The notes under the pieces are model-generated. The model did not search any database. It was given only the letters and a program-made list of their open reading frames with translations, and was not told the DNA's origin. Positions 1 through 64,000 of a stretch of 64,000 bases of DNA are shown piece after piece. Numbering within the stretch: the stretch's first letter is position 1; every line of letters begins with the position of its first letter. This stretch comes from Pseudomonadota bacterium (GTDB lineage: Bacteria; Desulfobacterota; Binatia; Binatales; Binataceae). The stretch is from the NCBI GenBank assembly GCA_021323675.1, contig JAJPKP010000017.1, positions 1 to 64,000 on the forward strand, in the 5' to 3' direction. The position numbers and the translations under genes are program-made.

Positions 1-6
1 AGAACT

Positions 7-204
7 ATGGAAATTCGAGTTGAAGGCTCTCTCGACCAGGCGATGCGGGTGCTCAAGCGCAAGCTCGCGAAAGAGGGAGTGTTCAAGGAAATGAAGAAGC
101 GGGCTTTTTACGAGAAGCCCAGCGTACGCCGCAAGCGCAAGCGTTCCGAGGCCCAGCGCCGCCGCCGCAAGGAACAGCGCCGCCGCCGCGCCTCTTCTCT
201 CTAA
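7..204 (+). CDS. rpsU: 30S ribosomal protein S21
   Basis: This 65-residue basic protein matches ribosomal protein S21 of the small subunit, which helps base-pairing between mRNA and 16S rRNA at initiation. It opens with the typical MEIRVEGSLDQAMRVLKRK segment and ends in a very arginine- and lysine-rich tail, as S21 does. Length is normal for the family. Only six bases precede the start in this window, so its promoter and ribosome-binding site cannot be judged. The following 130 bases hold no recognisable gene. Confidence 0.95.
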   Translation: MEIRVEGSLDQAMRVLKRKLAKEGVFKEMKKRAFYEKPSVRRKRKRSEAQRRRRKEQRRRRASSL

Positions 205-336
205 TCCGACCCACAGCCTTCCGACCTTTCCCGCGAGTTGCGCGTCGAGCGGAAATTGATCGGCGCGCGAGCGCTCTCGTTATCGCGCGATCTCGCCGTG
301 TTGCTTGCGCGGAGAGCGGGCTAAGGCCGCCAGCCG

Positions 337-1134
337 CTACGCGGTTGGATCGAGCGGGCGCCAGGTGAAGACCACCTGGCCGTTGGCCGCGTAGCAATCG
401 AGATCGTAATGCGGCCGGCCGGCGGCGATTCGCGCGGCGCGGAAGTTTTCCACCGCTCGATGCATCGCGTCCGGCGTCGGCGCATCCAATCCCAGCTCCA
501 TCTGCTGCTCCTTGACCGCCGAGCCTAAATCGACCGCGAGACAGTTTATCCCGCAATGCTGTTCGAGCGCGCCGGTGCCGAACGCGGAGCATCGGAGGCA
601 CAGAACCACCGGCGATCGTTCGCCCGGGCCGGAGGAAAAGAATTCGTGTTCGAGGCGGCTTAAACCGATCGCGCATTCGTTCCAGGCTTCCCGCGCGCGT
701 TCGGCCGAGAAGCGGCGGATCGCGCGCGCCAGCTCGCGCATCAGCAGATTGCTCGACCGCGGCGCAAGCGCCACGATCGTGTCTTCCTCGACCCTGGCTA
801 TGGTTCCGAGCTCGCGCGCCAGAAACTGCCGCAGGTTGATCGGCAGACGGTTGCCGAGCGGGAGGCGCATCGGTTCGGACAGGTCGGGCTCGGGTTGAAC
901 GCGCGCGCGGCGCACGAACGGCCGCGGCGCTCCCGTTGGCGCCAGAGCGGCGAGCCGTTCGAGCGGGGTGGGCGTTCCGTAGGCAAACCTCGATACATGA
1001 GCATGACGACGGACGAGCGGACCGTTTCGCACAGGTTCAACCTCCCTGAGCACGACGCCTCGGTCGGCTGCATGCAGGTAGCCGGAAGCGCAGGCCGCGG
1101 CAATCCAGTTTCCGCCGCGCACCGCGCGCGGCAC
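337..1134 (-). CDS. hypothetical protein with cysteine-containing C-terminal half
   Basis: The longest open frame on this strand encodes up to 265 residues and I do not recognise a family. The C-terminal two thirds look protein-like: a helical stretch rich in Arg, Glu and Leu, then four cysteines (CLRC, then C-x3-C about a dozen residues later) that could bind a metal or form disulfides. The frame opens with GTG. An internal ATG at 870 would give a 177-residue protein that removes an arginine-rich, poorly protein-like N-terminus; neither start has a convincing ribosome-binding site. It converges on rpsU. The 5' limit is the least certain part. Confidence 0.5.
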   Translation of the reverse strand: MPRAVRGGNWIAAACASGYLHAADRGVVLREVEPVRNGPLVRRHAHVSRFAYGTPTPLERLAALAPTGAPRPFVRRARVQPEPDLSEPMRLPLGNRLPINLRQFLARELGTIARVEEDTIVALAPRSSNLLMRELARAIRRFSAERAREAWNECAIGLSRLEHEFFSSGPGERSPVVLCLRCSAFGTGALEQHCGINCLAVDLGSAVKEQQMELGLDAPTPDAMHRAVENFRAARIAAGRPHYDLDCYAANGQVVFTWRPLDPTA

Positions 1135-1637
1135 GGGCGGAAGAGTAAAGCGAGAACGATGGAACTATTTGGGAATTGGAGCAGCGGCGGGCACGCGACC
1201 CGCGGCAGCCGCCCATACGATACGAGCAGAAATGGAAGGCGCTCTTTCCGGAATCAGATCCGGAATCCCCCGACCGAAGAGCGCCGCAACCAACTCGCGC
1301 CATGCGCAGAGTCTCTTTCCATCAGCCCACCAGCCCGCTCAGCATCGCCGACCCCTGCCTGCCCCGATCCCCCACAAACCAAGCAGCGGCTCGATGGTTA
1401 CCTATGCACGAAGCGAGACAGGACCCAGCCAAAGTCTGTGCGTCTCGCGCCGTGCGACGTTAATCAGGCCAACGGCTTTCGCTCGTGACTACGAGTTCTG
1501 TTTAGCGCGCACCCGAGGCCGGAGCAACTATTGAACGATCGATTAATTGCGCGGGCTCAACTTGACAATCAACCCGCCGCGTGACCTTCTTTGCTCCTGA
1601 TACGCCATCCGATCCGCCTTCGCTATGAGGTGCTCTA
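1135..1637. other. intergenic stretch of about 500 bp, no gene recognised
   Basis: Several overlapping plus-strand frames exist here but their translations are proline- and arginine-rich and resemble no protein. A TTGACA hexamer at 1562-1567 could be the -35 of a promoter for the downstream nitronate monooxygenase, but no good -10 lies 16-18 bases further on. I see no repeat, tRNA or strong hairpin. Confidence 0.4.
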
Positions 1638-2657
1638 ATGAACCGTGATTCGATTTTCACGACGCCGATCACGCGCCGGCTCAATATCAAATATCCCGTC
1701 TTTCAGGCTGGGATGGGGTTTGTCGCGCATGCCGAACTCGCCGCGGCGGTGTCGAACGCCGGCGGGCTTGGATGCATCGGGTCGGGATCGATGAGCGCGC
1801 ATGAATTAAGGGAACAAATCCATCGATGCCGCGATCTGACGGACCGCCCATTCGGAGTCGATATTCTTTTCGCAGAAGTAAAGGCCGACAAGAACAACGC
1901 CACCGTCATCCGCTACGCCTCCAATGTGCAGAAGCTCATCGACATCACCTTCGAAGAGAAGATTCCCGTGATCGTTTCCGGCCTCGGCAACCCGGCCGGA
2001 ATCGTGCCGCAGGCGCGCAAGGCCGGAGTGGTGGTGATGTCGCTGTGCGGGAACGTGAAACAGGCGCGCCGCCTCGAGGCCTCGGGCGTCGATGTAATCA
2101 TCGCGCAGGGCCATGAAGCGGGCGGGCATACCGGGCGAATCGGAACGATGACGCTGGTGCCGCAGATCGTCGATGCGGTCCGTGTGCCGGTGCTGGCGGC
2201 CGGCGGGCTCGCCGACGGCCGCGGACTTCTCGCCGCGCTTGCGCTGGGCGCCGAGGGCGTATGGCTCGGCAGCCGTTTTGTCGCGTCAATCGAGGCGTAC
2301 GCGCACGCCAATTACAAAAACAAGATCGTCGAGATCGACGAAGAAGGCACCACCGTCACCCGATGCCATTCCGGCAAGCCCTGCCGGCTAATCCGCAACA
2401 AATTCACCGACTCATGGATCGGGCGCGAGGCGGAGATCAAACCGTTTCCGATTCAGTCGGTCGAATACGGCTTTCCGCTCGCCGAGAAAGCCCGCTATGA
2501 AGGCAAGGTCGAAGAAGGCGGGATGGCGTGCGGGCAGAGCGCGGGCCTGATCAATTCCATCAAGCCCGCCGGGCAGATCGTCCGCGAGATCATGGCGGAA
2601 GCGCATCTGGCCCTGGAAGAACGCTTCCTGGGAATTCGCAAGCCGGCGGCTGCGTAA
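1638..2657 (+). CDS. nitronate monooxygenase family protein (FMN-dependent)
   Basis: This 339-residue TIM-barrel flavoprotein resembles nitronate monooxygenases (formerly 2-nitropropane dioxygenases), which oxidise alkyl nitronates such as propionate-3-nitronate with FMN and oxygen. Seen in sequence: the N-terminal PVFQAGMGFVAHAELAAAVS segment with the FMN-facing loop, a GGLGCIGSG motif, and the diagnostic QGHEAGGHTGR loop carrying the family's conserved histidine, followed by AAGGLADGRG and GAEGVWLGSRF. Length fits. Start ATG follows GAGGTG. Some members of this fold act as enoyl-ACP reductases (FabK-like), so substrate is not certain. It converges on the EmrB-type exporter. Confidence 0.85.
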   Translation: MNRDSIFTTPITRRLNIKYPVFQAGMGFVAHAELAAAVSNAGGLGCIGSGSMSAHELREQIHRCRDLTDRPFGVDILFAEVKADKNNATVIRYASNVQKLIDITFEEKIPVIVSGLGNPAGIVPQARKAGVVVMSLCGNVKQARRLEASGVDVIIAQGHEAGGHTGRIGTMTLVPQIVDAVRVPVLAAGGLADGRGLLAALALGAEGVWLGSRFVASIEAYAHANYKNKIVEIDEEGTTVTRCHSGKPCRLIRNKFTDSWIGREAEIKPFPIQSVEYGFPLAEKARYEGKVEEGGMACGQSAGLINSIKPAGQIVREIMAEAHLALEERFLGIRKPAAA

Positions 2658-2698
2658 GGGCGCGAGCTCGCTCGATCGGCCGCGGCCTTGCGGTCGGC

Positions 2699-4282
2699 TT
2701 ACTCGGCGTGGGCAGGAAGGTTGCGGCGGTCGCGCTGCAGGAAGAAAAACGACGGGATCATCAGCAGCATCAGCACCGCGAGCATCTTGTAGATGTCGTT
2801 GAACGAGAGCATCATCGACTGCCGCTGCACCAGCCCGTAGATCATCGCCATCCCGTGCCGCTGGCCCATCGCAAGCTGATGGGCGAGATCCATGCCCTGC
2901 GCTCCCGGCATCCGCAGCCGCGGCAGCGTGAAGATCGAGACATGTTCGACGAGGTAGCTCTGGCGCACCTGCTGGCGGCGAATCAGCAGCGTGGTCAGGT
3001 ACGAGGTTCCGATTGCCGCGCCGAGATTGCGGGTGACCGAGTAGAGGCTCGCCGCCCGCTGCATCTTGAACTTCTCCATCGAGCTCAGCGCCGCGGCGGA
3101 AAGCCCGGGAAAGACCAATCCCGTGCCTACTCCCTGGATGACCGTCGGCCATACGATTCGGAACGTGTCGGATTGCAGATTGAGCCCCGACATCGAGTAC
3201 ATCGCAAACGCGACAAAGAAAAAGCCCACGCCGATCAGCGGACGATAGTCCACGCCGCGCCGTGCGAGCGAGCCAAGAATGAGCATCGAGAACATCGTGC
3301 CCACTCCGCGCGGAGCCATGACGATGCCGGCTTTCGATGCGGTGTAGCCGAGCAGCTCCTGCAGGAAGATCGGGTTTAGAATTCCCGTTCCGTACAGCGT
3401 GAAAGTAAGAAAGATGACCAGCGTTACCGGAAGCGTGAAACGGGAGTCCTTGAGGATGCTCAAATCGACGACCGGATCCTGGGTGCGGGATTCATGGAAG
3501 ATCAGCACGATCAGCGCGCCGATTGCCGCCGCCGTGTACCAGCATACCCACGCACTCTGAAACCAGTCAGCGCGCTCGCCGCGATCGAGCACGATTTCGC
3601 CGAGGCCCAGCGTGATGAACAGGCACAGGATGCCGAGAAAGTCGATCCGGCCGCGGCGCCGCTCGCGCATGTACGGCGGATCGTCGACAAAGCGCATCAC
3701 CATGAACGCCGCCATCGTTCCGATCGGCACGTTGATATAGAAGTTCCACCGCCAGCTCCACGCATCGGTGATCCACCCTCCGACCGTGGGCCCCATGATC
3801 GGCGCGACCATCATCCCGATACCCCAAACCGCCATCGCCATCGCCTGCTCGCGCGGCGGGAACGTCTCCATCAGGATCGCCTGCGACAGCGGCATCATCG
3901 CCGCGCCCGCCGCGCCCTGCGCGAGCCGGAACAGGACGATCTGGTTCAGCGATTGAGCGACGCCGCACAGCGCCGAGGAAACCACGAACATCGCGATCGA
4001 GATGACAAAGTACTTCTTGCGGCCGAAGCGCTCGGCGATCCAGCCGGTCATCGGAATCATGATTCCGGCCGCAACCAGGTAGCTCGTCACCACCCATGCA
4101 ATCTCGTCAACGCTGGCGGAGAAGCTGCCCTGCATGTGGGGCAGCGAAACGTTCACGATCGAGCTGTCCAGTACTTCGAGGACCGTACCGAGCATCACGG
4201 AAAGCGCGATAATCCACTTGCGCGCGGCGGAAAATTCGTGCGTCTCATGCGCGGCAACGGCGGGTTGTGCGGCGGCGCCCAT
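2699..4282 (-). CDS. DHA2 family multidrug efflux MFS transporter (EmrB/QacA type)
   Basis: A 527-residue inner-membrane transporter of the 14-helix DHA2 branch of the major facilitator superfamily, which exports drugs or other hydrophobic compounds by proton antiport. Seen: early motif LDSSIVNVSLPHM, the loop GWIAERFGRKKYF (motif A), and MGPTVGGWITDAWSWRWNFYINVPIG (motif C region plus the typical W-R-W-x-F-x-I-N-x-P-x-G signature). The C-terminus is a short basic tail after the last helix. No EmrA-like membrane-fusion partner lies nearby, so it may work alone or with a partner elsewhere. ATG start encodes MGAAAQPAVAAHE. Confidence 0.9.
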   Translation of the reverse strand: MGAAAQPAVAAHETHEFSAARKWIIALSVMLGTVLEVLDSSIVNVSLPHMQGSFSASVDEIAWVVTSYLVAAGIMIPMTGWIAERFGRKKYFVISIAMFVVSSALCGVAQSLNQIVLFRLAQGAAGAAMMPLSQAILMETFPPREQAMAMAVWGIGMMVAPIMGPTVGGWITDAWSWRWNFYINVPIGTMAAFMVMRFVDDPPYMRERRRGRIDFLGILCLFITLGLGEIVLDRGERADWFQSAWVCWYTAAAIGALIVLIFHESRTQDPVVDLSILKDSRFTLPVTLVIFLTFTLYGTGILNPIFLQELLGYTASKAGIVMAPRGVGTMFSMLILGSLARRGVDYRPLIGVGFFFVAFAMYSMSGLNLQSDTFRIVWPTVIQGVGTGLVFPGLSAAALSSMEKFKMQRAASLYSVTRNLGAAIGTSYLTTLLIRRQQVRQSYLVEHVSIFTLPRLRMPGAQGMDLAHQLAMGQRHGMAMIYGLVQRQSMMLSFNDIYKMLAVLMLLMIPSFFFLQRDRRNLPAHAE

Positions 4283-4447
4283 AACCGAGTCCGAAGAAAT
4301 TAGCCTATCAGCAACAAATCTCGCAAAGAACTGCGAGGCGCGAGACGGTCAGTCGCGCAGGAGTTCGAAGCTCAATGGCATCCCTTGTCGGGAAACGAAG
4401 GGCGGCGGCAAGCGATGGCGCCTCCCATCGCCTGCCGCCCGCGGCGA

Positions 4448-4825
4448 CTACTTCGCGCTGCTGCTGTATGCCTCCAGACGATAACCGTCCGGATCGACCA
4501 CGAACGCGGCGTAGTAGTTCTCGCCGTAATCGGCGCGCAGACCCGGCTTGCCGTTGTCGCGGCCCCCGGTCTTCAGCGCCGCGGCGTGGAACGCGTCGAC
4601 GTCGCCCCGCCTGGCCGCATCGAAGCAGAAATGCAGCCCCGATTCGGCGTTCGGCGCGACGGGATGCTTGACCGCGAGTATCCATAGCTCGGGAGAGCCG
4701 GCTCCGTAGCCGAGATACCCCGCGCCCTCGGTCAGGCATTTGTAGCCCAGCGGCTTCAGGGCGGCATCATAAAAGCTCTTCGCCTTCGCCAGGTCCTTCA
4801 CCCCTATCGATACGTGACTGAGCAT
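4448..4825 (-). CDS. VOC family (glyoxalase/bleomycin-resistance fold) protein
   Basis: A 125-residue vicinal-oxygen-chelate protein: MLSHVSIGVKDLAKAKSFYD at the start and VVDPDGYRLEAY near the end are family hallmarks, as is the internal GLHFCFDAA strand. Such proteins bind a metal at the dimer interface and act as lyases, dioxygenases or drug-binding proteins; the substrate cannot be told. I chose the ATG at 4825 over a longer frame because GGAGGA sits nine bases upstream and homologues begin with this strand. The gene is transcribed divergently from a CGNR regulator, and the shared intergenic region carries a duplicated 18-bp motif. Confidence 0.85.
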   Translation of the reverse strand: MLSHVSIGVKDLAKAKSFYDAALKPLGYKCLTEGAGYLGYGAGSPELWILAVKHPVAPNAESGLHFCFDAARRGDVDAFHAAALKTGGRDNGKPGLRADYGENYYAAFVVDPDGYRLEAYSSSAK

Positions 4826-4869
4826 CGCCTTCTGTCCTCCTGTATGCGCGGACTGCCGCGCGGAATTTC

Positions 4870-4927
4870 TAACTGGCATGATGGTTATATGGCCGGTGCC
4901 GGTTTTAGTCAACCGGCTTGATGGTTA
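4870..4927. promoter_or_regulatory. pair of 18-bp direct repeats between divergent VOC and CGNR genes
   Basis: Two copies of a YAACYGGCWTGATGGTTA element lie at 4870-4887 and 4910-4927, identical at 15 of 18 positions and exactly 40 bp apart start to start, close to four helical turns. Each copy is itself a loose inverted repeat (TAAC ... GTTA in the first). The second copy covers the beginning of the CGNR gene, so binding there could block it. A separate 6-bp-arm hairpin lies between them at 4899-4916. A regulatory role is inferred from spacing and position. Confidence 0.5.
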
Positions 4928-5562
4928 GAATATCGATCGGAATGGCACGCACCGTGAAAATCTCCGGCTCGATTGTCGCCCCCCGCCGCGACCTGTGTCT
5001 CGAATTCGTCAACACGCTCGCCTGGCGCGGCAGCGCGCGCGAGGAGAGCCTGCACGGGTTCACCGACCTGGCTCGATGGTGCGCCGCGAACGGGATGCTG
5101 GCGGGCGACGGGGCAGATCGCGCGGCGCGATGGGCGGAAAAGAATGCGGATGAAGCCAGGGTGGTCTTCGGCGAATCGATAGCGCTGCGCGAAGCGCTCT
5201 ATCGCATCTTCTTTGCGGCGGCGGAGCATCGGCCGCCGGGTGACGGCGATATCGGGCTCGTAAATCGCGCGCTCGCCGGCGCGCCCGCGCGCCGCATTCT
5301 GGCGCATCGCGACCGCGGGTTCGGATGGCGCATCGAGCGGGAGGGCTTTTCAGCTCCTGCGCTGCTCGGTCCGGTGCTATGGTCGGCGGGCGATCTGATC
5401 GTGGGGCCGGATGCGGCGCGCCTCAGGCATTGCGCTAACGACAGATGCCTGTGGCTGTTTCTGGACGACAGCAAAAACGGGAGCCGCCGATGGTGCTCGA
5501 TGCAATCGTGCGGCAATCGCGCGAAAGCGCATCGTCACTACGTCAGGATGAAAAGCGCGTAG
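4921..5562 (+). CDS. ABATE/CGNR zinc-finger domain protein, putative stress-type transcription regulator
   Basis: About 213 residues with an N-terminal ABATE-type region (LCLEFVNTLAWRG, the usual L-x-F-x-N-T opening) and a C-terminal CGNR zinc finger: LRHCANDRCLWLFLDDSKNGSRRWCSMQSCGNRAKAHRHY, split here as C-x4-C and C-x4-CGNR. Proteins of this family are predicted DNA-binding regulators, usually without a known ligand. The frame can start at TTG 4918, ATG 4921 or ATG 4942; none has a strong ribosome-binding site, and the last gives the most typical N-terminus. It is divergent from the VOC gene and probably controls it. Confidence 0.85.
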   Translation: MVRISIGMARTVKISGSIVAPRRDLCLEFVNTLAWRGSAREESLHGFTDLARWCAANGMLAGDGADRAARWAEKNADEARVVFGESIALREALYRIFFAAAEHRPPGDGDIGLVNRALAGAPARRILAHRDRGFGWRIEREGFSAPALLGPVLWSAGDLIVGPDAARLRHCANDRCLWLFLDDSKNGSRRWCSMQSCGNRAKAHRHYVRMKSA

Positions 5563-5573
5563 CCGCGCCGTCG

Positions 5574-6248
5574 TCAGGCGGGCGGCGCGATCACCTGATA
5601 TTCCTGGGCGAGAAAGAACGACAGCGATCGGCCGTCGATAAATTCCTCGCCATCGCGCATGTCTTCCGCAAACTGGGGCGACTTGAGCGCCTCCGCGAGC
5701 GCATCGGCGCTGTCCCACCACAACTGCGCCACCCCGTCCCATCGCGGTTCCGCATACGAATATGCTTCATCGACGACGTGCGATTGCACGTAGCGGCGCA
5801 CGCCGGGAATCTTCGCGGCGACCACTCCATGAATCTCGATCCAGTGGCGGCGGAACTCGCCCAGCGAGACCCCGTCCTTCCGCCTCATCCGCCAGACTCC
5901 CTTCACGAGCCCCGGCGTTCGCGGACCGTCGATAATCACGTGGTCGCGCGCAATCAGAAAATCCGACCGGGCGTGGTCGATGAAGTTGGGCTCGTCCTTG
6001 TAGGCGCCGTTCAGAAACTCGGCGCTCTTGCGCAATGCCGCCATCGCATCGAGATCGTCAAGCCACACCTCCGCCTCGCCGTCATAGGTTGAATTGCTGT
6101 TGGCGAAGGGGATGCGATGGCTTTGGATATAGCCGCGCAGTTGCGTGATTCGCTTGACGAACGGCGCATGAGTCTCGCGCCAGTAGCGATGGAACTGCTC
6201 GTCGCCAAGTCCGGCTTTTCGCGCGATGAAATAATGCAGGTGAATCAT
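5574..6248 (-). CDS. tandem EthD-domain protein
   Basis: This 224-residue protein contains two copies of the EthD ferredoxin-like fold. The first runs from about residue 1 to 105 (MIHLHYFIARKAGLGDEQFHRYWRETHAPFVKRI) and the second from about 112 to 220 (LVKGVWRMRRKDGVSLGEFRRHWIEIHGVVAAKIPGVRRYVQSH). Each keeps the F-x-x-Y/H-W-x-x-x-H core. EthD was first seen beside a P450 for ether degradation; members are dimeric alpha-beta barrels acting as lyases, isomerases or accessory proteins. A fused pair would make a dimer from one chain. It faces the regulator at its 3' side and diverges from the oxygenase run at 6455. Confidence 0.85.
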   Translation of the reverse strand: MIHLHYFIARKAGLGDEQFHRYWRETHAPFVKRITQLRGYIQSHRIPFANSNSTYDGEAEVWLDDLDAMAALRKSAEFLNGAYKDEPNFIDHARSDFLIARDHVIIDGPRTPGLVKGVWRMRRKDGVSLGEFRRHWIEIHGVVAAKIPGVRRYVQSHVVDEAYSYAEPRWDGVAQLWWDSADALAEALKSPQFAEDMRDGEEFIDGRSLSFFLAQEYQVIAPPA

Positions 6249-6454
6249 ATCGGCCTCCTAGGATGGAGCGATACGTCTTCTCGTTTATGCCACAGGCGGC
6301 CGCCGATCGGCGAGCCGGATTGTTCGCCACGCCTTCGATAGACGCTTTTTCGCTCACGGAGCTAATATCCGGGGAGTGTTTGTCAGAGCGGAAAAGGGGA
6401 TAGTTGTCTCGCGGCGTTCTTAAAACTCGCGAACTCTGAGCGGAGGGCTTGACG

Positions 6455-6829
6455 ATGGCCAAATACACGTTCGTGGTAATGACCAATCCGGTTGCGGGCA
6501 AGGAAGACGAGTTCAACGCCTGGTACAACCAGAATCATCTTCCCGACGTCCTCAACGTGCCCGGCTTCGTATGCGCTCAGCGCTTCCGGCTCGCCGACGT
6601 GCAGATGGGCGGCGATGCGAGCAGAGCGTACAAGTACCTGGCGCTGTACGAGATCGAGACCGACGACCTTGCGGGCGCGCTCAAGGAACTGCGGGCGCGG
6701 GCCGCGAGCGGCGAGATCGTGCCGAGCGACGCGATCGACATGAAGAACGCGGCGACCTTCATGTTCGCACCGATCACCGACCGGGTGATGGCCACGGAAG
6801 TACGGCGTCCGCACCGCGCCGCCGGCTAG
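6455..6829 (+). CDS. EthD-like dimeric alpha/beta-barrel protein
   Basis: A 124-residue protein with the same general fold as EthD or related small barrel proteins: FVVMTNPVAGKEDEFNAWYNQNHLPDVLNVPGFVCAQRF at the start, including the NAWYN-x-x-H-L-P-D-V motif common to this group. Start chosen at ATG 6455 with GGAGG eight bases upstream, rather than the TTG six bases earlier. It heads a plus-strand run with the flavin monooxygenase and the MFS permease. The exact reaction is unknown; close relatives sit in aromatic, steroid or halogenated-compound catabolic loci. Confidence 0.75.
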   Translation: MAKYTFVVMTNPVAGKEDEFNAWYNQNHLPDVLNVPGFVCAQRFRLADVQMGGDASRAYKYLALYEIETDDLAGALKELRARAASGEIVPSDAIDMKNAATFMFAPITDRVMATEVRRPHRAAG

Positions 6830-7005
6830 CCCACATCCTCGCATCGAGCGCCGGTCTCCAAACAGGCGGCCTCGATGCGCTGCAACAGCTCTTTGAAACC
6901 CTCGCGCGGCGGGAAGCTGCGGCGTCGGCTGCGTTGGATGCCGGAGGCGCCCTGTTGCAGAATCGGGAGGCGCGAAGCGCAGTTGCGCCGCGCGGAGGAT
7001 TGATG

Positions 7006-8208
7006 ATGCCTGGCGACGATCTCAGCTTCACCACGACCGGCAGGATTCACGGAGAGGCGCAGTACATTGCGCCCCTGCTCGGGGCCATCGCCGCGCAGGC
7101 ATCCGAGGCCGATCGAACGCGATCGATCTCGGCTGACGTCATCGCCGCGATCAAAAAGAACGACATCATGCGGATGTCCGCGAGCCGCGAGATTTCAGGT
7201 CTCGAGGAATCCATCGTCGCGATCGCCAACGAGCTGCGCGCGATCGCGCCTCGTTGCGGCTCGACCGCCTGGTGCCTGTGGAATCATCTCTGCGTCTTTC
7301 ACCATTTCGCCGGAGTGCTCGGACCCGCAAACGCCGCCTTCCTTGCCGACCTGGTTTCCAAACACGAATGGGTATGTTTCCCCGCAGGCGCATCGTCCAA
7401 AGTGACCGGCGTCGATGCCGGCGGCAGAACGATTCTGTCCGGAGTCGCAACGTTCGGATCGGGATGCCGCTATGCGGAGTGGGCGGGAGTCGCGTTCGTC
7501 GAGGACGGCGCGGATGCGCCGCAGTTCGCGATGGCCGATCTTCGGAGTTCGAAGGTGCGAATCGATCCGACGTGGGACGGGAGCGCCGTGCGCGCATCCG
7601 CCACCGATCACGTCTATTACGAACAACTCGAGGTGCCGCGCGAACGCGTTGTGCCGATGGTCCCGAAGTACCGCGCGCTGTTTCGGCGCCACGACTATCC
7701 CGTGATCCATCATCGCTATCGCGAAGATTGGGTCGCAATCTCGGTGATGTGGCTCGGCGCGATGGCGACCGGCGTCGCCGAGGCGTCGCTTACCGATACC
7801 GCGCACAACATCCGCGATCGGATCGCGATCCTGGGAACCAGGATGGCCGAGAAACCCACTATCCATGTGAACCTCGGACGCGCCCGGGCTTTGATCAATG
7901 CCGCGACGGATACGGTGTATGCGGCGATGGCGGAGACTGACGCGCGAATCGCCGAGCGCATTACGCCGACCGAGGGAGATTACTTCCGTCAGACGTCGGC
8001 CGGGATGCAGGCAGTTCTGCTGTGCGACGAGGCGATGAAACTCATCCTGCGGGTGCTGGGAGGCAACGGGCTGCGCGAGGGTACCGACTTCGAGCGGCGC
8101 TATCGCGACTTTCAGGCGATGCCGCTGCATATCAACGGGCACGTTGACCGGATCACCGAGCAGCTCGGCCGCATCAGCCTCGGCCTCGAAGCGCAAAATC
8201 CGTTCTAG
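7006..8208 (+). CDS. acyl-CoA dehydrogenase-fold flavin monooxygenase (HpaB-C2/HsaA-like)
   Basis: A 400-residue member of the acyl-CoA dehydrogenase fold. The pattern CGSTAWCLWNHLCVFHHFAGVLG, followed by FPAGASSKVTGVDAGGRTILSGVATFGSGCRYAEWAGV, resembles group D flavin-dependent monooxygenases such as p-hydroxyphenylacetate 3-hydroxylase C2, HsaA and DszC, which use reduced flavin from a separate reductase, rather than true acyl-CoA dehydrogenases; the usual catalytic glutamate region is not obvious. ATG 7006 lies seven bases after GGAGG; ATG 7003 is the alternative. No flavin reductase is adjacent. It sits between an EthD-like protein and an AmpG-like permease. Confidence 0.75.
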   Translation: MPGDDLSFTTTGRIHGEAQYIAPLLGAIAAQASEADRTRSISADVIAAIKKNDIMRMSASREISGLEESIVAIANELRAIAPRCGSTAWCLWNHLCVFHHFAGVLGPANAAFLADLVSKHEWVCFPAGASSKVTGVDAGGRTILSGVATFGSGCRYAEWAGVAFVEDGADAPQFAMADLRSSKVRIDPTWDGSAVRASATDHVYYEQLEVPRERVVPMVPKYRALFRRHDYPVIHHRYREDWVAISVMWLGAMATGVAEASLTDTAHNIRDRIAILGTRMAEKPTIHVNLGRARALINAATDTVYAAMAETDARIAERITPTEGDYFRQTSAGMQAVLLCDEAMKLILRVLGGNGLREGTDFERRYRDFQAMPLHINGHVDRITEQLGRISLGLEAQNPF

Positions 8209-8316
8209 TCGCCGCGCCGGCCTGATAGATTCGTGTCCGGGCGATCCGGCTTCACGGCCGAACGCGTGCGAAGGTCAAACGGCGCCAGGACAAGACGAGG
8301 GCAGGCAGAGGAAAGC

Positions 8317-9666
8317 ATGATGGGGAGCTGGCGGCGCTCGCTCGAGGAGTATTCCGATCGCCGGGTCCTGCTGGTTCTGGTTCTCGGTTTTGCAAGCGGT
8401 CTGCCGCTCCTGCTCACGTTTTCCACCCTCTCGGCCTGGCTTGCGAGCGCGGGCGTCAAGCGAGCGACCATCGGCGCGTTCGCGCTGGTCGGAACTCCGT
8501 ACTCGCTCAAGTTCCTCTGGTCTCCCCTGATCGACCGTCTGCCGCCGCCGCTGCCGATCGGACGACGGCGCGGCTGGGGAGTGTCGATACAGATCGCGCT
8601 GATCGCGGCGACCATCGCGCTGGGCGCATGCGACCCCAGGAGTCATATCTGGATGATGGCGGCGCTGGCGCTGCTGGTCGCGTTTCTGTCCGCCAGTCAG
8701 GACGTGGTGATCGACGCGTGGCGGGTGGAAATTCTGCCCGACGAGTACCAGGGGCCGGGGGCCGGCGCGATCCAGACCGGATACAGGATCGCGATGCTGG
8801 CCTCGGGCGCGGGCGCGTTGATAATCGCCGACCGGGCGGGATGGTTTGCCGCGTATGCGACGATGGCGGCGCTGTTGATCGCGGGACTGCTCGTGTTCTT
8901 GTTTGGCCCCGAGCCGCAGACGACAGCGGTCTTGCGGCCGAGCGCCGAATCTTCGCGCTGGGAAGCCGCTCGCCGATGGTTCGCGACCGCAATCGGAGGC
9001 CCGTTCTCCGATTTCGCGCGAAGGCCGATGTGGCCGCTCATCATCCTTGCGGTGGTCGGCTACAAGCTGGGCGAAGCGATGGCGGGTGTGATGGCGACGC
9101 CGCTCTACATCTCGCTGGGCTTCTCGCTTACCGAGATTGCGGCGATGTCGAAGCTGGTCGGGTTTTTCGCCACGATCATTGGGGCGTTAATCGGCGGAGT
9201 CGTCGCCGCCCGCTTCGGCATCATGCGTTCGCTGATCCTGTGCGGCGCGCTGCAGTCGGCGGGCAATCTCTTTTATGTACTGCAGGCGCTTCAGGGCCAT
9301 AACATCTACTACCTCGCGCTGTGTGTGACGGCGGAGAATTTGACGGGCGCGATGGCGGGCGCGGCGCTGGTGGCGTATCTGTCGAGCCTGTGCTCGCCGG
9401 CGTTCACGGCGACGCAGTATGCTCTGCTGTCGTCGCTGGCTTCGGTCGGCCGCACCCTGTTCGCATCGTCGGGGGGAGTGCTCGCGCAAGCTCTTGGATG
9501 GGCGCCGTTCTTCCTGCTCACCACCGTGGCGACGGTTCCCGCGCTGGCGCTGTTCGCCTGGATGGCGCAGCGGGAGGCCGCCGCTGGACCGGCTGTTCGA
9601 GAGGCCGCCCGCGCCGGACAGTTCGAGAATCACGCCAGCACCGGCACTTCTCGATCGCGGCTCTGA
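8317..9666 (+). CDS. AmpG-like MFS permease (PAT family)
   Basis: A 449-residue inner-membrane permease with about 12-14 helices. The segments GFASGLPLLLTFSTLSAWL, TPYSLKFLWSPLIDR and especially ASQDVVIDAWRVEILPDEYQG are characteristic of AmpG, the importer of anhydromuropeptides, and of its PAT-family relatives that carry other substrates such as acetyl-CoA-like molecules. ATG 8317 was chosen because the helix-1 segment starts shortly after and the extra upstream 28 codons are arginine-rich and unlike the family. Sitting in a catabolic run it might import a degradation substrate; muropeptide recycling is the family default and no other recycling genes are near. Confidence 0.75.
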   Translation: MMGSWRRSLEEYSDRRVLLVLVLGFASGLPLLLTFSTLSAWLASAGVKRATIGAFALVGTPYSLKFLWSPLIDRLPPPLPIGRRRGWGVSIQIALIAATIALGACDPRSHIWMMAALALLVAFLSASQDVVIDAWRVEILPDEYQGPGAGAIQTGYRIAMLASGAGALIIADRAGWFAAYATMAALLIAGLLVFLFGPEPQTTAVLRPSAESSRWEAARRWFATAIGGPFSDFARRPMWPLIILAVVGYKLGEAMAGVMATPLYISLGFSLTEIAAMSKLVGFFATIIGALIGGVVAARFGIMRSLILCGALQSAGNLFYVLQALQGHNIYYLALCVTAENLTGAMAGAALVAYLSSLCSPAFTATQYALLSSLASVGRTLFASSGGVLAQALGWAPFFLLTTVATVPALALFAWMAQREAAAGPAVREAARAGQFENHASTGTSRSRL

Positions 9667-9762
9667 AGGCCGGCGCCGTGCGCCAGTCTGTCTTGACGGG
9701 CGGAAGCCATAAGAGCTACGTGGCTAGGGAGCGTCCTCACCTGGGACTCGGAAGGAACGCGA

Positions 9763-11649
9763 ATGAACGCTGCAATACGTATCGATCCTGAAACCGGCCT
9801 GAAAATCTTCAACACGCGAGCGGCCAAGGCTTCGGAAAAAATTGCCGGCAAGGGCTACTCCGTCCTGGCCGATCAGAAGCTCAAAGAACTGCCAGAGCTG
9901 CCGGCCGGCGCGACTTTCAATGCCGAAGAGCAGGCCAAGTACCGCGAATTCAAGGAAGCCCGCCGCGGCGCCGCCGATTACATCGCGATGGAAGGCGAGT
10001 TCAAGAAGTACCTGGACGACGTGTATTCGGAACCGCCGATTCCGCGCGAGGCGCTGACCGACGAATGCGAGATCCTGGTGGTCGGCGCCGGTTTCGGCGG
10101 ACTGTTGCTCTGGCACAAGCTGAGGGACGCCGGTTTCATCGACGTGCGATTCTGCGAAAAAGGCGGCGACGTCGGCGGCACCTGGTACTGGAACCGCTAT
10201 CCCGGTATCGCCTGCGACGTCGAATCCTACAGCTACCTGCCGCTGCTCGAAGAGATGGGGTACATCCCGTCGATGAAGTTCGCTTCGGGCTTCGAAATCC
10301 TCGAGTACTGCCAGGCGATGGCGCAGAAGTTCGGCTTCTATGACCGCTGCCTGTTCCATACGACGGTCGAGGCGACGACCTGGGACGAGGCCTCGGGCCG
10401 CTGGATCGTCGAGACGGATCGCGGCGACAGGATGCGTGCGCGGTTCGTGATCCTTGCCAACGGCATCCTCACCACGCCGAAGCTGGCGCGTATCGCGGGG
10501 ATGGAGAAATTCCAGGGCATCGCGTTTCACACCTCGCGCTGGAACTACAACGTCGACCTGCGCGGCAAGACCGTCGGCATCATCGGCACCGGCGCGACGG
10601 CGGTACAGGTGATACCCGAAATCGCCAAGATTGTCGGGCAGCTCTACGTGTTCCAGCGCACGCCATCCTCGGTCGATGTGCGCGACCAGCGCGCGACGAC
10701 CGACGAGGAGCGGGAGACCTGGGCCCGGGAGCCTGGATGGGCCCGCGCGAGGCGTGCTCGCTTCTCGAAGATATCGGCCGGCCGCACCGCCATCCAGGCC
10801 AACGACGACTATCTGGCCGGCAAGATCAAGGACCTCAGGGAGCCCCGAAAATATGAACGCGAGCTCACCCCGGAGGAGCTGATCCAGAAGCAGCTCGATT
10901 CCAACTTCCGCATCATGGAGCAAATCCGGGCGCGGGTGGATGCGATCGTCAAGGATCCGAAAACGGCGGCCGCGCTGAAGCCGTACTATCCCTATGGATG
11001 CAAGCGGCCGACCTTTCACGACGAATACCTGCCGACCTTTAATCTGCCGCACGTCCATCTGGTCGATACCGCGCCGCTCGGCGTGCGCGAGATCAATGAG
11101 CGCGGCGTAGTGCACGAGGGTGTCGAATATCCGCTCGATGTATTGATCTACGCGACCGGCTTCCAGTGGATGGGCACCTCGACCTTCAACAAGGTCACCG
11201 GCCGCGGCGGGCGCACCCTGAAAGAGAAGTGGGAAACCGAAGGCACCAGGACGTTCCTCGGCCTGCATACCCGCGGCTTCCCCAATTTGTTCATCGTCAC
11301 CGGCCCGCAGGGAGGCGGCGGGAGCTTTAACTTCACCGACGCGATCGACGCGCACGGCGACTACGTCGTGTGGATGCTCAAGACGATGCGGGAGCGCGGC
11401 TGGCGCATCGTCGATGTCCGCAAGGAGCCGGAAGACGAGTACGCGAAGCATTGCCGCGAAGTCGATATCTCGACTGCTCCGCTGCGCGACTGCATCTCCT
11501 ACTACAACGGCGAAGGCAAGGCGGAACCGGGAAGCCTCGCTTATTACGGCGGGGGCAAGTGGCACAAGTACCGCCTCGCGGCACAATCGACGCTGGAGCC
11601 ATACGTGTTCGAAGCCGCGGAGGCGACCGATTCCCTGACCGCGAAATAG
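9763..11649 (+). CDS. FAD/NADPH-dependent Baeyer-Villiger monooxygenase with N-terminal extension
   Basis: This 628-residue flavoprotein shows the type I Baeyer-Villiger plan: an FAD Rossmann motif VVGAGFGG near residues 107-113, GGDVGGTWYWNRYPG soon after, the class fingerprint F-x-G-x-x-x-H-x-x-x-W at residues 250-260 (FQGIAFHTSRW), and an NADPH Rossmann motif GIIGTGATAVQ near residue 272. Such enzymes insert oxygen next to a ketone to give esters or lactones. About 100 residues precede the FAD domain, as in the longer members acting on large cyclic ketones, terpenoids or steroids; substrate is inference. It follows the permease by about 100 bp and precedes an isochorismatase-like gene. Confidence 0.9.
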   Translation: MNAAIRIDPETGLKIFNTRAAKASEKIAGKGYSVLADQKLKELPELPAGATFNAEEQAKYREFKEARRGAADYIAMEGEFKKYLDDVYSEPPIPREALTDECEILVVGAGFGGLLLWHKLRDAGFIDVRFCEKGGDVGGTWYWNRYPGIACDVESYSYLPLLEEMGYIPSMKFASGFEILEYCQAMAQKFGFYDRCLFHTTVEATTWDEASGRWIVETDRGDRMRARFVILANGILTTPKLARIAGMEKFQGIAFHTSRWNYNVDLRGKTVGIIGTGATAVQVIPEIAKIVGQLYVFQRTPSSVDVRDQRATTDEERETWAREPGWARARRARFSKISAGRTAIQANDDYLAGKIKDLREPRKYERELTPEELIQKQLDSNFRIMEQIRARVDAIVKDPKTAAALKPYYPYGCKRPTFHDEYLPTFNLPHVHLVDTAPLGVREINERGVVHEGVEYPLDVLIYATGFQWMGTSTFNKVTGRGGRTLKEKWETEGTRTFLGLHTRGFPNLFIVTGPQGGGGSFNFTDAIDAHGDYVVWMLKTMRERGWRIVDVRKEPEDEYAKHCREVDISTAPLRDCISYYNGEGKAEPGSLAYYGGGKWHKYRLAAQSTLEPYVFEAAEATDSLTAK

Positions 11650-11711
11650 AGTGCCAGGGCCTGAAAATGACAGCCATCAAGGGCGGGGGATTTTCTCGGT
11701 AGGCGGAACTC

Positions 11712-12257
11712 ATGGGCAAGCGCGCGGTCGTAGTTGTCGATATCCAGAACGAATATTTCCCGTCGGGCAAACTGCCCCTCGTCGGCATCGCGGAAGCGGC
11801 CGCCAACGCGGCCAAAGTGATCGCAGCCGCGCGCGCGAAGGGCGATGAAATCATCTATATCCGTCACGAAGCAGCGGCTCCGGATGCGCCGATCTTCACG
11901 CCGGGATCGGCCGGTGTGGAAATCAATTCCGCGGTAAAGCCGGCACAAAGCGAACCCGTCATCGTGAAGCACTACCCCAATGCCTTTCGCGACACCGGGC
12001 TCAAGCCGATGCTCGATGCGAAAGGTGTAAGCGACGTCGTAATCGTCGGCGCGATGAGCCACATGTGTATCGATGCGACCAGCCGGGCCGCGGCGGACTT
12101 CGGATACAACACCGTCATCGTGCACGACGCGTGCGCGACCAGAGATCTGGAGTTCAAGGGGGCGATGATCCCCGCCGCCCAGGTTCACGCCGCCTTCATG
12201 GCCGGCCTCGCCTTCGCCTACGGCAAGGTCATGACCACGAACGAATATCTTTCGTAG
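11712..12257 (+). CDS. isochorismatase-like cysteine hydrolase
   Basis: A 181-residue cysteine hydrolase of the isochorismatase fold. The expected triad is visible: Asp10 in VVVDIQNEY, Lys86 in VIVKHYPNAF, and Cys119 in VGAMSHMCIDATSRAA, with the usual cis-peptide region just before the cysteine. The family includes nicotinamidases, carbamoylsarcosine hydrolases and ureide or amide hydrolases; the absence of clear nicotinamidase metal ligands leaves the substrate open. It starts 62 bp after the Baeyer-Villiger gene on the same strand, so the two are probably co-transcribed, and it may hydrolyse a downstream intermediate. Confidence 0.85.
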   Translation: MGKRAVVVVDIQNEYFPSGKLPLVGIAEAAANAAKVIAAARAKGDEIIYIRHEAAAPDAPIFTPGSAGVEINSAVKPAQSEPVIVKHYPNAFRDTGLKPMLDAKGVSDVVIVGAMSHMCIDATSRAAADFGYNTVIVHDACATRDLEFKGAMIPAAQVHAAFMAGLAFAYGKVMTTNEYLS

Positions 12258-12336
12258 CGGCACTGGCGACTGCGCGAGCAAAATCGATTCGTCCCGCGCC
12301 GAAGTCGGGCGTCTTGCCGCGCGCTCGTCGCGCCAA

Positions 12337-13224
12337 TCAGGCTTCGGCGGTCGGCAGATCCGCGAAGGAGATGTTGGCGAATCGCGCCAGGCCGGGCTCG
12401 AACATCGCGCGCACCGCGAGGTCGTCGAAGTAGGCGACGCCTTCAATTGCGAGCAGGTCGCGAAACGTGAACCGGTCGGTGTTGGGCAGCACGAGGCGTC
12501 TGTCGCCAACCGCGCCCGTCACCGTCCATTCGATGAACAGATGCGGCGGCGCAACCGCCCATCTTTCGAGATGCAATTGGAGATCGCGAATCCGCGCTTT
12601 CAGCCCCATGTAGTATGCGGGCAGTTCGTCGCGCCGGAGCGGCCGCTCGAATCCGGGATTAATCATCCGCGCGTCGGCCGCATAGAACTGTTGGAATTTG
12701 ACCGGATCCGGGTTCAGGCCGTTGGCCGCATACGGAGCGACTATCTTCTCATGGACGCGCGAAGCGTAGTCGGCGTCTTCAGGCGATGACGAGGCGGCCG
12801 CAGCCGCATCTCGCAGAATCGAGGCGTGCGCGTTGGGCCGGTCGGACGCAAGCGCGGGCTCGAAGTGCCGCAGCACTTCGGTGCGATCGTAGTAGGCGCG
12901 CGCACGCGCCACCATCTCGCCGCGCAAAGTGACCACGTAGGTGGCGGGCCATTCAATCGGCCGCCCCTTCACCACCGCGGTATTTCTCGCTTCCACGAAA
13001 AGCGTATGGCCGTTGACCGCCCAGTGAATTGGGATGAGGTGAAAGTCGGGCAGGCGCTTGAGGCCCTCGACGATAAAATCGACATACTGCGCCGCGCGCA
13101 TCGGCTGCGCCATCCCCGGATGCGCTATGGTCGCATCGGGCGCGAACAGGCGGGCATGAGTCTCGCGGCTCGGCCGCTGACCGAAGTCCCGGTACTTTTC
13201 GAGAAAAATCTCCCACGGCTTCAT
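12337..13224 (-). CDS. double SnoaL-like (NTF2-fold) protein
   Basis: This 295-residue protein appears to be two SnoaL/NTF2-like domains in tandem. The first (about residues 1-125) has FLEKYRDFGQRPSRETHARLFAPDATIAHPGMAQPM; the second (about 155-285) has VAPYAANGLNPDPVKFQQFYAADARMINPGFERPL. Both show the same pattern, an N-terminal helix, then F-x-x-D-A-x-I/M-x-x-P-G. NTF2-fold members in catabolic clusters act as hydratases, isomerases or ketosteroid-isomerase-like enzymes. It diverges from the TetR gene, with a strong palindromic operator about 150 bp upstream of its start, and is the most likely TetR target here. Confidence 0.75.
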   Translation of the reverse strand: MKPWEIFLEKYRDFGQRPSRETHARLFAPDATIAHPGMAQPMRAAQYVDFIVEGLKRLPDFHLIPIHWAVNGHTLFVEARNTAVVKGRPIEWPATYVVTLRGEMVARARAYYDRTEVLRHFEPALASDRPNAHASILRDAAAAASSSPEDADYASRVHEKIVAPYAANGLNPDPVKFQQFYAADARMINPGFERPLRRDELPAYYMGLKARIRDLQLHLERWAVAPPHLFIEWTVTGAVGDRRLVLPNTDRFTFRDLLAIEGVAYFDDLAVRAMFEPGLARFANISFADLPTAEA

Positions 13225-13371
13225 ACGCGTCTCTCCGTTTCCGGCTCGCGATCGCGCCTCCCTAGCCCTGGCAGGACGCCGATGGCGACGCGATCGAGTT
13301 GAGTGAATTGATCGTCAGCACCCAGGCGCAAAATCAGATGGGGGACGCCGGCGCGGGCTGTCGCATCCCTC

Positions 13372-13408
13372 GACATAGCGTTACTATGTCACATAGTATC
13401 GTTATGTC
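13372..13408. promoter_or_regulatory. 37-bp double palindrome, probable TetR operator
   Basis: A 37-bp near-perfect inverted repeat is centred on base 13390 between the divergent SnoaL-type and TetR genes. It can be read as two abutting operators: GACATAG-CGTTA-CTATGTC at 13372-13390, with perfect 7-bp arms, and a second, ACATAG-TATCG-TTATGT, beginning at 13391. This AT-rich block stands out in GC-rich surroundings. Size and layout are typical of sites bound by two TetR dimers; binding itself is inferred. Confidence 0.75.
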
Positions 13409-13477
13409 AAGCGCCCGGCATCGGATGGCGCCGCGCACTCGCGGCGGATACTCGGGTTCGTTATAGAAATACCCGGC

Positions 13478-14065
13478 ATGAGATCCTTACGAGACGAGCA
13501 CGCGCGCGGCACTCGCGAAGCGATCCTGGCGGCGGCGCGCCGCCTGTTCACCGCGCGGGGTTATGATTCCTCTTCGATGGACGAGATTGCGGCCGCGGCG
13601 CGGGTGACTTCCGGCGCGCTGTACCATCATTTTCGCGGCAAGCGGGAAATCATGCGCGCGGTGTTCGAGATGCTCGAAGCCGAGCTCAAGGAGCGCATCA
13701 CCCGGGCGGCGTCCGGCGCGAAATCCGCGGCGGAAGCGATGCGGTTTACGCTGCGCGCGCTGTTCGAGGCCTGCCTCGAGGACGATATCCGTTCGATCGT
13801 GTTCGAGCAGGCGCCGCGCGTGCTCGGATGGGAGGAATGGAGAAAGATCGACGCGGAGTACGCGATGGGCCTGCTGCTCGAACTGCTTGCCCGGATGCGC
13901 GCCGAGGGCAAGCTCGGGAAATACGACGACAAGGTGGTGGCGTCGCTGTTTCTCGCGGCGCTGGCGGAAGCCGGCCTTCAGATCGCCTCCAACCGCAACA
14001 ACACCCGCCTGCGCCGCCAATGCGAACAGGCGCTGGAAGCCTTCCTGCGCGGCCTCGGAGCGTAA
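13478..14065 (+). CDS. TetR/AcrR family transcriptional regulator
   Basis: A 195-residue regulator with a clear N-terminal TetR helix-turn-helix: REAILAAARRLFTARGYDSSSMDEIAAAARVTSGALYHHFRGKREIMRAVFE (about residues 9-60). The C-terminal helical domain should bind an effector and dimerise; its identity is unknown. The ATG start has no evident ribosome-binding site, so initiation may be weak or leaderless. It lies about 70 bp from a 37-bp palindrome and diverges from the double SnoaL gene, the standard arrangement for an autoregulated TetR repressor controlling its neighbour and perhaps the nearby oxygenase genes. Confidence 0.9.
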   Translation: MRSLRDEHARGTREAILAAARRLFTARGYDSSSMDEIAAAARVTSGALYHHFRGKREIMRAVFEMLEAELKERITRAASGAKSAAEAMRFTLRALFEACLEDDIRSIVFEQAPRVLGWEEWRKIDAEYAMGLLLELLARMRAEGKLGKYDDKVVASLFLAALAEAGLQIASNRNNTRLRRQCEQALEAFLRGLGA

Positions 14066-14185
14066 CGGCAGGAGGCAAGCGCGGACCACGACTCCTCTCT
14101 GTCATCGTTGCGGCCGTTCGCGGTTGCGTGCCGGCTGTGTTAGTCGGGAAGTTCCGGTCGAACCCGCTTCTCAGGAGAGTTGAGC

Positions 14186-14734
14186 ATGAAGTTGCAAGGG
14201 CGCAGAGAAGGCGTGGCGCAAGCGCAATCGCGCCGGCGCGTGCGCGGGCGATGCCTTTGCGGTGCGGTCGAAGTGGAGATCGATTTTCCCGCCTTCTGGG
14301 CCTGGCACGATCACTCGGGCGCAAGCCGCCGCGCGCACGGCGCCGCCTATGCCACTTACATCGGATGCTGGCGAAAGCACGCGCGCGTCACGTTGGGCCG
14401 AAAAAGTATCGCGCGCTTCGAGGACGCCGAGACCGAATCGGCGCGCAGCTTTTGTTCCAACTGCGGCACGCCGCTCTTCTATGAGCGCAGGCAATCGCGG
14501 CACATGATCAATATTCCGCGGGCGCTCTTCACCGCGCGCACCGGCCGCGAGCCCCGCTACCATATCGGGATCGAGGAACTTCAGGACTGGACGTACACGG
14601 GGAGGCCGCTGGTCCCGCTCAAGGGCTATCCGGGCATCGTCTGGGAGCGCCCGAAATCGCGCCGCCGCCCCCGCGACATCGCACAACTCGCGATGCTCGC
14701 CTCACGCATCGCGCCGGCGCACCCCCTTCGATAA
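14186..14734 (+). CDS. GFA (glutathione-dependent formaldehyde-activating enzyme-like) family protein, divergent
   Basis: About 182 residues with the first (RCLCGAVEVEI) and last (FCSNCGTPLFYER) zinc-binding pieces of the GFA/CENP-V fold. The central C-H-C-x-x-C motif usual between them is missing: the matching place reads WHDHSGASRRAHG. The protein therefore may bind only one zinc or use histidines. Homologues include Gfa, which was proposed to help glutathione-formaldehyde adduct formation, but most members have no proven activity. ATG 14186 lies eight bases after a GGAG. It converges on a second GFA gene. Confidence 0.75.
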   Translation: MKLQGRREGVAQAQSRRRVRGRCLCGAVEVEIDFPAFWAWHDHSGASRRAHGAAYATYIGCWRKHARVTLGRKSIARFEDAETESARSFCSNCGTPLFYERRQSRHMINIPRALFTARTGREPRYHIGIEELQDWTYTGRPLVPLKGYPGIVWERPKSRRRPRDIAQLAMLASRIAPAHPLR

Positions 14735-14761
14735 CCCGGCGGACAGCCACCCGCATTATCT

Positions 14762-15262
14762 TCAAGTCGGGCGCGCTGCCTGGCGGGCGAAGGCATCGAC
14801 CAGCGGCGCGTATCCTTCCAGGTCCGGCTGCGTGGCGAAGCTGTAGACCGCTGGGGTCGTCGCCCACGGTATCTTTTCCGAGGTGAAGACCTCGACAAAC
14901 GGCGCGAACCATCGGTGATCGTCCAGCATCGTCGCGCGAACGTTGATGAAGTCCAGTCCTTGGGGGCGCGTGAATACCCAGTTCTTGCAATGCGCGCAGT
15001 AGAGCTGTTGATGCTCGCGATGGAGGCCGCCGATTACGGGCTCGCCTTGCGCAACCGCGAAACCGCTAGCCGGCACCGCGATGCTCAGTGAGTATGCGCT
15101 CGCGCTGAGCTTCTGACATCCGGTGCAATGACACGCCATCGTGAGCAGCGGCGGAGCACTCACGCGAAAGCGGATTCCGCCGCACAAGCATCCACCGTCC
15201 CAATGATACCTGAGGGCGATATGCCGACTCACAACAAGACAATCGTTGCCTTGCTGGATCAC
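14762..15262 (-). CDS. GFA family zinc protein
   Basis: Up to 166 residues with a full GFA pattern: GGCLCGGIRFRV, then MACHCTGCQKLSAS, then YCAHCKNWVF, giving the two zinc sites of the CENP-V/GFA fold. Substrate is unknown; glutathione-linked aldehyde handling is the historical suggestion. The most upstream ATG is at 15262, but family members usually begin close to the first cysteine motif, so a start nearer 15230 (GTG) is possible. It ends 28 bp from the convergent divergent-type GFA gene, so two family members lie tail to tail. Confidence 0.8.
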   Translation of the reverse strand: MIQQGNDCLVVSRHIALRYHWDGGCLCGGIRFRVSAPPLLTMACHCTGCQKLSASAYSLSIAVPASGFAVAQGEPVIGGLHREHQQLYCAHCKNWVFTRPQGLDFINVRATMLDDHRWFAPFVEVFTSEKIPWATTPAVYSFATQPDLEGYAPLVDAFARQAARPT

Positions 15263-15357
15263 AATCAGTTGGCAAATCTCACGACATATTTCTCGCGCTT
15301 ATGGGTAACCAGCGCCATTCGATCGTACTTATCGTTGGACATACGATTTACTCACGA

Positions 15358-15864
15358 TCAGGAAAGCCTGACGCCCAAAGCCCGCAGCATTTCGAATGGA
15401 TCGATGAACGGCACTTGAAATGCAATGCACACATCGGGAATCTTGATTCTCCTCCTTGAGGTGGAATCAGGCTGCTCATGCGTTGCGACTACACACCCTC
15501 TTGCAGAGGCATATGCGACCAACCACGCATCGGCGTTTTCCGTCTTCGCGAATTCAGCTTTAGCTGCATCTGAGTACTGCGATTGAGCTTGAGCCCATTG
15601 CATCAAGTGGGCATATGCGGTGAGCACATCGCTCTCATTTGTTGACACGAACCAACTATGGAAGTCTCCCCGTGCCCATTCCGTGAGTTCATCGTTTTGT
15701 TTTTCCAACTCATGTCTTACGCGGTCTATACTCAAAACGTGGCCGCTTGATGCAAGTTCGACGAGTGCCTCCCAAAACCTCGGTACAAGGTCGAAAGCGT
15801 AGTAACGCTTCTTCGCTTCGATAAAGACATTTGCGTCGAGGACGTAGAGCCGCTGGCTGCTCAC
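15358..15864 (-). CDS. DUF4411 PIN-domain protein (putative toxin)
   Basis: A 168-residue PIN-like protein. It begins LYVLDANVFIEAKKRYYAFDLVPRFWEALVELA, with the first acidic residue of the PIN site in LDANVFI, and later has ENADAWLVAYASARGCVVATHEQ, which fits the D-x-x-L-V-A-x-A second acidic region of DUF4411. PIN domains are Mg-dependent RNases and often toxins. Its ATG overlaps the stop of the ImmA/IrrE-like gene by four bases, so the two are translationally coupled. Base composition here is visibly more AT-rich than in flanking catabolic genes, suggesting acquisition. Confidence 0.85.
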   Translation of the reverse strand: MSSQRLYVLDANVFIEAKKRYYAFDLVPRFWEALVELASSGHVLSIDRVRHELEKQNDELTEWARGDFHSWFVSTNESDVLTAYAHLMQWAQAQSQYSDAAKAEFAKTENADAWLVAYASARGCVVATHEQPDSTSRRRIKIPDVCIAFQVPFIDPFEMLRALGVRLS

Positions 15865-17015
15865 CGCCGTCCCTCAAGCGTGAGAGAATCCGAGAATCGG
15901 TCAAACGCACGCCCAGACAAACCGGTCAGCTGATATGCGCTACGATAAAGAAGCCGCCCCTCTCTCGCCGCCCGTACCACTGTCTCGGCGAAGCGTCGAC
16001 CAATCCGAAGGCTCTGGGTCGCATAAAAGTTCCCACCAGATGCCCTGACGGACTCTCGCCGTTGGACATCCACAAGATACGACCGATAGAAGTCATGAAA
16101 TTTGGCTTGGCTAATGAGCCTGAGGTCAAGCACCCGGCGCGCGGCAACCAACTCACTGACCTTGAACTGGCGAGCGATGTCGGCGAATTCGTTGGTGGCC
16201 CCCACATGCGTGTTCCAGTAAGCGCGCAACTCTTCTTCTGGAATGAGAAATTCCGCGGCTATTCGATTGCATTTCCGCTCTGTAGCGTCATTCGCGGGTT
16301 CAAGTTCCCGCAAATCAAAGGCCGCGCTCGAACCCAGCCAGAGATGGGCCAGTTCATGCGCAAGAGTAAACATTTGTGCCGCTTTGGCGTCTGCGCCATT
16401 CACGAAGATAAGCGGTGCATATTCATCTACTAAAACAAAACCCCTGAATTCCTCGACGTTCAACCTTCTGTGCGTATTGTTCCCAACGATTCCGTTCACG
16501 ACGACGAGGATCGATGCGGTCTCTATTTTCGACTGCAACTCCTTCAGCGCTTCGGACCAATTAGGTTGTTCACCGGCCCACCCTCTGTCGACATCTAGGA
16601 CTCGCCGGATTTCAGCCGCAACCCTCGATGGCTCGTCGTCTTGACTCGCCGATCGAATGAATGGGAGCGGCTCATGGCCTTGTTCAACGAGGTACTGTCG
16701 CATCCATTCCTGACGTCGCTCCATCGTTTGGACAGTCTCAAGGAGGTCAGGACTAGGGCGGGTGGGTTGGCCTTGAGCAACCGTGCGAAAATGAGGAATC
16801 GACAATTCCTCGGGAGGCGGCTCCCTTAGAAAGAGGTAGCCCAAGGGTGTGGAGGTGGCTTTAGCCAATGCTTCCAGCTGGCGAAGAGTAGGCTGGGCGC
16901 CGCCTCGCAGCCACTCAGACAATTTTGGAAGCCTTTTGAAAAGGACTGTCGTATCTCGACCAGATCGCTCCACTGCCCACTGGAGAACTGGTCTGCTCGC
17001 GGCAAAACGAGTCAT
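15861..17015 (-). CDS. XRE-type HTH plus ImmA/IrrE metallopeptidase (putative antitoxin)
   Basis: A 384-residue protein whose N-terminal 65 residues form an XRE-like helix-turn-helix (KLSEWLRGGAQPTLRQLEALAKATSTPLGYLFLRE), followed by an ImmA/IrrE zinc peptidase domain with the HEXXH motif HELAH at 220-224 and a downstream conserved ATERKCNRIAAEFLIPEE helix supplying the third ligand. In ImmA-type systems the peptidase cleaves a partner regulator. Fusions of this kind are often encoded with PIN proteins in predicted toxin-antitoxin pairs. The gene overlaps the DUF4411 gene by four bases and the promoter should lie just upstream of 17015. Confidence 0.85.
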   Translation of the reverse strand: MTRFAASRPVLQWAVERSGRDTTVLFKRLPKLSEWLRGGAQPTLRQLEALAKATSTPLGYLFLREPPPEELSIPHFRTVAQGQPTRPSPDLLETVQTMERRQEWMRQYLVEQGHEPLPFIRSASQDDEPSRVAAEIRRVLDVDRGWAGEQPNWSEALKELQSKIETASILVVVNGIVGNNTHRRLNVEEFRGFVLVDEYAPLIFVNGADAKAAQMFTLAHELAHLWLGSSAAFDLRELEPANDATERKCNRIAAEFLIPEEELRAYWNTHVGATNEFADIARQFKVSELVAARRVLDLRLISQAKFHDFYRSYLVDVQRRESVRASGGNFYATQSLRIGRRFAETVVRAAREGRLLYRSAYQLTGLSGRAFDRFSDSLTLEGRR

Positions 17016-18224
17016 AGCTGGCTCTCTTGGAGAACAATTCTATAGATCACAACTGGCCTCTTCTCCCCGAATCGTCGCCGACGGGTGTCTTCACCTTTCT
17101 CGATAGCCCGTTAACAACCGCGCGGGATCGAGAAACCCCATAAGGTGGTTAGCCTTGAATTCCCTGATGCACCGTCTACCGTCGTGGCGCATGTGCGCCG
17201 GGACTCCCCTACCGCGGCGACATCTCATTGTCGATCAGATCCGGCCCCGGGTTTGAGAAACTACGGTCAAATCCCTGGATGTTGCAATAAAGCGAACAAG
17301 CGTGTCCTCTCGCAGAACCGGAAGTTCGGGCGGCTGGCCCGACCGATCTGCCAATTCATTTTGATTCTTATGGAGTAGGTTACGCCACCTATACACGTCC
17401 GACCATTCCGCAAGCGAAGGGGCCACGCCATTCGCGCAGGGATATCATAAAGGGGCTCGCTGGTTAAAACCGCGCTGATGGTAGGCTCTCGTAGTCGAAC
17501 AGTCACCGGCGACAATCCAGAGTTCTCGTGACACCCGGGCGCTTCATTACCACGGGCGAAGAGTAGACGGGTAGCGGCGATATTGGCGGAAATCAAATGA
17601 AGTGAAGCGCTTTTGGCCCCTCGCTCGCGAATAGCCGCAATACTGGGGTTCTTGCCGTCCAACATGACCACCGCTGCCAGCCCGAGGAGTTGCTTGCCTC
17701 GCAACCCGCAAGAGCTTGCCAATGTTCCCTTGATTCTAGCGGAAGTTTTGGTGAAGAAGGACTTGAAGCCGCGGCTTTGCGAGCTCCGAATAGCCTCCAC
17801 CGGATGAGCCAAAGGAGCCGCGTCAGTCCGCTCTCCTGTGACGCTCATCAAAACGCCCGATCCGTCGCCGTGGGGCGCGTCGAGAGCTGCGAAGAATCGC
17901 TGACGCCTGGGACGACGAGACTCGAGCGTCGCGCGGGCACGCGGTAGCCGCCCGCCCATCAACTTCGGCCAATTCCGCCTTGGGAAACGCCAGCTAACAA
18001 AAAGGTCTGTCGCCATTTTCATCTGTCAGGTAGGGTCCCGACAGTCATCAGACCGGAAGGAACAGACCGGCCGGACAATCAGCAACCTTCGACCTCGAGT
18101 TGCATCTCGGCTGAGCGTCGTGCACCGAAGGATCGTCATCAGCAATGGTCGATGTGCGGCGTCGATCTCGATTGCGAAGCGCGGCGTGAGCAGGTGCGTC
18201 GCCGCGATATGGAAAGAAGGAGAA
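17016..18224. other. 1.2 kb stretch without a recognised gene
   Basis: No frame here encodes anything I recognise. The longest is a 251-codon minus-strand frame at 17267-18022 that no longer frame opposes, so it is not a simple shadow, but its translation mixes arginine-rich and serine-rich segments with no domain signature. A smaller minus-strand frame at 17235-17426 looks slightly more protein-like. The region lies beside the toxin-antitoxin-like pair and may hold decayed mobile DNA; no terminal repeats or transposase motifs were seen. Confidence 0.4.
17267..18022 (-). CDS. doubtful hypothetical protein, 251 aa
   Basis: An uninterrupted 251-codon frame with ATG start. Nothing in its translation matches a known domain. 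The strongest hydrophobic piece is LLGLAAVVML near the middle. It has no clear ribosome-binding site, no neighbour in an operon, and uneven composition. I list it only because no competing frame explains this stretch. It could be non-coding or a remnant of an inserted element. Confidence 0.2.
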   Translation of the reverse strand: MKMATDLFVSWRFPRRNWPKLMGGRLPRARATLESRRPRRQRFFAALDAPHGDGSGVLMSVTGERTDAAPLAHPVEAIRSSQSRGFKSFFTKTSARIKGTLASSCGLRGKQLLGLAAVVMLDGKNPSIAAIRERGAKSASLHLISANIAATRLLFARGNEAPGCHENSGLSPVTVRLREPTISAVLTSEPLYDIPARMAWPLRLRNGRTCIGGVTYSIRIKMNWQIGRASRPNFRFCERTRLFALLQHPGI

Positions 18225-18974
18225 ATGGATTTCGTCACTCTGCGCAAAAACAACGGCATCGCCACTCTCATCCTGAACCGCGGCAAGGTCAACGCGCTCA
18301 ACGGAGCGGTCGTTGATCAGTTGCGGGCGCACCTCAAACGGCTGGAAGCCGAGCCTGATGTGCGGGCCGTTATCCTGACGGGCTCGGGAAAGTTCTTTTC
18401 CTTCGGCTTCGATATCCCGGAATTCCTAGCTTTCAGCAAAAAACAATTCACGGAGTACCTGGTCAATTTCACCGATCTCTATACCTATCTGTTTCTGTTC
18501 CCCAAGCCGGTTGTCGCGGTCCTCAACGGCCACACAATGGCGGGCGGCTGCATGCTCGCGCTCGCCTGTGACCATCGAATCATGATCACCGGCAAGGCCA
18601 AGATCTCGCTCAATGAGATCGGATTCGGATCGTCGGTGTTCGCGGGCAGCACCGAGATGCTGCGCTTTTGGGTCGGCAACGCAAACGCGACCGCGATTTT
18701 GTATTCCGGAGCCATGTATCAGGCCGAAGAAGCAAAAGCGTTGGGACTGATACATGAAGCGGCGGCCGAACAGAGTTTGCTCGCGGCCGCCGAACATGCC
18801 GCCGCGCTTTTGGGGGCGAAGGCCTCGCCCGCTTTCGCGAGCATCAAGTCTCTGCTCAGAAAATCGGTGGCCGAAGAGATGCGGCAGCGGGAAGCAAGCT
18901 CGATCAACGAATTCGCGGAGATTTGGTATTCGGACGCGACGTGGGCGAACCTGCGGAACATAAAGATCTATTGA
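18225..18974 (+). CDS. enoyl-CoA hydratase/isomerase family protein
   Basis: A 249-residue crotonase-fold protein, a family that hydrates, isomerises or hydrolyses CoA thioesters. Seen: the CoA-binding strand RAVILTGSGKFFSFGFDIPEF and the oxyanion-hole segment LNGHTMAGGCMLALACDHRIM, followed by LNEIGFGSSVF where hydratases keep catalytic residues. ATG 18225 was selected for AAGGAGA directly upstream; the frame continues 35 codons further back without support. The C-terminus is short, closer to monofunctional delta3-delta2 enoyl-CoA isomerases than to classic hydratases. It is convergent with a second crotonase gene, so this pair probably serves fatty-acid-like CoA degradation. Confidence 0.85.
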   Translation: MDFVTLRKNNGIATLILNRGKVNALNGAVVDQLRAHLKRLEAEPDVRAVILTGSGKFFSFGFDIPEFLAFSKKQFTEYLVNFTDLYTYLFLFPKPVVAVLNGHTMAGGCMLALACDHRIMITGKAKISLNEIGFGSSVFAGSTEMLRFWVGNANATAILYSGAMYQAEEAKALGLIHEAAAEQSLLAAAEHAAALLGAKASPAFASIKSLLRKSVAEEMRQREASSINEFAEIWYSDATWANLRNIKIY

Positions 18975-19076
18975 AGCCCGATTGGCGGAGACACGCGCCA
19001 CGCCCCTGAGACCCCGCACGCGTTCGAAGTAGCTTGCGATCGAGGCGGCGCGATCTTTTGAACCCTGCCCGGGAAG

Positions 19077-19853
19077 TCAGCGGGGCCGGCTGACAGCCGC
19101 CCGGGTTTCAGCCGATATCCAATTGTCGCGGAGTGGCTCGCGGCCATCGCGAAGCGCGGACTCGATCGCTGCGATTGTTGGCCCCTTCAGTTGGCGCTTG
19201 ATCGTGGCAAACGCGCCGCGGGGCAGATTGGCATAACTGATCGCTCTGGCTATCGCCGCGTCCAGCAGCACTTCGCGCGGCGCGGATTCATCGAACACAC
19301 CTGCGGCAAGTCCTTCAGCAAGGCCATCGTTTTCTCCCGACAGAACCAGCCGCCGCGCCGCTTGCGGCGACAACTCCGCCCGCACCACCTCCATCGCGGC
19401 GACCGGATACGGAATTGCGACTTTCACTTCGGCGAGTCCCGCACGTATCGGCGCGTCGGCCACAACTCTCCAATCGCAGCACAGCGCGAGCACGAGGCCG
19501 CCCGCGATCGCATGCCCATTCACCGCCGCCACCACCGGCAGGGGGCATCCGTACACGGCGAGAATCATTCCGTTGAGCACCTCGAGCAGTTCGAGCTGTT
19601 CGGCCTTGCTGTAGTGCGGCACCGCCTTCACATCGAGGCCCGCGCAGAACGTCGTGCCCTCGGCGGTAAGCACGATCGCGCGCGCCGAGTCATCGCGGGC
19701 GAACAGACTGAACGCGTCCCGCAATTCCGTGAGCATCGCGATGTCCATGGCGTTGGCCGGCGGCCGCGCGAGCGTGAGAATTTCGATTCCATCGCGTTTG
19801 CTGTGAGCGACATACCGGCCTGTGATGGTTGCCATCTCCCACAGATGCGCCAT
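19077..19853 (-). CDS. enoyl-CoA hydratase/isomerase family protein
   Basis: A second crotonase-fold protein of up to 258 residues. Seen: LTLARPPANAMDIAMLTELRDAF at the N-terminus, AIVLTAEGTTFCAGLDVKAV, and the oxyanion loop VNGHAIAGGLVLALCCDWRVV. The segment after it, AGLAEVKVAIPYP, keeps one glutamate in a position used by hydratases. ATG 19853 opens the frame; ATG 19835 gives a protein six residues shorter with GGGAG directly before it, too close for a normal site. It faces the other crotonase gene tail to tail and diverges from the nitroreductase gene. Confidence 0.85.
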   Translation of the reverse strand: MAHLWEMATITGRYVAHSKRDGIEILTLARPPANAMDIAMLTELRDAFSLFARDDSARAIVLTAEGTTFCAGLDVKAVPHYSKAEQLELLEVLNGMILAVYGCPLPVVAAVNGHAIAGGLVLALCCDWRVVADAPIRAGLAEVKVAIPYPVAAMEVVRAELSPQAARRLVLSGENDGLAEGLAAGVFDESAPREVLLDAAIARAISYANLPRGAFATIKRQLKGPTIAAIESALRDGREPLRDNWISAETRAAVSRPR

Positions 19854-19974
19854 GTTCGCATCTCATTCAACCGATTGCGCGATTTCGATGGAGAAACCCG
19901 TCGAGCAGGCGGAGCGGCCCTTTCTTGACATCTTACTGTCGTTCGTTGAGAAGGGACTGAAACAGGAGACGAAC

Positions 19975-20574
19975 ATGGATGTTATCGAAGCGATGGAGAC
20001 TTGCAGCGCGGCGCGTTATCTCAAGCCCGATCCCGTGCCGCAGGAGTTGATCGAGCGCGTGATCTACGCCGCCACTCGCGCCTCGAGTCCCGGCAACAGC
20101 CAGGCATGGGACTTTGTCGTCGTGCGCAGTCCTGAAACAAAAACCAAAATCCGCGATCTGCTCGCGCCGCGCTTCAAGGCGAGGGGCGTGGGAGTGCCAA
20201 GAACGGGGCGGGTCACCAGTGGAATGATAGCGGGCGCGATGCATCTCGCGGAGTCGCTGAACGAGGTCCCGGCCATAATCTTCGTCTGCGGTCCGGTAGC
20301 TTATCCGCCGAACGCCCCGATGGAGCAGTTCGTGTGGTCGGCGCTCTACCCGGCGGCGCAGAACCTGATCGTGGCCGCTCGATCGCTCGGTCTGGGCACG
20401 ACCTTCACGACCTTCCACATGTTCATGGAAAACCAGCTGCGCGACCTCCTGGGAATTCCCAAGGAGATAAAGTTCGGCGTGATGATCCCGATCGGATGGC
20501 CGCAAAAGGACTTCGTCAAGGTAAAGCGCAAGCCGATCTCCGAGGTAATCCATTGGGACAAGTGGAGCGCTTGA
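19975..20574 (+). CDS. nitroreductase family protein (FMN)
   Basis: A 199-residue FMN-dependent nitroreductase-fold protein. The opening MDVIEAMETCSAARYLKPDPVPQELIERVIYAATRASSPGNSQAWDFVVVR is diagnostic: the R of SAARYL and the S-PGNSQ-W loop contact FMN. A later VWSALYPAAQNLIVAARSLGLGTTFTTF helix is the usual dimer and flavin region, and IPIGWP near the end is also typical. These enzymes reduce nitro groups, quinones or enones with NAD(P)H. ATG 19975 follows AGGAG by six bases. It is divergent from an enoyl-CoA hydratase-like gene; the link to the nitronate monooxygenase far upstream is only thematic. Confidence 0.9.
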   Translation: MDVIEAMETCSAARYLKPDPVPQELIERVIYAATRASSPGNSQAWDFVVVRSPETKTKIRDLLAPRFKARGVGVPRTGRVTSGMIAGAMHLAESLNEVPAIIFVCGPVAYPPNAPMEQFVWSALYPAAQNLIVAARSLGLGTTFTTFHMFMENQLRDLLGIPKEIKFGVMIPIGWPQKDFVKVKRKPISEVIHWDKWSA

Positions 20575-20667
20575 TCGGAACCAGCGCGGGCGCCGGGGTC
20601 GCGAACTAACCAGTGCGAGGCGGTGAAGCGCGCGCGGCGCGACGGCCGGTCCGAACAGGAGAGCTCC

Positions 20668-21948
20668 GTGACTGAGAGTTATTGTCGGGTCGGCATCGAC
20701 ACGCGCGCCGATCATCAGCGCGATCGTCCGAGGGATAGCCCCGTGAATCGCGCTCGAGGCGCCGCGTCCAGCGGAGCATCGCTGCGATCGGACAACGATG
20801 GCGCGCGGCCATCCCTAAGAAACAAGGCGCTCCGGGCCCCGTGGGCCCTGGCAACCTTCTTTATTGCGTGCCTCCAGGCTTGCGGAGGCGGCGGATCTTC
20901 GCCTTCAACCGTAAGCGCGCCGTGGCCGATGTTTCGCCAGAACCTCCAGCACACCGGCTTGAGCCTCAAGCGGACGGCGATCGATTCCGGAATCAAGAAA
21001 TGGTCGTTCACAACGGGCGATATGGTGCGATCCTCGCCGGCAGTCGGAAGCGACGGCACGATCTACATAGGATCAAACGATCACAAGCTGTACGCGATCA
21101 ATCCGGACGGGAGTGAAAGATGGTCTTTCACCGCCGGCAATGTCGTGATCTCCTCGCCGGCCGTCGCGGATGGCGTGGTGTACGCGGGCTCCGATGATCA
21201 CAACCTCTACGCGATAAATTCCGACGGCAGCGAAAAGTGGGCCTTCGCCACCGGTGACGTGATGGCCTTTTGCTCACCGACGGTCGGCCCGGACGGAACG
21301 ATTTACGAGGGCTCGGAAGACCACAAGCTTTACGCGATCAATCGCGACGGCAGCCTGAGATGGTCCTTCCTGACGGGCGGCAAGATCGAATCTTCCGCCG
21401 CGCTTGATAAACGGGGCACGATCTATATCGGATCAGACGACCACGACCTCTACGCAATCAATCCCGACGGCAGTCAGAAATGGGTCTTTGCCGCGGGCGA
21501 CCTGGTCTTCTCCTCGCCGGCGGTGGCAGCCGATGGCACGATCTATGTCGGATCCAACGATCACGCGCTTTACGCGATCGCTTCGGACAGTACGAAGAAA
21601 TGGTCGTTCACCACCGGCGACGTGGTTTTATCCTCGCCGGCGATCGGCGCCGACGGCACGATCTACGTGGGATCGGCCGATCACAAGCTCTACGCCATCA
21701 ATCCGGACGGCAGCCAGAGATGGTCGTTTACCGCCGGCGACGTGATCCTCTCCTCTCCGGCGATTGGCAGGGACGGGACAATATTCGTGGGATCGGCGGA
21801 TCACAAACTGTACGCGTTGAACCCGGACGGAACCCAGAAATGGTCCTTCAGCGCGGGCAACCTGATTCTCTTTTCCTCGCCGGCGATCGGCGCCGACGGT
21901 ACGATCTACGTCGGATCGGACGATCACAACGTATACGCCGTCGACTGA
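20668..21948 (+). CDS. PQQ-like beta-propeller repeat lipoprotein
   Basis: The mature part is a chain of about eight 40-residue repeats of the type DGTIYVGSxDHxLYAINPDGSxxWSFTxGD, the signature of PQQ-like or BamB-like beta-propellers, each strand set ending in a WSF motif. Before them is a hydrophobic segment ATFFIACLQA-C with Cys codon at 20881, a likely lipobox, followed by GGGGSS, so the protein should be anchored in the outer or inner membrane facing the periplasm. GTG 20668 has AGGAG upstream but gives an N-terminus about 70 residues before the lipobox, far too long for a normal signal; GTG 20743 is an alternative. Ligand or partner unknown. Confidence 0.8.
   Translation: MTESYCRVGIDTRADHQRDRPRDSPVNRARGAASSGASLRSDNDGARPSLRNKALRAPWALATFFIACLQACGGGGSSPSTVSAPWPMFRQNLQHTGLSLKRTAIDSGIKKWSFTTGDMVRSSPAVGSDGTIYIGSNDHKLYAINPDGSERWSFTAGNVVISSPAVADGVVYAGSDDHNLYAINSDGSEKWAFATGDVMAFCSPTVGPDGTIYEGSEDHKLYAINRDGSLRWSFLTGGKIESSAALDKRGTIYIGSDDHDLYAINPDGSQKWVFAAGDLVFSSPAVAADGTIYVGSNDHALYAIASDSTKKWSFTTGDVVLSSPAIGADGTIYVGSADHKLYAINPDGSQRWSFTAGDVILSSPAIGRDGTIFVGSADHKLYALNPDGTQKWSFSAGNLILFSSPAIGADGTIYVGSDDHNVYAVD
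21001..21948 (+). repeat. eight tandem 120-bp coding repeats of the beta-propeller
   Basis: The codons for the repeated tryptophan fall at 21001, 21121, 21238, 21361, 21481, 21601, 21721 and 21841. Spacing is exactly 120 bp in five of seven steps, with one 117/123 compensating pair, so the DNA is a tandem array of very similar units. The last four units are closest to each other, pointing to recent duplication or homogenisation. Copy number could change by slippage or recombination. Confidence 0.85.
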
Positions 21949-22258
21949 AGGCTTCGCCGCTCAACACCGCGGACGATTGGAAATCCAAGCGCCTCCGCCG
22001 AATAGTGCGATTGGCGAGACGCAAGCCCGGCGGCGGTCGGCTGGCCCGTGTTGGAGGGCGGTCGGTCACGAAGTCACTAGCGACACTGACCTTCCCTGCG
22101 GTTGGCCCGAAAACGCAGGGGCGCTCGCCGAGCACGCGTCGTCCATATTACTGAAGCGCGCGCACAAGTACGGCGTTCGTCGCTACATTATCGCCGCGCG
22201 TGGTTCGCGCGAAGCTTCAAAGTCCTTTCTACCTCTCGATTTTTGGCGAATTCCGGCT
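21949..22258. other. 310 bp without a gene
   Basis: This space lies between the 3' ends of the plus-strand beta-propeller gene and a minus-strand unknown gene. Short frames cross it but none looks coding. I see no strong terminator hairpin with a T-run and no repeat. Confidence 0.4.
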
Positions 22259-22756
22259 TCAGTCTGAGCGACGCCGCCGTCTCGTCGAGGCTGTCTTTTG
22301 CGAAGCTGCCATCGCCTTGGCTGCCCTCTCGAGATAAGGCGTGACCATCTTCTTTCGCAGCCTCAACAGTCGCGGAGCTTCGCTGCCGATCAACTTCTCG
22401 ATGCGCTTGTCGAATTCTTCACCCAGAGCCGTCGGAACCTGGCGCGGGATTTCGCCGGAGAAGCAAGGGATACCAGTGTCAGGCCAGGCAAGCGTGCGGC
22501 CTGAATGCATCAACGACCAACGCAGAGCGTTGATACCGTTCATCAACGCATCCAAAGAATCCACGCCGCGAACCTGTTCCGGAAACACTTCCGCGCCATC
22601 AATGTGGACATCGCACACCCAGTCTCCACGACTGGTTATCTGAGGCATGCCGAGCGAAATGATGATTCGACTTTTGGGCTCTTTCGCATCAGTTAATTCG
22701 CGGGTCGCAACGATCTGATCGATAGTCTTCTTTGGCATCGGCTCTTGGTCCTTCAC
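22259..22756 (-). CDS. hypothetical protein, second gene of an overlapping pair
   Basis: A 165-residue soluble protein that I cannot assign to a known family. It has a compact N-terminal part with GMPQITSRGDWVCDVHIDGAEVFPEQVRGVDSLDALMNGINALRWSL, which looks like a small alpha-beta domain, and a basic tail ending in five arginines. The start overlaps the stop of the preceding gene by four bases, so translation is coupled. Such small partner proteins are often immunity or accessory factors, but that is inference from arrangement alone. Another start at the second methionine is possible. Confidence 0.65.
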   Translation of the reverse strand: MKDQEPMPKKTIDQIVATRELTDAKEPKSRIIISLGMPQITSRGDWVCDVHIDGAEVFPEQVRGVDSLDALMNGINALRWSLMHSGRTLAWPDTGIPCFSGEIPRQVPTALGEEFDKRIEKLIGSEAPRLLRLRKKMVTPYLERAAKAMAASQKTASTRRRRRSD

Positions 22757-23658
22757 TGTTCAAATATGTAGCTACAGAGGCCTCTTCTCCATTCTACGCT
22801 CTCATTCATCCCTCTTTGGCATAAGAGCAAAAACTCTTTTATGGAAGGATGAAATGCGAACTCAGGGTCATCTCGAAGGTCTTCGCACATCTGCCGCCAA
22901 ATGGCTGAATGCTCTGCAGAGTCCTTGCATCGACTGTAAGTCACCGGTCTCCAGCGGCGGCCAAAAGGTCCAGAGGGATCCCCGACGTCGCCTTCCATTG
23001 GCGGTTTAGGTTCTTCCTCAACCCGTGGCCTCGGCTTGGCCAGAGGGTTTAGTTCGCCTTCAATTGACGGGGCTGGCTCAACCTGGGGAATTGGTTCGCC
23101 ATCGATCAGTGGGTCAAGAATTTCGGGGTCGATGGGCAGGAATTCCTGAACCCGCATTGGATTCGGATCGGGCACCGCCGACCCACGCGTTCTCCGCCCT
23201 TCTCCGATCGGAACGACGACCCTCGACGGTACTGTATTGGCTCCACCTGTAGTCCAGCGCCCGCGGTCGTCGCGGGGTTCGTCAAAGTTGAAATTCTGCT
23301 TGAGTAGAGTCGAGGCCTTTCTGAGGCGATCGAGTTGACCAGGCGTCAGTTGATTGATCGGGAAATACAGCCCGAGGAGGCGCGCCTTCGCGATGTCGCC
23401 GTTCCTGAGCGCTTTCGCGATGCTTTCGAGGTGGCGCGCCAAACGCTGCACATCGCCAGCACGGAGCGTGGCCACCTTTTGCAAACACGATAGTTCCTCG
23501 AGGGTCGCAGGCTCATAGCCGCGTGAGGTCCTGCGGACCAGTTGGAAGTCCGGACCCAGCGTGACGCCGCTTTCATCGACAGCAAGTCCGTAGCTGTCTG
23601 CGCCACGTTCGACCAGACGGCGCGCCGCTCCAAACCATGGCTTGCTCTTGTTGGTCAT
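22753..23658 (-). CDS. hypothetical protein with DEPRDDRGRWT motif and Cys-containing C-terminus
   Basis: About 301 residues. A helical N-terminal domain is followed by FNFDEPRDDRGRWTTGG, a motif known to me from C-terminal tails of phage-like head or structural proteins and from proteins carrying a variable C-terminal domain; then a long proline-glutamate-rich linker (PxVEPxPxxEGELN); then a C-terminal block with RCKDSAEHSAIWRQMCEDL and RRGLCSYIFEQ, three to four cysteines and no family I recognise. ATG 23658 is preferred to TTG 23694, though neither has a ribosome-binding site. The following gene overlaps it. A delivered effector with an immunity partner is possible but unproven. Confidence 0.6.
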   Translation of the reverse strand: MTNKSKPWFGAARRLVERGADSYGLAVDESGVTLGPDFQLVRRTSRGYEPATLEELSCLQKVATLRAGDVQRLARHLESIAKALRNGDIAKARLLGLYFPINQLTPGQLDRLRKASTLLKQNFNFDEPRDDRGRWTTGGANTVPSRVVVPIGEGRRTRGSAVPDPNPMRVQEFLPIDPEILDPLIDGEPIPQVEPAPSIEGELNPLAKPRPRVEEEPKPPMEGDVGDPSGPFGRRWRPVTYSRCKDSAEHSAIWRQMCEDLRDDPEFAFHPSIKEFLLLCQRGMNESVEWRRGLCSYIFEQ

Positions 23659-23866
23659 GGGGCGCACGGTAGGGAGTACGCATTTTGCTGTCAAAGCGTT
23701 TCAAAAAAGTGTCTAGGTTTGTCCACAAAACATCGACAGCGGTGACGGCGGTGCCAGGAGTGGTTTGCGAGCTTGGTTCGGGATGGAGTTCCCGAATCTG
23801 AGGCCGGCGGTTGCCCGAAGATCGGGACCTCGGTTCTCTTCCGGCAAGAGCACGGCGACCAAAAAT

Positions 23867-23942
23867 TGGTGGAGCAGAAGGGATTTGAACCCTCGACCCC
23901 CACGTTGCGAACGTGGTGCTCTCCCAGCTGAGCTACTGCCCC
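23867..23942 (-). tRNA. tRNA-Ala (anticodon CGC)
   Basis: The reverse strand folds into a full 76-nt cloverleaf: 7-bp acceptor stem beginning GGGGCAG, D-arm GCTC/GAGC, anticodon stem CCACG/CGTGG with loop TTCGCAA (anticodon CGC, reading GCG), five-base variable loop, T-arm with TTCAAAT, and encoded CCA at the 3' end. The acceptor stem has the G3-U70 pair that identifies alanine tRNAs. It lies alone between the unknown gene pair and galU. Confidence 0.95.
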
Positions 23943-23994
23943 ACCGCGGGCGAGAGAGCGAATTATTGCTCGAATCGGGACGGCAGGAAAGCGG

Positions 23995-24858
23995 CTACGA
24001 CACTATCGATTTCAGGTATTCGCGCAATCGCGGAGCCAGGTCCGGCCGTTTCAGGCCGAAGCCGACCTGCGCGGCGATAAACCCCGCGCGATCGCCGAGA
24101 TCGTAGCGAATGCCCTCGAATTCGTAGCCGTAGAGCTTGCGCCGCGCCGCCAGCGCCATCAGGGCGTCGGTAAGCTGAATCTCGCCGCCCTTTCCCGGCT
24201 TGCCCTCGGCGAGCAGCTCGAAGATGTCGGGCGTGAGCACGTAGCGCCCCATGATCGCGAGGTCGCTCGGAGCTTCCTCGACCCGCGGCTTTTCCACCAT
24301 CCCGGTCAGCTCGAAGAGCCTTTCGCCGGCGGTTTTCGCCGCGACGATTCCGTACTTGGGAATCTCGCTGTGCGCGACGCGCAGCAGCGCGACCACGGGC
24401 GCCTCGCGGGCCACCGCGGCCTCGATCAACTGGCCAAGGCACGGGCGCGGGCAATCGAAAATGTCGTCGGGCAGCATCACCGCGAACGGCTCGTCGCCGA
24501 CCGCGTCGCGCGCCTGAAGCACGGCGTGGCCGAGGCCGAGCGGCTTTGCCTGCTCGGCGATCGTGAAGCGTGCGAGCTTGTTGGGGCGGCGGACGATCTC
24601 GAGGATGTCGTGCTTGCCGCGTTCTTCGAGATGGCGTTCGAGTTCCTCGGCCGGCTGAAAATGCTCGATCACCTTGGTGCGTCCGGGCGCGACCACGACG
24701 ATGATCTCTTCGATTCCCGAGGCGACCGCTTCCTCGACCACGAGCTGGATCGCCGGGGTATCGATGACGGGAAGGATTTCCTTGGGGATGACCTTGGACG
24801 CCGGAAGCATCCGGGTGCCGAGGCCGGCGGCCACGATTACTGCTTTTCGAATTTTCAT
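23995..24858 (-). CDS. galU: UTP-glucose-1-phosphate uridylyltransferase
   Basis: This 287-residue nucleotidyltransferase makes UDP-glucose for polysaccharide and envelope synthesis. Seen: AVIVAAGLGTRMLPASKVIPKEILPVIDTPAIQLVVEEAVASGIEEIIVVV at the N-terminus (nucleotide-binding loop and the catalytic lysine region), GLGHAVLQARDAVGDEPFAVMLPDDIFDC, then VEKPRVEEAPSDLAIMGRYVLTPDIFELL and GEIQLTDALMAL, all typical of GalU. Length matches the family. It follows the dksA gene on the same strand with 14 bp between, so they are probably co-transcribed. Confidence 0.93.
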   Translation of the reverse strand: MKIRKAVIVAAGLGTRMLPASKVIPKEILPVIDTPAIQLVVEEAVASGIEEIIVVVAPGRTKVIEHFQPAEELERHLEERGKHDILEIVRRPNKLARFTIAEQAKPLGLGHAVLQARDAVGDEPFAVMLPDDIFDCPRPCLGQLIEAAVAREAPVVALLRVAHSEIPKYGIVAAKTAGERLFELTGMVEKPRVEEAPSDLAIMGRYVLTPDIFELLAEGKPGKGGEIQLTDALMALAARRKLYGYEFEGIRYDLGDRAGFIAAQVGFGLKRPDLAPRLREYLKSIVS

Positions 24859-24872
24859 GCGGATGTCGGAGC

Positions 24873-25232
24873 TCAGCCCTGGCGCTCGCGCGCTTCCTGA
24901 GCCGACTTACATGATATGCAAAAAGTGGTGACGGGTCTCGCTTTTAATCGCTCGATGCCGATCTCGTTGCCGCACGCTTCGCATCGCCCGTAGGTGCCTT
25001 CGTCGATCCGGGCGACCGCCTCCTCGATTTTGGCGAGGAGCTTGCGCTCGCGATCGCGCAGCCGCAACTGGAAGTTGCGATCGCTTTCCATCGTGGCCCG
25101 ATCGGTGGGGTCTGCGTAGCCGCCGCCGGCGCCATTGTTCATCTGGCCGACCGCGCGTTCCGCTTCGTTCAGAATTTCCTGCTTTCGTTCTTCCAGTAAT
25201 TTACGGAAGAGTTTGAGGTCTCTTTGCCTCAT
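24873..25232 (-). CDS. dksA: DksA/TraR-family RNA polymerase-binding transcription factor
   Basis: A 119-residue DksA-type protein with a coiled-coil (about residues 5-75) and a C-terminal zinc finger formed by Cys84, Cys87, Cys105 and Cys108. The coiled-coil tip keeps the D-x-x-D-x-A motif (D41, D44, A46), which in DksA contacts the polymerase active site, so it should be functional in the stringent response with ppGpp. It is shorter than E. coli DksA at the N-terminus, as in many non-enteric bacteria. It is first in the gene pair with galU and diverges from larC. Confidence 0.9.
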   Translation of the reverse strand: MRQRDLKLFRKLLEERKQEILNEAERAVGQMNNGAGGGYADPTDRATMESDRNFQLRLRDRERKLLAKIEEAVARIDEGTYGRCEACGNEIGIERLKARPVTTFCISCKSAQEARERQG

Positions 25233-25295
25233 TCGATGAGTCGGCGCTGAGCCGGATTTTTGATTCTATCGGCGGCCTGATAGCATGTAAAGGTC

Positions 25296-26513
25296 ATGGC
25301 GACCAGAACCGCCTATTTCGACGCATTCTCGGGACTTGCCGGCGACATGATTGTCGCCGCGATGCTCGATTGCGGCGCGAGCTTCGACGATCTCGAACGC
25401 GCGGTCGCCTCCCTCGGCCTTGACGGCTACCGGCTCAAGCAGAGCCGGCGCGTGATGAGCGGGATATCGGCGGCGCATTTCAGCGTCGAAGTCAGCGGCC
25501 ATCAGCCGCATCGCCATCTCGGCGAAATCGCCGCGATGATCGACGGGGCCGGGATGCTTTCACAATCGGTCAAGCGGCGCGCCAAAGCAATCTTCGAGGC
25601 GCTGGCGCAGGCCGAGGCGAAAATCCACAACACCACGCCCGACCAGGTGCACTTTCATGAAGTCGGCGCCGTCGATTCCATCGTGGACGTGGTCGGCGCG
25701 GCGTGGGCGCTCGATGAGCTCGGAATCGGCGAGCTCCTGGTCTCTCCGCTGCCCGCCGGGACGGGTTTTGCCCGATCGCAGCACGGAATAATTCCGGTTC
25801 CGGCACCCGCGACCGCGGAACTGCTGGCCGGTTTCCCCCTGCGGCTTGGCGATGGCGCGGCGGAGATGGTTACGCCGACGGGCGCGGCGGTTGTGAGGGC
25901 TTTGGCGCGGCCCGCCCCGGTTCCGCTTTCCTTTGAAATCGAAAAGATCGGCTACGGTGCGGGCACGCGAACGCTGGAAGACCGGCCCAACGTGCTGCGC
26001 GTGATGATAGGGCGGGAGCACGCCGCCTTCGACGCGGATGAGATGATCGAGATCGCCGCCAATATCGACGACCTCAATCCCCAGGTGTACGAGCACGTGA
26101 TGGAGCGGCTGTTCGCGGCGGGCGCGCGCGACGTGACGCTCACGCCGACGATGATGAAGAAAGGGCGGCCGGCGGTGATATTGAGCGTAATCGCGGAGCC
26201 GCCGAGCCGCGACGCGATTGCGCGGATCATTTTCGCCGAGACCTCGACGATCGGCCTCAGGTTCCATCCCGCCTCCCGCCTGAAACTGCATCGCGAGATC
26301 CGCGAGGTCGAAACCCGCTTCGGGAAGATTCGCGTGAAAGTGTCGCACGCGCACGACGGCCGCGCGCATCTTCACGGCCATGCGCACGAGTACGAAGCTT
26401 CGAATGTCGCGCCGGAGTATGATGACTGCAAGCGGGCCGCGGTCGAACACGGTATCGCGCTGAGAATCGTGATGGACGAAGCGCGCGAGGCGGCACGCAA
26501 GCAACTGGGCTGA
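25296..26513 (+). CDS. larC: nickel-pincer cofactor biosynthesis protein LarC (nickel insertion)
   Basis: A 405-residue LarC-family protein, which inserts nickel into the pyridinium-dithiocarboxylate mononucleotide cofactor. Seen: AYFDAFSGLAGDMIVAAMLDCGA at the N-terminus, LAQAEAKIHNTTPDQVHFHEVGAVDSIVDVVGAAWAL with the histidine-rich motif, VPAPATAELLAGFPLRLGD, and IAANIDDLNPQVYEHVMERLFAAGARDVTLTPTMMKKGRP near the C-terminal domain. The gene is one uninterrupted frame, unlike cases where LarC is made by frameshifting. No larA, larB or larE is in the window. Its stop overlaps the ATG of queE by one base. Confidence 0.9.
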   Translation: MATRTAYFDAFSGLAGDMIVAAMLDCGASFDDLERAVASLGLDGYRLKQSRRVMSGISAAHFSVEVSGHQPHRHLGEIAAMIDGAGMLSQSVKRRAKAIFEALAQAEAKIHNTTPDQVHFHEVGAVDSIVDVVGAAWALDELGIGELLVSPLPAGTGFARSQHGIIPVPAPATAELLAGFPLRLGDGAAEMVTPTGAAVVRALARPAPVPLSFEIEKIGYGAGTRTLEDRPNVLRVMIGREHAAFDADEMIEIAANIDDLNPQVYEHVMERLFAAGARDVTLTPTMMKKGRPAVILSVIAEPPSRDAIARIIFAETSTIGLRFHPASRLKLHREIREVETRFGKIRVKVSHAHDGRAHLHGHAHEYEASNVAPEYDDCKRAAVEHGIALRIVMDEAREAARKQLG

Positions 26514-27166
26514 TGGCATCCGGGCGGCTGCATATCAACGAAATCTTCTACAGCATCCAGGGCGAATCGACGTACGCCGGGCGCCCCTGCGTGTTCGTGC
26601 GGCTTACGGGATGCAACCTGCGATGCCGATGGTGCGACACGGAATACGCGTTTTACGAGGGCCGCCGGATGACGATCGACGAAGTCGCGGCCGCGGTGGC
26701 AGGCTATGGATGCAAGTTGGTCGAGATTACCGGCGGCGAGCCGCTCCTGCAGGAAGGCGTTTATCCGCTGATCGATTCGCTGTTTTCGACCGGCCATACC
26801 GTGATGGTCGAGACGTCGGGCGCGGTCGACGTAAGCAGGCTTGACCCGCGCGCGATCAAAATCATGGACGTGAAGTGCCCGGGAAGCGGCGAATGCGATC
26901 GCAACCTGTGGAGCAACTTCGAGCATCTTGGGGCCCGCGACGAGATCAAGTTCGTGATTGCCGACCGCGCCGATTACGAATGGGCACGCGAGATAATCCG
27001 CAAGCGATGCGGTTCGCTGCGCATTGGCGCCATCCTGATGAGCCCCGCGTTCGGCGAGCTTGATCCGGTCGTTTTGGCGGGATGGATTCTGGAGGATCGC
27101 CTGCCCGCGCGCCTCCAGCTTCAACTCCACAAATACATCTGGCCCCCCAACACTCGCGGCGTGTAG
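26513..27166 (+). CDS. queE: 7-carboxy-7-deazaguanine synthase (radical SAM)
   Basis: A 217-residue radical-SAM enzyme of the queuosine/deazapurine pathway, which rearranges 6-carboxytetrahydropterin to 7-carboxy-7-deazaguanine. The cluster-binding C-x3-C-x2-C motif is Cys34, Cys38 and Cys41 (TGCNLRCRWCDTEYAF), after the characteristic INEIFYSIQGESTYAGRPCVFVR. EITGGEPLLQEGVYPLID is the SAM-binding glycine-rich element. Length is standard. The start overlaps the larC stop (TGATG), so translation is coupled even though the two pathways are unrelated. No other queuosine genes are in view. Confidence 0.92.
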   Translation: MASGRLHINEIFYSIQGESTYAGRPCVFVRLTGCNLRCRWCDTEYAFYEGRRMTIDEVAAAVAGYGCKLVEITGGEPLLQEGVYPLIDSLFSTGHTVMVETSGAVDVSRLDPRAIKIMDVKCPGSGECDRNLWSNFEHLGARDEIKFVIADRADYEWAREIIRKRCGSLRIGAILMSPAFGELDPVVLAGWILEDRLPARLQLQLHKYIWPPNTRGV

Positions 27167-27208
27167 GCGCCTTGACCGTCGGCGCGTTTCGACTAGGCTT
27201 GAAAAGCT

Positions 27209-27532
27209 ATGCCCGCACCATTGATTAGCGATGTGCTGCCCGATTTGCTCGAGGAGATGGTTTATCTCGCGCGGCAGGCGGGGGCAGATCCGCTCGAAGG
27301 CCAGCTTCGCGCGCTGAAGATAGAATCGGTCTGCGATTGCGGCGATGAAAATTGTGCCAGCTTCGCGACCGCGCCGGTGGTCAAGGTGGCCAACTTCGTC
27401 GAGCTGCAATCGATGGAGGGGCAGTTGATAATCGACCTGAATGCCGAGAACGAAATCTGTTTCATCGAGGTGCTCGGCCGCCCCGACGTAAAATACCTGC
27501 TCGAAGAGTACTACGAATCCGCCTCAGGCTGA
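27209..27532 (+). CDS. small hypothetical protein with C-x-C-x4-C motif
   Basis: A 107-residue acidic protein I do not recognise. It has an N-terminal helical part (LPDLLEEMVYLARQAGADPLEGQLRAL), a three-cysteine motif VCDCGDENCASFATAP that could bind a metal or cluster, and a C-terminal strand pair ending IEVLGRPDVKYLLEEYY. It follows queE at 42 bp on the same strand and is probably in that transcript. The regular composition and codon use suggest a real gene. Confidence 0.7.
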   Translation: MPAPLISDVLPDLLEEMVYLARQAGADPLEGQLRALKIESVCDCGDENCASFATAPVVKVANFVELQSMEGQLIIDLNAENEICFIEVLGRPDVKYLLEEYYESASG

Positions 27533-27541
27533 GGAACGAGC

Positions 27542-27820
27542 CTAACGTTCGTCGGAATCGCCGGAATCGGAAGCGTCGCCGGAATTTTGATCCTGATCCG
27601 TGTCGCTGTCGGAATCGCCGGAATTCTGCTCGACCTGCGAGCTGTCGGCGCGATCGTTTGAGTCCTGCGACGCCGCATCCTGGCCGCCCTGCTGGCGATC
27701 TCCGTAGCTGCTGTCGTCGGCTCCCTGCGGGCTTTGCGCCCGCGCCGTCCGCGCAAGTCCAAGAACGATCACTATCGCGAAGATGCCGAGGGCTCTGGCC
27801 GCAAACGAAGCCGAACGCAT
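27542..27820 (-). CDS. small secreted acidic low-complexity protein
   Basis: About 92 residues. A cleavable signal peptide is evident: MRSASFAARALGIFAIVIVLGLARTARA-Q. The mature part is almost entirely Asp, Ser, Gln and Gly (for example DSDSDTDQDQNSGDASDSGDS), with no fold expected. ATG 27820 has GGAGGA about six bases upstream, so the longer frame to 27868 was rejected. An acidic disordered periplasmic or surface protein could bind calcium or other cations, but function is unknown. It faces the unknown 107-residue gene tail to tail with a 9-bp gap. Confidence 0.7.
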   Translation of the reverse strand: MRSASFAARALGIFAIVIVLGLARTARAQSPQGADDSSYGDRQQGGQDAASQDSNDRADSSQVEQNSGDSDSDTDQDQNSGDASDSGDSDER

Positions 27821-27914
27821 CAGGATTCCTCCAATCAAGAAGATAATGCCGCGCGCCGGGCGAGCCAACGGCGCGGCTTAACGGAAATACGGTCGATAAG
27901 CCCGATGAAGGATG

Positions 27915-28745
27915 CTAGCCGGCCGCGCATTGCCGCCGCGGCATCCGAAATTGATCGACGAATGCGATCACCTCGGCCGCGACGCGATCCTTTTCGCTGT
28001 CCACGGTAATAACGTGGTAGCTCTCTTCCAGGATGACCTCGCGGCGCTCGGCGCTGCCCAAATGCTTCGCCACGAAGGCCATGTTGCGTTCCATCGGACA
28101 GGTATGGTCCTGCCGCGAGTAGATGGTGAGCGCGGGCTGAGTGATGCGATCGAGGCGGCGGCGCACCATCCGCGACAGGTCGAGCAGATTGATGGGCGCG
28201 GACAGGGGAATCAGCCGCATGCTCGGATGGATGCCCCTCGCGGCCGCGTCGTGGATGTCCGATCCGGCATCGTTGTGCAGATACAGATGCCGGGCGAGGT
28301 TGCCGACCTTCTGAATCGCGCGCATCGCGATCGTCGCGCCGCGCGAGAGAAAGAACGCCGGCGCCAGCATCGCGATTCCTGAAACCGCATCGCCCTGATC
28401 GATCGCGAGCCGCGCGGCCAGCACCGCGCCGGCCGAAAGGCCGATGACCACACTTGGATCGTTGTAGCGCCTCAGGTCCTCGAAGCCCTGCACCACGCTT
28501 TCGTACCAGTTGTCGTAGGTCGATGCGCCCAGGTCCTCGGGCTCGCCGGCGTGGCCGTTGAGTCTAACGCCGCGCACACGGATTCCGGCATCGGCAAGCT
28601 GCTTGCCGAGCCATCGCATCTCGTACGGGGTGCCGGTGAGGCCGTGGACCAGGAGGGCGCTGACGCCCTCGCCGGGAAAGAAGAATTCGCTTTTGTCTAC
28701 GCCGGGATGGTTCGTCGATGGAGGTTCGTCGTCGTTTGAGTTCAT
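27915..28745 (-). CDS. alpha/beta-hydrolase (carboxylesterase/monoacylglycerol lipase-like)
   Basis: A 276-residue serine hydrolase. Seen: oxyanion motif LLVHGLTGTPYEMRWLG, nucleophile Ser104 in GLSAG, an acid in TIYSRQDHTCP, and a histidine in EESYHVITVDSEKD, in the right order for a catalytic triad. The pattern is closest to Est30-type carboxylesterases and bacterial monoacylglycerol lipases, small cytoplasmic enzymes cleaving short esters. It is 22 bp downstream of ppiD on the same strand, likely in the same transcript. Substrate cannot be deduced. Confidence 0.88.
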   Translation of the reverse strand: MNSNDDEPPSTNHPGVDKSEFFFPGEGVSALLVHGLTGTPYEMRWLGKQLADAGIRVRGVRLNGHAGEPEDLGASTYDNWYESVVQGFEDLRRYNDPSVVIGLSAGAVLAARLAIDQGDAVSGIAMLAPAFFLSRGATIAMRAIQKVGNLARHLYLHNDAGSDIHDAAARGIHPSMRLIPLSAPINLLDLSRMVRRRLDRITQPALTIYSRQDHTCPMERNMAFVAKHLGSAERREVILEESYHVITVDSEKDRVAAEVIAFVDQFRMPRRQCAAG

Positions 28746-28766
28746 ACCTGTGCCTGCCCGCGCGGG

Positions 28767-31949
<3,183 letters not shown>

Positions 31950-32006
31950 TCGGCGCGGCGGACGGCGGTAAGTTTTCCCATTGCCCGCACCTCAGGGCGA
32001 ACTTAA

Positions 32007-32855
32007 GTGAAAACCTCCTTCCTTTGGCGCAACCGCGTGATCCTGACCGGCGGCGCGCTGATTGTCTTCTCGCTCTACCTGATGACGGCGGGAGTGCGCC
32101 ACGGCGACCGTATCGCGGCGCCCGCGCGCGCGATGCTTGAAGTGCTGCGCCCCGTGCAATCCGGCACCTCCGATTTCACCCGCGGCCTCAGTTCCGTCTA
32201 CCACGATTACCTCAACCTGGTTCACGTCCGGCAGGAGAACGAACATCTGCTGGCCGAGCTGGCGCGCGTCAAGGCGGATCAGGCGCGGATGGCGGAGCTG
32301 GAGGCCGAAAACCGCCATCTCTCGGAACTGCTGGAACTGAGGGACGCGATGGGCGTGGACGCAATCGCCGCCAACGTGATCGGCAGCGATGCGACCGGAC
32401 TGTCGCATACGCTCATCCTCGGGCAGGGATCGGACAGCGGACTCAAACCGGGGATGGCGGTGCTGTCGAACGAGGGCGTGGTGGGCAGGATAATCGCCGC
32501 CAGCCCGCACGCCTCGCGCGTGCTGCTAATCGACGATCACAACTCGGCGCTCGACGGATTCGACCAGCGATCGCGGTCGCGGGGGATCGTCGCCGGGGTG
32601 GTCGATGACGGCATGATCATGAAGTACGTCGATCGTTCCGAGGACATCAAGTCCGGCGACACGATCGTCACCTCGGGGTTGGATGGAATTTTTCCGCGCG
32701 GGCTTCTGGTCGGCACCGTCAGCAGCGTGCATCGCGAGGGCCCGGGCTTGTTCCTGAACGTGCAGCTCGCGCCGGCGGTCAATTTCCGCAATCTCGAACA
32801 GGTGATGGTAGTGAGGCAGCAGGCGCCGCAAATGATCGGCGACAAAAAAGGCTGA
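32007..32855 (+). CDS. mreC: rod shape-determining protein MreC
   Basis: A 282-residue bitopic protein: one N-terminal membrane helix (VILTGGALIVFSLYLMTAG), a coiled-coil (about residues 68-110, QENEHLLAELARVKADQARMAELEAENRHLSELLEL), then two beta-barrel domains in the periplasm with VLSNEGVVGRIIAASPHASRVLLIDDHNSALD and DGIFPRGLLVGTVSSV. MreC links MreB filaments to PBP2. Its position 57 bp after mreB and just before mreD fits. It appears full length. Confidence 0.95.
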   Translation: MKTSFLWRNRVILTGGALIVFSLYLMTAGVRHGDRIAAPARAMLEVLRPVQSGTSDFTRGLSSVYHDYLNLVHVRQENEHLLAELARVKADQARMAELEAENRHLSELLELRDAMGVDAIAANVIGSDATGLSHTLILGQGSDSGLKPGMAVLSNEGVVGRIIAASPHASRVLLIDDHNSALDGFDQRSRSRGIVAGVVDDGMIMKYVDRSEDIKSGDTIVTSGLDGIFPRGLLVGTVSSVHREGPGLFLNVQLAPAVNFRNLEQVMVVRQQAPQMIGDKKG

Positions 32856-32860
32856 GGACT

Positions 32861-33367
32861 TTGCGACTGAGCGCCCTGTTCGCACTGCTCGCGTTTGCTT
32901 CGCTCGGCATCGAGACGGCGGTGCCTTACTGGTTCCCGCTGCGGGTGCTGGTGCCGAACCTGATTGTGATCCTGGCGGTGGACCTGGGCCTGCGCCATCA
33001 CGGCGCGATTCCGGTGGCGCTGGCGTTTGCGATGGGGTACGCGACCGATGCGTTCGCGGGAACCATGCTTGGCTTGAACGCGATGCTTATCACGGTGGTG
33101 TATCTGCTGGCGTATTTCGTTTCGAGCCGCCTGATGGTGACGACGGCCTTTATCGGCGCGGTGCTGGTGTTTGTGGGCGTGATAATCGCGACCTTCGGCG
33201 CGGTGCTGGTGGCATCGGGATTCTCGGCGATGGCGCAGGCGGACGCCCTGCTTCCCCATTTCGCGGCGCAAGCGGCGGTGTCGGCGATTATTGCTCCCGC
33301 AATTTTTTCCTTACTCGGCTGGCTGAAGCGGCTGACTGGATTGCCTGTCGCTCCAGTGCGTGAATAG
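32861..33367 (+). CDS. mreD: rod shape-determining protein MreD
   Basis: A 168-residue integral membrane protein with about five helices; RVLVPNLIVILAVDLGLRHHGAIPVALAFAMGYATDAFAGTMLGLNAM matches the MreD core. It starts with TTG at 32861, five bases after mreC stops, behind GAGGAC. MreD completes the MreBCD complex. It is followed by the PBP2 gene after 21 bp. Confidence 0.92.
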   Translation: MRLSALFALLAFASLGIETAVPYWFPLRVLVPNLIVILAVDLGLRHHGAIPVALAFAMGYATDAFAGTMLGLNAMLITVVYLLAYFVSSRLMVTTAFIGAVLVFVGVIIATFGAVLVASGFSAMAQADALLPHFAAQAAVSAIIAPAIFSLLGWLKRLTGLPVAPVRE

Positions 33368-33388
33368 AGTGTAGTTGGGGATGCGCCC

Positions 33389-35320
33389 GTGGCGAAGTTT
33401 CGCCCCAGACCACAAGACCGCCCTGTTCCTAAGCTCGAACCGAGAATCGCCGTTCTGACCGCGGCGATGGTGACGGTGCTCGCGCTGGTCTCGGTGCGGC
33501 TCTACTACCTCCAGGTGATGCAGCATCAGGAGATGACGGAGCTGGCCGATCGCAACCGTATCCGGCTGCTGCGCGTGCCTGCCCCGCGCGGCCTGGTCTT
33601 CGACCGCCGCCATCGCCCTCTGGTCGATACCCAGCCGACCTTCGACGCCGAAATCGTGCCCGAAGACTCCACCAATCTTTCTGAAACGATAGAACGGCTT
33701 GAGAGCTACCTGGGCGAAGATCACGTTGCGGACAAAATTGCCGATGCCGATGAAGAAGGACGCCCGCCCTACGAGCCCGTCCTGGTGGAAGAGCGCCTGG
33801 ATTGGCCGAAGGTCGTCGCCCTCGAAGCGCATCAGCTCGATTTGCCGGGAGTAAGCCTCGAAATCACGCCCGGACGCCACTACCTGTACGGCAAACTGGC
33901 GGCGCATCTGCTCGGTTACGTGGGCGAGGTGAGTCGCGAAGATTTGATCAAGCAGACCGCCTATCACATGGGCGACGAGATCGGAAAATTCGGCCTTGAA
34001 CGGGGATGGGAACCGTTCTTGCGCGGACAGGCGGGCGGAGAGGAAGTCGAGGTTGATGCGGTCGGCAGGCGGCTGCGGGTCCTCAAGGAGATTCCCGACA
34101 CCCCCGGCGAGAGCGTCGTGCTGACCATCGATCTGGACCTTCAGCAGGCGGCTGAGCAGGCGATGGAGGGAAAGAACGGCGCGCTGGTGGCGCTCGACCC
34201 CAACAACGGCGACGTGCTCGCGATGGTATCGCATCCGGCGTTCGACCCCGATGTGTTTGGAGCAGGAGTCAAATCGGCGGATTGGCGCACGCTGATGAGT
34301 GACCCGAACCATCCGCTGCAGAACCGGGTTATACAGGGGACCTATCCGCCGGGATCGACTTTCAAGATCGTCGATTCCATCGCGGGCCTGCAGGAGGGAT
34401 CTCTGACCGAGGACACCGCGTACAGTTGTGCCGGCGGCATCTGGTTCGGCGGACGCGAGTACCACTGCTGGCGCAAGCAGGGCCACGGAACCATCGGCCT
34501 GCATAACGCGATCGTCCGGTCGTGCGACGTGTACTTCTACGACGTCGGCCAGCATCTCGGAATCGACAAGCTCGCCCATTGGGCGAACCTGCTCGGGCTC
34601 GGACTCAAAACCGGCATCGCACTGGACAACGAAAAATCCGGCGTTATTCCGTCTTCGGCCTGGAAGCAGAAGCGCTATCACGAACGATGGTACCCGGCGG
34701 AGACGCTGTCGGTCTCGATCGGACAGGGTTACGTCGCCGTCACGCCGCTTCAGCTCGCGCAGCTTGCCGAGATGGTGGCGAACGGTGGCACGCGCTATCA
34801 GCCGCAGTTCGTAAAGGAAGTCGAGTCGCTCGATGGCGGAGTCGCGAAGGCATATCCGCCCGTCGTCGAGCAACACGTGGACATTTCGCCGGAGACTCTT
34901 CAGATCGTTCGCGACGCGATGGCGGATGTCGTCAACGGCCCTGGCGGCACTGCTCATAAGGCGGCGCTGCCCGGAATCACGGTATGCGCAAAGACGGGCA
35001 CCGCGCAGATCGTCGGCAACAAGGGCAGCCTGGTGGCGGGCGAGGACGAGGACAAGATGCCGGAAAAGTACCGCGACCACGCCTGGCTGATCGCGTTCGC
35101 CCCGAAAGAGCATCCGCAAATCGCCATCGCCTGCCTGGTCGAGCACGGCGGCCACGGCGGCGCAGCCGCGGCTCCCGTGGTGCATGACGTGATGCAGCGT
35201 TTCTTCCAGCTCTACCCGCCGGCCCCTCAGACGCCGGAGCTTACGGAAGATCGCGCCAACAGGCCCGCGATCGCTCGCGTGCTCGAAGACGATACGGCGG
35301 ACGAGACCGCGGAGCGCTAG
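33389..35320 (+). CDS. mrdA: penicillin-binding protein 2 (elongation transpeptidase)
   Basis: A 643-residue class B PBP. An N-terminal membrane helix (AVLTAAMVTVLALVSVRLYYL) is followed by the pedestal domain with RGLVFDRRHRPLVDTQPTFDAEIVP and the transpeptidase domain with the active-site S323-TFK tetrad, an S-x-N-like SCD later, and the K535-TG triad (CAKTGTAQI). It crosslinks lateral-wall peptidoglycan with RodA. GTG start at 33389. Slightly longer than enteric PBP2 because of a C-terminal tail. Fourth gene of the shape operon, with rodA 29 bp after it. Confidence 0.95.
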   Translation: MAKFRPRPQDRPVPKLEPRIAVLTAAMVTVLALVSVRLYYLQVMQHQEMTELADRNRIRLLRVPAPRGLVFDRRHRPLVDTQPTFDAEIVPEDSTNLSETIERLESYLGEDHVADKIADADEEGRPPYEPVLVEERLDWPKVVALEAHQLDLPGVSLEITPGRHYLYGKLAAHLLGYVGEVSREDLIKQTAYHMGDEIGKFGLERGWEPFLRGQAGGEEVEVDAVGRRLRVLKEIPDTPGESVVLTIDLDLQQAAEQAMEGKNGALVALDPNNGDVLAMVSHPAFDPDVFGAGVKSADWRTLMSDPNHPLQNRVIQGTYPPGSTFKIVDSIAGLQEGSLTEDTAYSCAGGIWFGGREYHCWRKQGHGTIGLHNAIVRSCDVYFYDVGQHLGIDKLAHWANLLGLGLKTGIALDNEKSGVIPSSAWKQKRYHERWYPAETLSVSIGQGYVAVTPLQLAQLAEMVANGGTRYQPQFVKEVESLDGGVAKAYPPVVEQHVDISPETLQIVRDAMADVVNGPGGTAHKAALPGITVCAKTGTAQIVGNKGSLVAGEDEDKMPEKYRDHAWLIAFAPKEHPQIAIACLVEHGGHGGAAAAPVVHDVMQRFFQLYPPAPQTPELTEDRANRPAIARVLEDDTADETAER

Positions 35321-35349
35321 GTTGCGCCATCCGGTCCAGGAATCCGAAA

Positions 35350-36453
35350 GTGGCTTTCGATCGCAGGCTTGTCATCCGCTTCGACTGGACGATTTTCTGG
35401 TCGGTGCTCGCGCTTGCCGGAGTCGGCCTGCTCAGCGTGGTCAGCGCCTCGTATCGCGGCCCGCATAAGCCAATCGACCCCCTGGTAGTCCGCCAACTGA
35501 TCTGGATTGCCGCGGGAACCGTCGCGATGGTGACGGTGGTGCTGTTCGACTATCGGGCGCTTGCGACGTATGCCTACCCGTTTTACGTGATCTCGGTGGC
35601 GCTGCTGGTCGCGGTGCAGGTGATCGGCCATTCCACGGGTGGATCGCGGCGATGGATCAACCTCGGGTTCTTTCATCTCGAGCCGTCGGAGCTTGCCAAA
35701 CTCGCGATCGTACTGGTGATGGTCCGGTACTTCCGCGAGGAGCCGCCCAAAGGCGGATGGCGCCTCAGGCAGATGATCATCCCGGCCGTCCTGCTTGGCA
35801 TTCCGGTGGCGCTGGTGCTGAAGCAACCTGACCTTGGCACCGCGCTCATCCTGGTATTGATCACGGTTACGCTGGTGTTCGTGAGCGGCCTCAATGCGCG
35901 CACGATGGCGGTGCTGGGGCTGGCCGCGTTGTGCGTGATGCCGCTCGGATGGCATTACCTGAAGCCGTATCAGCGCCAGCGGCTGGTGAGCTTTATCAAT
36001 CCGCAGGCCGATCCGCTGGGATCGGGCTATCACATAATCCAGTCGGAGATAGCGATTGGATCGGGCGGTCCGTGGGGCAAGGGATTCCTCAAGGGAACGC
36101 AGGCGCGGCTCAATTTTCTTCCCGAACAGTCCACCGACTTCATCTTTGCGGTATTCGCGGAGGAATTCGGATTGGCGGGCTCGCTTGTGCTGCTGATCCT
36201 GTACGCGATTTTGATAATGCGCGGCACGTGGATCGCGCGCCATACGCGCGACCGGTTCGGCGCGCTGCTGGCGATCGGCCTGGTCGCGATCGTGTTCTGG
36301 CAGGTCGCGATCAATATCGGGATGGCGACGGGACTGCTGCCGGTGGTGGGAATAACGCTGCCGCTGGTAAGCTACGGCGGCTCGTCGCTGATCGCGATGA
36401 TGCTGGCGATGGGCCTGCTCATCAGCATCAACATCCGCCGCTATTTCTTCTGA
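35350..36453 (+). CDS. rodA: RodA SEDS-family peptidoglycan glycosyltransferase
   Basis: A 367-residue polytopic SEDS protein with about ten helices. Seen: TGGSRRWINLGFFHLEPSELAKLAIVLVM, PDLGTALILVLI, GSGYHIIQSEIAIGSGGPWGKGFLKGTQARLNFLPEQSTDFIFAVFAEEFG, and the C-terminal GLLPVVGITLPLVSYGGSSLIAMMLAMGLL. The catalytic aspartate region is TDFIFA. It polymerises glycan strands with PBP2 during elongation. GTG start at 35350. Last gene of the mreBCD-mrdA-rodA block. Confidence 0.95.
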   Translation: MAFDRRLVIRFDWTIFWSVLALAGVGLLSVVSASYRGPHKPIDPLVVRQLIWIAAGTVAMVTVVLFDYRALATYAYPFYVISVALLVAVQVIGHSTGGSRRWINLGFFHLEPSELAKLAIVLVMVRYFREEPPKGGWRLRQMIIPAVLLGIPVALVLKQPDLGTALILVLITVTLVFVSGLNARTMAVLGLAALCVMPLGWHYLKPYQRQRLVSFINPQADPLGSGYHIIQSEIAIGSGGPWGKGFLKGTQARLNFLPEQSTDFIFAVFAEEFGLAGSLVLLILYAILIMRGTWIARHTRDRFGALLAIGLVAIVFWQVAINIGMATGLLPVVGITLPLVSYGGSSLIAMMLAMGLLISINIRRYFF

Positions 36454-36546
36454 CCAGGCCGGGTCAAATTGCGGCTGCTAATCGCCGCGACACCTTTGCT
36501 ATAGTCATGGCTTGCCGCCTGCACAGCGGCAGATGAGGCATTTGTT

Positions 36547-36792
36547 ATGGCACGCGCGAAGAAATTTACCGACCCGACCGATCTGGCGATCTGCGAGGTC
36601 CATCGCCGGTACGTCGAAGTGATGGAAACCGTCCGGCTCGAAACCATCAGCCCGGAGACCAAGGAGCGCTACCTGGCGGTGATTTCGTCACTGACCGAAA
36701 AGCTCGCGATGCCGAGCAAACCGCTTTCCGAGATAGTCGGCGAGATCATGGCCGAAGCGGGTCCCTTCCTGTTCCAGGCGATGCAGCGCTAG
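36547..36792 (+). CDS. small hypothetical helical protein
   Basis: An 81-residue protein of unknown family, mostly helical by its pattern (ICEVHRRYVEVMETVRLETISPETKERYLAVISSLTEKL), soluble and without cysteines. It begins with ATG about 90 bp after rodA. Two hairpins follow its stop. It looks real because its composition is balanced and it sits in a spaced slot between rodA and amtB. Confidence 0.6.
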   Translation: MARAKKFTDPTDLAICEVHRRYVEVMETVRLETISPETKERYLAVISSLTEKLAMPSKPLSEIVGEIMAEAGPFLFQAMQR

Positions 36793-36801
36793 CGGCGGAA
36801 G

Positions 36802-36881
36802 GCCCGGCCCGCGACGGGGCCGGGCGTGTACGATCTTCTGAAGAAACACTCCGCTGCTCCGTCTCCACGCGGGAGACGGAG
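36802..36881. terminator. two hairpins between convergent small gene and amtB
   Basis: First hairpin: perfect 9-bp GCCCGGCCC/GGGCCGGGC at 36802-36810 and 36817-36825. Second: perfect 10-bp CTCCGTCTCC/GGAGACGGAG at 36857-36866 and 36872-36881. Neither is followed by a clean T-run, but they sit exactly in the 108-bp gap between the 3' ends of two convergent genes, so they probably stop transcripts from both sides. Confidence 0.6.
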
Positions 36882-36900
36882 TCAAGCGACAATTCCCCGT

Positions 36901-38238
36901 TTACGCTTCGAATGCGTAGGCGCTTTCCTCGTGCTCGCTCAGGTCGAGGCCGGTCTGCTCCGCTTCGTCGGACACGCGGATTCCCACCAGCGCCCTGGTG
37001 ATTACGAGCAGAATCGAACTGCCGACAAAGGAGAACACCACGCTTGCGACCACGGCTATGGCCTGAACCGCCAGTTGCCGCGCATTCCCGAACAGCAGGC
37101 CGTTGGCTCCGGCGGAGTTGATCGCGATGCTGGCAAACACGCCGGTCAGTAGCGCGCCCAGGATGCCGCCGACCATGTGCACGCCGACAACATCGAGCGC
37201 GTCATCGTAACCGAGCCGCGTTTTCATCCTGACCGCGGAAAAGCACACCACTCCCGCCGCCGCACCAATCACGATCGCCGAGATCGGGCCCACGTAACCT
37301 GAAGCGGGAGTGATGGCGACAAGGCCGGCCACCGCGCCGGAAGCGGCGCCGAGCGTGGTCGGCTTGCCGGCGACGAACCATTCCGCAATCACCCATGCGA
37401 GCGTCGCGGCCGCCGCGCCCATATGAGTCGCGACGAAGGTCGATACCGCGAGTCCGTTCGCCGCGAGCGCGCTTCCCGCGTTGAACCCGAACCATCCCAC
37501 CCACAGAAGACCGGCGCCGGTGATGGTGAGGGTAAGGTTATGCGGCGGCATCGGCTCGCGCAGATAGCCGCGGCGTTTGCCGAGCAGCAGCGCGCCCGCC
37601 AGAGCGGCCGCGCCGGATGAGATGTGAACCACGGTGCCGCCCGCGAAATCGAGCGCGCCAAGATCGTGAATCCATCCTCCGACGCCCCACACCCAATGGG
37701 CCAGCGGATCGTAGATGAGGGTGGTCCACAGGATGCTGAAAAGCAGAAAGCCCTTGAACGACATCCGCTCCGCGATCGCTCCGGTTATCAGCGCGGGCGT
37801 GATAATCGCGAACATGCACTGATAGACCATGTAGGCCTGATGCGGCACGGTCGCCGAGTAGCTCGCGTACGGAACCGACGCGCTCACTCCCGAAAGCCCC
37901 ACCCATGCGAACGAGCCGGCAAGCGCGCTGCCCGGAGCGAACGCGACGCTGTAGCCGAAGATGACCCATTGGATGGAAACGACGGCGACCAGGATGAAGC
38001 TCTGCATCAGCGTGGAAAGCACGTTCTTGCGGCGCACCATCCCGCCGTAAAACAGCGCCAGCCCCGGAATCGTCATCATCAGCACCAGCACCGACGAGAG
38101 CAGCAGCCATGCGGTGTCGGCGCCGTCGAATTTGGGCGGCGCCGCGCTTTCGGCGCGCGCGATTGAAGCCATCGCAAGCAGTATCGTCACCGTCAGCAGA
38201 CAGATTCGTCGCGGGCCTGAGCCCACCCTATGAACCAT
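36901..38238 (-). CDS. amtB: ammonium transporter AmtB
   Basis: A 445-residue Amt channel with a cleavable signal peptide (RICLLTVTILLAMASIARA) and eleven expected helices. Seen: TAWLLLSSVLVLMMTIPGLALFYGGMVRRKN, QWVIFGYSVAFAPG, GALDFAGGTVVHISSGAAALAGALLLGKR with the conserved aspartate and histidine, and the twin-histidine partner in DALDVVGVHMVGGILGALLTGVFA. It conducts ammonia derived from ammonium. ATG 38238 has GGAGGAG eight bases upstream. No glnK or glnB gene is beside it, which is unusual because the PII gate is commonly co-encoded. Confidence 0.94.
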   Translation of the reverse strand: MVHRVGSGPRRICLLTVTILLAMASIARAESAAPPKFDGADTAWLLLSSVLVLMMTIPGLALFYGGMVRRKNVLSTLMQSFILVAVVSIQWVIFGYSVAFAPGSALAGSFAWVGLSGVSASVPYASYSATVPHQAYMVYQCMFAIITPALITGAIAERMSFKGFLLFSILWTTLIYDPLAHWVWGVGGWIHDLGALDFAGGTVVHISSGAAALAGALLLGKRRGYLREPMPPHNLTLTITGAGLLWVGWFGFNAGSALAANGLAVSTFVATHMGAAAATLAWVIAEWFVAGKPTTLGAASGAVAGLVAITPASGYVGPISAIVIGAAAGVVCFSAVRMKTRLGYDDALDVVGVHMVGGILGALLTGVFASIAINSAGANGLLFGNARQLAVQAIAVVASVVFSFVGSSILLVITRALVGIRVSDEAEQTGLDLSEHEESAYAFEA

Positions 38239-38412
38239 CGCAGAATCTCCTCCGAAAAAGATGCGGTATCGAGACACCGGCCGGGCCCGCTCTGGGGCAC
38301 CGGCAGGCCGCTATAAACAGCCGATCTGCCTATCACAAATCCCGAGGTGGCGGCAGTGCAATATGCAGCGCTGATGATGGCTATCGCGCTCGCCGTTCAA
38401 GGCGCGAAAACG

Positions 38413-38450
38413 AAAAAAGAAGGGGCATCCCGCGGTCAGGACGCCCCTTC
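38413..38450 (-). terminator. Rho-independent terminator of the acyl-CoA dehydrogenase gene
   Basis: On the minus strand GAAGGGGC ... GCCCCTTC forms an 8-bp stem, extended by inner TCC/GGA pairs, followed at once by six T residues (38418 down to 38413). It lies 30 bp after the stop of the acyl-CoA dehydrogenase gene. Confidence 0.85.
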
Positions 38451-38479
38451 ATACAAGTGCGTGAGGATAGACGCCTGGA

Positions 38480-39667
38480 TCAGCCCTTGGGCAGGCCCAG
38501 TACGCGCTCGCCGATCATGTTCTTCTGGACCGGCGACGTGCCGCCGGCGATCGTCATCGACTCCGACTGCAGGATTCGCTTCATCCAGTCGCCGTGCGGG
38601 GCGAACGGCGATCGCGGCTCGAGCATCGCATACTCGCCGAGCAGCCGCGTCGAAAACTTGGTCATCCGCTGCCCGAGTTCCGTGGAGACCAGCTTCGAGA
38701 CCGATGCTTCGGGGCCGGGCAGCAGGCCCTTGAGGCGGCGCGAGAGCGTGCGCAGGCCGTTGTACTTCTTGGCGGTCACCTCGATTGCAAACTGGGCGAG
38801 CTGCTGGCGGATGTCCTCGTCTTCGATCGCGGGGCGGCCGTTGATCCGGGCATTCTTTGCCAGCTCGACGAGCTGGGCCAGCACCTGCTCGGTTCCGCCG
38901 AGCGTCTCGCCGATTCCGAACCGCTCGTGCATCAGCGTGGAAACCAGCACCTGCCATCCCTGGTTCAGCGGCCCCAGCAGATTTTCCTTCGGCACCTTCA
39001 CGTCTTCGAAGAAAATTTCGTTGAATTCGGAATCGCCGGTGATCTGCTTGAGCGGGCGCACGGTCACGCCGGGTGATTTCATGTCGACCAGCAGCGCGCT
39101 CAGCCCCTTGTTCTTGGGCGCATCGGGATCGGTGCGAACGAACAGTTGGCAGAAGTGAGAGCGATGCGCGAGCGTGGTCCAGACTTTCTGGCCATTGACC
39201 ACGAAGTAGTCTCCCTTGAGCTCGGCGCGGGTCTGCAGCGAGGCGAGATCCGAACCGGCGCCCGGTTCCGACATCCCCTCGCACCAGATTTCATCGCCGG
39301 CGAGAATCGGCTGAAGGTAGCGCTTTTTCTGCTCGTCGGTGCCCCATTGCATCAGGGCCGGCCCGGTCATGATAACCCCGAGCGTGTTGCATCCCATCGG
39401 AAGGCCGAGCCGGCCAAGCTCCTGCTGGAAGATGACCTGCTCGATGAAGGTGGCGCCGCGGCCGCCGTATTCCTTGGGCCACGTCAAACCGGCCCATCCC
39501 GCTTCATACAGACGCTTGTGCCATTCCTTGAGACGCTGCCACTGCGCGTCGTCGCCGCCGAATTCGGGGTCTTCGTTCTTGCCGAGCGAACGGGGGCGGT
39601 TGGCTTCAAGCCACGCGCGCACCTCCATCCGATACTTTTCCTGTTCGGGCGACCAGTTGAAATCCAT
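38480..39667 (-). CDS. acyl-CoA dehydrogenase family protein
   Basis: A 395-residue FAD enzyme oxidising acyl-CoA thioesters at the alpha-beta bond. Seen: WAGLTWPKEYGGRGATFIEQVIFQQELGRLGLP, the flavin/substrate loop WCEGMSEPGAGSDLASLQTRA, GQKVWTTLAHRSHFCQLFVRTDPDA, and the C-terminal SMTIAGGTSPVQKNMIGERVLGLPKG, typical of the ACAD large-substrate group with steroid-like or long-chain CoA substrates. The usual C-terminal catalytic glutamate place is not obvious, so the exact activity is open. It has its own terminator, so it is a single-gene unit. Electrons would go to the EtfBA made elsewhere in the window. Confidence 0.88.
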   Translation of the reverse strand: MDFNWSPEQEKYRMEVRAWLEANRPRSLGKNEDPEFGGDDAQWQRLKEWHKRLYEAGWAGLTWPKEYGGRGATFIEQVIFQQELGRLGLPMGCNTLGVIMTGPALMQWGTDEQKKRYLQPILAGDEIWCEGMSEPGAGSDLASLQTRAELKGDYFVVNGQKVWTTLAHRSHFCQLFVRTDPDAPKNKGLSALLVDMKSPGVTVRPLKQITGDSEFNEIFFEDVKVPKENLLGPLNQGWQVLVSTLMHERFGIGETLGGTEQVLAQLVELAKNARINGRPAIEDEDIRQQLAQFAIEVTAKKYNGLRTLSRRLKGLLPGPEASVSKLVSTELGQRMTKFSTRLLGEYAMLEPRSPFAPHGDWMKRILQSESMTIAGGTSPVQKNMIGERVLGLPKG

Positions 39668-39839
39668 CTGAGAGGAATACTCCTGTTTAGTTTGCGACCG
39701 GGTCGCGGGCAGTTTTCGATGCTATCGAACCCGCCGCCATTTGAGTAGCGCTGCGGGATGACGCCCGCAAGAGACGCATTGAACGAACGGTAGGGCGCCG
39801 GTCAGCGGCTTCGGCCTGCACACCGCGGCCGTTTTGATT

Positions 39840-40667
39840 ATGATCGTCACTACCCGCTTGCCAGTGAAACGGATGCGCTCCGACAGCGAATTTTCCTATC
39901 GATGCAACTCCTGCGGGCGATGCTGCCGCGACAAGGTGATTACGCTGGCGCCATACGACGTGCTGACCATCGCGCGGGCGGCTGGAATCACCACCGCCGA
40001 CGCCGTCGCGCGATTCACCATCCGGCGCGGCTCGATACTGCGCTTTGACGCCGACGGCGCGTGCGCGGCGCTGGATGGTCCCCGATGCGGACTGCATCGC
40101 GGACGGCCGCTCGCCTGCCGGCTGTACCCGCTCGGAATCGAGCGCGACTTCGACACGCCGGCGCAATACTTCATCGAACTCGAACCGGCGCCGGGCTCCG
40201 AAGGCGTTTATGGAAACGACGGAACGGTCGCGGGCTTTCTTGATGCCCAGGGCGTGCCGGAATATCTCGCGATGAACGACCGCTACCGGCCGCTGCTCGC
40301 GATCTTTCGCCAGCGTATCGGCGAGCTGGTTGATTTTGAAACCATCGAGCCGCGCGAGTTCTGGCGCGTCGCCGCCCGCGAGGCGCTTTCCGAATCAGGC
40401 TACGACGCCAACGAGCTGATCGATGCGCTGTTCGATGCGGATCGCTTCGCGGATGCGCATGAGGACGTTGAGGACGCGGTCTCGCGCCACGTCGAAGCGC
40501 TCGCGGCGATGGCGCGTGGCTGCCGCGATGCTCGCGCGCTCGGCGCCGCCGCAGTGATGCTCGCGGTCAGCCTGGGATATTCGCCTTCAGCCGCATGCCT
40601 GGCCGGCGAAGAGATCGGGGAAAAAAATCGCGCGGCGGCGAAGCGAAACGATCATTCGATCCCGTAG
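39840..40667 (+). CDS. YkgJ-type cysteine-cluster protein
   Basis: About 275 residues with the YkgJ/Fli cysteine-cluster pattern: YRCNSCGRCCRDKVI near the N-terminus and CAALDGPRCGLHRGRPLACRLYPLGIERD further on, eight cysteines that could hold a zinc or iron-sulfur site. Members are linked to metal binding or to methylation of partner proteins, with no firm function. ATG 39840 is used; ATG 39873 is an alternative that gives a more compact N-terminus. The last 16 bases overlap the end of the convergent response-regulator gene. Confidence 0.8.
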   Translation: MIVTTRLPVKRMRSDSEFSYRCNSCGRCCRDKVITLAPYDVLTIARAAGITTADAVARFTIRRGSILRFDADGACAALDGPRCGLHRGRPLACRLYPLGIERDFDTPAQYFIELEPAPGSEGVYGNDGTVAGFLDAQGVPEYLAMNDRYRPLLAIFRQRIGELVDFETIEPREFWRVAAREALSESGYDANELIDALFDADRFADAHEDVEDAVSRHVEALAAMARGCRDARALGAAAVMLAVSLGYSPSAACLAGEEIGEKNRAAAKRNDHSIP

Positions 40668-41986
40668 CGCTTGCGCTTGCGCCAGAGCGTGGTCACGTTG
40701 ATGCCGAGGGTGGCGGCGGCCTCCTCGAGCGTCGCGGTCTCGGCAAGCACCCGGCGGATATGCTCGCGCTCGAGTTCTTCGAGGCTGGCCGCATGGTGCG
40801 CATCCGGCGCGCCGGCTTCCGATGTTTCGCGAAACAGAGCATCGGGCAGGTCCTCGCGGCTGATGACGTCGCTGCGGCTAAGCACGGCCGCGCGTTCGAG
40901 AGCATTGCGCAACTCGCGCGCGTTGCCGGGCCATCGGTACTTCGAGATCGCCGCCGCCGCCTCGGGCGATAACTGCATCTTTCCACGCCCGTTGCGAATC
41001 GCCGCCGCCCGCAGCATCCACTCCGCCAGCGGCAGAAGGTCCTCGTGGCGTTCACGCAGCGCCGGGACGCGCAGCGTGATCACATTGAGGCGATGGAACA
41101 GGTCTTCGCGAAAGTGGCGCTGCGCGACTTCCGCTTCCAGATCGCGGTTGGAAGCGGCGATGATGCGGGTATCGACGCGGATGACGGCATCGCTGCCGAT
41201 GCGCTCGAAGCTCTGCTCCTGAACAAAGCGCAGAAACTTGGCCTGCAGTCTCGGGCTCAAGTCCGCGATTTCGTCGAGAAACACGGTCCCCTTGTCGGCG
41301 GCCTCCAGCCGTCCGGGCTTGTCCTTGACCGCGCCCGTGAAGGAACCGCGCACATGGCCGAACAACTCGCTCTCGAGCAGCTCCTCGGACAGCGTGGTGC
41401 AGTTCACGACCACGAACGGTCCCGCGGATCGCCGGCTCCATCGATGAATTTGGCGGGCGAGAACGTTTTTTCCCGTGCCGCTTTCGCCGGTCAGCAGGAT
41501 AGTCGCGTCGCTCTGCGCGGCCTGGCGCGCAAGGTCGAACAGATGCTTCATCACGGGGCTGCGCGATTCGAGCATCGGCGCGTCGTCGATGGTTTCGCGC
41601 AATGCCCGGTTCTCGGCTTGCAGGCCGCTCAGTTCGAGCGCGCGCTCGACGGTGTGCTGGATCTGATCGAGCGAGAAAGGCTTGGTTACATAGTCATACG
41701 CGCCCGCCTTCATCGCGGCGACCGCGTTTTCCACCGTCGCATAGGCGGTCATCAGGATCACCAGGCATCCGGGCTGCCGGCGCCGGGCTTCGGCGAGCAG
41801 TTCGAGGCCGTTGAGCTCCGCCATCCTGTAGTCCGTGAGCATCAGGTCGAACGGCTCGGCGGCGATAAGCTTCGCCGCTTGCGGTCCTCCCTCGGCGGAG
41901 ACGACCGTATGGCCCAGCGACTGGAAAAAACGCTCCAGGCTGCGCCGGATGTTTCGCTCGTCATCGACGATAAGCAGTTTTGCCAT
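40652..41986 (-). CDS. NtrC-family sigma-54-dependent response regulator
   Basis: A 444-residue enhancer-binding protein: receiver domain with phospho-acceptor Asp52 and Lys102, AAA+ sigma-54 activation domain with Walker A GESGTGK (167-173), sigma-54 contact loop GSFTGA (214-219, the usual GAFTGA with Ser for Ala), Walker B GTVFLDEI (233-240), and a Fis-type helix-turn-helix at the C-terminus (LEEAAATLGINVTTLWRKRKRY). It activates promoters read by sigma-54 polymerase. It is the last gene of the kdp run, one base overlapping the kinase gene, in the position normally held by the OmpR-type KdpE. Confidence 0.92.
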   Translation of the reverse strand: MAKLLIVDDERNIRRSLERFFQSLGHTVVSAEGGPQAAKLIAAEPFDLMLTDYRMAELNGLELLAEARRRQPGCLVILMTAYATVENAVAAMKAGAYDYVTKPFSLDQIQHTVERALELSGLQAENRALRETIDDAPMLESRSPVMKHLFDLARQAAQSDATILLTGESGTGKNVLARQIHRWSRRSAGPFVVVNCTTLSEELLESELFGHVRGSFTGAVKDKPGRLEAADKGTVFLDEIADLSPRLQAKFLRFVQEQSFERIGSDAVIRVDTRIIAASNRDLEAEVAQRHFREDLFHRLNVITLRVPALRERHEDLLPLAEWMLRAAAIRNGRGKMQLSPEAAAAISKYRWPGNARELRNALERAAVLSRSDVISREDLPDALFRETSEAGAPDAHHAASLEELEREHIRRVLAETATLEEAAATLGINVTTLWRKRKRYGIE

Positions 41987-43773
41987 CAGTTCATTGGCGT
42001 GCAGGGCAGTTCGACCACGAATCTGCTGCCCGCACCCACCTCGCTTTCAACGTAGATTCTGCCGCCATGGGCGGCCACGATGTCTTTTGCGATCGCCAAT
42101 CCCAGGCCGGCGGATCCCTTCTCGAGGCCGCCGGTCGGGTACTGCGCGAATCTTTCGAAGATGTGGTCCCGTATCGCGCGCGGGATGCCGGGGCCGGAGT
42201 CCGCGACTTCCAGCCGCACGTGGCCATCGACCGGGCGCGCGGCGATGTCGATTTTGCCGCCCGAGGGAGTGTAGCGCAGCGCGTTGCCGACCAGGTTGGA
42301 GACAACCCACGAGAGCTTGACCGAATCTCCCGAGATTTCAGGCAACGGCTCAAGGTGCTGCTCGAGGTGAATCTCGCGTTCGCGAGCCTGCAAGCCGAAG
42401 CGATGGACGACCTCTTCGATAATCTCGCGAAGGTCGAGCCGCTCGCGGTTTACCGCGATCGCCGCCATCTCCCCGCGCGCCAGCTTGAGCAGATTGTCGC
42501 TGAGCAGCTTGATGCGCGCGCATTCGTCGAGGATCGCCTCGAGCAGCTCGCGCTGGCGCGGCGTAAAGCCCTCCGCGTCGCGCCTGAGCAGCTCCGCGGA
42601 CAATGCCAGCGAGGTCAGCGGCGTTCTGAGTTCGTGCGAGAGAGTCGCGACCAGATTGGCCCGAGCACGATCCTGATCGCGCAGATAGGTCACGTCCTGA
42701 AGGATCAGGATCGTTCCCAGCATCACGTCCTTCTCGTGCCGGAGCGGAGTGGGTTTCAGCAGGTAGGAGTGATCGCGCCCGCGCACGTGAAGCTGGACCT
42801 CGACGCGGCTTTCTTCGCGGCCGCTGCGGTTGAGGCTCCGGAGCGCATCACGAACGCGGAGATAGTGCGGATGATTGCTGCTCAGGTCATCGAAGGGACT
42901 GCCCAGCGCATCCTTGGGCTCGACACCGAGGATCAGCGCGGCGATTTCATTAATATGCGCGACGATTCCGTCGGAATCGATCAGGACGACGCCGTCCTCG
43001 AGGCTTTCGATAATCGCCTCGGTCCGGCTCTTTTCGTACATCAGGCGCTCGACGTTGAGTTTCTCGAATTGTTCGAGCCGCTCCGCCATCTGATTGAATT
43101 CGCGCGCAACCGCCTGCAATTCCGCCAGCCTCTGATTGCCAAGCCGCATCTGGGATCGGCGCTGGCCGACTCCGCGCAGGCGCTCGGTCAATTCGGTCAG
43201 CGGGCGCGCGATGGCCCATCCGAGCCCCCACGCCATCGCGATTCCGAGAATCAGGACCACGGCGAGACCGATGGCGAACTGGTAGGTAAGCCCGCGGCCG
43301 AGCCGTGCGGAGCGGCTGTTGGCGCGGAACATCGCGTCGCGATTCATCCGGATGAGGTCGTCGATACGGTCGTGAAGCTCCCGGAATTCTTCGTCGTGAC
43401 GCGTCTGGGCGGGATGGGTGGCGATGTCGCTGAAAAGCTTGTTCGCGCGGGACTGGATGTCCCGAGCCAACTCGGGCTCGCCGATCTCGGTGTAATTGTG
43501 ATTCTCGACGTCCATCCAGCGCATGAACTCCGACTGCTCGCCCGCAAGGATTTCCTTCGCCTTGCCGTCGCGCTCGGCCAGTTGCAGATCGCGGAGCACG
43601 GCATGCAGATGCTGGGCAACCTCGATGCTCATGTAGTTGCGATAGAGAGTTTCGCGGATGGCGCCGCCAAGCCGGTAGACGCGCGGCAGGGCGTAAATCC
43701 CGAGGATCATGACTACCCCGAGAAGCAGCAGGCTTCCGTTGCGAATCCTGCTTCTGAGCGACGGCGTGCTCAT
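41986..43773 (-). CDS. membrane sensor histidine kinase with HAMP and PAS domains
   Basis: A 595-residue kinase. Two membrane helices (about 13-31 and 165-188) flank a periplasmic helical domain; then come HAMP (190-240), a PAS domain (about 250-362, TEAIIESLEDGVVLIDSDGIVAHINEIAALILG), the H-box with His380 (ATLSHELRTPLTSL), N-box NLVGNALRYTPSGG, and glycine-rich DSGPGIP and GSAGLGLAI. The gene overlaps the regulator by one base and the short KdpD gene by four, so the three are translated together. It is not the KdpD kinase domain; it has its own sensor and should phosphorylate the NtrC-type regulator. Confidence 0.9.
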   Translation of the reverse strand: MSTPSLRSRIRNGSLLLLGVVMILGIYALPRVYRLGGAIRETLYRNYMSIEVAQHLHAVLRDLQLAERDGKAKEILAGEQSEFMRWMDVENHNYTEIGEPELARDIQSRANKLFSDIATHPAQTRHDEEFRELHDRIDDLIRMNRDAMFRANSRSARLGRGLTYQFAIGLAVVLILGIAMAWGLGWAIARPLTELTERLRGVGQRRSQMRLGNQRLAELQAVAREFNQMAERLEQFEKLNVERLMYEKSRTEAIIESLEDGVVLIDSDGIVAHINEIAALILGVEPKDALGSPFDDLSSNHPHYLRVRDALRSLNRSGREESRVEVQLHVRGRDHSYLLKPTPLRHEKDVMLGTILILQDVTYLRDQDRARANLVATLSHELRTPLTSLALSAELLRRDAEGFTPRQRELLEAILDECARIKLLSDNLLKLARGEMAAIAVNRERLDLREIIEEVVHRFGLQAREREIHLEQHLEPLPEISGDSVKLSWVVSNLVGNALRYTPSGGKIDIAARPVDGHVRLEVADSGPGIPRAIRDHIFERFAQYPTGGLEKGSAGLGLAIAKDIVAAHGGRIYVESEVGAGSRFVVELPCTPMN

Positions 43774-44939
43774 GGCTGCTCCTCGCCCGTGTAGTCGGCG
43801 ACAATTTCGACGTCGATGTCGCGGGCCTCTTTAAGCAGGCGCATCGGGACATTGCCGCGGAGCATTCGCCTCCACCAGGGCTGATGGGTTCGGCCGACGA
43901 TGATCCTGGTGATGCCGTTGTCGCGCGCGTACTCGAGCATCGCCTTCACGACGTCGGACGATTGCAGCCACACGGTTTCCGCGCCGAGGTCGCCGGCGAG
44001 ATTGATGTTGTCGAGCAGGGTCACGAAATCGCGCGTGCGGATTTTCTTCACCGACTCCGAAGGAGTTTCGATGTGGACCGCGTACCAGTCGGCGCTGAGT
44101 TGCTCCGCGATTCTCGAAGCTTTGCGCAGCAGTCCGCCGCTCTCCGCCGGGTTCGAGGACAACCCGACCATGATTCGCTCGACCACCCGCGGGCGCAGTC
44201 CGCCTTCGCGCTTGACCGCCTCGGCATCGCGCCGCTGCCGGGTCAGCCCGCGGGCGACCTCGCGCAACGCCGCCTCGCGCAGCGAAGCGAGGTTGCTGGG
44301 CTTGAAAAAATTGCGCAGCGCCTGTTCCACCTGGTGAAGCGGATAGATCTTCCCCTGGCGCAGGCGCTCGCGCAGCGCCTCCACCGATACGTCGACATCG
44401 ACCACCTGATCCGCCCGCGCGATAAACGTATCGGGCACGGTCTCGCGCACTTCGATCCCGGTGACGCGCTTCATCAGCGGGCCCAGGCTCTCGATGTGCT
44501 GGATGTTGAGCGCGGTGATTACGTTGATTCCCGCCTGCACCAGCTCTTCCACGTCCTGGTAGCGGCGCTCGTGCTTCGAGCCGGGCACGTTGGTATGCGC
44601 CAGCTCATCGACGATCACGACTTCGGGACGCCGCGCCAGAATCGCATCCACATCCATCTCTTCCAGCTCGACTCCGCGATAGGAAATTCTGCGGCGCGGC
44701 ACGATTTCGAGGTCGCCGACTTTGCGATCGGTCTCGACTCGGCCGTGGGTTTCGATGAACCCGAGGACCACATCCACGCCCCGGTCGCGAAGCTCGTGCG
44801 CCTCTTCGAGCATCCGGTAGGTCTTGCCCACTCCCGCGGCGGGGCCGATGTAAATCTTGAGCCTGCCCTTTTGACCCCTGGGCTCAAGGTCCAGAAACGA
44901 TTCCGGTTCCGGACGACGCTCGTCGGAAATCGACGCCAA
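43770..44939 (-). CDS. kdpD: short KdpD: KdpD sensor plus universal-stress domain, no kinase
   Basis: About 389 residues containing only the KdpD N-terminal sensor domain (about 25-235: Walker A GPAAGVGKT at 32-40, THGRVET, VIVDELAHTNVPGS) and a universal-stress-like domain (about 255-385: RIMVGLSSNPAESGGLLRKASRIAEQL and ITRIIVGRTHQPWW). The four-helix, GAF and histidine-kinase regions of full KdpD (close to 900 residues) are absent. TTG 44939 with GGAGG six bases upstream is chosen; the upstream frame is arginine-rich and not conserved-looking. It may act as a cytosolic potassium or c-di-AMP sensor working with the separate kinase. Confidence 0.88.
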   Translation of the reverse strand: MASISDERRPEPESFLDLEPRGQKGRLKIYIGPAAGVGKTYRMLEEAHELRDRGVDVVLGFIETHGRVETDRKVGDLEIVPRRRISYRGVELEEMDVDAILARRPEVVIVDELAHTNVPGSKHERRYQDVEELVQAGINVITALNIQHIESLGPLMKRVTGIEVRETVPDTFIARADQVVDVDVSVEALRERLRQGKIYPLHQVEQALRNFFKPSNLASLREAALREVARGLTRQRRDAEAVKREGGLRPRVVERIMVGLSSNPAESGGLLRKASRIAEQLSADWYAVHIETPSESVKKIRTRDFVTLLDNINLAGDLGAETVWLQSSDVVKAMLEYARDNGITRIIVGRTHQPWWRRMLRGNVPMRLLKEARDIDVEIVADYTGEEQP

Positions 44940-44941
44940 GG

Positions 44942-45232
44942 TTATCCTCCGCGGCGGCGGGGCATCGCGTGAAGCACCGGATGGCGTCCGCCGGCCGACA
45001 GCCCGCGGAGCGGAGAGCGGCGCGGCGACCTCGCGCGAGCGCCAGGCTCGCCGTGCTTGCGGGAGGCAAGAATCGAGCTCATCGCGCGCACGCCTAAAAC
45101 CAGTGCCGCAAGCGCGATCAGTAGTTGGCCAATCGGCGGCAAACTCCCGGCTCCGGCCGGGGCAAGGTGATGCGGACGCGGGTTTACGACGATGGCGAAT
45201 TCGCGTACGACGCGGTTGTCTGCCCTGAACAT
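44942..45232 (-). CDS. possible small membrane protein between kdpC and kdpD
   Basis: A 96-codon frame fills the 345-bp gap between kdpC and the short kdpD. One hydrophobic stretch, IGQLLIALAALVLGVRAM, could span the membrane; the rest is arginine- and proline-rich. Its TAA ends two bases before the kdpD TTG, a spacing that would suit coupling, but GGGAG touches the ATG directly, which is poor. I rate it as possible only. Confidence 0.35.
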   Translation of the reverse strand: MFRADNRVVREFAIVVNPRPHHLAPAGAGSLPPIGQLLIALAALVLGVRAMSSILASRKHGEPGARARSPRRSPLRGLSAGGRHPVLHAMPRRRGG

Positions 45233-45283
45233 CTCCCTTCACCCGGCCGCAGCCGGCCTTCGCCCCCATGCTCCGGCTCGATG

Positions 45284-45865
45284 CTAATTGCGGGCCGCGA
45301 GATCATCGAGCGCAAGATTGAGCATCAGCACATTCACCCCCGGCTCGCCAATCACGCCGAGCCACCTGCCCCTGGTGTTTTCCCGCACCAGCCTTTCAAC
45401 TACATCTTGGCGCAGACCGCGAGCGCTGGCGACCCGTGCAACTTGCATCTCGGCGGCGGCGGGACTGATCTCGGGGTCAAGGCCGCTGCCCGAGGCGGTC
45501 ACCAGGTCGATAGGAACCCGGCTCGGCGAAGATCCGGGATCGGTTTCGAGCACGGCCCTGAGCCGCCTGCGAACGGTGTCGATGAGGACCTTGTTGGTGG
45601 GCCCCAGGTTGGAACCGCTCGAACTGGTTGCGTCGTAACCCTTGTCGCCAGCGGCGGACGGACGCCCATGGAAATAGCGCGCGGCGGAGAAATTCTGTCC
45701 GATCAGCTCGGAACCCGCGACGCGGCCGCCGCGCATCACCAGGCTTCCGGCGCTTTGCCATGGAAACAGCAGCCGCGCCGCGCCCGCGATCGCGAGCGGG
45801 TAGATGATTCCGGTCAGCACCGTCAGCACGAGGGTCATCCGGATCGCAACAAATAGTGAACGCAT
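45284..45865 (-). CDS. kdpC: potassium-transporting ATPase KdpC subunit
   Basis: A 193-residue single-helix subunit of the KdpFABC pump. Seen: TLVLTVLTGIIYPLAIAGAARLLFPWQSAGSLV (membrane helix and following loop), ELIGQNFSAARYFHGRPSAAGDKGYDATSSSGSNLGPTNKVLID, and VPIDLVTASGSGLDPEISPAAAEMQVARVASARGL, the family's most conserved block. KdpC raises ATP affinity of KdpB. The gene begins 9 bp after kdpB stops. Confidence 0.95.
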   Translation of the reverse strand: MRSLFVAIRMTLVLTVLTGIIYPLAIAGAARLLFPWQSAGSLVMRGGRVAGSELIGQNFSAARYFHGRPSAAGDKGYDATSSSGSNLGPTNKVLIDTVRRRLRAVLETDPGSSPSRVPIDLVTASGSGLDPEISPAAAEMQVARVASARGLRQDVVERLVRENTRGRWLGVIGEPGVNVLMLNLALDDLAARN

Positions 45866-45874
45866 GCGCTACTC

Positions 45875-47914
45875 CTAGGCGAGGTGGGCCGCCGTCACCA
45901 GCACGTCGATGATCTTGATCCCGATGAACGGAACGATGACCCCGCCGACCCCGTAGATCAGCAGATTGCGCGAGAGGATGGCCGCGGCGCCGAGCGGGCG
46001 ATATTGCACGCCGCGCAAGGCGAGCGGGATCAGCGCGATGATGATCAACGCGTTGAAAATCACCGCGGACAGAATCGCGCTTTGCGGCGTGGCCAGGTGC
46101 ATGATGTTGAGGGCCTGCAGCTCCGGATAGCCCACCACGAACATCGCCGGGATGATCGCGAAGTACTTCGCAACGTCGTTCGCGATCGAGAAGGTGGTGA
46201 GCGCGCCGCGGGTGATGAGAAGCTGTTTGCCGATCTCGACGACCTCCATGATCTTGGTCGGATTCGAGTCGAGATCGATCATGTTGCCGGCCTCGCGCGC
46301 CGCCTGGGTCCCCGCGTTCATCGCGATTCCCACGTCCGCCTGCGCCAGCGCGGGAGCATCGTTGGTCCCGTCGCCGATCATCGCGACCAGCTTCCCCTGG
46401 CTCTGCTCTTCCCGGATGATCTTGAGCTTGGTTTCGGGAGTGGCCTGCGCGACAAAATCGTTGACGCCGGACTCGCGGGCGATTGCGGCGGCGGTGAGCG
46501 GATTGTCGCCGGTGATCATCACCGTTCGCAGCCCCATCGCGTGGAGCCGCGCGAATCTTTCGCGGATGCCGTCCTTGATGACGTCCTTCAGATAGATAAC
46601 GCCCAGCACCCGCGCCTGGTCGGCAACGACCAGCGGAGTGCCGCCCGCGCGCGCGATTCGCTCGACCGCCGGATCGAGTTCGGGCGGTATGGCGCCGCCG
46701 TTCTGCCTTACGAATTCCGCGACCTGATCGCCGGCGCCCTTGCGGATGATCCGTCCGGGCAGGTCCACCCCGCTCATCCTGGTTTGCGCGGAGAACGGAA
46801 CGAAGGTGGCCTGCGCCTGGGACAAATCTCTGCCGCGAAGGTTGAACTGCCGCTTCGCCAGCACCACGATCGAACGGCCCTCCGGAGTTTCATCCGCAAG
46901 CGACGCGAGCTGCGCCGCATCGGCCAGCTCTTCGATCGCGACTCCCGGCATCGGAATAAACTCCGACGCCATCCGATCGCCGAGCGTGATGGTGCCGGTC
47001 TTGTCGAGCAGCAGGGTATCGACGTCGCCGGCCGCTTCCACCGCGCGCCCGGACATCGCCAGCACGTTGTGCCGCACCAGCCGATCCATCCCGGCAATGC
47101 CGATGGCGGAAAGGAGGCCGCCGATCGTCGTGGGTATAAGGCACACCAGCAGCGCGACCAGAACCGGCAGCGACAGCAGCGTTCCCGAATAGCGCGCGAA
47201 CGGAAAAAGGCTCACGCACACCAGCAGGAAGATGATCGTCAATCCGGAAAGCAGGATGCTCAGAGCTATCTCGTTGGGAGTTTTCTGGCGTTCGGCGCCT
47301 TCGACCAGCGCGATCATGCGGTCAAGGAAGGTTTCACCCGGGTTGGCCGAGATTCTGACCTTGATCCAGTCGGAAATGACGGTCGTGCCGCCCGTAACCG
47401 CGCTGCGGTCGCCGCCGCTCTCGCGGATCACCGGCGCCGATTCGCCGGTGATGGCCGCCTCGTTGACGGCGGCGACGCCTTCGATAACTTCGCCATCGCC
47501 GGGAATCACCTCGCCCGCCCGCACCATCACTACATCGCCTTTGCGCAGCGAGGTCGCGGGAACGCGCTGTTCCTGCCCGTCACGAATGACGCAGGCCTGG
47601 GTTTCGGTGCGGGTTCGGCGAAGATTGTCGGCCTGCGCCTTGCCGCGCCCCTCCGCCATCGCCTCCGCAAAATTGGCGAACGCCACGGTGAACCAGAGCC
47701 AGAGCGCGATCTGAAGCTCGAAGCCGGCCATTTCGCGGGTGCCGGCGATGAGGTTGCGCACCAGGATGACGGTTACGGCGAGCGCGGTGATCTCGACCAC
47801 GAACATGACCGGATTGCGCACCTGGACGCGGGGGTCGAACTTTCGGAGCGAATCGCCGATCGCGCCCACCACGATTTGGCGATCGAACAGCGAGGATGAC
47901 TTGCGGTCAGACAT
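45875..47914 (-). CDS. kdpB: potassium-transporting ATPase KdpB subunit (P-type ATPase)
   Basis: A 679-residue P-type ATPase, the energy-coupling subunit. Seen: [25 protein letters not shown] (actuator TGES), the phosphorylation motif [28 protein letters not shown], and the hinge [47 protein letters not shown] 47914 ([13 protein letters not shown]) was chosen because length then matches KdpB and AAAGGG lies upstream; the frame extends 24 codons further without similarity. The gene starts 16 bp after kdpA stops. Confidence 0.95.
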
Positions 47915-47930
47915 TGCGTGCGAATCCCTT

Positions 47931-49658
47931 TCAGTAGAGCTTGCCGGAGTAGAGCGCCAGGTGCTCGACGATCGGTCCGAGCGCATCGGCGGGAAAGAAC
48001 GTGAGCGCGGCGACGATCAGGATCACCCCGACCAGCAGCGCGACGAAGACCGCGCCGTTGGTTGGAAAAGTTCCGGCGCTCGGAGGGATGGACTTTTTGG
48101 CGCCGAGCGATCCCGCCAGCGCCAGCGCCGGAATCTTCATCATGAAGCGCCCGAACAGCATCGCGAACGCGAGCGTGTAGTTGTAGAAAACCGAGTTGGC
48201 GGACAGTCCCGCGAGCGCGGACCCGTTGTTGGCTGCCGCCGAGGTGTACGCATAGAAAATCTGCGAAAAACCGTGCGGCCCCGGATTCGAGATTCCCGCC
48301 AGTCCCGCCTTGACGCACACCGCCGCCATCGCTCCCAGCAGAATCACAGCCGGAAAGATCAGCACGTAAAACATCGCGAGCTTCATCTCGCGCGCCTCGA
48401 TCTTCTTGCCCAGGTACTCGGGCGTCCTGCCCACCATCAGGCCCGCAACGAACACCGCCAGCACCGCCATCACCAGCATCCCATAGAGGCCCGAGCCGAC
48501 GCCGCCGAAGATGATCTCTCCAATTTGCATATTGAGGAGCGGCACGAATCCGCCGAGCGGCGTGAAGCTGTCATGCATTCCATTGACCGCGCCGCAGGAA
48601 GCGTCGGTGGTGACGGTCGCGAAGAGCGCGGTGTCCACGATTCCGAACCGGACTTCCTTGCCCTCCATGTTGCCGCCGCTCTGCGATGCGGTCGCATGCT
48701 GATTCAGCCCCATCGCCGAGAACTGCGGATTGCCGCGTTGTTCGGCCCAGATCGAGACGCCTGCGCCCGCCACGAACAGCAGCGTCATCGCGGCAAACAG
48801 CGCCCATCCCTGGCGGCGGTCTCCCGCCATCGCGCCGAAGGTGTGGGTCAGCCCGGCGCTGATCACGAAGATCGCGATCATTTCAATCAGGTTGGTCAGC
48901 GGCGTTGGATTCTCATAAGGATGGGCCGAATTGGCGTTGAAGAAGCCGCCCCCGTTGGTTCCCAGTTCCTTGATTATTTCCTGCGATGCGATCGGTCCTT
49001 GCGGAATGATCTGTTCCGCTCCTTCGAGCGTCCTTGCATGGACGTAGGGATCGAAATTCTGCGGAACTCCCTGCCAAACAAGCACCAGGGCGAAGACGAT
49101 ACATAGGGGCAGCAGCACCCAAAGAGTCGCGCGGACGAGATCGAACCAGAAATTGCCGATGGTTCGCGCGCTGCGCCGCACAAAACCGCGAATCACCGCC
49201 ACTGCCACAGCTATTCCCGCGGCGGCGGACACGAAGTTGTGGAACGCAAGGCCCGCCATCTGGGTCAGGTAGCTCACCGTGGTTTCGCCGGCGTAAGCCT
49301 GCCAGTTGGTGTTGGTGGTGAAGCTGGCCGCGGTATTGAAAGCCAGATCGGGCGCGATGCCCGCAAGGCCTTGTGGATTGAAAGGCAGCACGCCTTGCAA
49401 GCGTTCCATTCCGTACAGCAGCAGCATCCCGGCCGCGCTGAACAGGAGCATCGCGATTGCGTACTCGGACCACGCCATCTCGGTCGCGGGACGAATGCCG
49501 CAAAGGCGATAGATAGCGCGCTCAATCGGACACAGAACGGGGTCCAGGAAGGTCTTTTGACCGCTGAACACCCGCGACATGTAGAGGCCGACCGGAACGC
49601 TCAGCAGCGTAACGAGCGCAAAGAAGATTCCTACCTGGAAAATTGCATTCCAGAGCAT
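47931..49658 (-). CDS. kdpA: potassium-transporting ATPase KdpA subunit (channel-like)
   Basis: A 575-residue ten-helix protein related to K+ channels. The four selectivity-filter-like pieces are visible: [54 protein letters not shown] and [14 protein letters not shown]. It starts [13 protein letters not shown] and binds potassium on the periplasmic side with micromolar affinity in known homologues. It follows kdpF by 28 bp. Confidence 0.95.
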
Positions 49659-49686
49659 GCCAGAAATTCACTCCAGTTTGGGGGAC

Positions 49687-49779
49687 CTAGAACTTCTCCG
49701 GGCGAATCAGCGCATAGACCAGGTACGTGGTCAGGCTGACCGCGAGGATAATGCCGAGAAAAAGGTCGAAAGTGCTCAT
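49687..49779 (-). CDS. kdpF: KdpF, small subunit of the Kdp pump
   Basis: A 30-residue single-helix peptide: MSTFDLFLGIILAVSLTTY continuing to the typical KdpF ending Y-x-L-I-R-P-E-K-F. KdpF stabilises the KdpABC complex. It is far below usual gene-finding length but its position right before kdpA and its C-terminal LIRPEKF leave little doubt. AAAGG precedes the ATG closely. Its ATG overlaps the stop of a still smaller ORF. Confidence 0.88.
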   Translation of the reverse strand: MSTFDLFLGIILAVSLTTYLVYALIRPEKF

Positions 49780-49859
49780 ACCTTTAGACACGCGAGGACG
49801 TATCCGATAGCGACAGCGAAAAAGCCCACCGTAGCCGTGATTGCCGCCAGATCCTGCAT
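49776..49859 (-). CDS. tiny membrane protein at the head of the kdp operon
   Basis: A 27-residue frame (33 if read from ATG 49877) encoding one membrane helix: LAAITATVGFFAVAIGYVLAC-LKV. Its TGA overlaps the kdpF ATG (ATGA), strong evidence for coupled translation. Similar short hydrophobic ORFs ending in a G/A-Y-x-x-x-C motif commonly precede kdpF or kdpA in other bacteria, with no assigned role. The shorter start is preferred because the likely sigma-54 promoter overlaps the upstream ATG. Confidence 0.6.
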   Translation of the reverse strand: MQDLAAITATVGFFAVAIGYVLACLKV

Positions 49860-49872
49860 TGCAAAGAACAGC

Positions 49873-49888
49873 AGCATTGAGCATGCCA
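49873..49888 (-). promoter_or_regulatory. candidate sigma-54 promoter of the kdp operon
   Basis: On the minus strand TGGCATG-CTCA-ATGCT matches the -24/-12 sigma-54 consensus TGGCAYG-N4-TTGCW at every defined base but one, with invariant GG and GC exactly ten bases apart. It lies just upstream of the tiny ORF and kdpF. An NtrC-type regulator is encoded at the end of the same operon. Read by eye; experimental start not known. Confidence 0.6.
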
Positions 49889-50003
49889 GATTGAAAGGGA
49901 CAGGATCCGCCGCCGGTTCTCCCGCTTGCGATGTTTGTTCGTTTCAATTTGCACTACATCGACGATGCGACTTGCAGCCTTTGATTTCGGGCATGTTTCG
50001 TCG

Positions 50004-50022
50004 CTCTTTTCGCTCAAAAGAG
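50004..50022. promoter_or_regulatory. 19-bp palindrome, candidate enhancer site for the NtrC-type regulator
   Basis: CTCTTTT-CGCTC-AAAAGAG has perfect 7-bp arms. Its centre is about 150 bp upstream of the start predicted from the sigma-54-like promoter, the normal distance for an enhancer-binding protein. It also sits upstream of the divergent permease genes. Role is inferred from geometry. Confidence 0.5.
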
Positions 50023-50177
50023 ACGTTCAGGATTCTTCAATGACACCGGTCGTGCCATGACGCGACAAAGAGATAAATTGCTGCTAACCCCGCGACGAAA
50101 CGTTTCAATTCGGATCGTTTGGGTACGGGCTGGCGCGATGCTAGTGTGTAGCCTTCCGCTCGGCTGGCGCTACTACC

Positions 50178-51338
50178 ATGGTGCCGATTCGCTACAACCT
50201 TCGCAGCGTTCTCGAACGGCGCGGAACCTCGCTGATGACGATGCTTGGCGTCGCGCTGGTTTCGATGATCTTCGTCATCGTGTTCGGGTTTATCGCGGGC
50301 CTGAAGGAGTCTCTTCGCAATTCCGGCCAGGATCGAAACTGGATGGTGCTTGCGCGGGGCGTAACCAGCGAAAACGAAAGCTACGTCCCGCACGAAGCGA
50401 CGGAAGTGATCAGCGCGCGGCCGGAAATCGCGCTGGACGCCGATAACCATCCGCTGGTCTCGCGCGAGTCGATCGCGGGCGTGAACATCGCGCGCATCAG
50501 AGGCGCCAAGGAATTCGCGCTGCTCCGCGGGGTGGAACCGATCGCATACGAGCTCCATCCGAATCTGCGGCTGGTCGAAGGACGATGGCCGGAGCGCGGG
50601 AAGGGCGAATGGGCTGTCGGGCAGCGGCTGCTCGCGCGCTACCCGTACCTGAGCCCGGGCAGCACGTTTCACTACGGACATCACGACTGGCAGATCGTCG
50701 GGGTGTTCGGGGACCACGGCAGCGCGCGCGAGTCGGAAATCTGGACGAATCTTGACGATCTGATCAACGACCGGCATTGGTCGCCGGGCGGCGCCTCCGC
50801 GCTGCACCTGGTTTTGAGGGCGGGAACCTCGACTGAGTTTGCGCAGGCCTTGAAGGCCGACGGACGATTCACGCTCCAAACCGAGAGCGAAGGCGACTAC
50901 TACGCGGCACAGGCGAAGGTGGCCGCGCAATTGCGGACGCTCGGCCTCATCGTGGCGATTGCGCTGGCGATCGGCGCGACCTTCGGCGGGATGAACACGA
51001 TGTACACGGCGGTGAGCCGGCGCGGACGCGAGATCGGTGTTCTGCGAGTGCTCGGTTTTTCGCGCGCGGACATCCTCGGCAGCTTCGTCATCGAGAGTGC
51101 GATCCTCGCAATCGCGGGAGGCGCGGCCGGGATTGTCCTTGCCACCCTGGTCGCGTGGGTATCAGGGTTGGGCAGCCGCACGATGAGCATCGGCGCGATG
51201 TTCTTCTCGTACCGGGCGAGTCCGGGCGCGTTCGCCGCCGGCGTTGTTGTGGCGGCGATTATCGGGGTCGCGGGCGGACTGATGCCGGCGCTGCGCGCCT
51301 CGCGCATCGGCATCATCAACGCCCTCCGGGAGTCGTGA
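50178..51338 (+). CDS. FtsX/MacB-type ABC transporter permease
   Basis: A 386-residue permease with an N-terminal helix (SLMTMLGVALVSMIFVIVFGFIAGL), a large periplasmic MacB-like domain (about 60-255) and three C-terminal helices holding the signature RRGREIGVLRVLGFSRADILGSFVIESAILAIAGGAAGI. This type VII arrangement works by mechanotransmission, for lipoproteins, drugs or cell-wall signals. The second gene of the pair starts two bases after its stop. No ATPase gene is on either side. Confidence 0.88.
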   Translation: MVPIRYNLRSVLERRGTSLMTMLGVALVSMIFVIVFGFIAGLKESLRNSGQDRNWMVLARGVTSENESYVPHEATEVISARPEIALDADNHPLVSRESIAGVNIARIRGAKEFALLRGVEPIAYELHPNLRLVEGRWPERGKGEWAVGQRLLARYPYLSPGSTFHYGHHDWQIVGVFGDHGSARESEIWTNLDDLINDRHWSPGGASALHLVLRAGTSTEFAQALKADGRFTLQTESEGDYYAAQAKVAAQLRTLGLIVAIALAIGATFGGMNTMYTAVSRRGREIGVLRVLGFSRADILGSFVIESAILAIAGGAAGIVLATLVAWVSGLGSRTMSIGAMFFSYRASPGAFAAGVVVAAIIGVAGGLMPALRASRIGIINALRES

Positions 51339-51340
51339 CG

Positions 51341-52507
51341 ATGACGGCAAGGCTGTTCGTAATCGCGTTACGAAACATGCGCCGCCAGTTGCGCCGCACC
51401 ATCCTGACCGGATTGAGCTTCGCGGTCGCGGTTTTCCTCTACACGGTGCTGGTCGCGGTGCCGTGGTCGATGGACCGAATCGCGTACAACGCATCGAAGG
51501 GACTCCGGGTGGTGGTAACCGAACGCAACAGCGGGCGACTGCCGGCGCGTTACTGCGATCCCATCAAGAAGATGCCGCACGTGCTGGGCTGCGCGCCCGA
51601 GATTGTCTGGGCCGCCGTATATCGCGATCCGAAGGACCCGATAGTCATGTACGGCGTGACTCCGGACATCACCAAGGTGACCGCCAGCAGCGACTACCAG
51701 GTCTCCTCGGAGCTGGCCGAAAAGTTTCTGAGCGACCGCCGCTACGCGCTGATAGGATACGCGCTGATGCGGCAGTACGGATGGAAGCTCGGCGAGCCGA
51801 TCACGATGCACAATCCGAACGATCCGCGGCTCGCGCTGACCTTTATTCCGCTGGTCGAGTTTCCAAACGAGTACATGTCGCACTCGTTTCTGTTCGACCG
51901 GCGGATGCTCGACGACGCGGTAAAGAACCTGTACGGCGCCAACATCCAGAACTACGCCTCATTCCTGGTAGTGCGGGTCGATCGCGCGGAAAACATGGGG
52001 CTGGTCGCGAGCGAAATCGACGAGAACTTTCACAACTCGGACGCCGAAACGGAAACCACGACCGAATCGGATTCCATCGCCAACGTCGTCACCGCAATCG
52101 GCAGCATCCGCACTATCATCTACAGCCTCTGCATCGTGGTTCTGCTGACCGTCCTGCTAATCGCCGCCAATTCAATGGCGATGATGGTGCGCGATCGAAT
52201 CAGCGAGGTGGCGGTGATGCGCGCGCTTGGGTTCACTCGGGCGCAGGTTGGAATTCTGCTGTTTACCGAGGCCGCGCTGATCGGTCTCGGCGGGGCGGCG
52301 GTCGGCGCGGCCGCGGCGCTGTATTATTTCGGCCACGGCGTAAGACTGGGCGAAGTGACCGGGATGCTTGGTTATATGCAGGTGCGGCCCGAAACCGCGG
52401 CGGCCGGAGTGGCGACGGCGCTCGCCGTCAGCATCGCCGCGGCGCTCCTGCCGGTGACAAGGGCGATGCGTATCGCCCCCGCGATGGCCTTTCGCCAGGT
52501 AGTTTGA
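51341..52507 (+). CDS. FtsX/MacB-type ABC transporter permease (second of pair)
   Basis: About 388 residues with the same plan: N-terminal helix (TILTGLSFAVAVFLYTVLVAVPW), periplasmic domain, and C-terminal helices with RDRISEVAVMRALGFTRAQVGILLFTEAALIGLGGAAVGA. It differs from its partner in the periplasmic domain, so the two probably form a heterodimer. ATG 51341 has GGGAG eight bases upstream, and the gene follows at once after the first permease. The periplasmic domain contains two cysteines close together (RYCDPIKKMPHVLGCAPE), which might form a disulfide. Confidence 0.88.
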   Translation: MTARLFVIALRNMRRQLRRTILTGLSFAVAVFLYTVLVAVPWSMDRIAYNASKGLRVVVTERNSGRLPARYCDPIKKMPHVLGCAPEIVWAAVYRDPKDPIVMYGVTPDITKVTASSDYQVSSELAEKFLSDRRYALIGYALMRQYGWKLGEPITMHNPNDPRLALTFIPLVEFPNEYMSHSFLFDRRMLDDAVKNLYGANIQNYASFLVVRVDRAENMGLVASEIDENFHNSDAETETTTESDSIANVVTAIGSIRTIIYSLCIVVLLTVLLIAANSMAMMVRDRISEVAVMRALGFTRAQVGILLFTEAALIGLGGAAVGAAAALYYFGHGVRLGEVTGMLGYMQVRPETAAAGVATALAVSIAAALLPVTRAMRIAPAMAFRQVV

Positions 52508-52584
52508 GCGCCGAGGCCGCGCTCCCGCGGACAAATCCGAAGGAACGCGGCCTCGCGATAGTCAAGGAGAATTCCGCAAGGAAA

Positions 52585-53352
52585 TCAGTGGACGGGTTCC
52601 GGCGACGACGCGGGTCCGCCCGCCGTCGGCGGCATGCCGATTTTGCGCTCGGTGTATCCTTTCGGAACCGTGAACGTGTCAGCCGGCAGGTCTTTGGATT
52701 CCAACTTGGTCACGACGGTTTTGGTGGTCACCGGCTTCATGTTCGCAAGCTGCTTCTGGAGTTGCTGCTGTTGCTCGGGAGACAGGTTCGGCAGCTTCAT
52801 GTTGGCCATCGAAACCGTCGAATCCGAAGCGAGCGGGATGCCGTCCGGCGCGTTTGTCATCGGCACCACTTCCTTCAGTTTCGTCGCCAGCGCCTTCTGG
52901 AACGTGGTGAATTCCTTGGCTCCCGGAGCGCTGGTCGAGAAGCACTCGGTGACCTTGTAATCGCCGCCCAGCGACTGGCCGGATCCGGTGTAATCGGTGC
53001 ATGAATAGCCAAGGACGTTCCTGGTCGTGTCGGCCTTTTTGAAGTCGACCTGGCCGGGGCCGCGTGCCATCGCCGCCGCCATCGGTCCGGTGGGAGGGAA
53101 AGGAATCTGGATGTAAGTGCTCTTGGAGGGATCGACAAGATACATCTTGTTGTTGTCGAGGTCGGTGATGATCTCCCGGCCGCTGCTTATCATTTTCTGC
53201 TTGTTGCCCTGGACCATTATCGTCTGGGAACTCTTGCGTTCGCCGAACTGTCCGTTGGCGGTCTGTTCCTGTGTGATAACGACTCCGGCTGCGGCGGGGA
53301 CGCTCGCGATAGCGACAGCCAGCACTGCCGCGGCAAACGTGATGCTCTTCAT
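52585..53352 (-). CDS. DUF4412 secreted protein
   Basis: A 255-residue exported protein with a signal peptide (SITFAAAVLAVAIASVPAAAG) and a DUF4412 pattern: IMVQGNKQKMISSGREIITDLDNNKMYLVDPSKSTYIQIPFPP, a beta-rich domain related to periplasmic lipid-carrier folds. A glutamine-rich linker follows (SPEQQQQLQKQLANM) and the tail ends in prolines. Function is not established. It is directly downstream (6 bp) of the flippase-like gene, so the two are likely one transcript and may both deal with membrane lipids or polyisoprenoids. Confidence 0.78.
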   Translation of the reverse strand: MKSITFAAAVLAVAIASVPAAAGVVITQEQTANGQFGERKSSQTIMVQGNKQKMISSGREIITDLDNNKMYLVDPSKSTYIQIPFPPTGPMAAAMARGPGQVDFKKADTTRNVLGYSCTDYTGSGQSLGGDYKVTECFSTSAPGAKEFTTFQKALATKLKEVVPMTNAPDGIPLASDSTVSMANMKLPNLSPEQQQQLQKQLANMKPVTTKTVVTKLESKDLPADTFTVPKGYTERKIGMPPTAGGPASSPEPVH

Positions 53353-53358
53353 GAATGC

Positions 53359-54405
53359 TTAGTCTCCTTGCGCTTGTTGAACTTTCAATACTTCGGCCGC
53401 GGACGTTCTGACGGCATCTTCGGCTTCCCGGCCGTTCTCGACGAAGATTCGGTGCAGCATCAGGCTTATCAGGCCGAACAGCACCCAAACCATTTCCTTT
53501 ACGCGCCTGAGAAAGCCGATCGCGAAGCCAACCCCGGCCGGGTATCCCAGCATCGAAAGAATCAGCGCCTTGCCGCCTTCCTGGCTGACGAGCTTGGCGG
53601 GAATCAGGAACGTGGCGCGTTCGAGCAGGAGGCCCACGCCCTCGACCAGCAAAGCGATTCGGATCGAGTCCGGCTCGTGAAGCAGGTTGAGCAGGAGATA
53701 AATCTCGACCGGTCCGAGGCCCCACGCGACCACGTAGCATAAGGCGGCGATGAAGAAGCGCGCGCGATGGTGGCTGTAGAAGTCGATCAGCAGCGCGTCG
53801 GCTTCATCGGCGGAAGCCTTTATTTCCTCGCGCTGGATTCCTCCGATGTCGAAACGCGCCGCGGCCCGCCACAGATGCGAGAAAGGCTGCTTCTTCTGAA
53901 CGAAGAAGAACCCGCCGGCCAGCGCGAGCGCGATTACGAATCCTCCCATGATGGGCCAGAACAGGCGCGCCCCGGCCGGCATCATGTGAAGCGAGAAGAT
54001 CAAGGCGGCGGTGATGAACCCGATCTGGCCGACCACCTCCGCAAGCGCGGCGATAATCACGGTGGCCAGCCCAAAAGGCATCCGCAGCTTGTGCCGGACC
54101 ATCATCGCCATCACGAATTGTCCGCCGAGCTGGGCGGATGGCGTGACATAATCGACCGCCTCGCCGGCAATTCGGGTGAAGAAAAGCTGGGCGATGCCGA
54201 GCGACGGCGGACAATCGTAGATGGTCACGCGCCAGCCGATTGTGTTTACAAAGCGCGCGACCGCTTCGAGCATGATCGTAAGTGCAAGGCCCCATCCCGC
54301 CATCCGCAGATAGGAGAAAATCTCGGACGTGCCGAAATGGGCGACGAACCATGCGTAGAAGGCGAGCGAAAGAACGATCAGGATGGTCTCGACGCGGCGC
54401 ATCAA
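53359..54405 (-). CDS. flippase-like (UPF0104/HpnL-type) membrane protein
   Basis: A 348-residue integral membrane protein of the lysylphosphatidylglycerol-synthase transmembrane or flippase-like fold. Seen: helices through VETILIVLSLAFYAWFVAHFG, then the conserved RIAGEAVDYVTPSAQLGGQFVMAMMVRHKL and the later LLVEGVGLLLERATFLIPAKLVSQEGGKALILSMLGYPAGVGFAIGFLRRVKEMVWVLFGL. Relatives (HpnL, AglD-type) move or assist lipids such as hopanoids across membranes. Substrate cannot be deduced. The gene starts MMRRVETIL and precedes the DUF4412 gene. Confidence 0.8.
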   Translation of the reverse strand: MMRRVETILIVLSLAFYAWFVAHFGTSEIFSYLRMAGWGLALTIMLEAVARFVNTIGWRVTIYDCPPSLGIAQLFFTRIAGEAVDYVTPSAQLGGQFVMAMMVRHKLRMPFGLATVIIAALAEVVGQIGFITAALIFSLHMMPAGARLFWPIMGGFVIALALAGGFFFVQKKQPFSHLWRAAARFDIGGIQREEIKASADEADALLIDFYSHHRARFFIAALCYVVAWGLGPVEIYLLLNLLHEPDSIRIALLVEGVGLLLERATFLIPAKLVSQEGGKALILSMLGYPAGVGFAIGFLRRVKEMVWVLFGLISLMLHRIFVENGREAEDAVRTSAAEVLKVQQAQGD

Positions 54406-54664
54406 ACGGTGCGAAGCCGCCGAAACCCGAAAGAAAGCGCGGCGGCGCTCTTCAGCATTGTTTCAGCGTCGCGGGGAACGCGCAACCCGCCAGTGCATCG
54501 TCCCAAAGGTTTGACAGACAGGCTTTTGCGACGCCAGAATCGCCCAGCCGCGGCAGGGAGCGCGCCGCGGCGGCACCGCGCGACCGGAAATCATCAATTT
54601 TGCCTTCGCATTTCAATACAGCGCACCAGGCAATCCTCTGCCCGACCGCATCGGACCCGAGGCG

Positions 54665-55435
54665 ATGGGACTGAAGCGCGTAATTCGGCGCTACCAGAAG
54701 AAGGGCGCCGGCGCCGCTATCCGCTACGTTTGGCGGCTTCGAAAGAACGACCTGGTGCGCGTCGCGAACCTCGTCGGCCCCGCGCGCAAGCGATGCCCGT
54801 GCTGCGGATGGACGGGGATGCGGTTTCTCGACTACGCGGGCCATCGCCAGAACGCCATCATCTGCCCGCGATGCGGCAGTCATCCGCGCCATCGGGCGCT
54901 CTGGACGTTCCTTGCGGACGAGGCCGGACGCCTCGAGGCGGGCGCAGCGGTGCTGCATCTGTCCGCGGAAACCAATCTGATGCCGATTTTCACCAGACGG
55001 CGGGATCTTCGCTATGTCACCGCCGATCTCAAGCTCAGAAGCGCGATGGTGCGGGCGGATGCGACCCGGCTGCCGTTTCGATCGGAGTCGTTCGACATGA
55101 TCGTATCGAGCCATATGCTCGAACACATCGAATACGACGCCGATGCGATCGCGGAGTTCGCGCGCGTCCTGGCTCCGGGCGGCCAGGCGATCGTGATGGT
55201 GCCGATGATGGCGGAGTGGCGAACGTCGCCGACGCGCGAGTTCCATGCGCCCGACCCCAATCTCGAAGGCCATTGGCGCATCTACGGATTCGACTTCGCG
55301 GATCGAATGCGATTGGCAGGACTCGAATGCCGGACGATCGAGACCGCCGAGCTTGCCACCGGTGACGTTCGCCGCCAGTGCGAGCTGATGGACGACCCGA
55401 TCTTTGTGGGACGCAAGCCGGCTTCGAGCCGCTGA
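54665..55435 (+). CDS. zinc-ribbon class I SAM-dependent methyltransferase
   Basis: A 256-residue methyltransferase with a leading zinc ribbon: RCPCCGWTGMRF and IICPRCGSHPRHRALW give a four-cysteine site (about 43-75). The methyltransferase core follows, with SAM-binding strand AAVLHLSAETNLM in a degenerate form, TRLPFRSESFDMIVSSHMLEHIEYDADAIAEFARVLAPGGQAIVMVPM. Methyltransferases with this ribbon occur in polysaccharide or natural-product loci. No adjacent partner is clear. Its usual glycine-rich motif (GxGxG) is replaced by HLSAETN, notable but common in this subgroup. Confidence 0.82.
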   Translation: MGLKRVIRRYQKKGAGAAIRYVWRLRKNDLVRVANLVGPARKRCPCCGWTGMRFLDYAGHRQNAIICPRCGSHPRHRALWTFLADEAGRLEAGAAVLHLSAETNLMPIFTRRRDLRYVTADLKLRSAMVRADATRLPFRSESFDMIVSSHMLEHIEYDADAIAEFARVLAPGGQAIVMVPMMAEWRTSPTREFHAPDPNLEGHWRIYGFDFADRMRLAGLECRTIETAELATGDVRRQCELMDDPIFVGRKPASSR

Positions 55436-55454
55436 GAGCGGATGGCGGCGATCT

Positions 55455-56216
55455 TCAGCGCTCGGCGATCGATTGCGCGACTTCGAGACTGACCAGGCGC
55501 GCGACCAGAATAGCCAGATACATCTGGCCGATAACCGACTCGAGCACCGACAACGTTCGCGCTATTTCCGACTTTGGCGCGATATCTCCGTAGCCGGTCG
55601 TCGTCAGGCATACAAAGCTGTAATAGATGAAGCTGTGCAGCGCCGCGATCATCGTGGGACCGCCGGCCCCGTGGTCGACAAAGAGTTCGGCGCTGAAAGA
55701 ACCTGGATGGCGGATTTCCACGAAGGCGAACATGAAGCCCCAGGCGATCGCGAGCAGAAAATAGGCGCATAACGCCGCGCTTATCGTGTCGAGGGTGACG
55801 CGCCGCACGCTGAACAACTGGCGGATCAGGCCGACCACCGTCGCCAGCAGAAACGCGGCTGCCGCAACTGAGGTGAGCGCCTCCAACTGCAGACTGCGAT
55901 GGAACTGCAGTACCCAGCGCAGGGTGAAAGCCGGCACCATAAGTGAGATTCCGAGCCGGAAATATGTTTGCGAGACGTTGAGCGTATAGAGCGCCGACAG
56001 CAGCATCAGGGACATCGAGGTCGACATGATCGCCTGCGCGAGTTTGTGGGTCGACACCAGCGGCTGCAGGACGATCATCAGCAGAATTGTAAACAGCAAC
56101 AGCGTGTAGCGGCCGGGCTGGTTGCGGCGCGCCAGCCCCATCCATCGCCAAAGCCGGCGCGAGTCGGACGAGAGCGAGGGCCCGTCCCCTGCTCTGCTGG
56201 TGCGTTCGGTCTTCAT
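55455..56216 (-). CDS. potassium-channel-like ion channel
   Basis: A 253-residue membrane protein with about six helices and a single pore loop holding the selectivity filter TTTGYGDIAP, preceded by the pore helix HSFIYYSFVCLTTTGYGD. There is no voltage-sensor-like arginine ladder, so it is likely a ligand-independent or turgor-type K+ channel. The N-terminal 30 residues are polar and basic. It stands alone on the minus strand, facing the methyltransferase gene tail to tail, and could balance potassium taken up by Kdp. Confidence 0.86.
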   Translation of the reverse strand: MKTERTSRAGDGPSLSSDSRRLWRWMGLARRNQPGRYTLLLFTILLMIVLQPLVSTHKLAQAIMSTSMSLMLLSALYTLNVSQTYFRLGISLMVPAFTLRWVLQFHRSLQLEALTSVAAAAFLLATVVGLIRQLFSVRRVTLDTISAALCAYFLLAIAWGFMFAFVEIRHPGSFSAELFVDHGAGGPTMIAALHSFIYYSFVCLTTTGYGDIAPKSEIARTLSVLESVIGQMYLAILVARLVSLEVAQSIAER

Positions 56217-56303
56217 TGGCCGCCAAGTGTACTACGTAGTGGCCGAATAAACATCGTGGCGGGAAGGCGTTCCGGTTTGGGGGCCGAAACGCAACGGCGG
56301 ACG

Positions 56304-57098
56304 TCATCGCTTGACAGCTCGCAGCCCCATGAACAGCGGAATTTCCCGGCAGGCCGCCGTTCTAAACCCGCGCGCATGCGGACCGGCCTCGAGCTCCGCG
56401 GCAGGCAGCTCACGGATCGCGTCAATCACGAGTCCGTTGGCCGCCAGACCTTCGACATACGCTTCCAGCGGCCGATGATAACTGCGGGTGGCGCCGCGCC
56501 GGCGGCCATCGTACGGCTGCATCGGTACCGCGAGCCGCGAAAGATAGCGATCGACGCGCCGGAACCGCAGCGCGCGCTTCTCATCCCAGCCCCATCCGCT
56601 TTGCCGCGGCACCCGGAAGCACGGATGCGTCATCACGATTACCAGCCGCCCTCCGGTTCGCAGCGCCCAGGCCGCCGACTTGAGCGCGCCTTCGAGCGGA
56701 TCGATATCCTGGATGCTTAACAGGAACGTCGCCGCATCGAAGGCCGCCGCGGACAGGACGTTCAGCGATTCAAGCCGGGTTACGTCGGCGACGATGAACC
56801 GCGCGAAATGCCCGTGCAGGCGGCGCGCGATCGAGATCAGGCGCGGACTCAGGTCGACGCCGGTGACGAGCACGCCCCTTTGCGCAAGATGCGGCGCGAG
56901 CACGCCGTGGCCGCTGCCGAGATCGAGCACACGCTCGCCCCGACCCGGCGCGAGCAACTCAAGCAGCGCGGGAATGGCGAGGCGGCGATGATAACGGCTG
57001 CCGTTGGGACCAGCCCAGCCGCTGTACCATCGCGCGACCGCATCCCAGCTCTTGCTGGATGTTCTCGGCGTCCGAATCTTCACGGCCGTGTGCGCCAT
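56304..57098 (-). CDS. class I SAM-dependent methyltransferase
   Basis: A 264-residue methyltransferase. Motif I is ERVLDLGSGHGVLAPHLAQRGVLVTGVDLSPRLISIARR; then FDAATFLLSIQDIDPLEGALKSAAWALRTGGRLVIVMTHPCFR, a standard core. The C-terminal part, WDEKRALRFRRVDRYLSRLAVPMQPYDGRRRGATRSYHRPLEAYVEGL, resembles small-molecule methyltransferases. ATG 57098 overlaps the TGA of the upstream ABC-F gene by one base (TGATG), so the two are translationally coupled; the start at 57140 is disfavoured. Confidence 0.85.
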   Translation of the reverse strand: MAHTAVKIRTPRTSSKSWDAVARWYSGWAGPNGSRYHRRLAIPALLELLAPGRGERVLDLGSGHGVLAPHLAQRGVLVTGVDLSPRLISIARRLHGHFARFIVADVTRLESLNVLSAAAFDAATFLLSIQDIDPLEGALKSAAWALRTGGRLVIVMTHPCFRVPRQSGWGWDEKRALRFRRVDRYLSRLAVPMQPYDGRRRGATRSYHRPLEAYVEGLAANGLVIDAIRELPAAELEAGPHARGFRTAACREIPLFMGLRAVKR

Positions 57099-58582
57099 CA
57101 ACGCGAGAGAACCCTCACCTGGCCCGATTCCACGCGCCATTCTTCGCCCGCAACGCGATGCGCCAGCGCCTCGTCGTGGGTGACGATCACGAGCGCGCCC
57201 GGATAGGCTGCGAGCGCGTCCTGCAGCCGCTCGATCGCCGGTATGTCCAGATGATTGGTCGGCTCATCGAGGAGGCAGGCCCATACCTGGCGGCCCAGTC
57301 CGTATGCCAGCGCCAGTTTGCGCGCCTCGCCCGGCGAAGGGGAGTGCGATCGCAGCACGCGTTCGGGATCCAGTCCAAGGGCGGCGGCCAGGGTCAGCAC
57401 GCGCGATCGCGTTGCGGCAGGAAGCCCTCCGATCGCATCGAGCATCGCGACCGCATCGTCGTGATCCAGTTCCTGCGGCAGATGGAGCATGCGGTCCGCC
57501 GGCAGATGCGAGGCCGCGATGAGCGCGTTCAAGAGCGTGGTCTTGCCAGCGCCGTTGGCGCCGCTCACGCGTATTTTGCTGTCGCGACCGACGAGAAGAT
57601 GAACTCCGGCCAGGATTTGCTTTTCGCCGGCGTGGATAGCGGGAGCATCGATCGCCATGACGCGGCTCATAGGCGCCGGCACATAATCCACGAACAGGGC
57701 GCGGCCCTTTTCCTTCTTGAACTCGAAGCGATCGAGTTCCTCGCCGACTCGTTCGAGTCCCCGGCGCAGCACCGCGATATCCTGCATTGTGCGGCCGCCG
57801 ATCGTGCGCGCGGGCGCGGCGATTTGGCCGTCGAACAGGCCGCGCACGCGATTCTCGTGCGAGCGGCGTGCCTGTGCCGATGCGAGCATCCGCCGCTTGT
57901 CGGCAAGCCGGCGAGCCAGTTTGTCGTGCTCGCGCTTCAGCTTGTCGCGGTCGGCGATTCGTGCGCGGTCTTCGGCTTCCCATGATCGCTTCGCCTCTCG
58001 ATATGCGCCGCGGAAAATTCGGGCGCTTCCCCGATGAACCCGGATGGTGTGCGCGGTGAGGCGTTCGAGCAGAGCGCGATCGTGCGACACGACGATCCCG
58101 ACTCCGCGAAATCTCAGGAGCGCGCCGATCAGCAGTTCGCGCGCATCGGCGTCGAGATGGTCCGTCGGCTCATCGAGAATCAGAACATCAGGTTGCGCGG
58201 CAAGCGCCGCCCCCACCTGCCATCGCCGGCGTTCGCCCGGCGACAGCGTCGGCCAGCGCGAGAGCGACTTCGGCTCGAGCGCGAGTTCACCCTCGATGCG
58301 GCGGGAAGCTCGATCATCGGCGGCCGCGAAGGATTCGATCGCGGAAGTAATCGTGTCGACGGTCTGCGGGCATAGCGCAATGCTCGCCGACGGCGGATCC
58401 AAGCGAATATGCCCCGCGGCGGGTTCGAGCTCGGCGGCGATCAGGCGTATCAGGGTGGTCTTGCCGGCGCCATTCGCGCCGACCACACCGGTCCATCCGG
58501 GCGCGAGCTGGATGCTTACGTCACGAAGAATCGGAACGGAATCCGAGTATGAAAACGAGAGATCGGCCAGATGTACGAACAT
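57098..58582 (-). CDS. ABC-F subfamily ATPase
   Basis: A 494-residue soluble protein with two ABC domains and no membrane part. Walker A motifs GANGAGKT occur twice (near 36 and about 340); signature and Walker B pieces TLSPGERRR, DVLILDEPTDHLDAD and SPSPGEARKLALAYG, CLLDEPTNHLD. A charged linker between domains (residues about 195-260) fits the P-site tRNA interaction motif. ABC-F proteins release ribosome-bound antibiotics or rescue stalled ribosomes. The start codon lies just after a GGAG that is buried in a long hairpin, a possible induction switch. It is followed by a coupled methyltransferase. Confidence 0.88.
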   Translation of the reverse strand: MFVHLADLSFSYSDSVPILRDVSIQLAPGWTGVVGANGAGKTTLIRLIAAELEPAAGHIRLDPPSASIALCPQTVDTITSAIESFAAADDRASRRIEGELALEPKSLSRWPTLSPGERRRWQVGAALAAQPDVLILDEPTDHLDADARELLIGALLRFRGVGIVVSHDRALLERLTAHTIRVHRGSARIFRGAYREAKRSWEAEDRARIADRDKLKREHDKLARRLADKRRMLASAQARRSHENRVRGLFDGQIAAPARTIGGRTMQDIAVLRRGLERVGEELDRFEFKKEKGRALFVDYVPAPMSRVMAIDAPAIHAGEKQILAGVHLLVGRDSKIRVSGANGAGKTTLLNALIAASHLPADRMLHLPQELDHDDAVAMLDAIGGLPAATRSRVLTLAAALGLDPERVLRSHSPSPGEARKLALAYGLGRQVWACLLDEPTNHLDIPAIERLQDALAAYPGALVIVTHDEALAHRVAGEEWRVESGQVRVLSR

Positions 58583-58671
58583 TTAACTGCTCCGAAGCCC
58601 GGTGCATGCGAGCGCAGTCGCGCCGGCAGCACGTGCCCAACGTCGAAACGAACGACATTAGAAGCAGTTAA
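58521..58671 (-). promoter_or_regulatory. attenuator-like leader of the ABC-F gene with leader ORF
   Basis: RNA arms TTAACTGCTTC (58671-58661) and GGAGCAGTTAA (58593-58583) can pair over 11 bp, one G-U included, and the second arm contains the ABC-F ribosome-binding site GGAG and touches its start. A 45-codon frame begins with ATG at 58658, three bases after the first arm, and ends TGA at 58521, inside the ABC-F gene. Ribosomes moving or stalling on it would disturb the stem. This mirrors translational attenuation of antibiotic-resistance genes; it is inferred. Confidence 0.5.
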
Positions 58672-58740
58672 TTCCGCACACCTCTTGGCTCCTCGCGTAA
58701 GGAAGGGTCAGGACAAGGCTAGCGGCGATGCCGCCGCGGA

Positions 58741-59352
58741 TCAATCGGCGGCTGAATTGGCGGTGTCTGGCGACGGGGCGAATAATCGCCAGTGCCAGTA
58801 GCCGCCGGTCTCGCCGCGGCTTCGCACCCGCCATCCGTCGCGCTTCAGATTTCTGCCGATAAGCCAGTTGATGGTGCCGTGCGCGACGGCCGCAACCCTG
58901 CGATTGGCGGATGCGTACTCGGCAAGGCGCGCGGCGGCCAGGCGCGACCGCGCCCGCGCCATCCCAATTGATTCAGTTTCGCGCGCGTAGCCCGCGAAGT
59001 GCGAGAGCCGCGTCAGCAGGACCCACGCCTCCGTCGGCAACTCGATCATCGGGATCGGCAGATCGGGCAGGGGAACTTCGTCGAGTTCGCTGAGTTGAAC
59101 GACGGGAAGCCCTCGCGAAAGCTGCAGCGCGGACTGGTACGAGCGCGGACGGCAACTCGAGACGAACAGTCCCGACTCGGAGGCGGCCTCGACCAGCCGC
59201 GGAGGAGGAGGACTGGCGGGATCGAGCTCGGCCGCGTCGTAGCGCTCGATCCATCGCTTGAACTCCGGATGGCGGCATCGGCGCGGCCACTCGATGCGCG
59301 GGCGTCCGTGCCGCACCAGCAGGATTTGACCGCACAGCGCCATCGTTCGCAC
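58741..59352 (-). CDS. histidine phosphatase family protein
   Basis: A 203-residue phosphohistidine phosphatase-like protein. ILLVRHGRPRIEW carries the catalytic RHG (His15); FVSSCRPRSYQSALQL supplies the second arginine, and VAAVAHGTINWLIGRNL the distal histidine. Members remove phosphate from small molecules or proteins; substrate unknown. ATG 59352 or 59343 may be used. It is 6 bp downstream of the epoxide-hydrolase-like gene, so the two share a transcript. Confidence 0.82.
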   Translation of the reverse strand: MRTMALCGQILLVRHGRPRIEWPRRCRHPEFKRWIERYDAAELDPASPPPPRLVEAASESGLFVSSCRPRSYQSALQLSRGLPVVQLSELDEVPLPDLPIPMIELPTEAWVLLTRLSHFAGYARETESIGMARARSRLAAARLAEYASANRRVAAVAHGTINWLIGRNLKRDGWRVRSRGETGGYWHWRLFAPSPDTANSAAD

Positions 59353-59358
59353 GAAGCG

Positions 59359-60324
59359 CTACAGGCTCTTCGCGAACTCCGCGAGCAGGGCGTTGATCTC
59401 CCGAGGACGTTCCTGCTGAATCCAGTGGCCGGCGCCGGGAATAATCGTAAGCTTGCGGCAGGCGGGCATCGATACTTTTACGATCCCGCTCGCGTCGCCG
59501 CCGATCATCTCAAGGACGCAATCGCGCTCGCCCGCCGCGAACATCGAAGGCTGGCGCAGCCGGGCGCCATCGAGAAACGGCGTCAGGTCCCAGTTGCGAT
59601 CGAAGTTGCGGTACCAGTTGATGCCGCCGCGAAAGCCGGCCCGCTTGAACTCGCCGGCAAAGAAATCGAGGTCGGCTTCGGTCAGCCAGGTCGGCAGCGT
59701 CTTCGGCACCACTCCGGTTTCGATGAACTTCTTCGTGCGCGGAAACAGGAATTGCCAGCTCTCCTGCGGGGGAGGATCACCCGATGCGGAATAGAGAATC
59801 ATCGCCATCGCGCGGCGCGGGTCCGCGTCGAGCTCCTTCTCGACTCGCCCCGGTTCCTGGAAATAGCTCTGGTAGAAGTTCTTGTCGGTTCCTTCGAGCG
59901 CCTTCCATCCGATGCTCGGACGAATCGGGCCCCGCGGTATATACGGAACGCTGAGCAGAGCGCATGCGCGGAAGATGTCGGGTCGCAGCAGGGCGCAATG
60001 CCAGGCCACGGGAGCACCCCAGTCGTGCCCAACGATGATCGCCTGCACCTCGTCGAGCGAGTTCACCAGTCCGACGATGTCACCGGCGAGATTGAAGATG
60101 TTGTATGACTCGATCGGTTCCGGAGCTTCGGTCTGCCCATAGCCGCGCTGGTCGGGGGCAACCACGCGAAAGCCCGCGTCGGCGAGCGCGCGGATTTGAT
60201 GCCGCCACGAATACCAGGATTCGGGCCAGCCGTGGCATAGAACAATCAGCGGCCCCGAGCCCTGCTCGACATAGTGCATCCTGATGCCGTTGGTGGTGAC
60301 GAAGCGATGCTGCAACTCAGCCAT
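59359..60324 (-). CDS. alpha/beta-hydrolase, epoxide hydrolase-like
   Basis: A 321-residue hydrolase with HGWPESWYSW (HGxP oxyanion motif, residues 31-34), nucleophile Asp101 in GHDWGAPVAWH, and a final histidine in PGAGHWIQQERP. An aspartate nucleophile and the cap-domain tyrosines (NFYQSYF) suggest an epoxide hydrolase rather than an esterase; haloalkane dehalogenases have a similar core but different cap residues. ATG 60324 has GGAGG about ten bases upstream. It leads the short unit with the histidine phosphatase. In this genome it could open epoxides made by oxygenases. Confidence 0.88.
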   Translation of the reverse strand: MAELQHRFVTTNGIRMHYVEQGSGPLIVLCHGWPESWYSWRHQIRALADAGFRVVAPDQRGYGQTEAPEPIESYNIFNLAGDIVGLVNSLDEVQAIIVGHDWGAPVAWHCALLRPDIFRACALLSVPYIPRGPIRPSIGWKALEGTDKNFYQSYFQEPGRVEKELDADPRRAMAMILYSASGDPPPQESWQFLFPRTKKFIETGVVPKTLPTWLTEADLDFFAGEFKRAGFRGGINWYRNFDRNWDLTPFLDGARLRQPSMFAAGERDCVLEMIGGDASGIVKVSMPACRKLTIIPGAGHWIQQERPREINALLAEFAKSL

Positions 60325-60394
60325 ACGAATAGCCTCCGGCGGTTTGCCGAATAGTATCCCGCCGAAAGCGGCACGGCCACCTTGACGGCACACG

Positions 60395-60447
60395 CCGAAA
60401 GCAACGAGGCGCGAAGATTGCGGACAAACCGCAACCGCCGCGCCTCG
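60395..60447 (-). terminator. nested-hairpin terminator after etfA
   Basis: On the minus strand a 9-bp outer stem CGAGGCGCG/CGCGCCTCG (60447-60439 with 60413-60405) encloses an inner TTGCGG/CCGCAA stem, and TTGCTTTC follows. It lies 29 bp after the etfA stop and before the epoxide-hydrolase unit, so it should end the etfBA transcript. Confidence 0.8.
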
Positions 60448-60475
60448 TGGAGAGCGAAGATACCTCGTTTGCGCG

Positions 60476-61450
60476 CTACGAGTGCTTGAGCTTCTTCATT
60501 TCCTCGGCCATTTCGGGAACCGCCTTGAACAGGTCGGCAACCAGGCCGTAATCGGCGACATTGAAGATCGGCGCTTCTTCGTCCTTGTTGATCGCGACGA
60601 TAATTTTCGAGTCCTTCATGCCGGCCAGATGCTGGATTGCGCCGGAGATTCCGACCGCGACGTAAAGCTCGGGGGCGACCACCTTTCCGGTTTGTCCGAC
60701 CTGGAGATCGTTGGGAACGAAGCCGGCATCGACCGCGGCGCGCGACGCGCCCATCGCGGCGCCCATCTCGTCCACCAGCGGTTCGAGCACGGTCTTGAAA
60801 TTGTCGCCCGATTTGAGGCCGCGTCCGCCGGAAACCACGATGCGCGCCTCGGTAAGCTGAGGACGATCGCTCTTGGTCTGGTTGAACGACACGAATTCGG
60901 TCTTGGCGGCGGACGGATCTATTTCCGCATCGGCCTTTTCCACCGAAGCGGCGCTGTCGGCCGGCTTGGCGGCATCGAACGCGGTGCCGCGCACGGTGAT
61001 GACCTTGACGGGTCCATCGAGCTCGATTGTCGCCATCGCGTTGCCCGCGTACATCGGGCGGATGTACGTGCCGTCGTCGTTGATCGCGGTGATCTCCGAC
61101 GCCATCGGCGCGCCGAGCCGGGCGGCCAGGCGCGGCGCGAGGTCTTTGCCGACGGCGGTGGCGGTAGCGAGCACGAATTCGGCGCCGGCCTTTTTGACCA
61201 GGGCCGCGAGCGCCGCCGCGTGCGCATCGGCCACGTAATTCTTCAGATTCGCGTGCGCCAGCGCGATCACCTTGGAAACGCCGTATTTGGCAATCTCGCC
61301 CGCGAGCGCCTCGGGCGCATCACCGGCGACCACCGCGATCGCATTGCCGCCGCGCTTTTTCGCCAGTTCGAGGCCGGCATTCACGGCGGTCAAAGTGGTT
61401 TTAGGGAAGTGGCCTCCCTGATGTTCGGCAAAGATGAGAACGTCACCCAT
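60476..61450 (-). CDS. etfA: electron transfer flavoprotein subunit alpha
   Basis: A 324-residue ETF alpha subunit, which binds FAD and passes electrons from acyl-CoA dehydrogenases to the membrane quinone reductase. Seen: [29 protein letters not shown] at the N-terminus and the C-terminal signature [54 protein letters not shown] 61450 has GGAG nine bases upstream; a second ATG two codons earlier is too close. It is the second gene of etfBA, with an 83-bp gap. Confidence 0.94.
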
Positions 61451-61533
61451 TTGCATTCACTCCATTACCCGCTTCGCGCCGTCCATGCGGTCGCGTGCGG
61501 GCGGTGAAAAATCGTCGTTGTTTCCTCGGATGG

Positions 61534-62280
61534 TCAGATAACCTTGGCTTCGGTGTGAAGCACCTGCACGAGCTCCTGCACCGATCCGACTTTCCTTCCG
61601 GCCTGGCGCTTCGGCGGGGCGGCAAGGGTCTTGATTTTGAGCTTGGGCGCGAGGTCCACGCCGAGGCTGTCGGCGGGAATCTCTTTCAACTCCTTCTTGC
61701 GCGCTTTCATGATGCCCGGCAGCGAGGCGTAACGCGGTTCGTTCAGGCGGAGGTCGGTGGTAACGACGGCGGGCAGGTTGAAGGCGATCGTCTCGAGGCC
61801 GCCGTCAACTTCGCGGGTGACCGTAACCTTCTTGTCGGCAAACTCGACCTTGGAGGCGAACGTCGCCTGCGGCCATCCCAGCATCTCCGCCAGCATCTGG
61901 CCGACCTGGTTCGAGTCGTCGTCGATGGCCTGTTTGCCGAGCAGGACGAGTTCAGGGTTTTCGTCGCCGATTACCTTGGCGAGGATGCGCGCGAGCGCGA
62001 GCGAGTCGAGCGCGGCGTCATTCTTGATCAGGATTGCGCGATCGGCGCCCATCGCGAGACCGGTGCGAAGCTGCTCCTGCCAGGTCGATTGGCCGATCGT
62101 GATGAGCACGACTTCTCCGCCCTGTTTCTCCTTGATGCGCAGCGCCTCTTCGATCGCGATTTCGTCGAAGGGGTTGATAACCCATTTGACGTTGTCGGTG
62201 GCGATTCCGGAACCGTCGGGAAGAACGCGGATAGTGGTCGCCGGATCGGGGACTCGCTTTATCGGGACGAGAATCTTCAC
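61534..62280 (-). CDS. etfB: electron transfer flavoprotein subunit beta
   Basis: A 248-residue ETF beta subunit. Seen: [58 protein letters not shown], the AMP-site region [34 protein letters not shown] and [45 protein letters not shown]. It begins with GTG after GGAG. It dimerises with EtfA and serves the acyl-CoA dehydrogenases here. A strong promoter lies about 90 bp upstream. Confidence 0.95.
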
Positions 62281-62364
62281 AGTACTGTCACTCCACGCAG
62301 TTTCGCTTATGCGGCTTTGGAAATCTGAACAGACGAATCGGGGCCAGGGCCGATAAACGCAACG

Positions 62365-62393
62365 AAACTAACAGCGCTATTTATTTCAGTCAA
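62365..62393 (-). promoter_or_regulatory. sigma-70 promoter of etfBA with overlapping inverted repeat
   Basis: On the minus strand TTGACT (62393-62388) and TAGTTT (62370-62365) are 17 bp apart. A 7-bp inverted repeat CTAACAG/CTGTTAG (62368-62374 and 62398-62404) overlaps the -10 box on one side and lies beyond the -35 on the other, a good place for a repressor. Start to etfB is about 80 bp. Confidence 0.6.
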
Positions 62394-62467
62394 ATTACTG
62401 TTAGGAGGGTGAACCGCGGCCGCGCGCGACCCCGGACAAGCCGGACTAAGGCCGCCTTCGGCCTGAT

Positions 62468-63250
62468 CTATTCGTTGTAGCCGAGGCGGCGGGAAACTTC
62501 ACCGCCCGCTTCGAGCAGGGCTGGAGCAATTTCGCTGGTTATTCGTTCCGGCGCGAGCCGATACGTGGGACCCGCAACCGCCAGCGACCCGACCACCATC
62601 CGGGTATAGTCACGAATCGGCACCGCGACCGAATTCACCTCGTCGACGAATTCTCCGGTGTCGGTCGCATAGCCATCACGAACCACCGCTTGCAATTGCT
62701 CAGCCAGTAGTGCGCGATCGACAATCGTGCGGTCGGTGTATCGGCGCAGATTTTCCGGCAACGTCGAGCGAAGCTGCTCTTCCGGATCGAACGCGAGATG
62801 AACCTTGCCGGCCGCCGAGCAATGAAGCGGCAGCGTCAGGCCGACCGGCGGCGTGATGCGCACGGCGCGGTCTTCGGGCTCGGCCGCTTCGAGCGGTACG
62901 ACTCCGTCGCGGCGCAGGATCGCGACATAAGCGCTCTCACGGCATTTGCGTGCGAGATCTGAAAGAATGGGACGCGCCTGGCGCACCAAGCCCATATGAT
63001 GGATATAGCGGCGGCCAAGCAGCAGGCACTTGATGCCGAGGCGATAGTTTTCGGTCGCTTTGTTCTGCTCGATGTAGCTGCGCGCTTCGAGCGTCGCAAG
63101 CAGGCGAAAGACGTTGTTCTTGTGAAGCTTGAGGCGCTTGGAGAGTTCAGTGACGCCGAGTTCGTCTACGTCGCCGAAGAACTGTTCGAGCACGTCGAGC
63201 GCATGCGCGACAGATTGGATGACGTAGTTGGTTTTGTCGCGTCTAACCAT
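62468..63250 (-). CDS. IclR family transcriptional regulator
   Basis: A 260-residue regulator: N-terminal winged helix (AHALDVLEQFFGDVDELGVTELSKRLKLHKNNVFRLLATLEARSYIEQN, about 13-62) and a C-terminal IclR effector domain (LARKCRESAYVAILRRDGVVPLEAAEPEDRAVRITPPVGLTLPLHCSAAGKVHLAF and SVAVPIRDYTRMVVGSLAVAGP). IclR proteins control acetate, aromatic and fatty-acid degradation. Ligand unknown. It is encoded beside etfBA on the same strand and its own promoter carries a 15-bp palindrome, so autoregulation is likely. Confidence 0.9.
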   Translation of the reverse strand: MVRRDKTNYVIQSVAHALDVLEQFFGDVDELGVTELSKRLKLHKNNVFRLLATLEARSYIEQNKATENYRLGIKCLLLGRRYIHHMGLVRQARPILSDLARKCRESAYVAILRRDGVVPLEAAEPEDRAVRITPPVGLTLPLHCSAAGKVHLAFDPEEQLRSTLPENLRRYTDRTIVDRALLAEQLQAVVRDGYATDTGEFVDEVNSVAVPIRDYTRMVVGSLAVAGPTYRLAPERITSEIAPALLEAGGEVSRRLGYNE

Positions 63251-63303
63251 CAGCGTTCTCAGACGGCACGCGACGGGTCGGAAAGCGGCGGCGCGGCGTC
63301 TTT

Positions 63304-63346
63304 GTAAAAGTGTTTTACTTTAGACGGCGCATCCGAATCATGTCAA
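63304..63346 (-). promoter_or_regulatory. IclR-gene promoter with 15-bp palindromic operator
   Basis: TTGACA (63346-63341) and TAAAGT (63322-63317) are 18 bp apart on the minus strand. The palindrome GTAAAA-GTG-TTTTAC at 63304-63318 overlaps the last two bases of the -10 box, about 54 bp ahead of the IclR start. The palindrome is AT-rich and typical for an IclR dimer. Confidence 0.6.
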
Positions 63347-63435
63347 CGACGCCGCCGGAACTGTCGTGAATGCAATATAAGTACTTGATTATTAAAGGTT
63401 TTTCCGACCCCCAATCACCATAAGGACCAATCTCC

Positions 63436-64000
63436 ATGGCCGATCCGTTCCCTCCAGATTTCTTTCGCCGCATCGACGAATCTGAAGATGAGCTGTTCTA
63501 TATCCAGCCGCGTTTCGTCGTTCATATCGATGATGGCGCGATCAAAAAAGTCGGAGAGATCTACGCGCGACTGCTTCCGCAAGGCGGATCGATCCTCGAC
63601 CTCATGAGCAGTTGGCGTTCGCACGTGCCCGAACACGTGCGAGCGTCGCGGATGGTTGGGTTGGGGATGAATCGCGCGGAGATGCAGGAGAATCCCGCGC
63701 TTACCGAGGTCGTCGTTCACAACCTGAACCAGAATCCCGAACTTCCGTTCGCCGACGACGAGTTCGACGCCGCGATCGTCACCGTTTCGATTCAATACTT
63801 GACGCGGCCGGTCGAGATCTTTCGCGGTGTCGCGCGAGTTCTGAAACCGGGTGCGCCCTTCATCGTCACCTTTTCCAACCGGATGTTTCCGACGAAGGCG
63901 GTCGCGATCTGGCATTCGCTCGATGAATTCGATCGCGTGCGGCTCGTGTACCGGTACTTTCAGGAAGCGGGCAGGTTTGAGAGTATGGAGGTGATCGACC
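63436..64000 (+). CDS. SAM-dependent methyltransferase-like protein (runs off the window)
   Basis: A frame open from ATG 63436 to the last base of the window (188 codons seen, no stop). AAGGA lies nine bases upstream. The translation MADPFPPDFFRRIDESEDELFY is followed by LLPQGGSILDLMSSWRSHVP, a methyltransferase motif I in modified form (the GxGxG replaced by MSSWRS), and LPFADDEFDAAIVTVSIQYLTRPVEIFRGVARVLKPGAPFIVTFSNRMFPTKAV, a motif III-like post-core strand. The C-terminus is missing. It diverges from the IclR gene. Confidence 0.75.
   Translation, partial: MADPFPPDFFRRIDESEDELFYIQPRFVVHIDDGAIKKVGEIYARLLPQGGSILDLMSSWRSHVPEHVRASRMVGLGMNRAEMQENPALTEVVVHNLNQNPELPFADDEFDAAIVTVSIQYLTRPVEIFRGVARVLKPGAPFIVTFSNRMFPTKAVAIWHSLDEFDRVRLVYRYFQEAGRFESMEVID

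Follow-up and report, generated by a model that had tools for sequence, protein, structure and literature searches.

The window, the whole 64-kb stretch of Binataceae DNA that was analysed, carries a kdp operon on its minus strand in the order tiny ORF-kdpF-A-B-C. The genes that follow encode a KdpD without a kinase domain, a stand-alone histidine kinase and a regulator of the NtrC type. The features of this operon and of the region upstream are the following, in the direction of transcription:

50004..50022, no strand assigned: palindrome CTCTTTT-N5-AAAAGAG, present with perfect 7-bp arms, not conserved
49966..49976, minus strand: upstream dyad 1, TGCAAGTCGCA, differing from TGCA-N3-TGCA at one base (found by motif sampler and by position scan)
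49943..49953, minus strand: upstream dyad 2, TGCAAATTGAA, differing from TGCA-N3-TGCA at one base (found by motif sampler and by position scan)
49873..49888, minus strand: sigma-54-type promoter, TGGCATGCTCAATGCT, read from the sequence, with GG at 49887-49886 and GC at 49875-49874
49862..49862, minus strand: predicted transcription start (+1), placed by geometry 12 nt after the C of GC and uncertain by 1-3 nt
49776..49859, minus strand: 27-aa tiny ORF, MQDLAAITATVGFFAVAIGYVLACLKV, conserved in relatives, with its start codon at 49859-49857
49687..49779, minus strand: kdpF (Pfam PF09604, TIGR02115)
47931..49658, minus strand: kdpA (TIGR00680, PF03814)
45875..47914, minus strand: kdpB (open frame and homologous alignments; start set at the second ATG of the frame)
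45284..45865, minus strand: kdpC (open frame and homologous alignments)
43770..45269, minus strand: kinase-less KdpD with sensor and UspA domains (PF02702, PF00582; the real start lies inside the open frame)
41986..43773, minus strand: separate sensor histidine kinase with HAMP, PAS, HisKA and HATPase domains (Pfam)
40652..41986, minus strand: NtrC-like response regulator with receiver, sigma-54 AAA+ and Fis-type HTH domains (Pfam, PF00158)

Profile matches confirmed the enhancer-binding regulator that an earlier note on this DNA had placed at the end of the operon; the loop of its GAFTGA type reads GSFTGA in translation. KdpD has no kinase domain according to Pfam, and its match to the KdpD_non_kinase profile (NF038185) falls below the cut-off of that profile. 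The histidine kinase adjoins the regulator, beside the kdp genes, in most loci of the family, and the named records that match it are Candidatus Binataceae, Candidatus Binatus soli and MAGs labelled Deltaproteobacteria or Proteobacteria. At five loci from other Binatia families (L122, L128, L132, L136 and L138), a larger histidine kinase (open frame of approximately 1000 aa) lies between KdpD and the sigma-54 regulator of the kdp operon. At another locus (L069), relatives of the kdp histidine kinase and regulator are encoded with no kdpA within the 13 kb examined. The genome that contributed the window also encodes, on a different contig (C40, locus L121), another kdp operon, whose KdpA is very dissimilar (approximately 35-40% identity) and which has a 31-aa tiny ORF of its own, preceded by a Shine-Dalgarno sequence.

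In E. coli, kdpFABC is controlled by KdpE, which is of the OmpR type, and the kinase is part of KdpD itself. The Binataceae operon resembles this system in the two-component control of the same pump and in the sensor and UspA domains of KdpD, but its regulator is NtrC-like and its KdpD is devoid of a kinase domain, the kinase being a separate protein. A closer counterpart is found in Desulfovibrio vulgaris, where DVU3334 targets its own kdp operon and the kinase is split into DVU3336, a K+ sensor with a UspA domain, and DVU3335 (PMC3333781); there, as here, an NtrC-like regulator, a separate kinase and a kinase-less KdpD lie within the kdp operon. The D. vulgaris kdp operon is also listed in a sigma-54 regulome, the main text of which makes no mention of leaderless mRNA (PMC4641369). 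This precedent, with the same split KdpD, weakens the view of the earlier note that sigma-54 control of kdp is exceptional. In the parts of the report consulted, the kdp system of Deinococcus radiodurans likewise divides KdpD into a truncated N-terminal protein (kdpD-N) and a separate kinase, but the regulator and kinase reside in a separate, opposite operon and no sigma-54 control is described (PMC5716572). Control through sigma-54 of a kdp operon whose KdpD is divided is thus not new in kind; what is new is the variant described below, with its predicted near-leaderless start and its likely enhancer pair.

The -24/-12 element was located on the minus strand at 49888..49873, just before the tiny ORF and kdpF, and reads TGGCATG-CTCA-ATGCT, with exactly 10 bases between the GG and the GC (GG-N10-GC), precisely as the earlier note had it. 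Using a sigma-54 matrix that approximates the published consensus, this promoter was the sole match of at least 13.7 bits on either strand of the 64 kb. Its own genome contains 15 strict promoter matches, compared to 6 for a reversed control pattern, and among these 15 the paired dyads were found at kdp only. Short spacing between promoter and start codon was seen in this genome at kdp and at one further match within an 866-aa open frame. The genome also encodes rpoN (PF04552, E 3.7e-63). The classical sigma-54 consensus has a T before the GG (TGGCA); this T is present at the window promoter and variable among the relatives.

The GG-N10-GC core with a closely following tiny-ORF start is retained in 27 of the 33 family kdp loci with this type of KdpA, one of the 27 sites (L050) being found only by a looser GG-N10-GC rule near the start codon. 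All 27 loci share GGCA and TGC without exception, whereas variation is seen in the spacer of four bases and in the T ahead of GG. Counted from the T position, the tiny-ORF start codon is reached after 28-30 nt at 26 of the 27 and after 33 nt at the remaining one. Matrix scans that imposed no spacing rule also placed a site 211-239 bp ahead of kdpA in most family loci; across the 27, the distance between promoter and kdpA ranges from approximately 210 to 240 because the gap between kdpF and kdpA varies.

Six of the 33 comparable loci have no short spacing (L036-L038, L118, L112 and L113). With L112, the site is approximately 78 nt away and a Shine-Dalgarno sequence (GAGG) is present; with L113, no promoter site was found upstream of kdp; and with L036-L038, which belong to genus g15, the site lies 157-222 nt upstream. 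In addition to this sigma-54 site far upstream of the tiny ORF, genus g15 (L036, L037, L038 and L039) has a conserved leader stretch ending ..GTCGCTCCGAACTGCGTCCGCACTAACAA.. that is common to two unlike kdp operons; its long kdp leaders gave no match to known RNA families in Rfam. No fitting site was seen at the second kdp copies in which KdpA is more divergent (L056, L064, L119 and L120). The promoter is also retained in other Binatia families, where the tiny ORF lies 40-75 nt away, and at the shortest of these distances (L136, 40 nt) the sequence AAAGGAG begins just past the predicted +1, a position that fits the assumed start rule.

Upstream of the promoter, a palindrome-limited Gibbs sampler returned TGCA-N3-TGCA-like sites with a score of 266, compared to 188-195 for shuffled sets. 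A position scan of the relatives recorded 54 near-matches between -115 and -45 against a shuffled mean of 0.7 and maximum of 4 (500 shuffles), and a single near-match between -300 and -130. Most loci possess two such dyads, 22-24 bp apart (23 bp in the window), and genus g15 and several further families of Binatia have similar dyads ahead of the promoter. The tandem TGCA-N3-TGCA pair is therefore the likely enhancer, as judged from the pattern of the sites. That role had previously been assigned to the palindrome at 50004-50022, whose perfect 7-bp arms and centre, approximately 150 bp from the predicted start, are as the earlier note described them. Despite its regular arms and plausible distance, the palindrome is scarcely credible as an enhancer, no counterpart having been found in a same-genus relative or at that place in the other family members. 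The intergenic region in which it lies, moreover, also serves a divergent FtsX/MacB-like permease gene (window 50178-51338, plus strand), whose promoter it may hold too, and the palindrome could belong to that gene. The scan of related genomes that the earlier note had suggested recovered the promoter core with its short spacing but not the palindrome. The sigma-54 circuit that it envisaged is strongly supported by the conservation of the core, the linked kinase and regulator, and rpoN, and needs correcting in the sequence taken as the enhancer.

What that note overlooked is the predicted near-zero leader. Transcription from a sigma-54 promoter of standard geometry starts approximately 12 nt after the GC, and in the window the start codon of the tiny ORF lies about 3 nt past the +1 so predicted. 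Setting +1 at 12 nt past the GC throughout, the predicted leader is 2-7 nt, and usually 3, in the 27 loci. The start codon is ATG in 24 of these and GTG in three, and the stop codon overlaps the start of kdpF as ATGA (GTGA once among the 27). No Shine-Dalgarno sequence was found ahead of the tiny ORF of the window. Within the family, Shine-Dalgarno-like 4-mers precede 5 of 27 tiny ORFs and 3 of 27 kdpF genes, compared to 17 of 20 kdpA genes and a background of 9%; in the other Binatia families, 11 of 13 tiny ORFs have one. A search for the 16S rRNA, for a check of the anti-Shine-Dalgarno sequence, found none in the genome's own assembly.

The 27-aa start was chosen on grounds of conservation. 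A longer tiny ORF from 49877 was rejected: its ATG, which overlaps the -12 element, lacks conservation, and in several relatives stop codons interrupt the frame before the 27-aa start is reached from the promoter. A C immediately before the start codon was considered as an initiation signature (21 of 27 tiny ORFs), but it is almost as frequent ahead of kdpA (15 of 20) and is thus no evidence for the start point. A tblastn search with the tiny ORF gave no match in plasmids, its 27 hydrophobic residues making such a search uninformative. Similar short hydrophobic peptides with a C-D-(R/K)-L end do occur directly before kdpF in Mycetohabitans and Azospirillum, and no short-spaced sigma-54 site was seen in the short stretches examined from these two. 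These Beta- and Alphaproteobacterial ORFs (L164:1008-1112 and L162:962-1087) are annotated as 'potassium ABC transporter ATPase' or 'hypothetical', and the start of the Azospirillum ORF looks to have been called too far upstream.

Several bacteria are known to make leaderless mRNAs (PMC3616915), and a search of the open-access literature found no paper linking a leaderless kdp mRNA to sigma-54. With E. coli, GTG is a poor start codon on leaderless mRNA (cited in PMC3616915), and the three loci with GTG count against a near-leaderless reading. Nevertheless, given the promoter geometry and the conserved spacing, we regard a near-leaderless start of the kdp message as fairly probable. An ordinary leader would be obtained if the sigma-54 promoter were real but RNA started from a second, undetected promoter farther upstream, or if the tiny ORF were weakly translated and kdpF and kdpA started independently. 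The Shine-Dalgarno sequence that kdpA has to itself and the long upstream distance at three genus g15 loci would both suit this alternative. It is nonetheless unlikely: the spacing stays constant at 28-30 nt in 26 of 27 loci though the intervening bases diverge, and kdpF overlaps the tiny-ORF stop and is devoid of a ribosome site in 24 of 27.

That the conserved GGCA-N7-TGC is instead a site for another protein, and not a sigma-54 promoter, is suggested by its partial dyad symmetry and by the inconstant T of TGG. This is very improbable in view of the exact GG-N10-GC, the presence of rpoN and of a linked sigma-54 activator, a pair of dyads as far from the promoter as enhancers usually are, and the parallel in Desulfovibrio. 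Control of kdp by sigma-54 and the linked regulator, as indicated by conservation of the -24/-12 core, the adjoining genes for a histidine kinase and an NtrC-like regulator, and rpoN, is in our judgement highly probable.

A model combining the sigma-54 circuit, the dyad enhancers, the near-leaderless tiny ORF and a coupled kdpF is proposed with good confidence. It builds on features that are evident in the DNA itself: the core of the promoter, the dyads, the constant spacing, the rarity of Shine-Dalgarno sequences and the order of the genes. Low potassium or osmotic stress, as the presumed signal, would be perceived by KdpD, which has no kinase domain, together with the separate histidine kinase; the latter, as the gene content suggests, would phosphorylate the NtrC-like regulator. 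The regulator may then bind the two dyads, which lie upstream of the -24 element at distances of approximately 65 and 88 bp, and activate the sigma-54 polymerase at 49888..49873. The RNA would begin approximately 12-15 nt after the GC, leaving 0-4 nt between its 5' end and the start of the 27-aa ORF, and the ribosome would thus load onto an almost leaderless end without a Shine-Dalgarno sequence. Devoid of its own ribosome site, kdpF would presumably be read by coupling through the ATGA overlap, and kdpA would be translated from its own site.

Expression of the emergency potassium pump of this uncultured soil family thus appears to be activated through sigma-54 together with an enhancer-binding regulator. 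This widens the range of sigma-54-controlled kdp operons beyond Desulfovibrio, to the uncultured class Binatia, and names a conserved, testable enhancer motif. The promoter probably lies so near the first tiny gene that almost no leader is left, an unusual arrangement conserved in the family. We lean toward the view that a whole family with a sigma-54 promoter makes this activator-controlled transcript leaderless or nearly so, and that its sister families retain that promoter together with a leader bearing a Shine-Dalgarno sequence, so that an enhancer-dependent gene would have moved to leaderless translation. Activator-dependent promoter and leaderless translation appear to be joined here, and the sister families provide natural controls.
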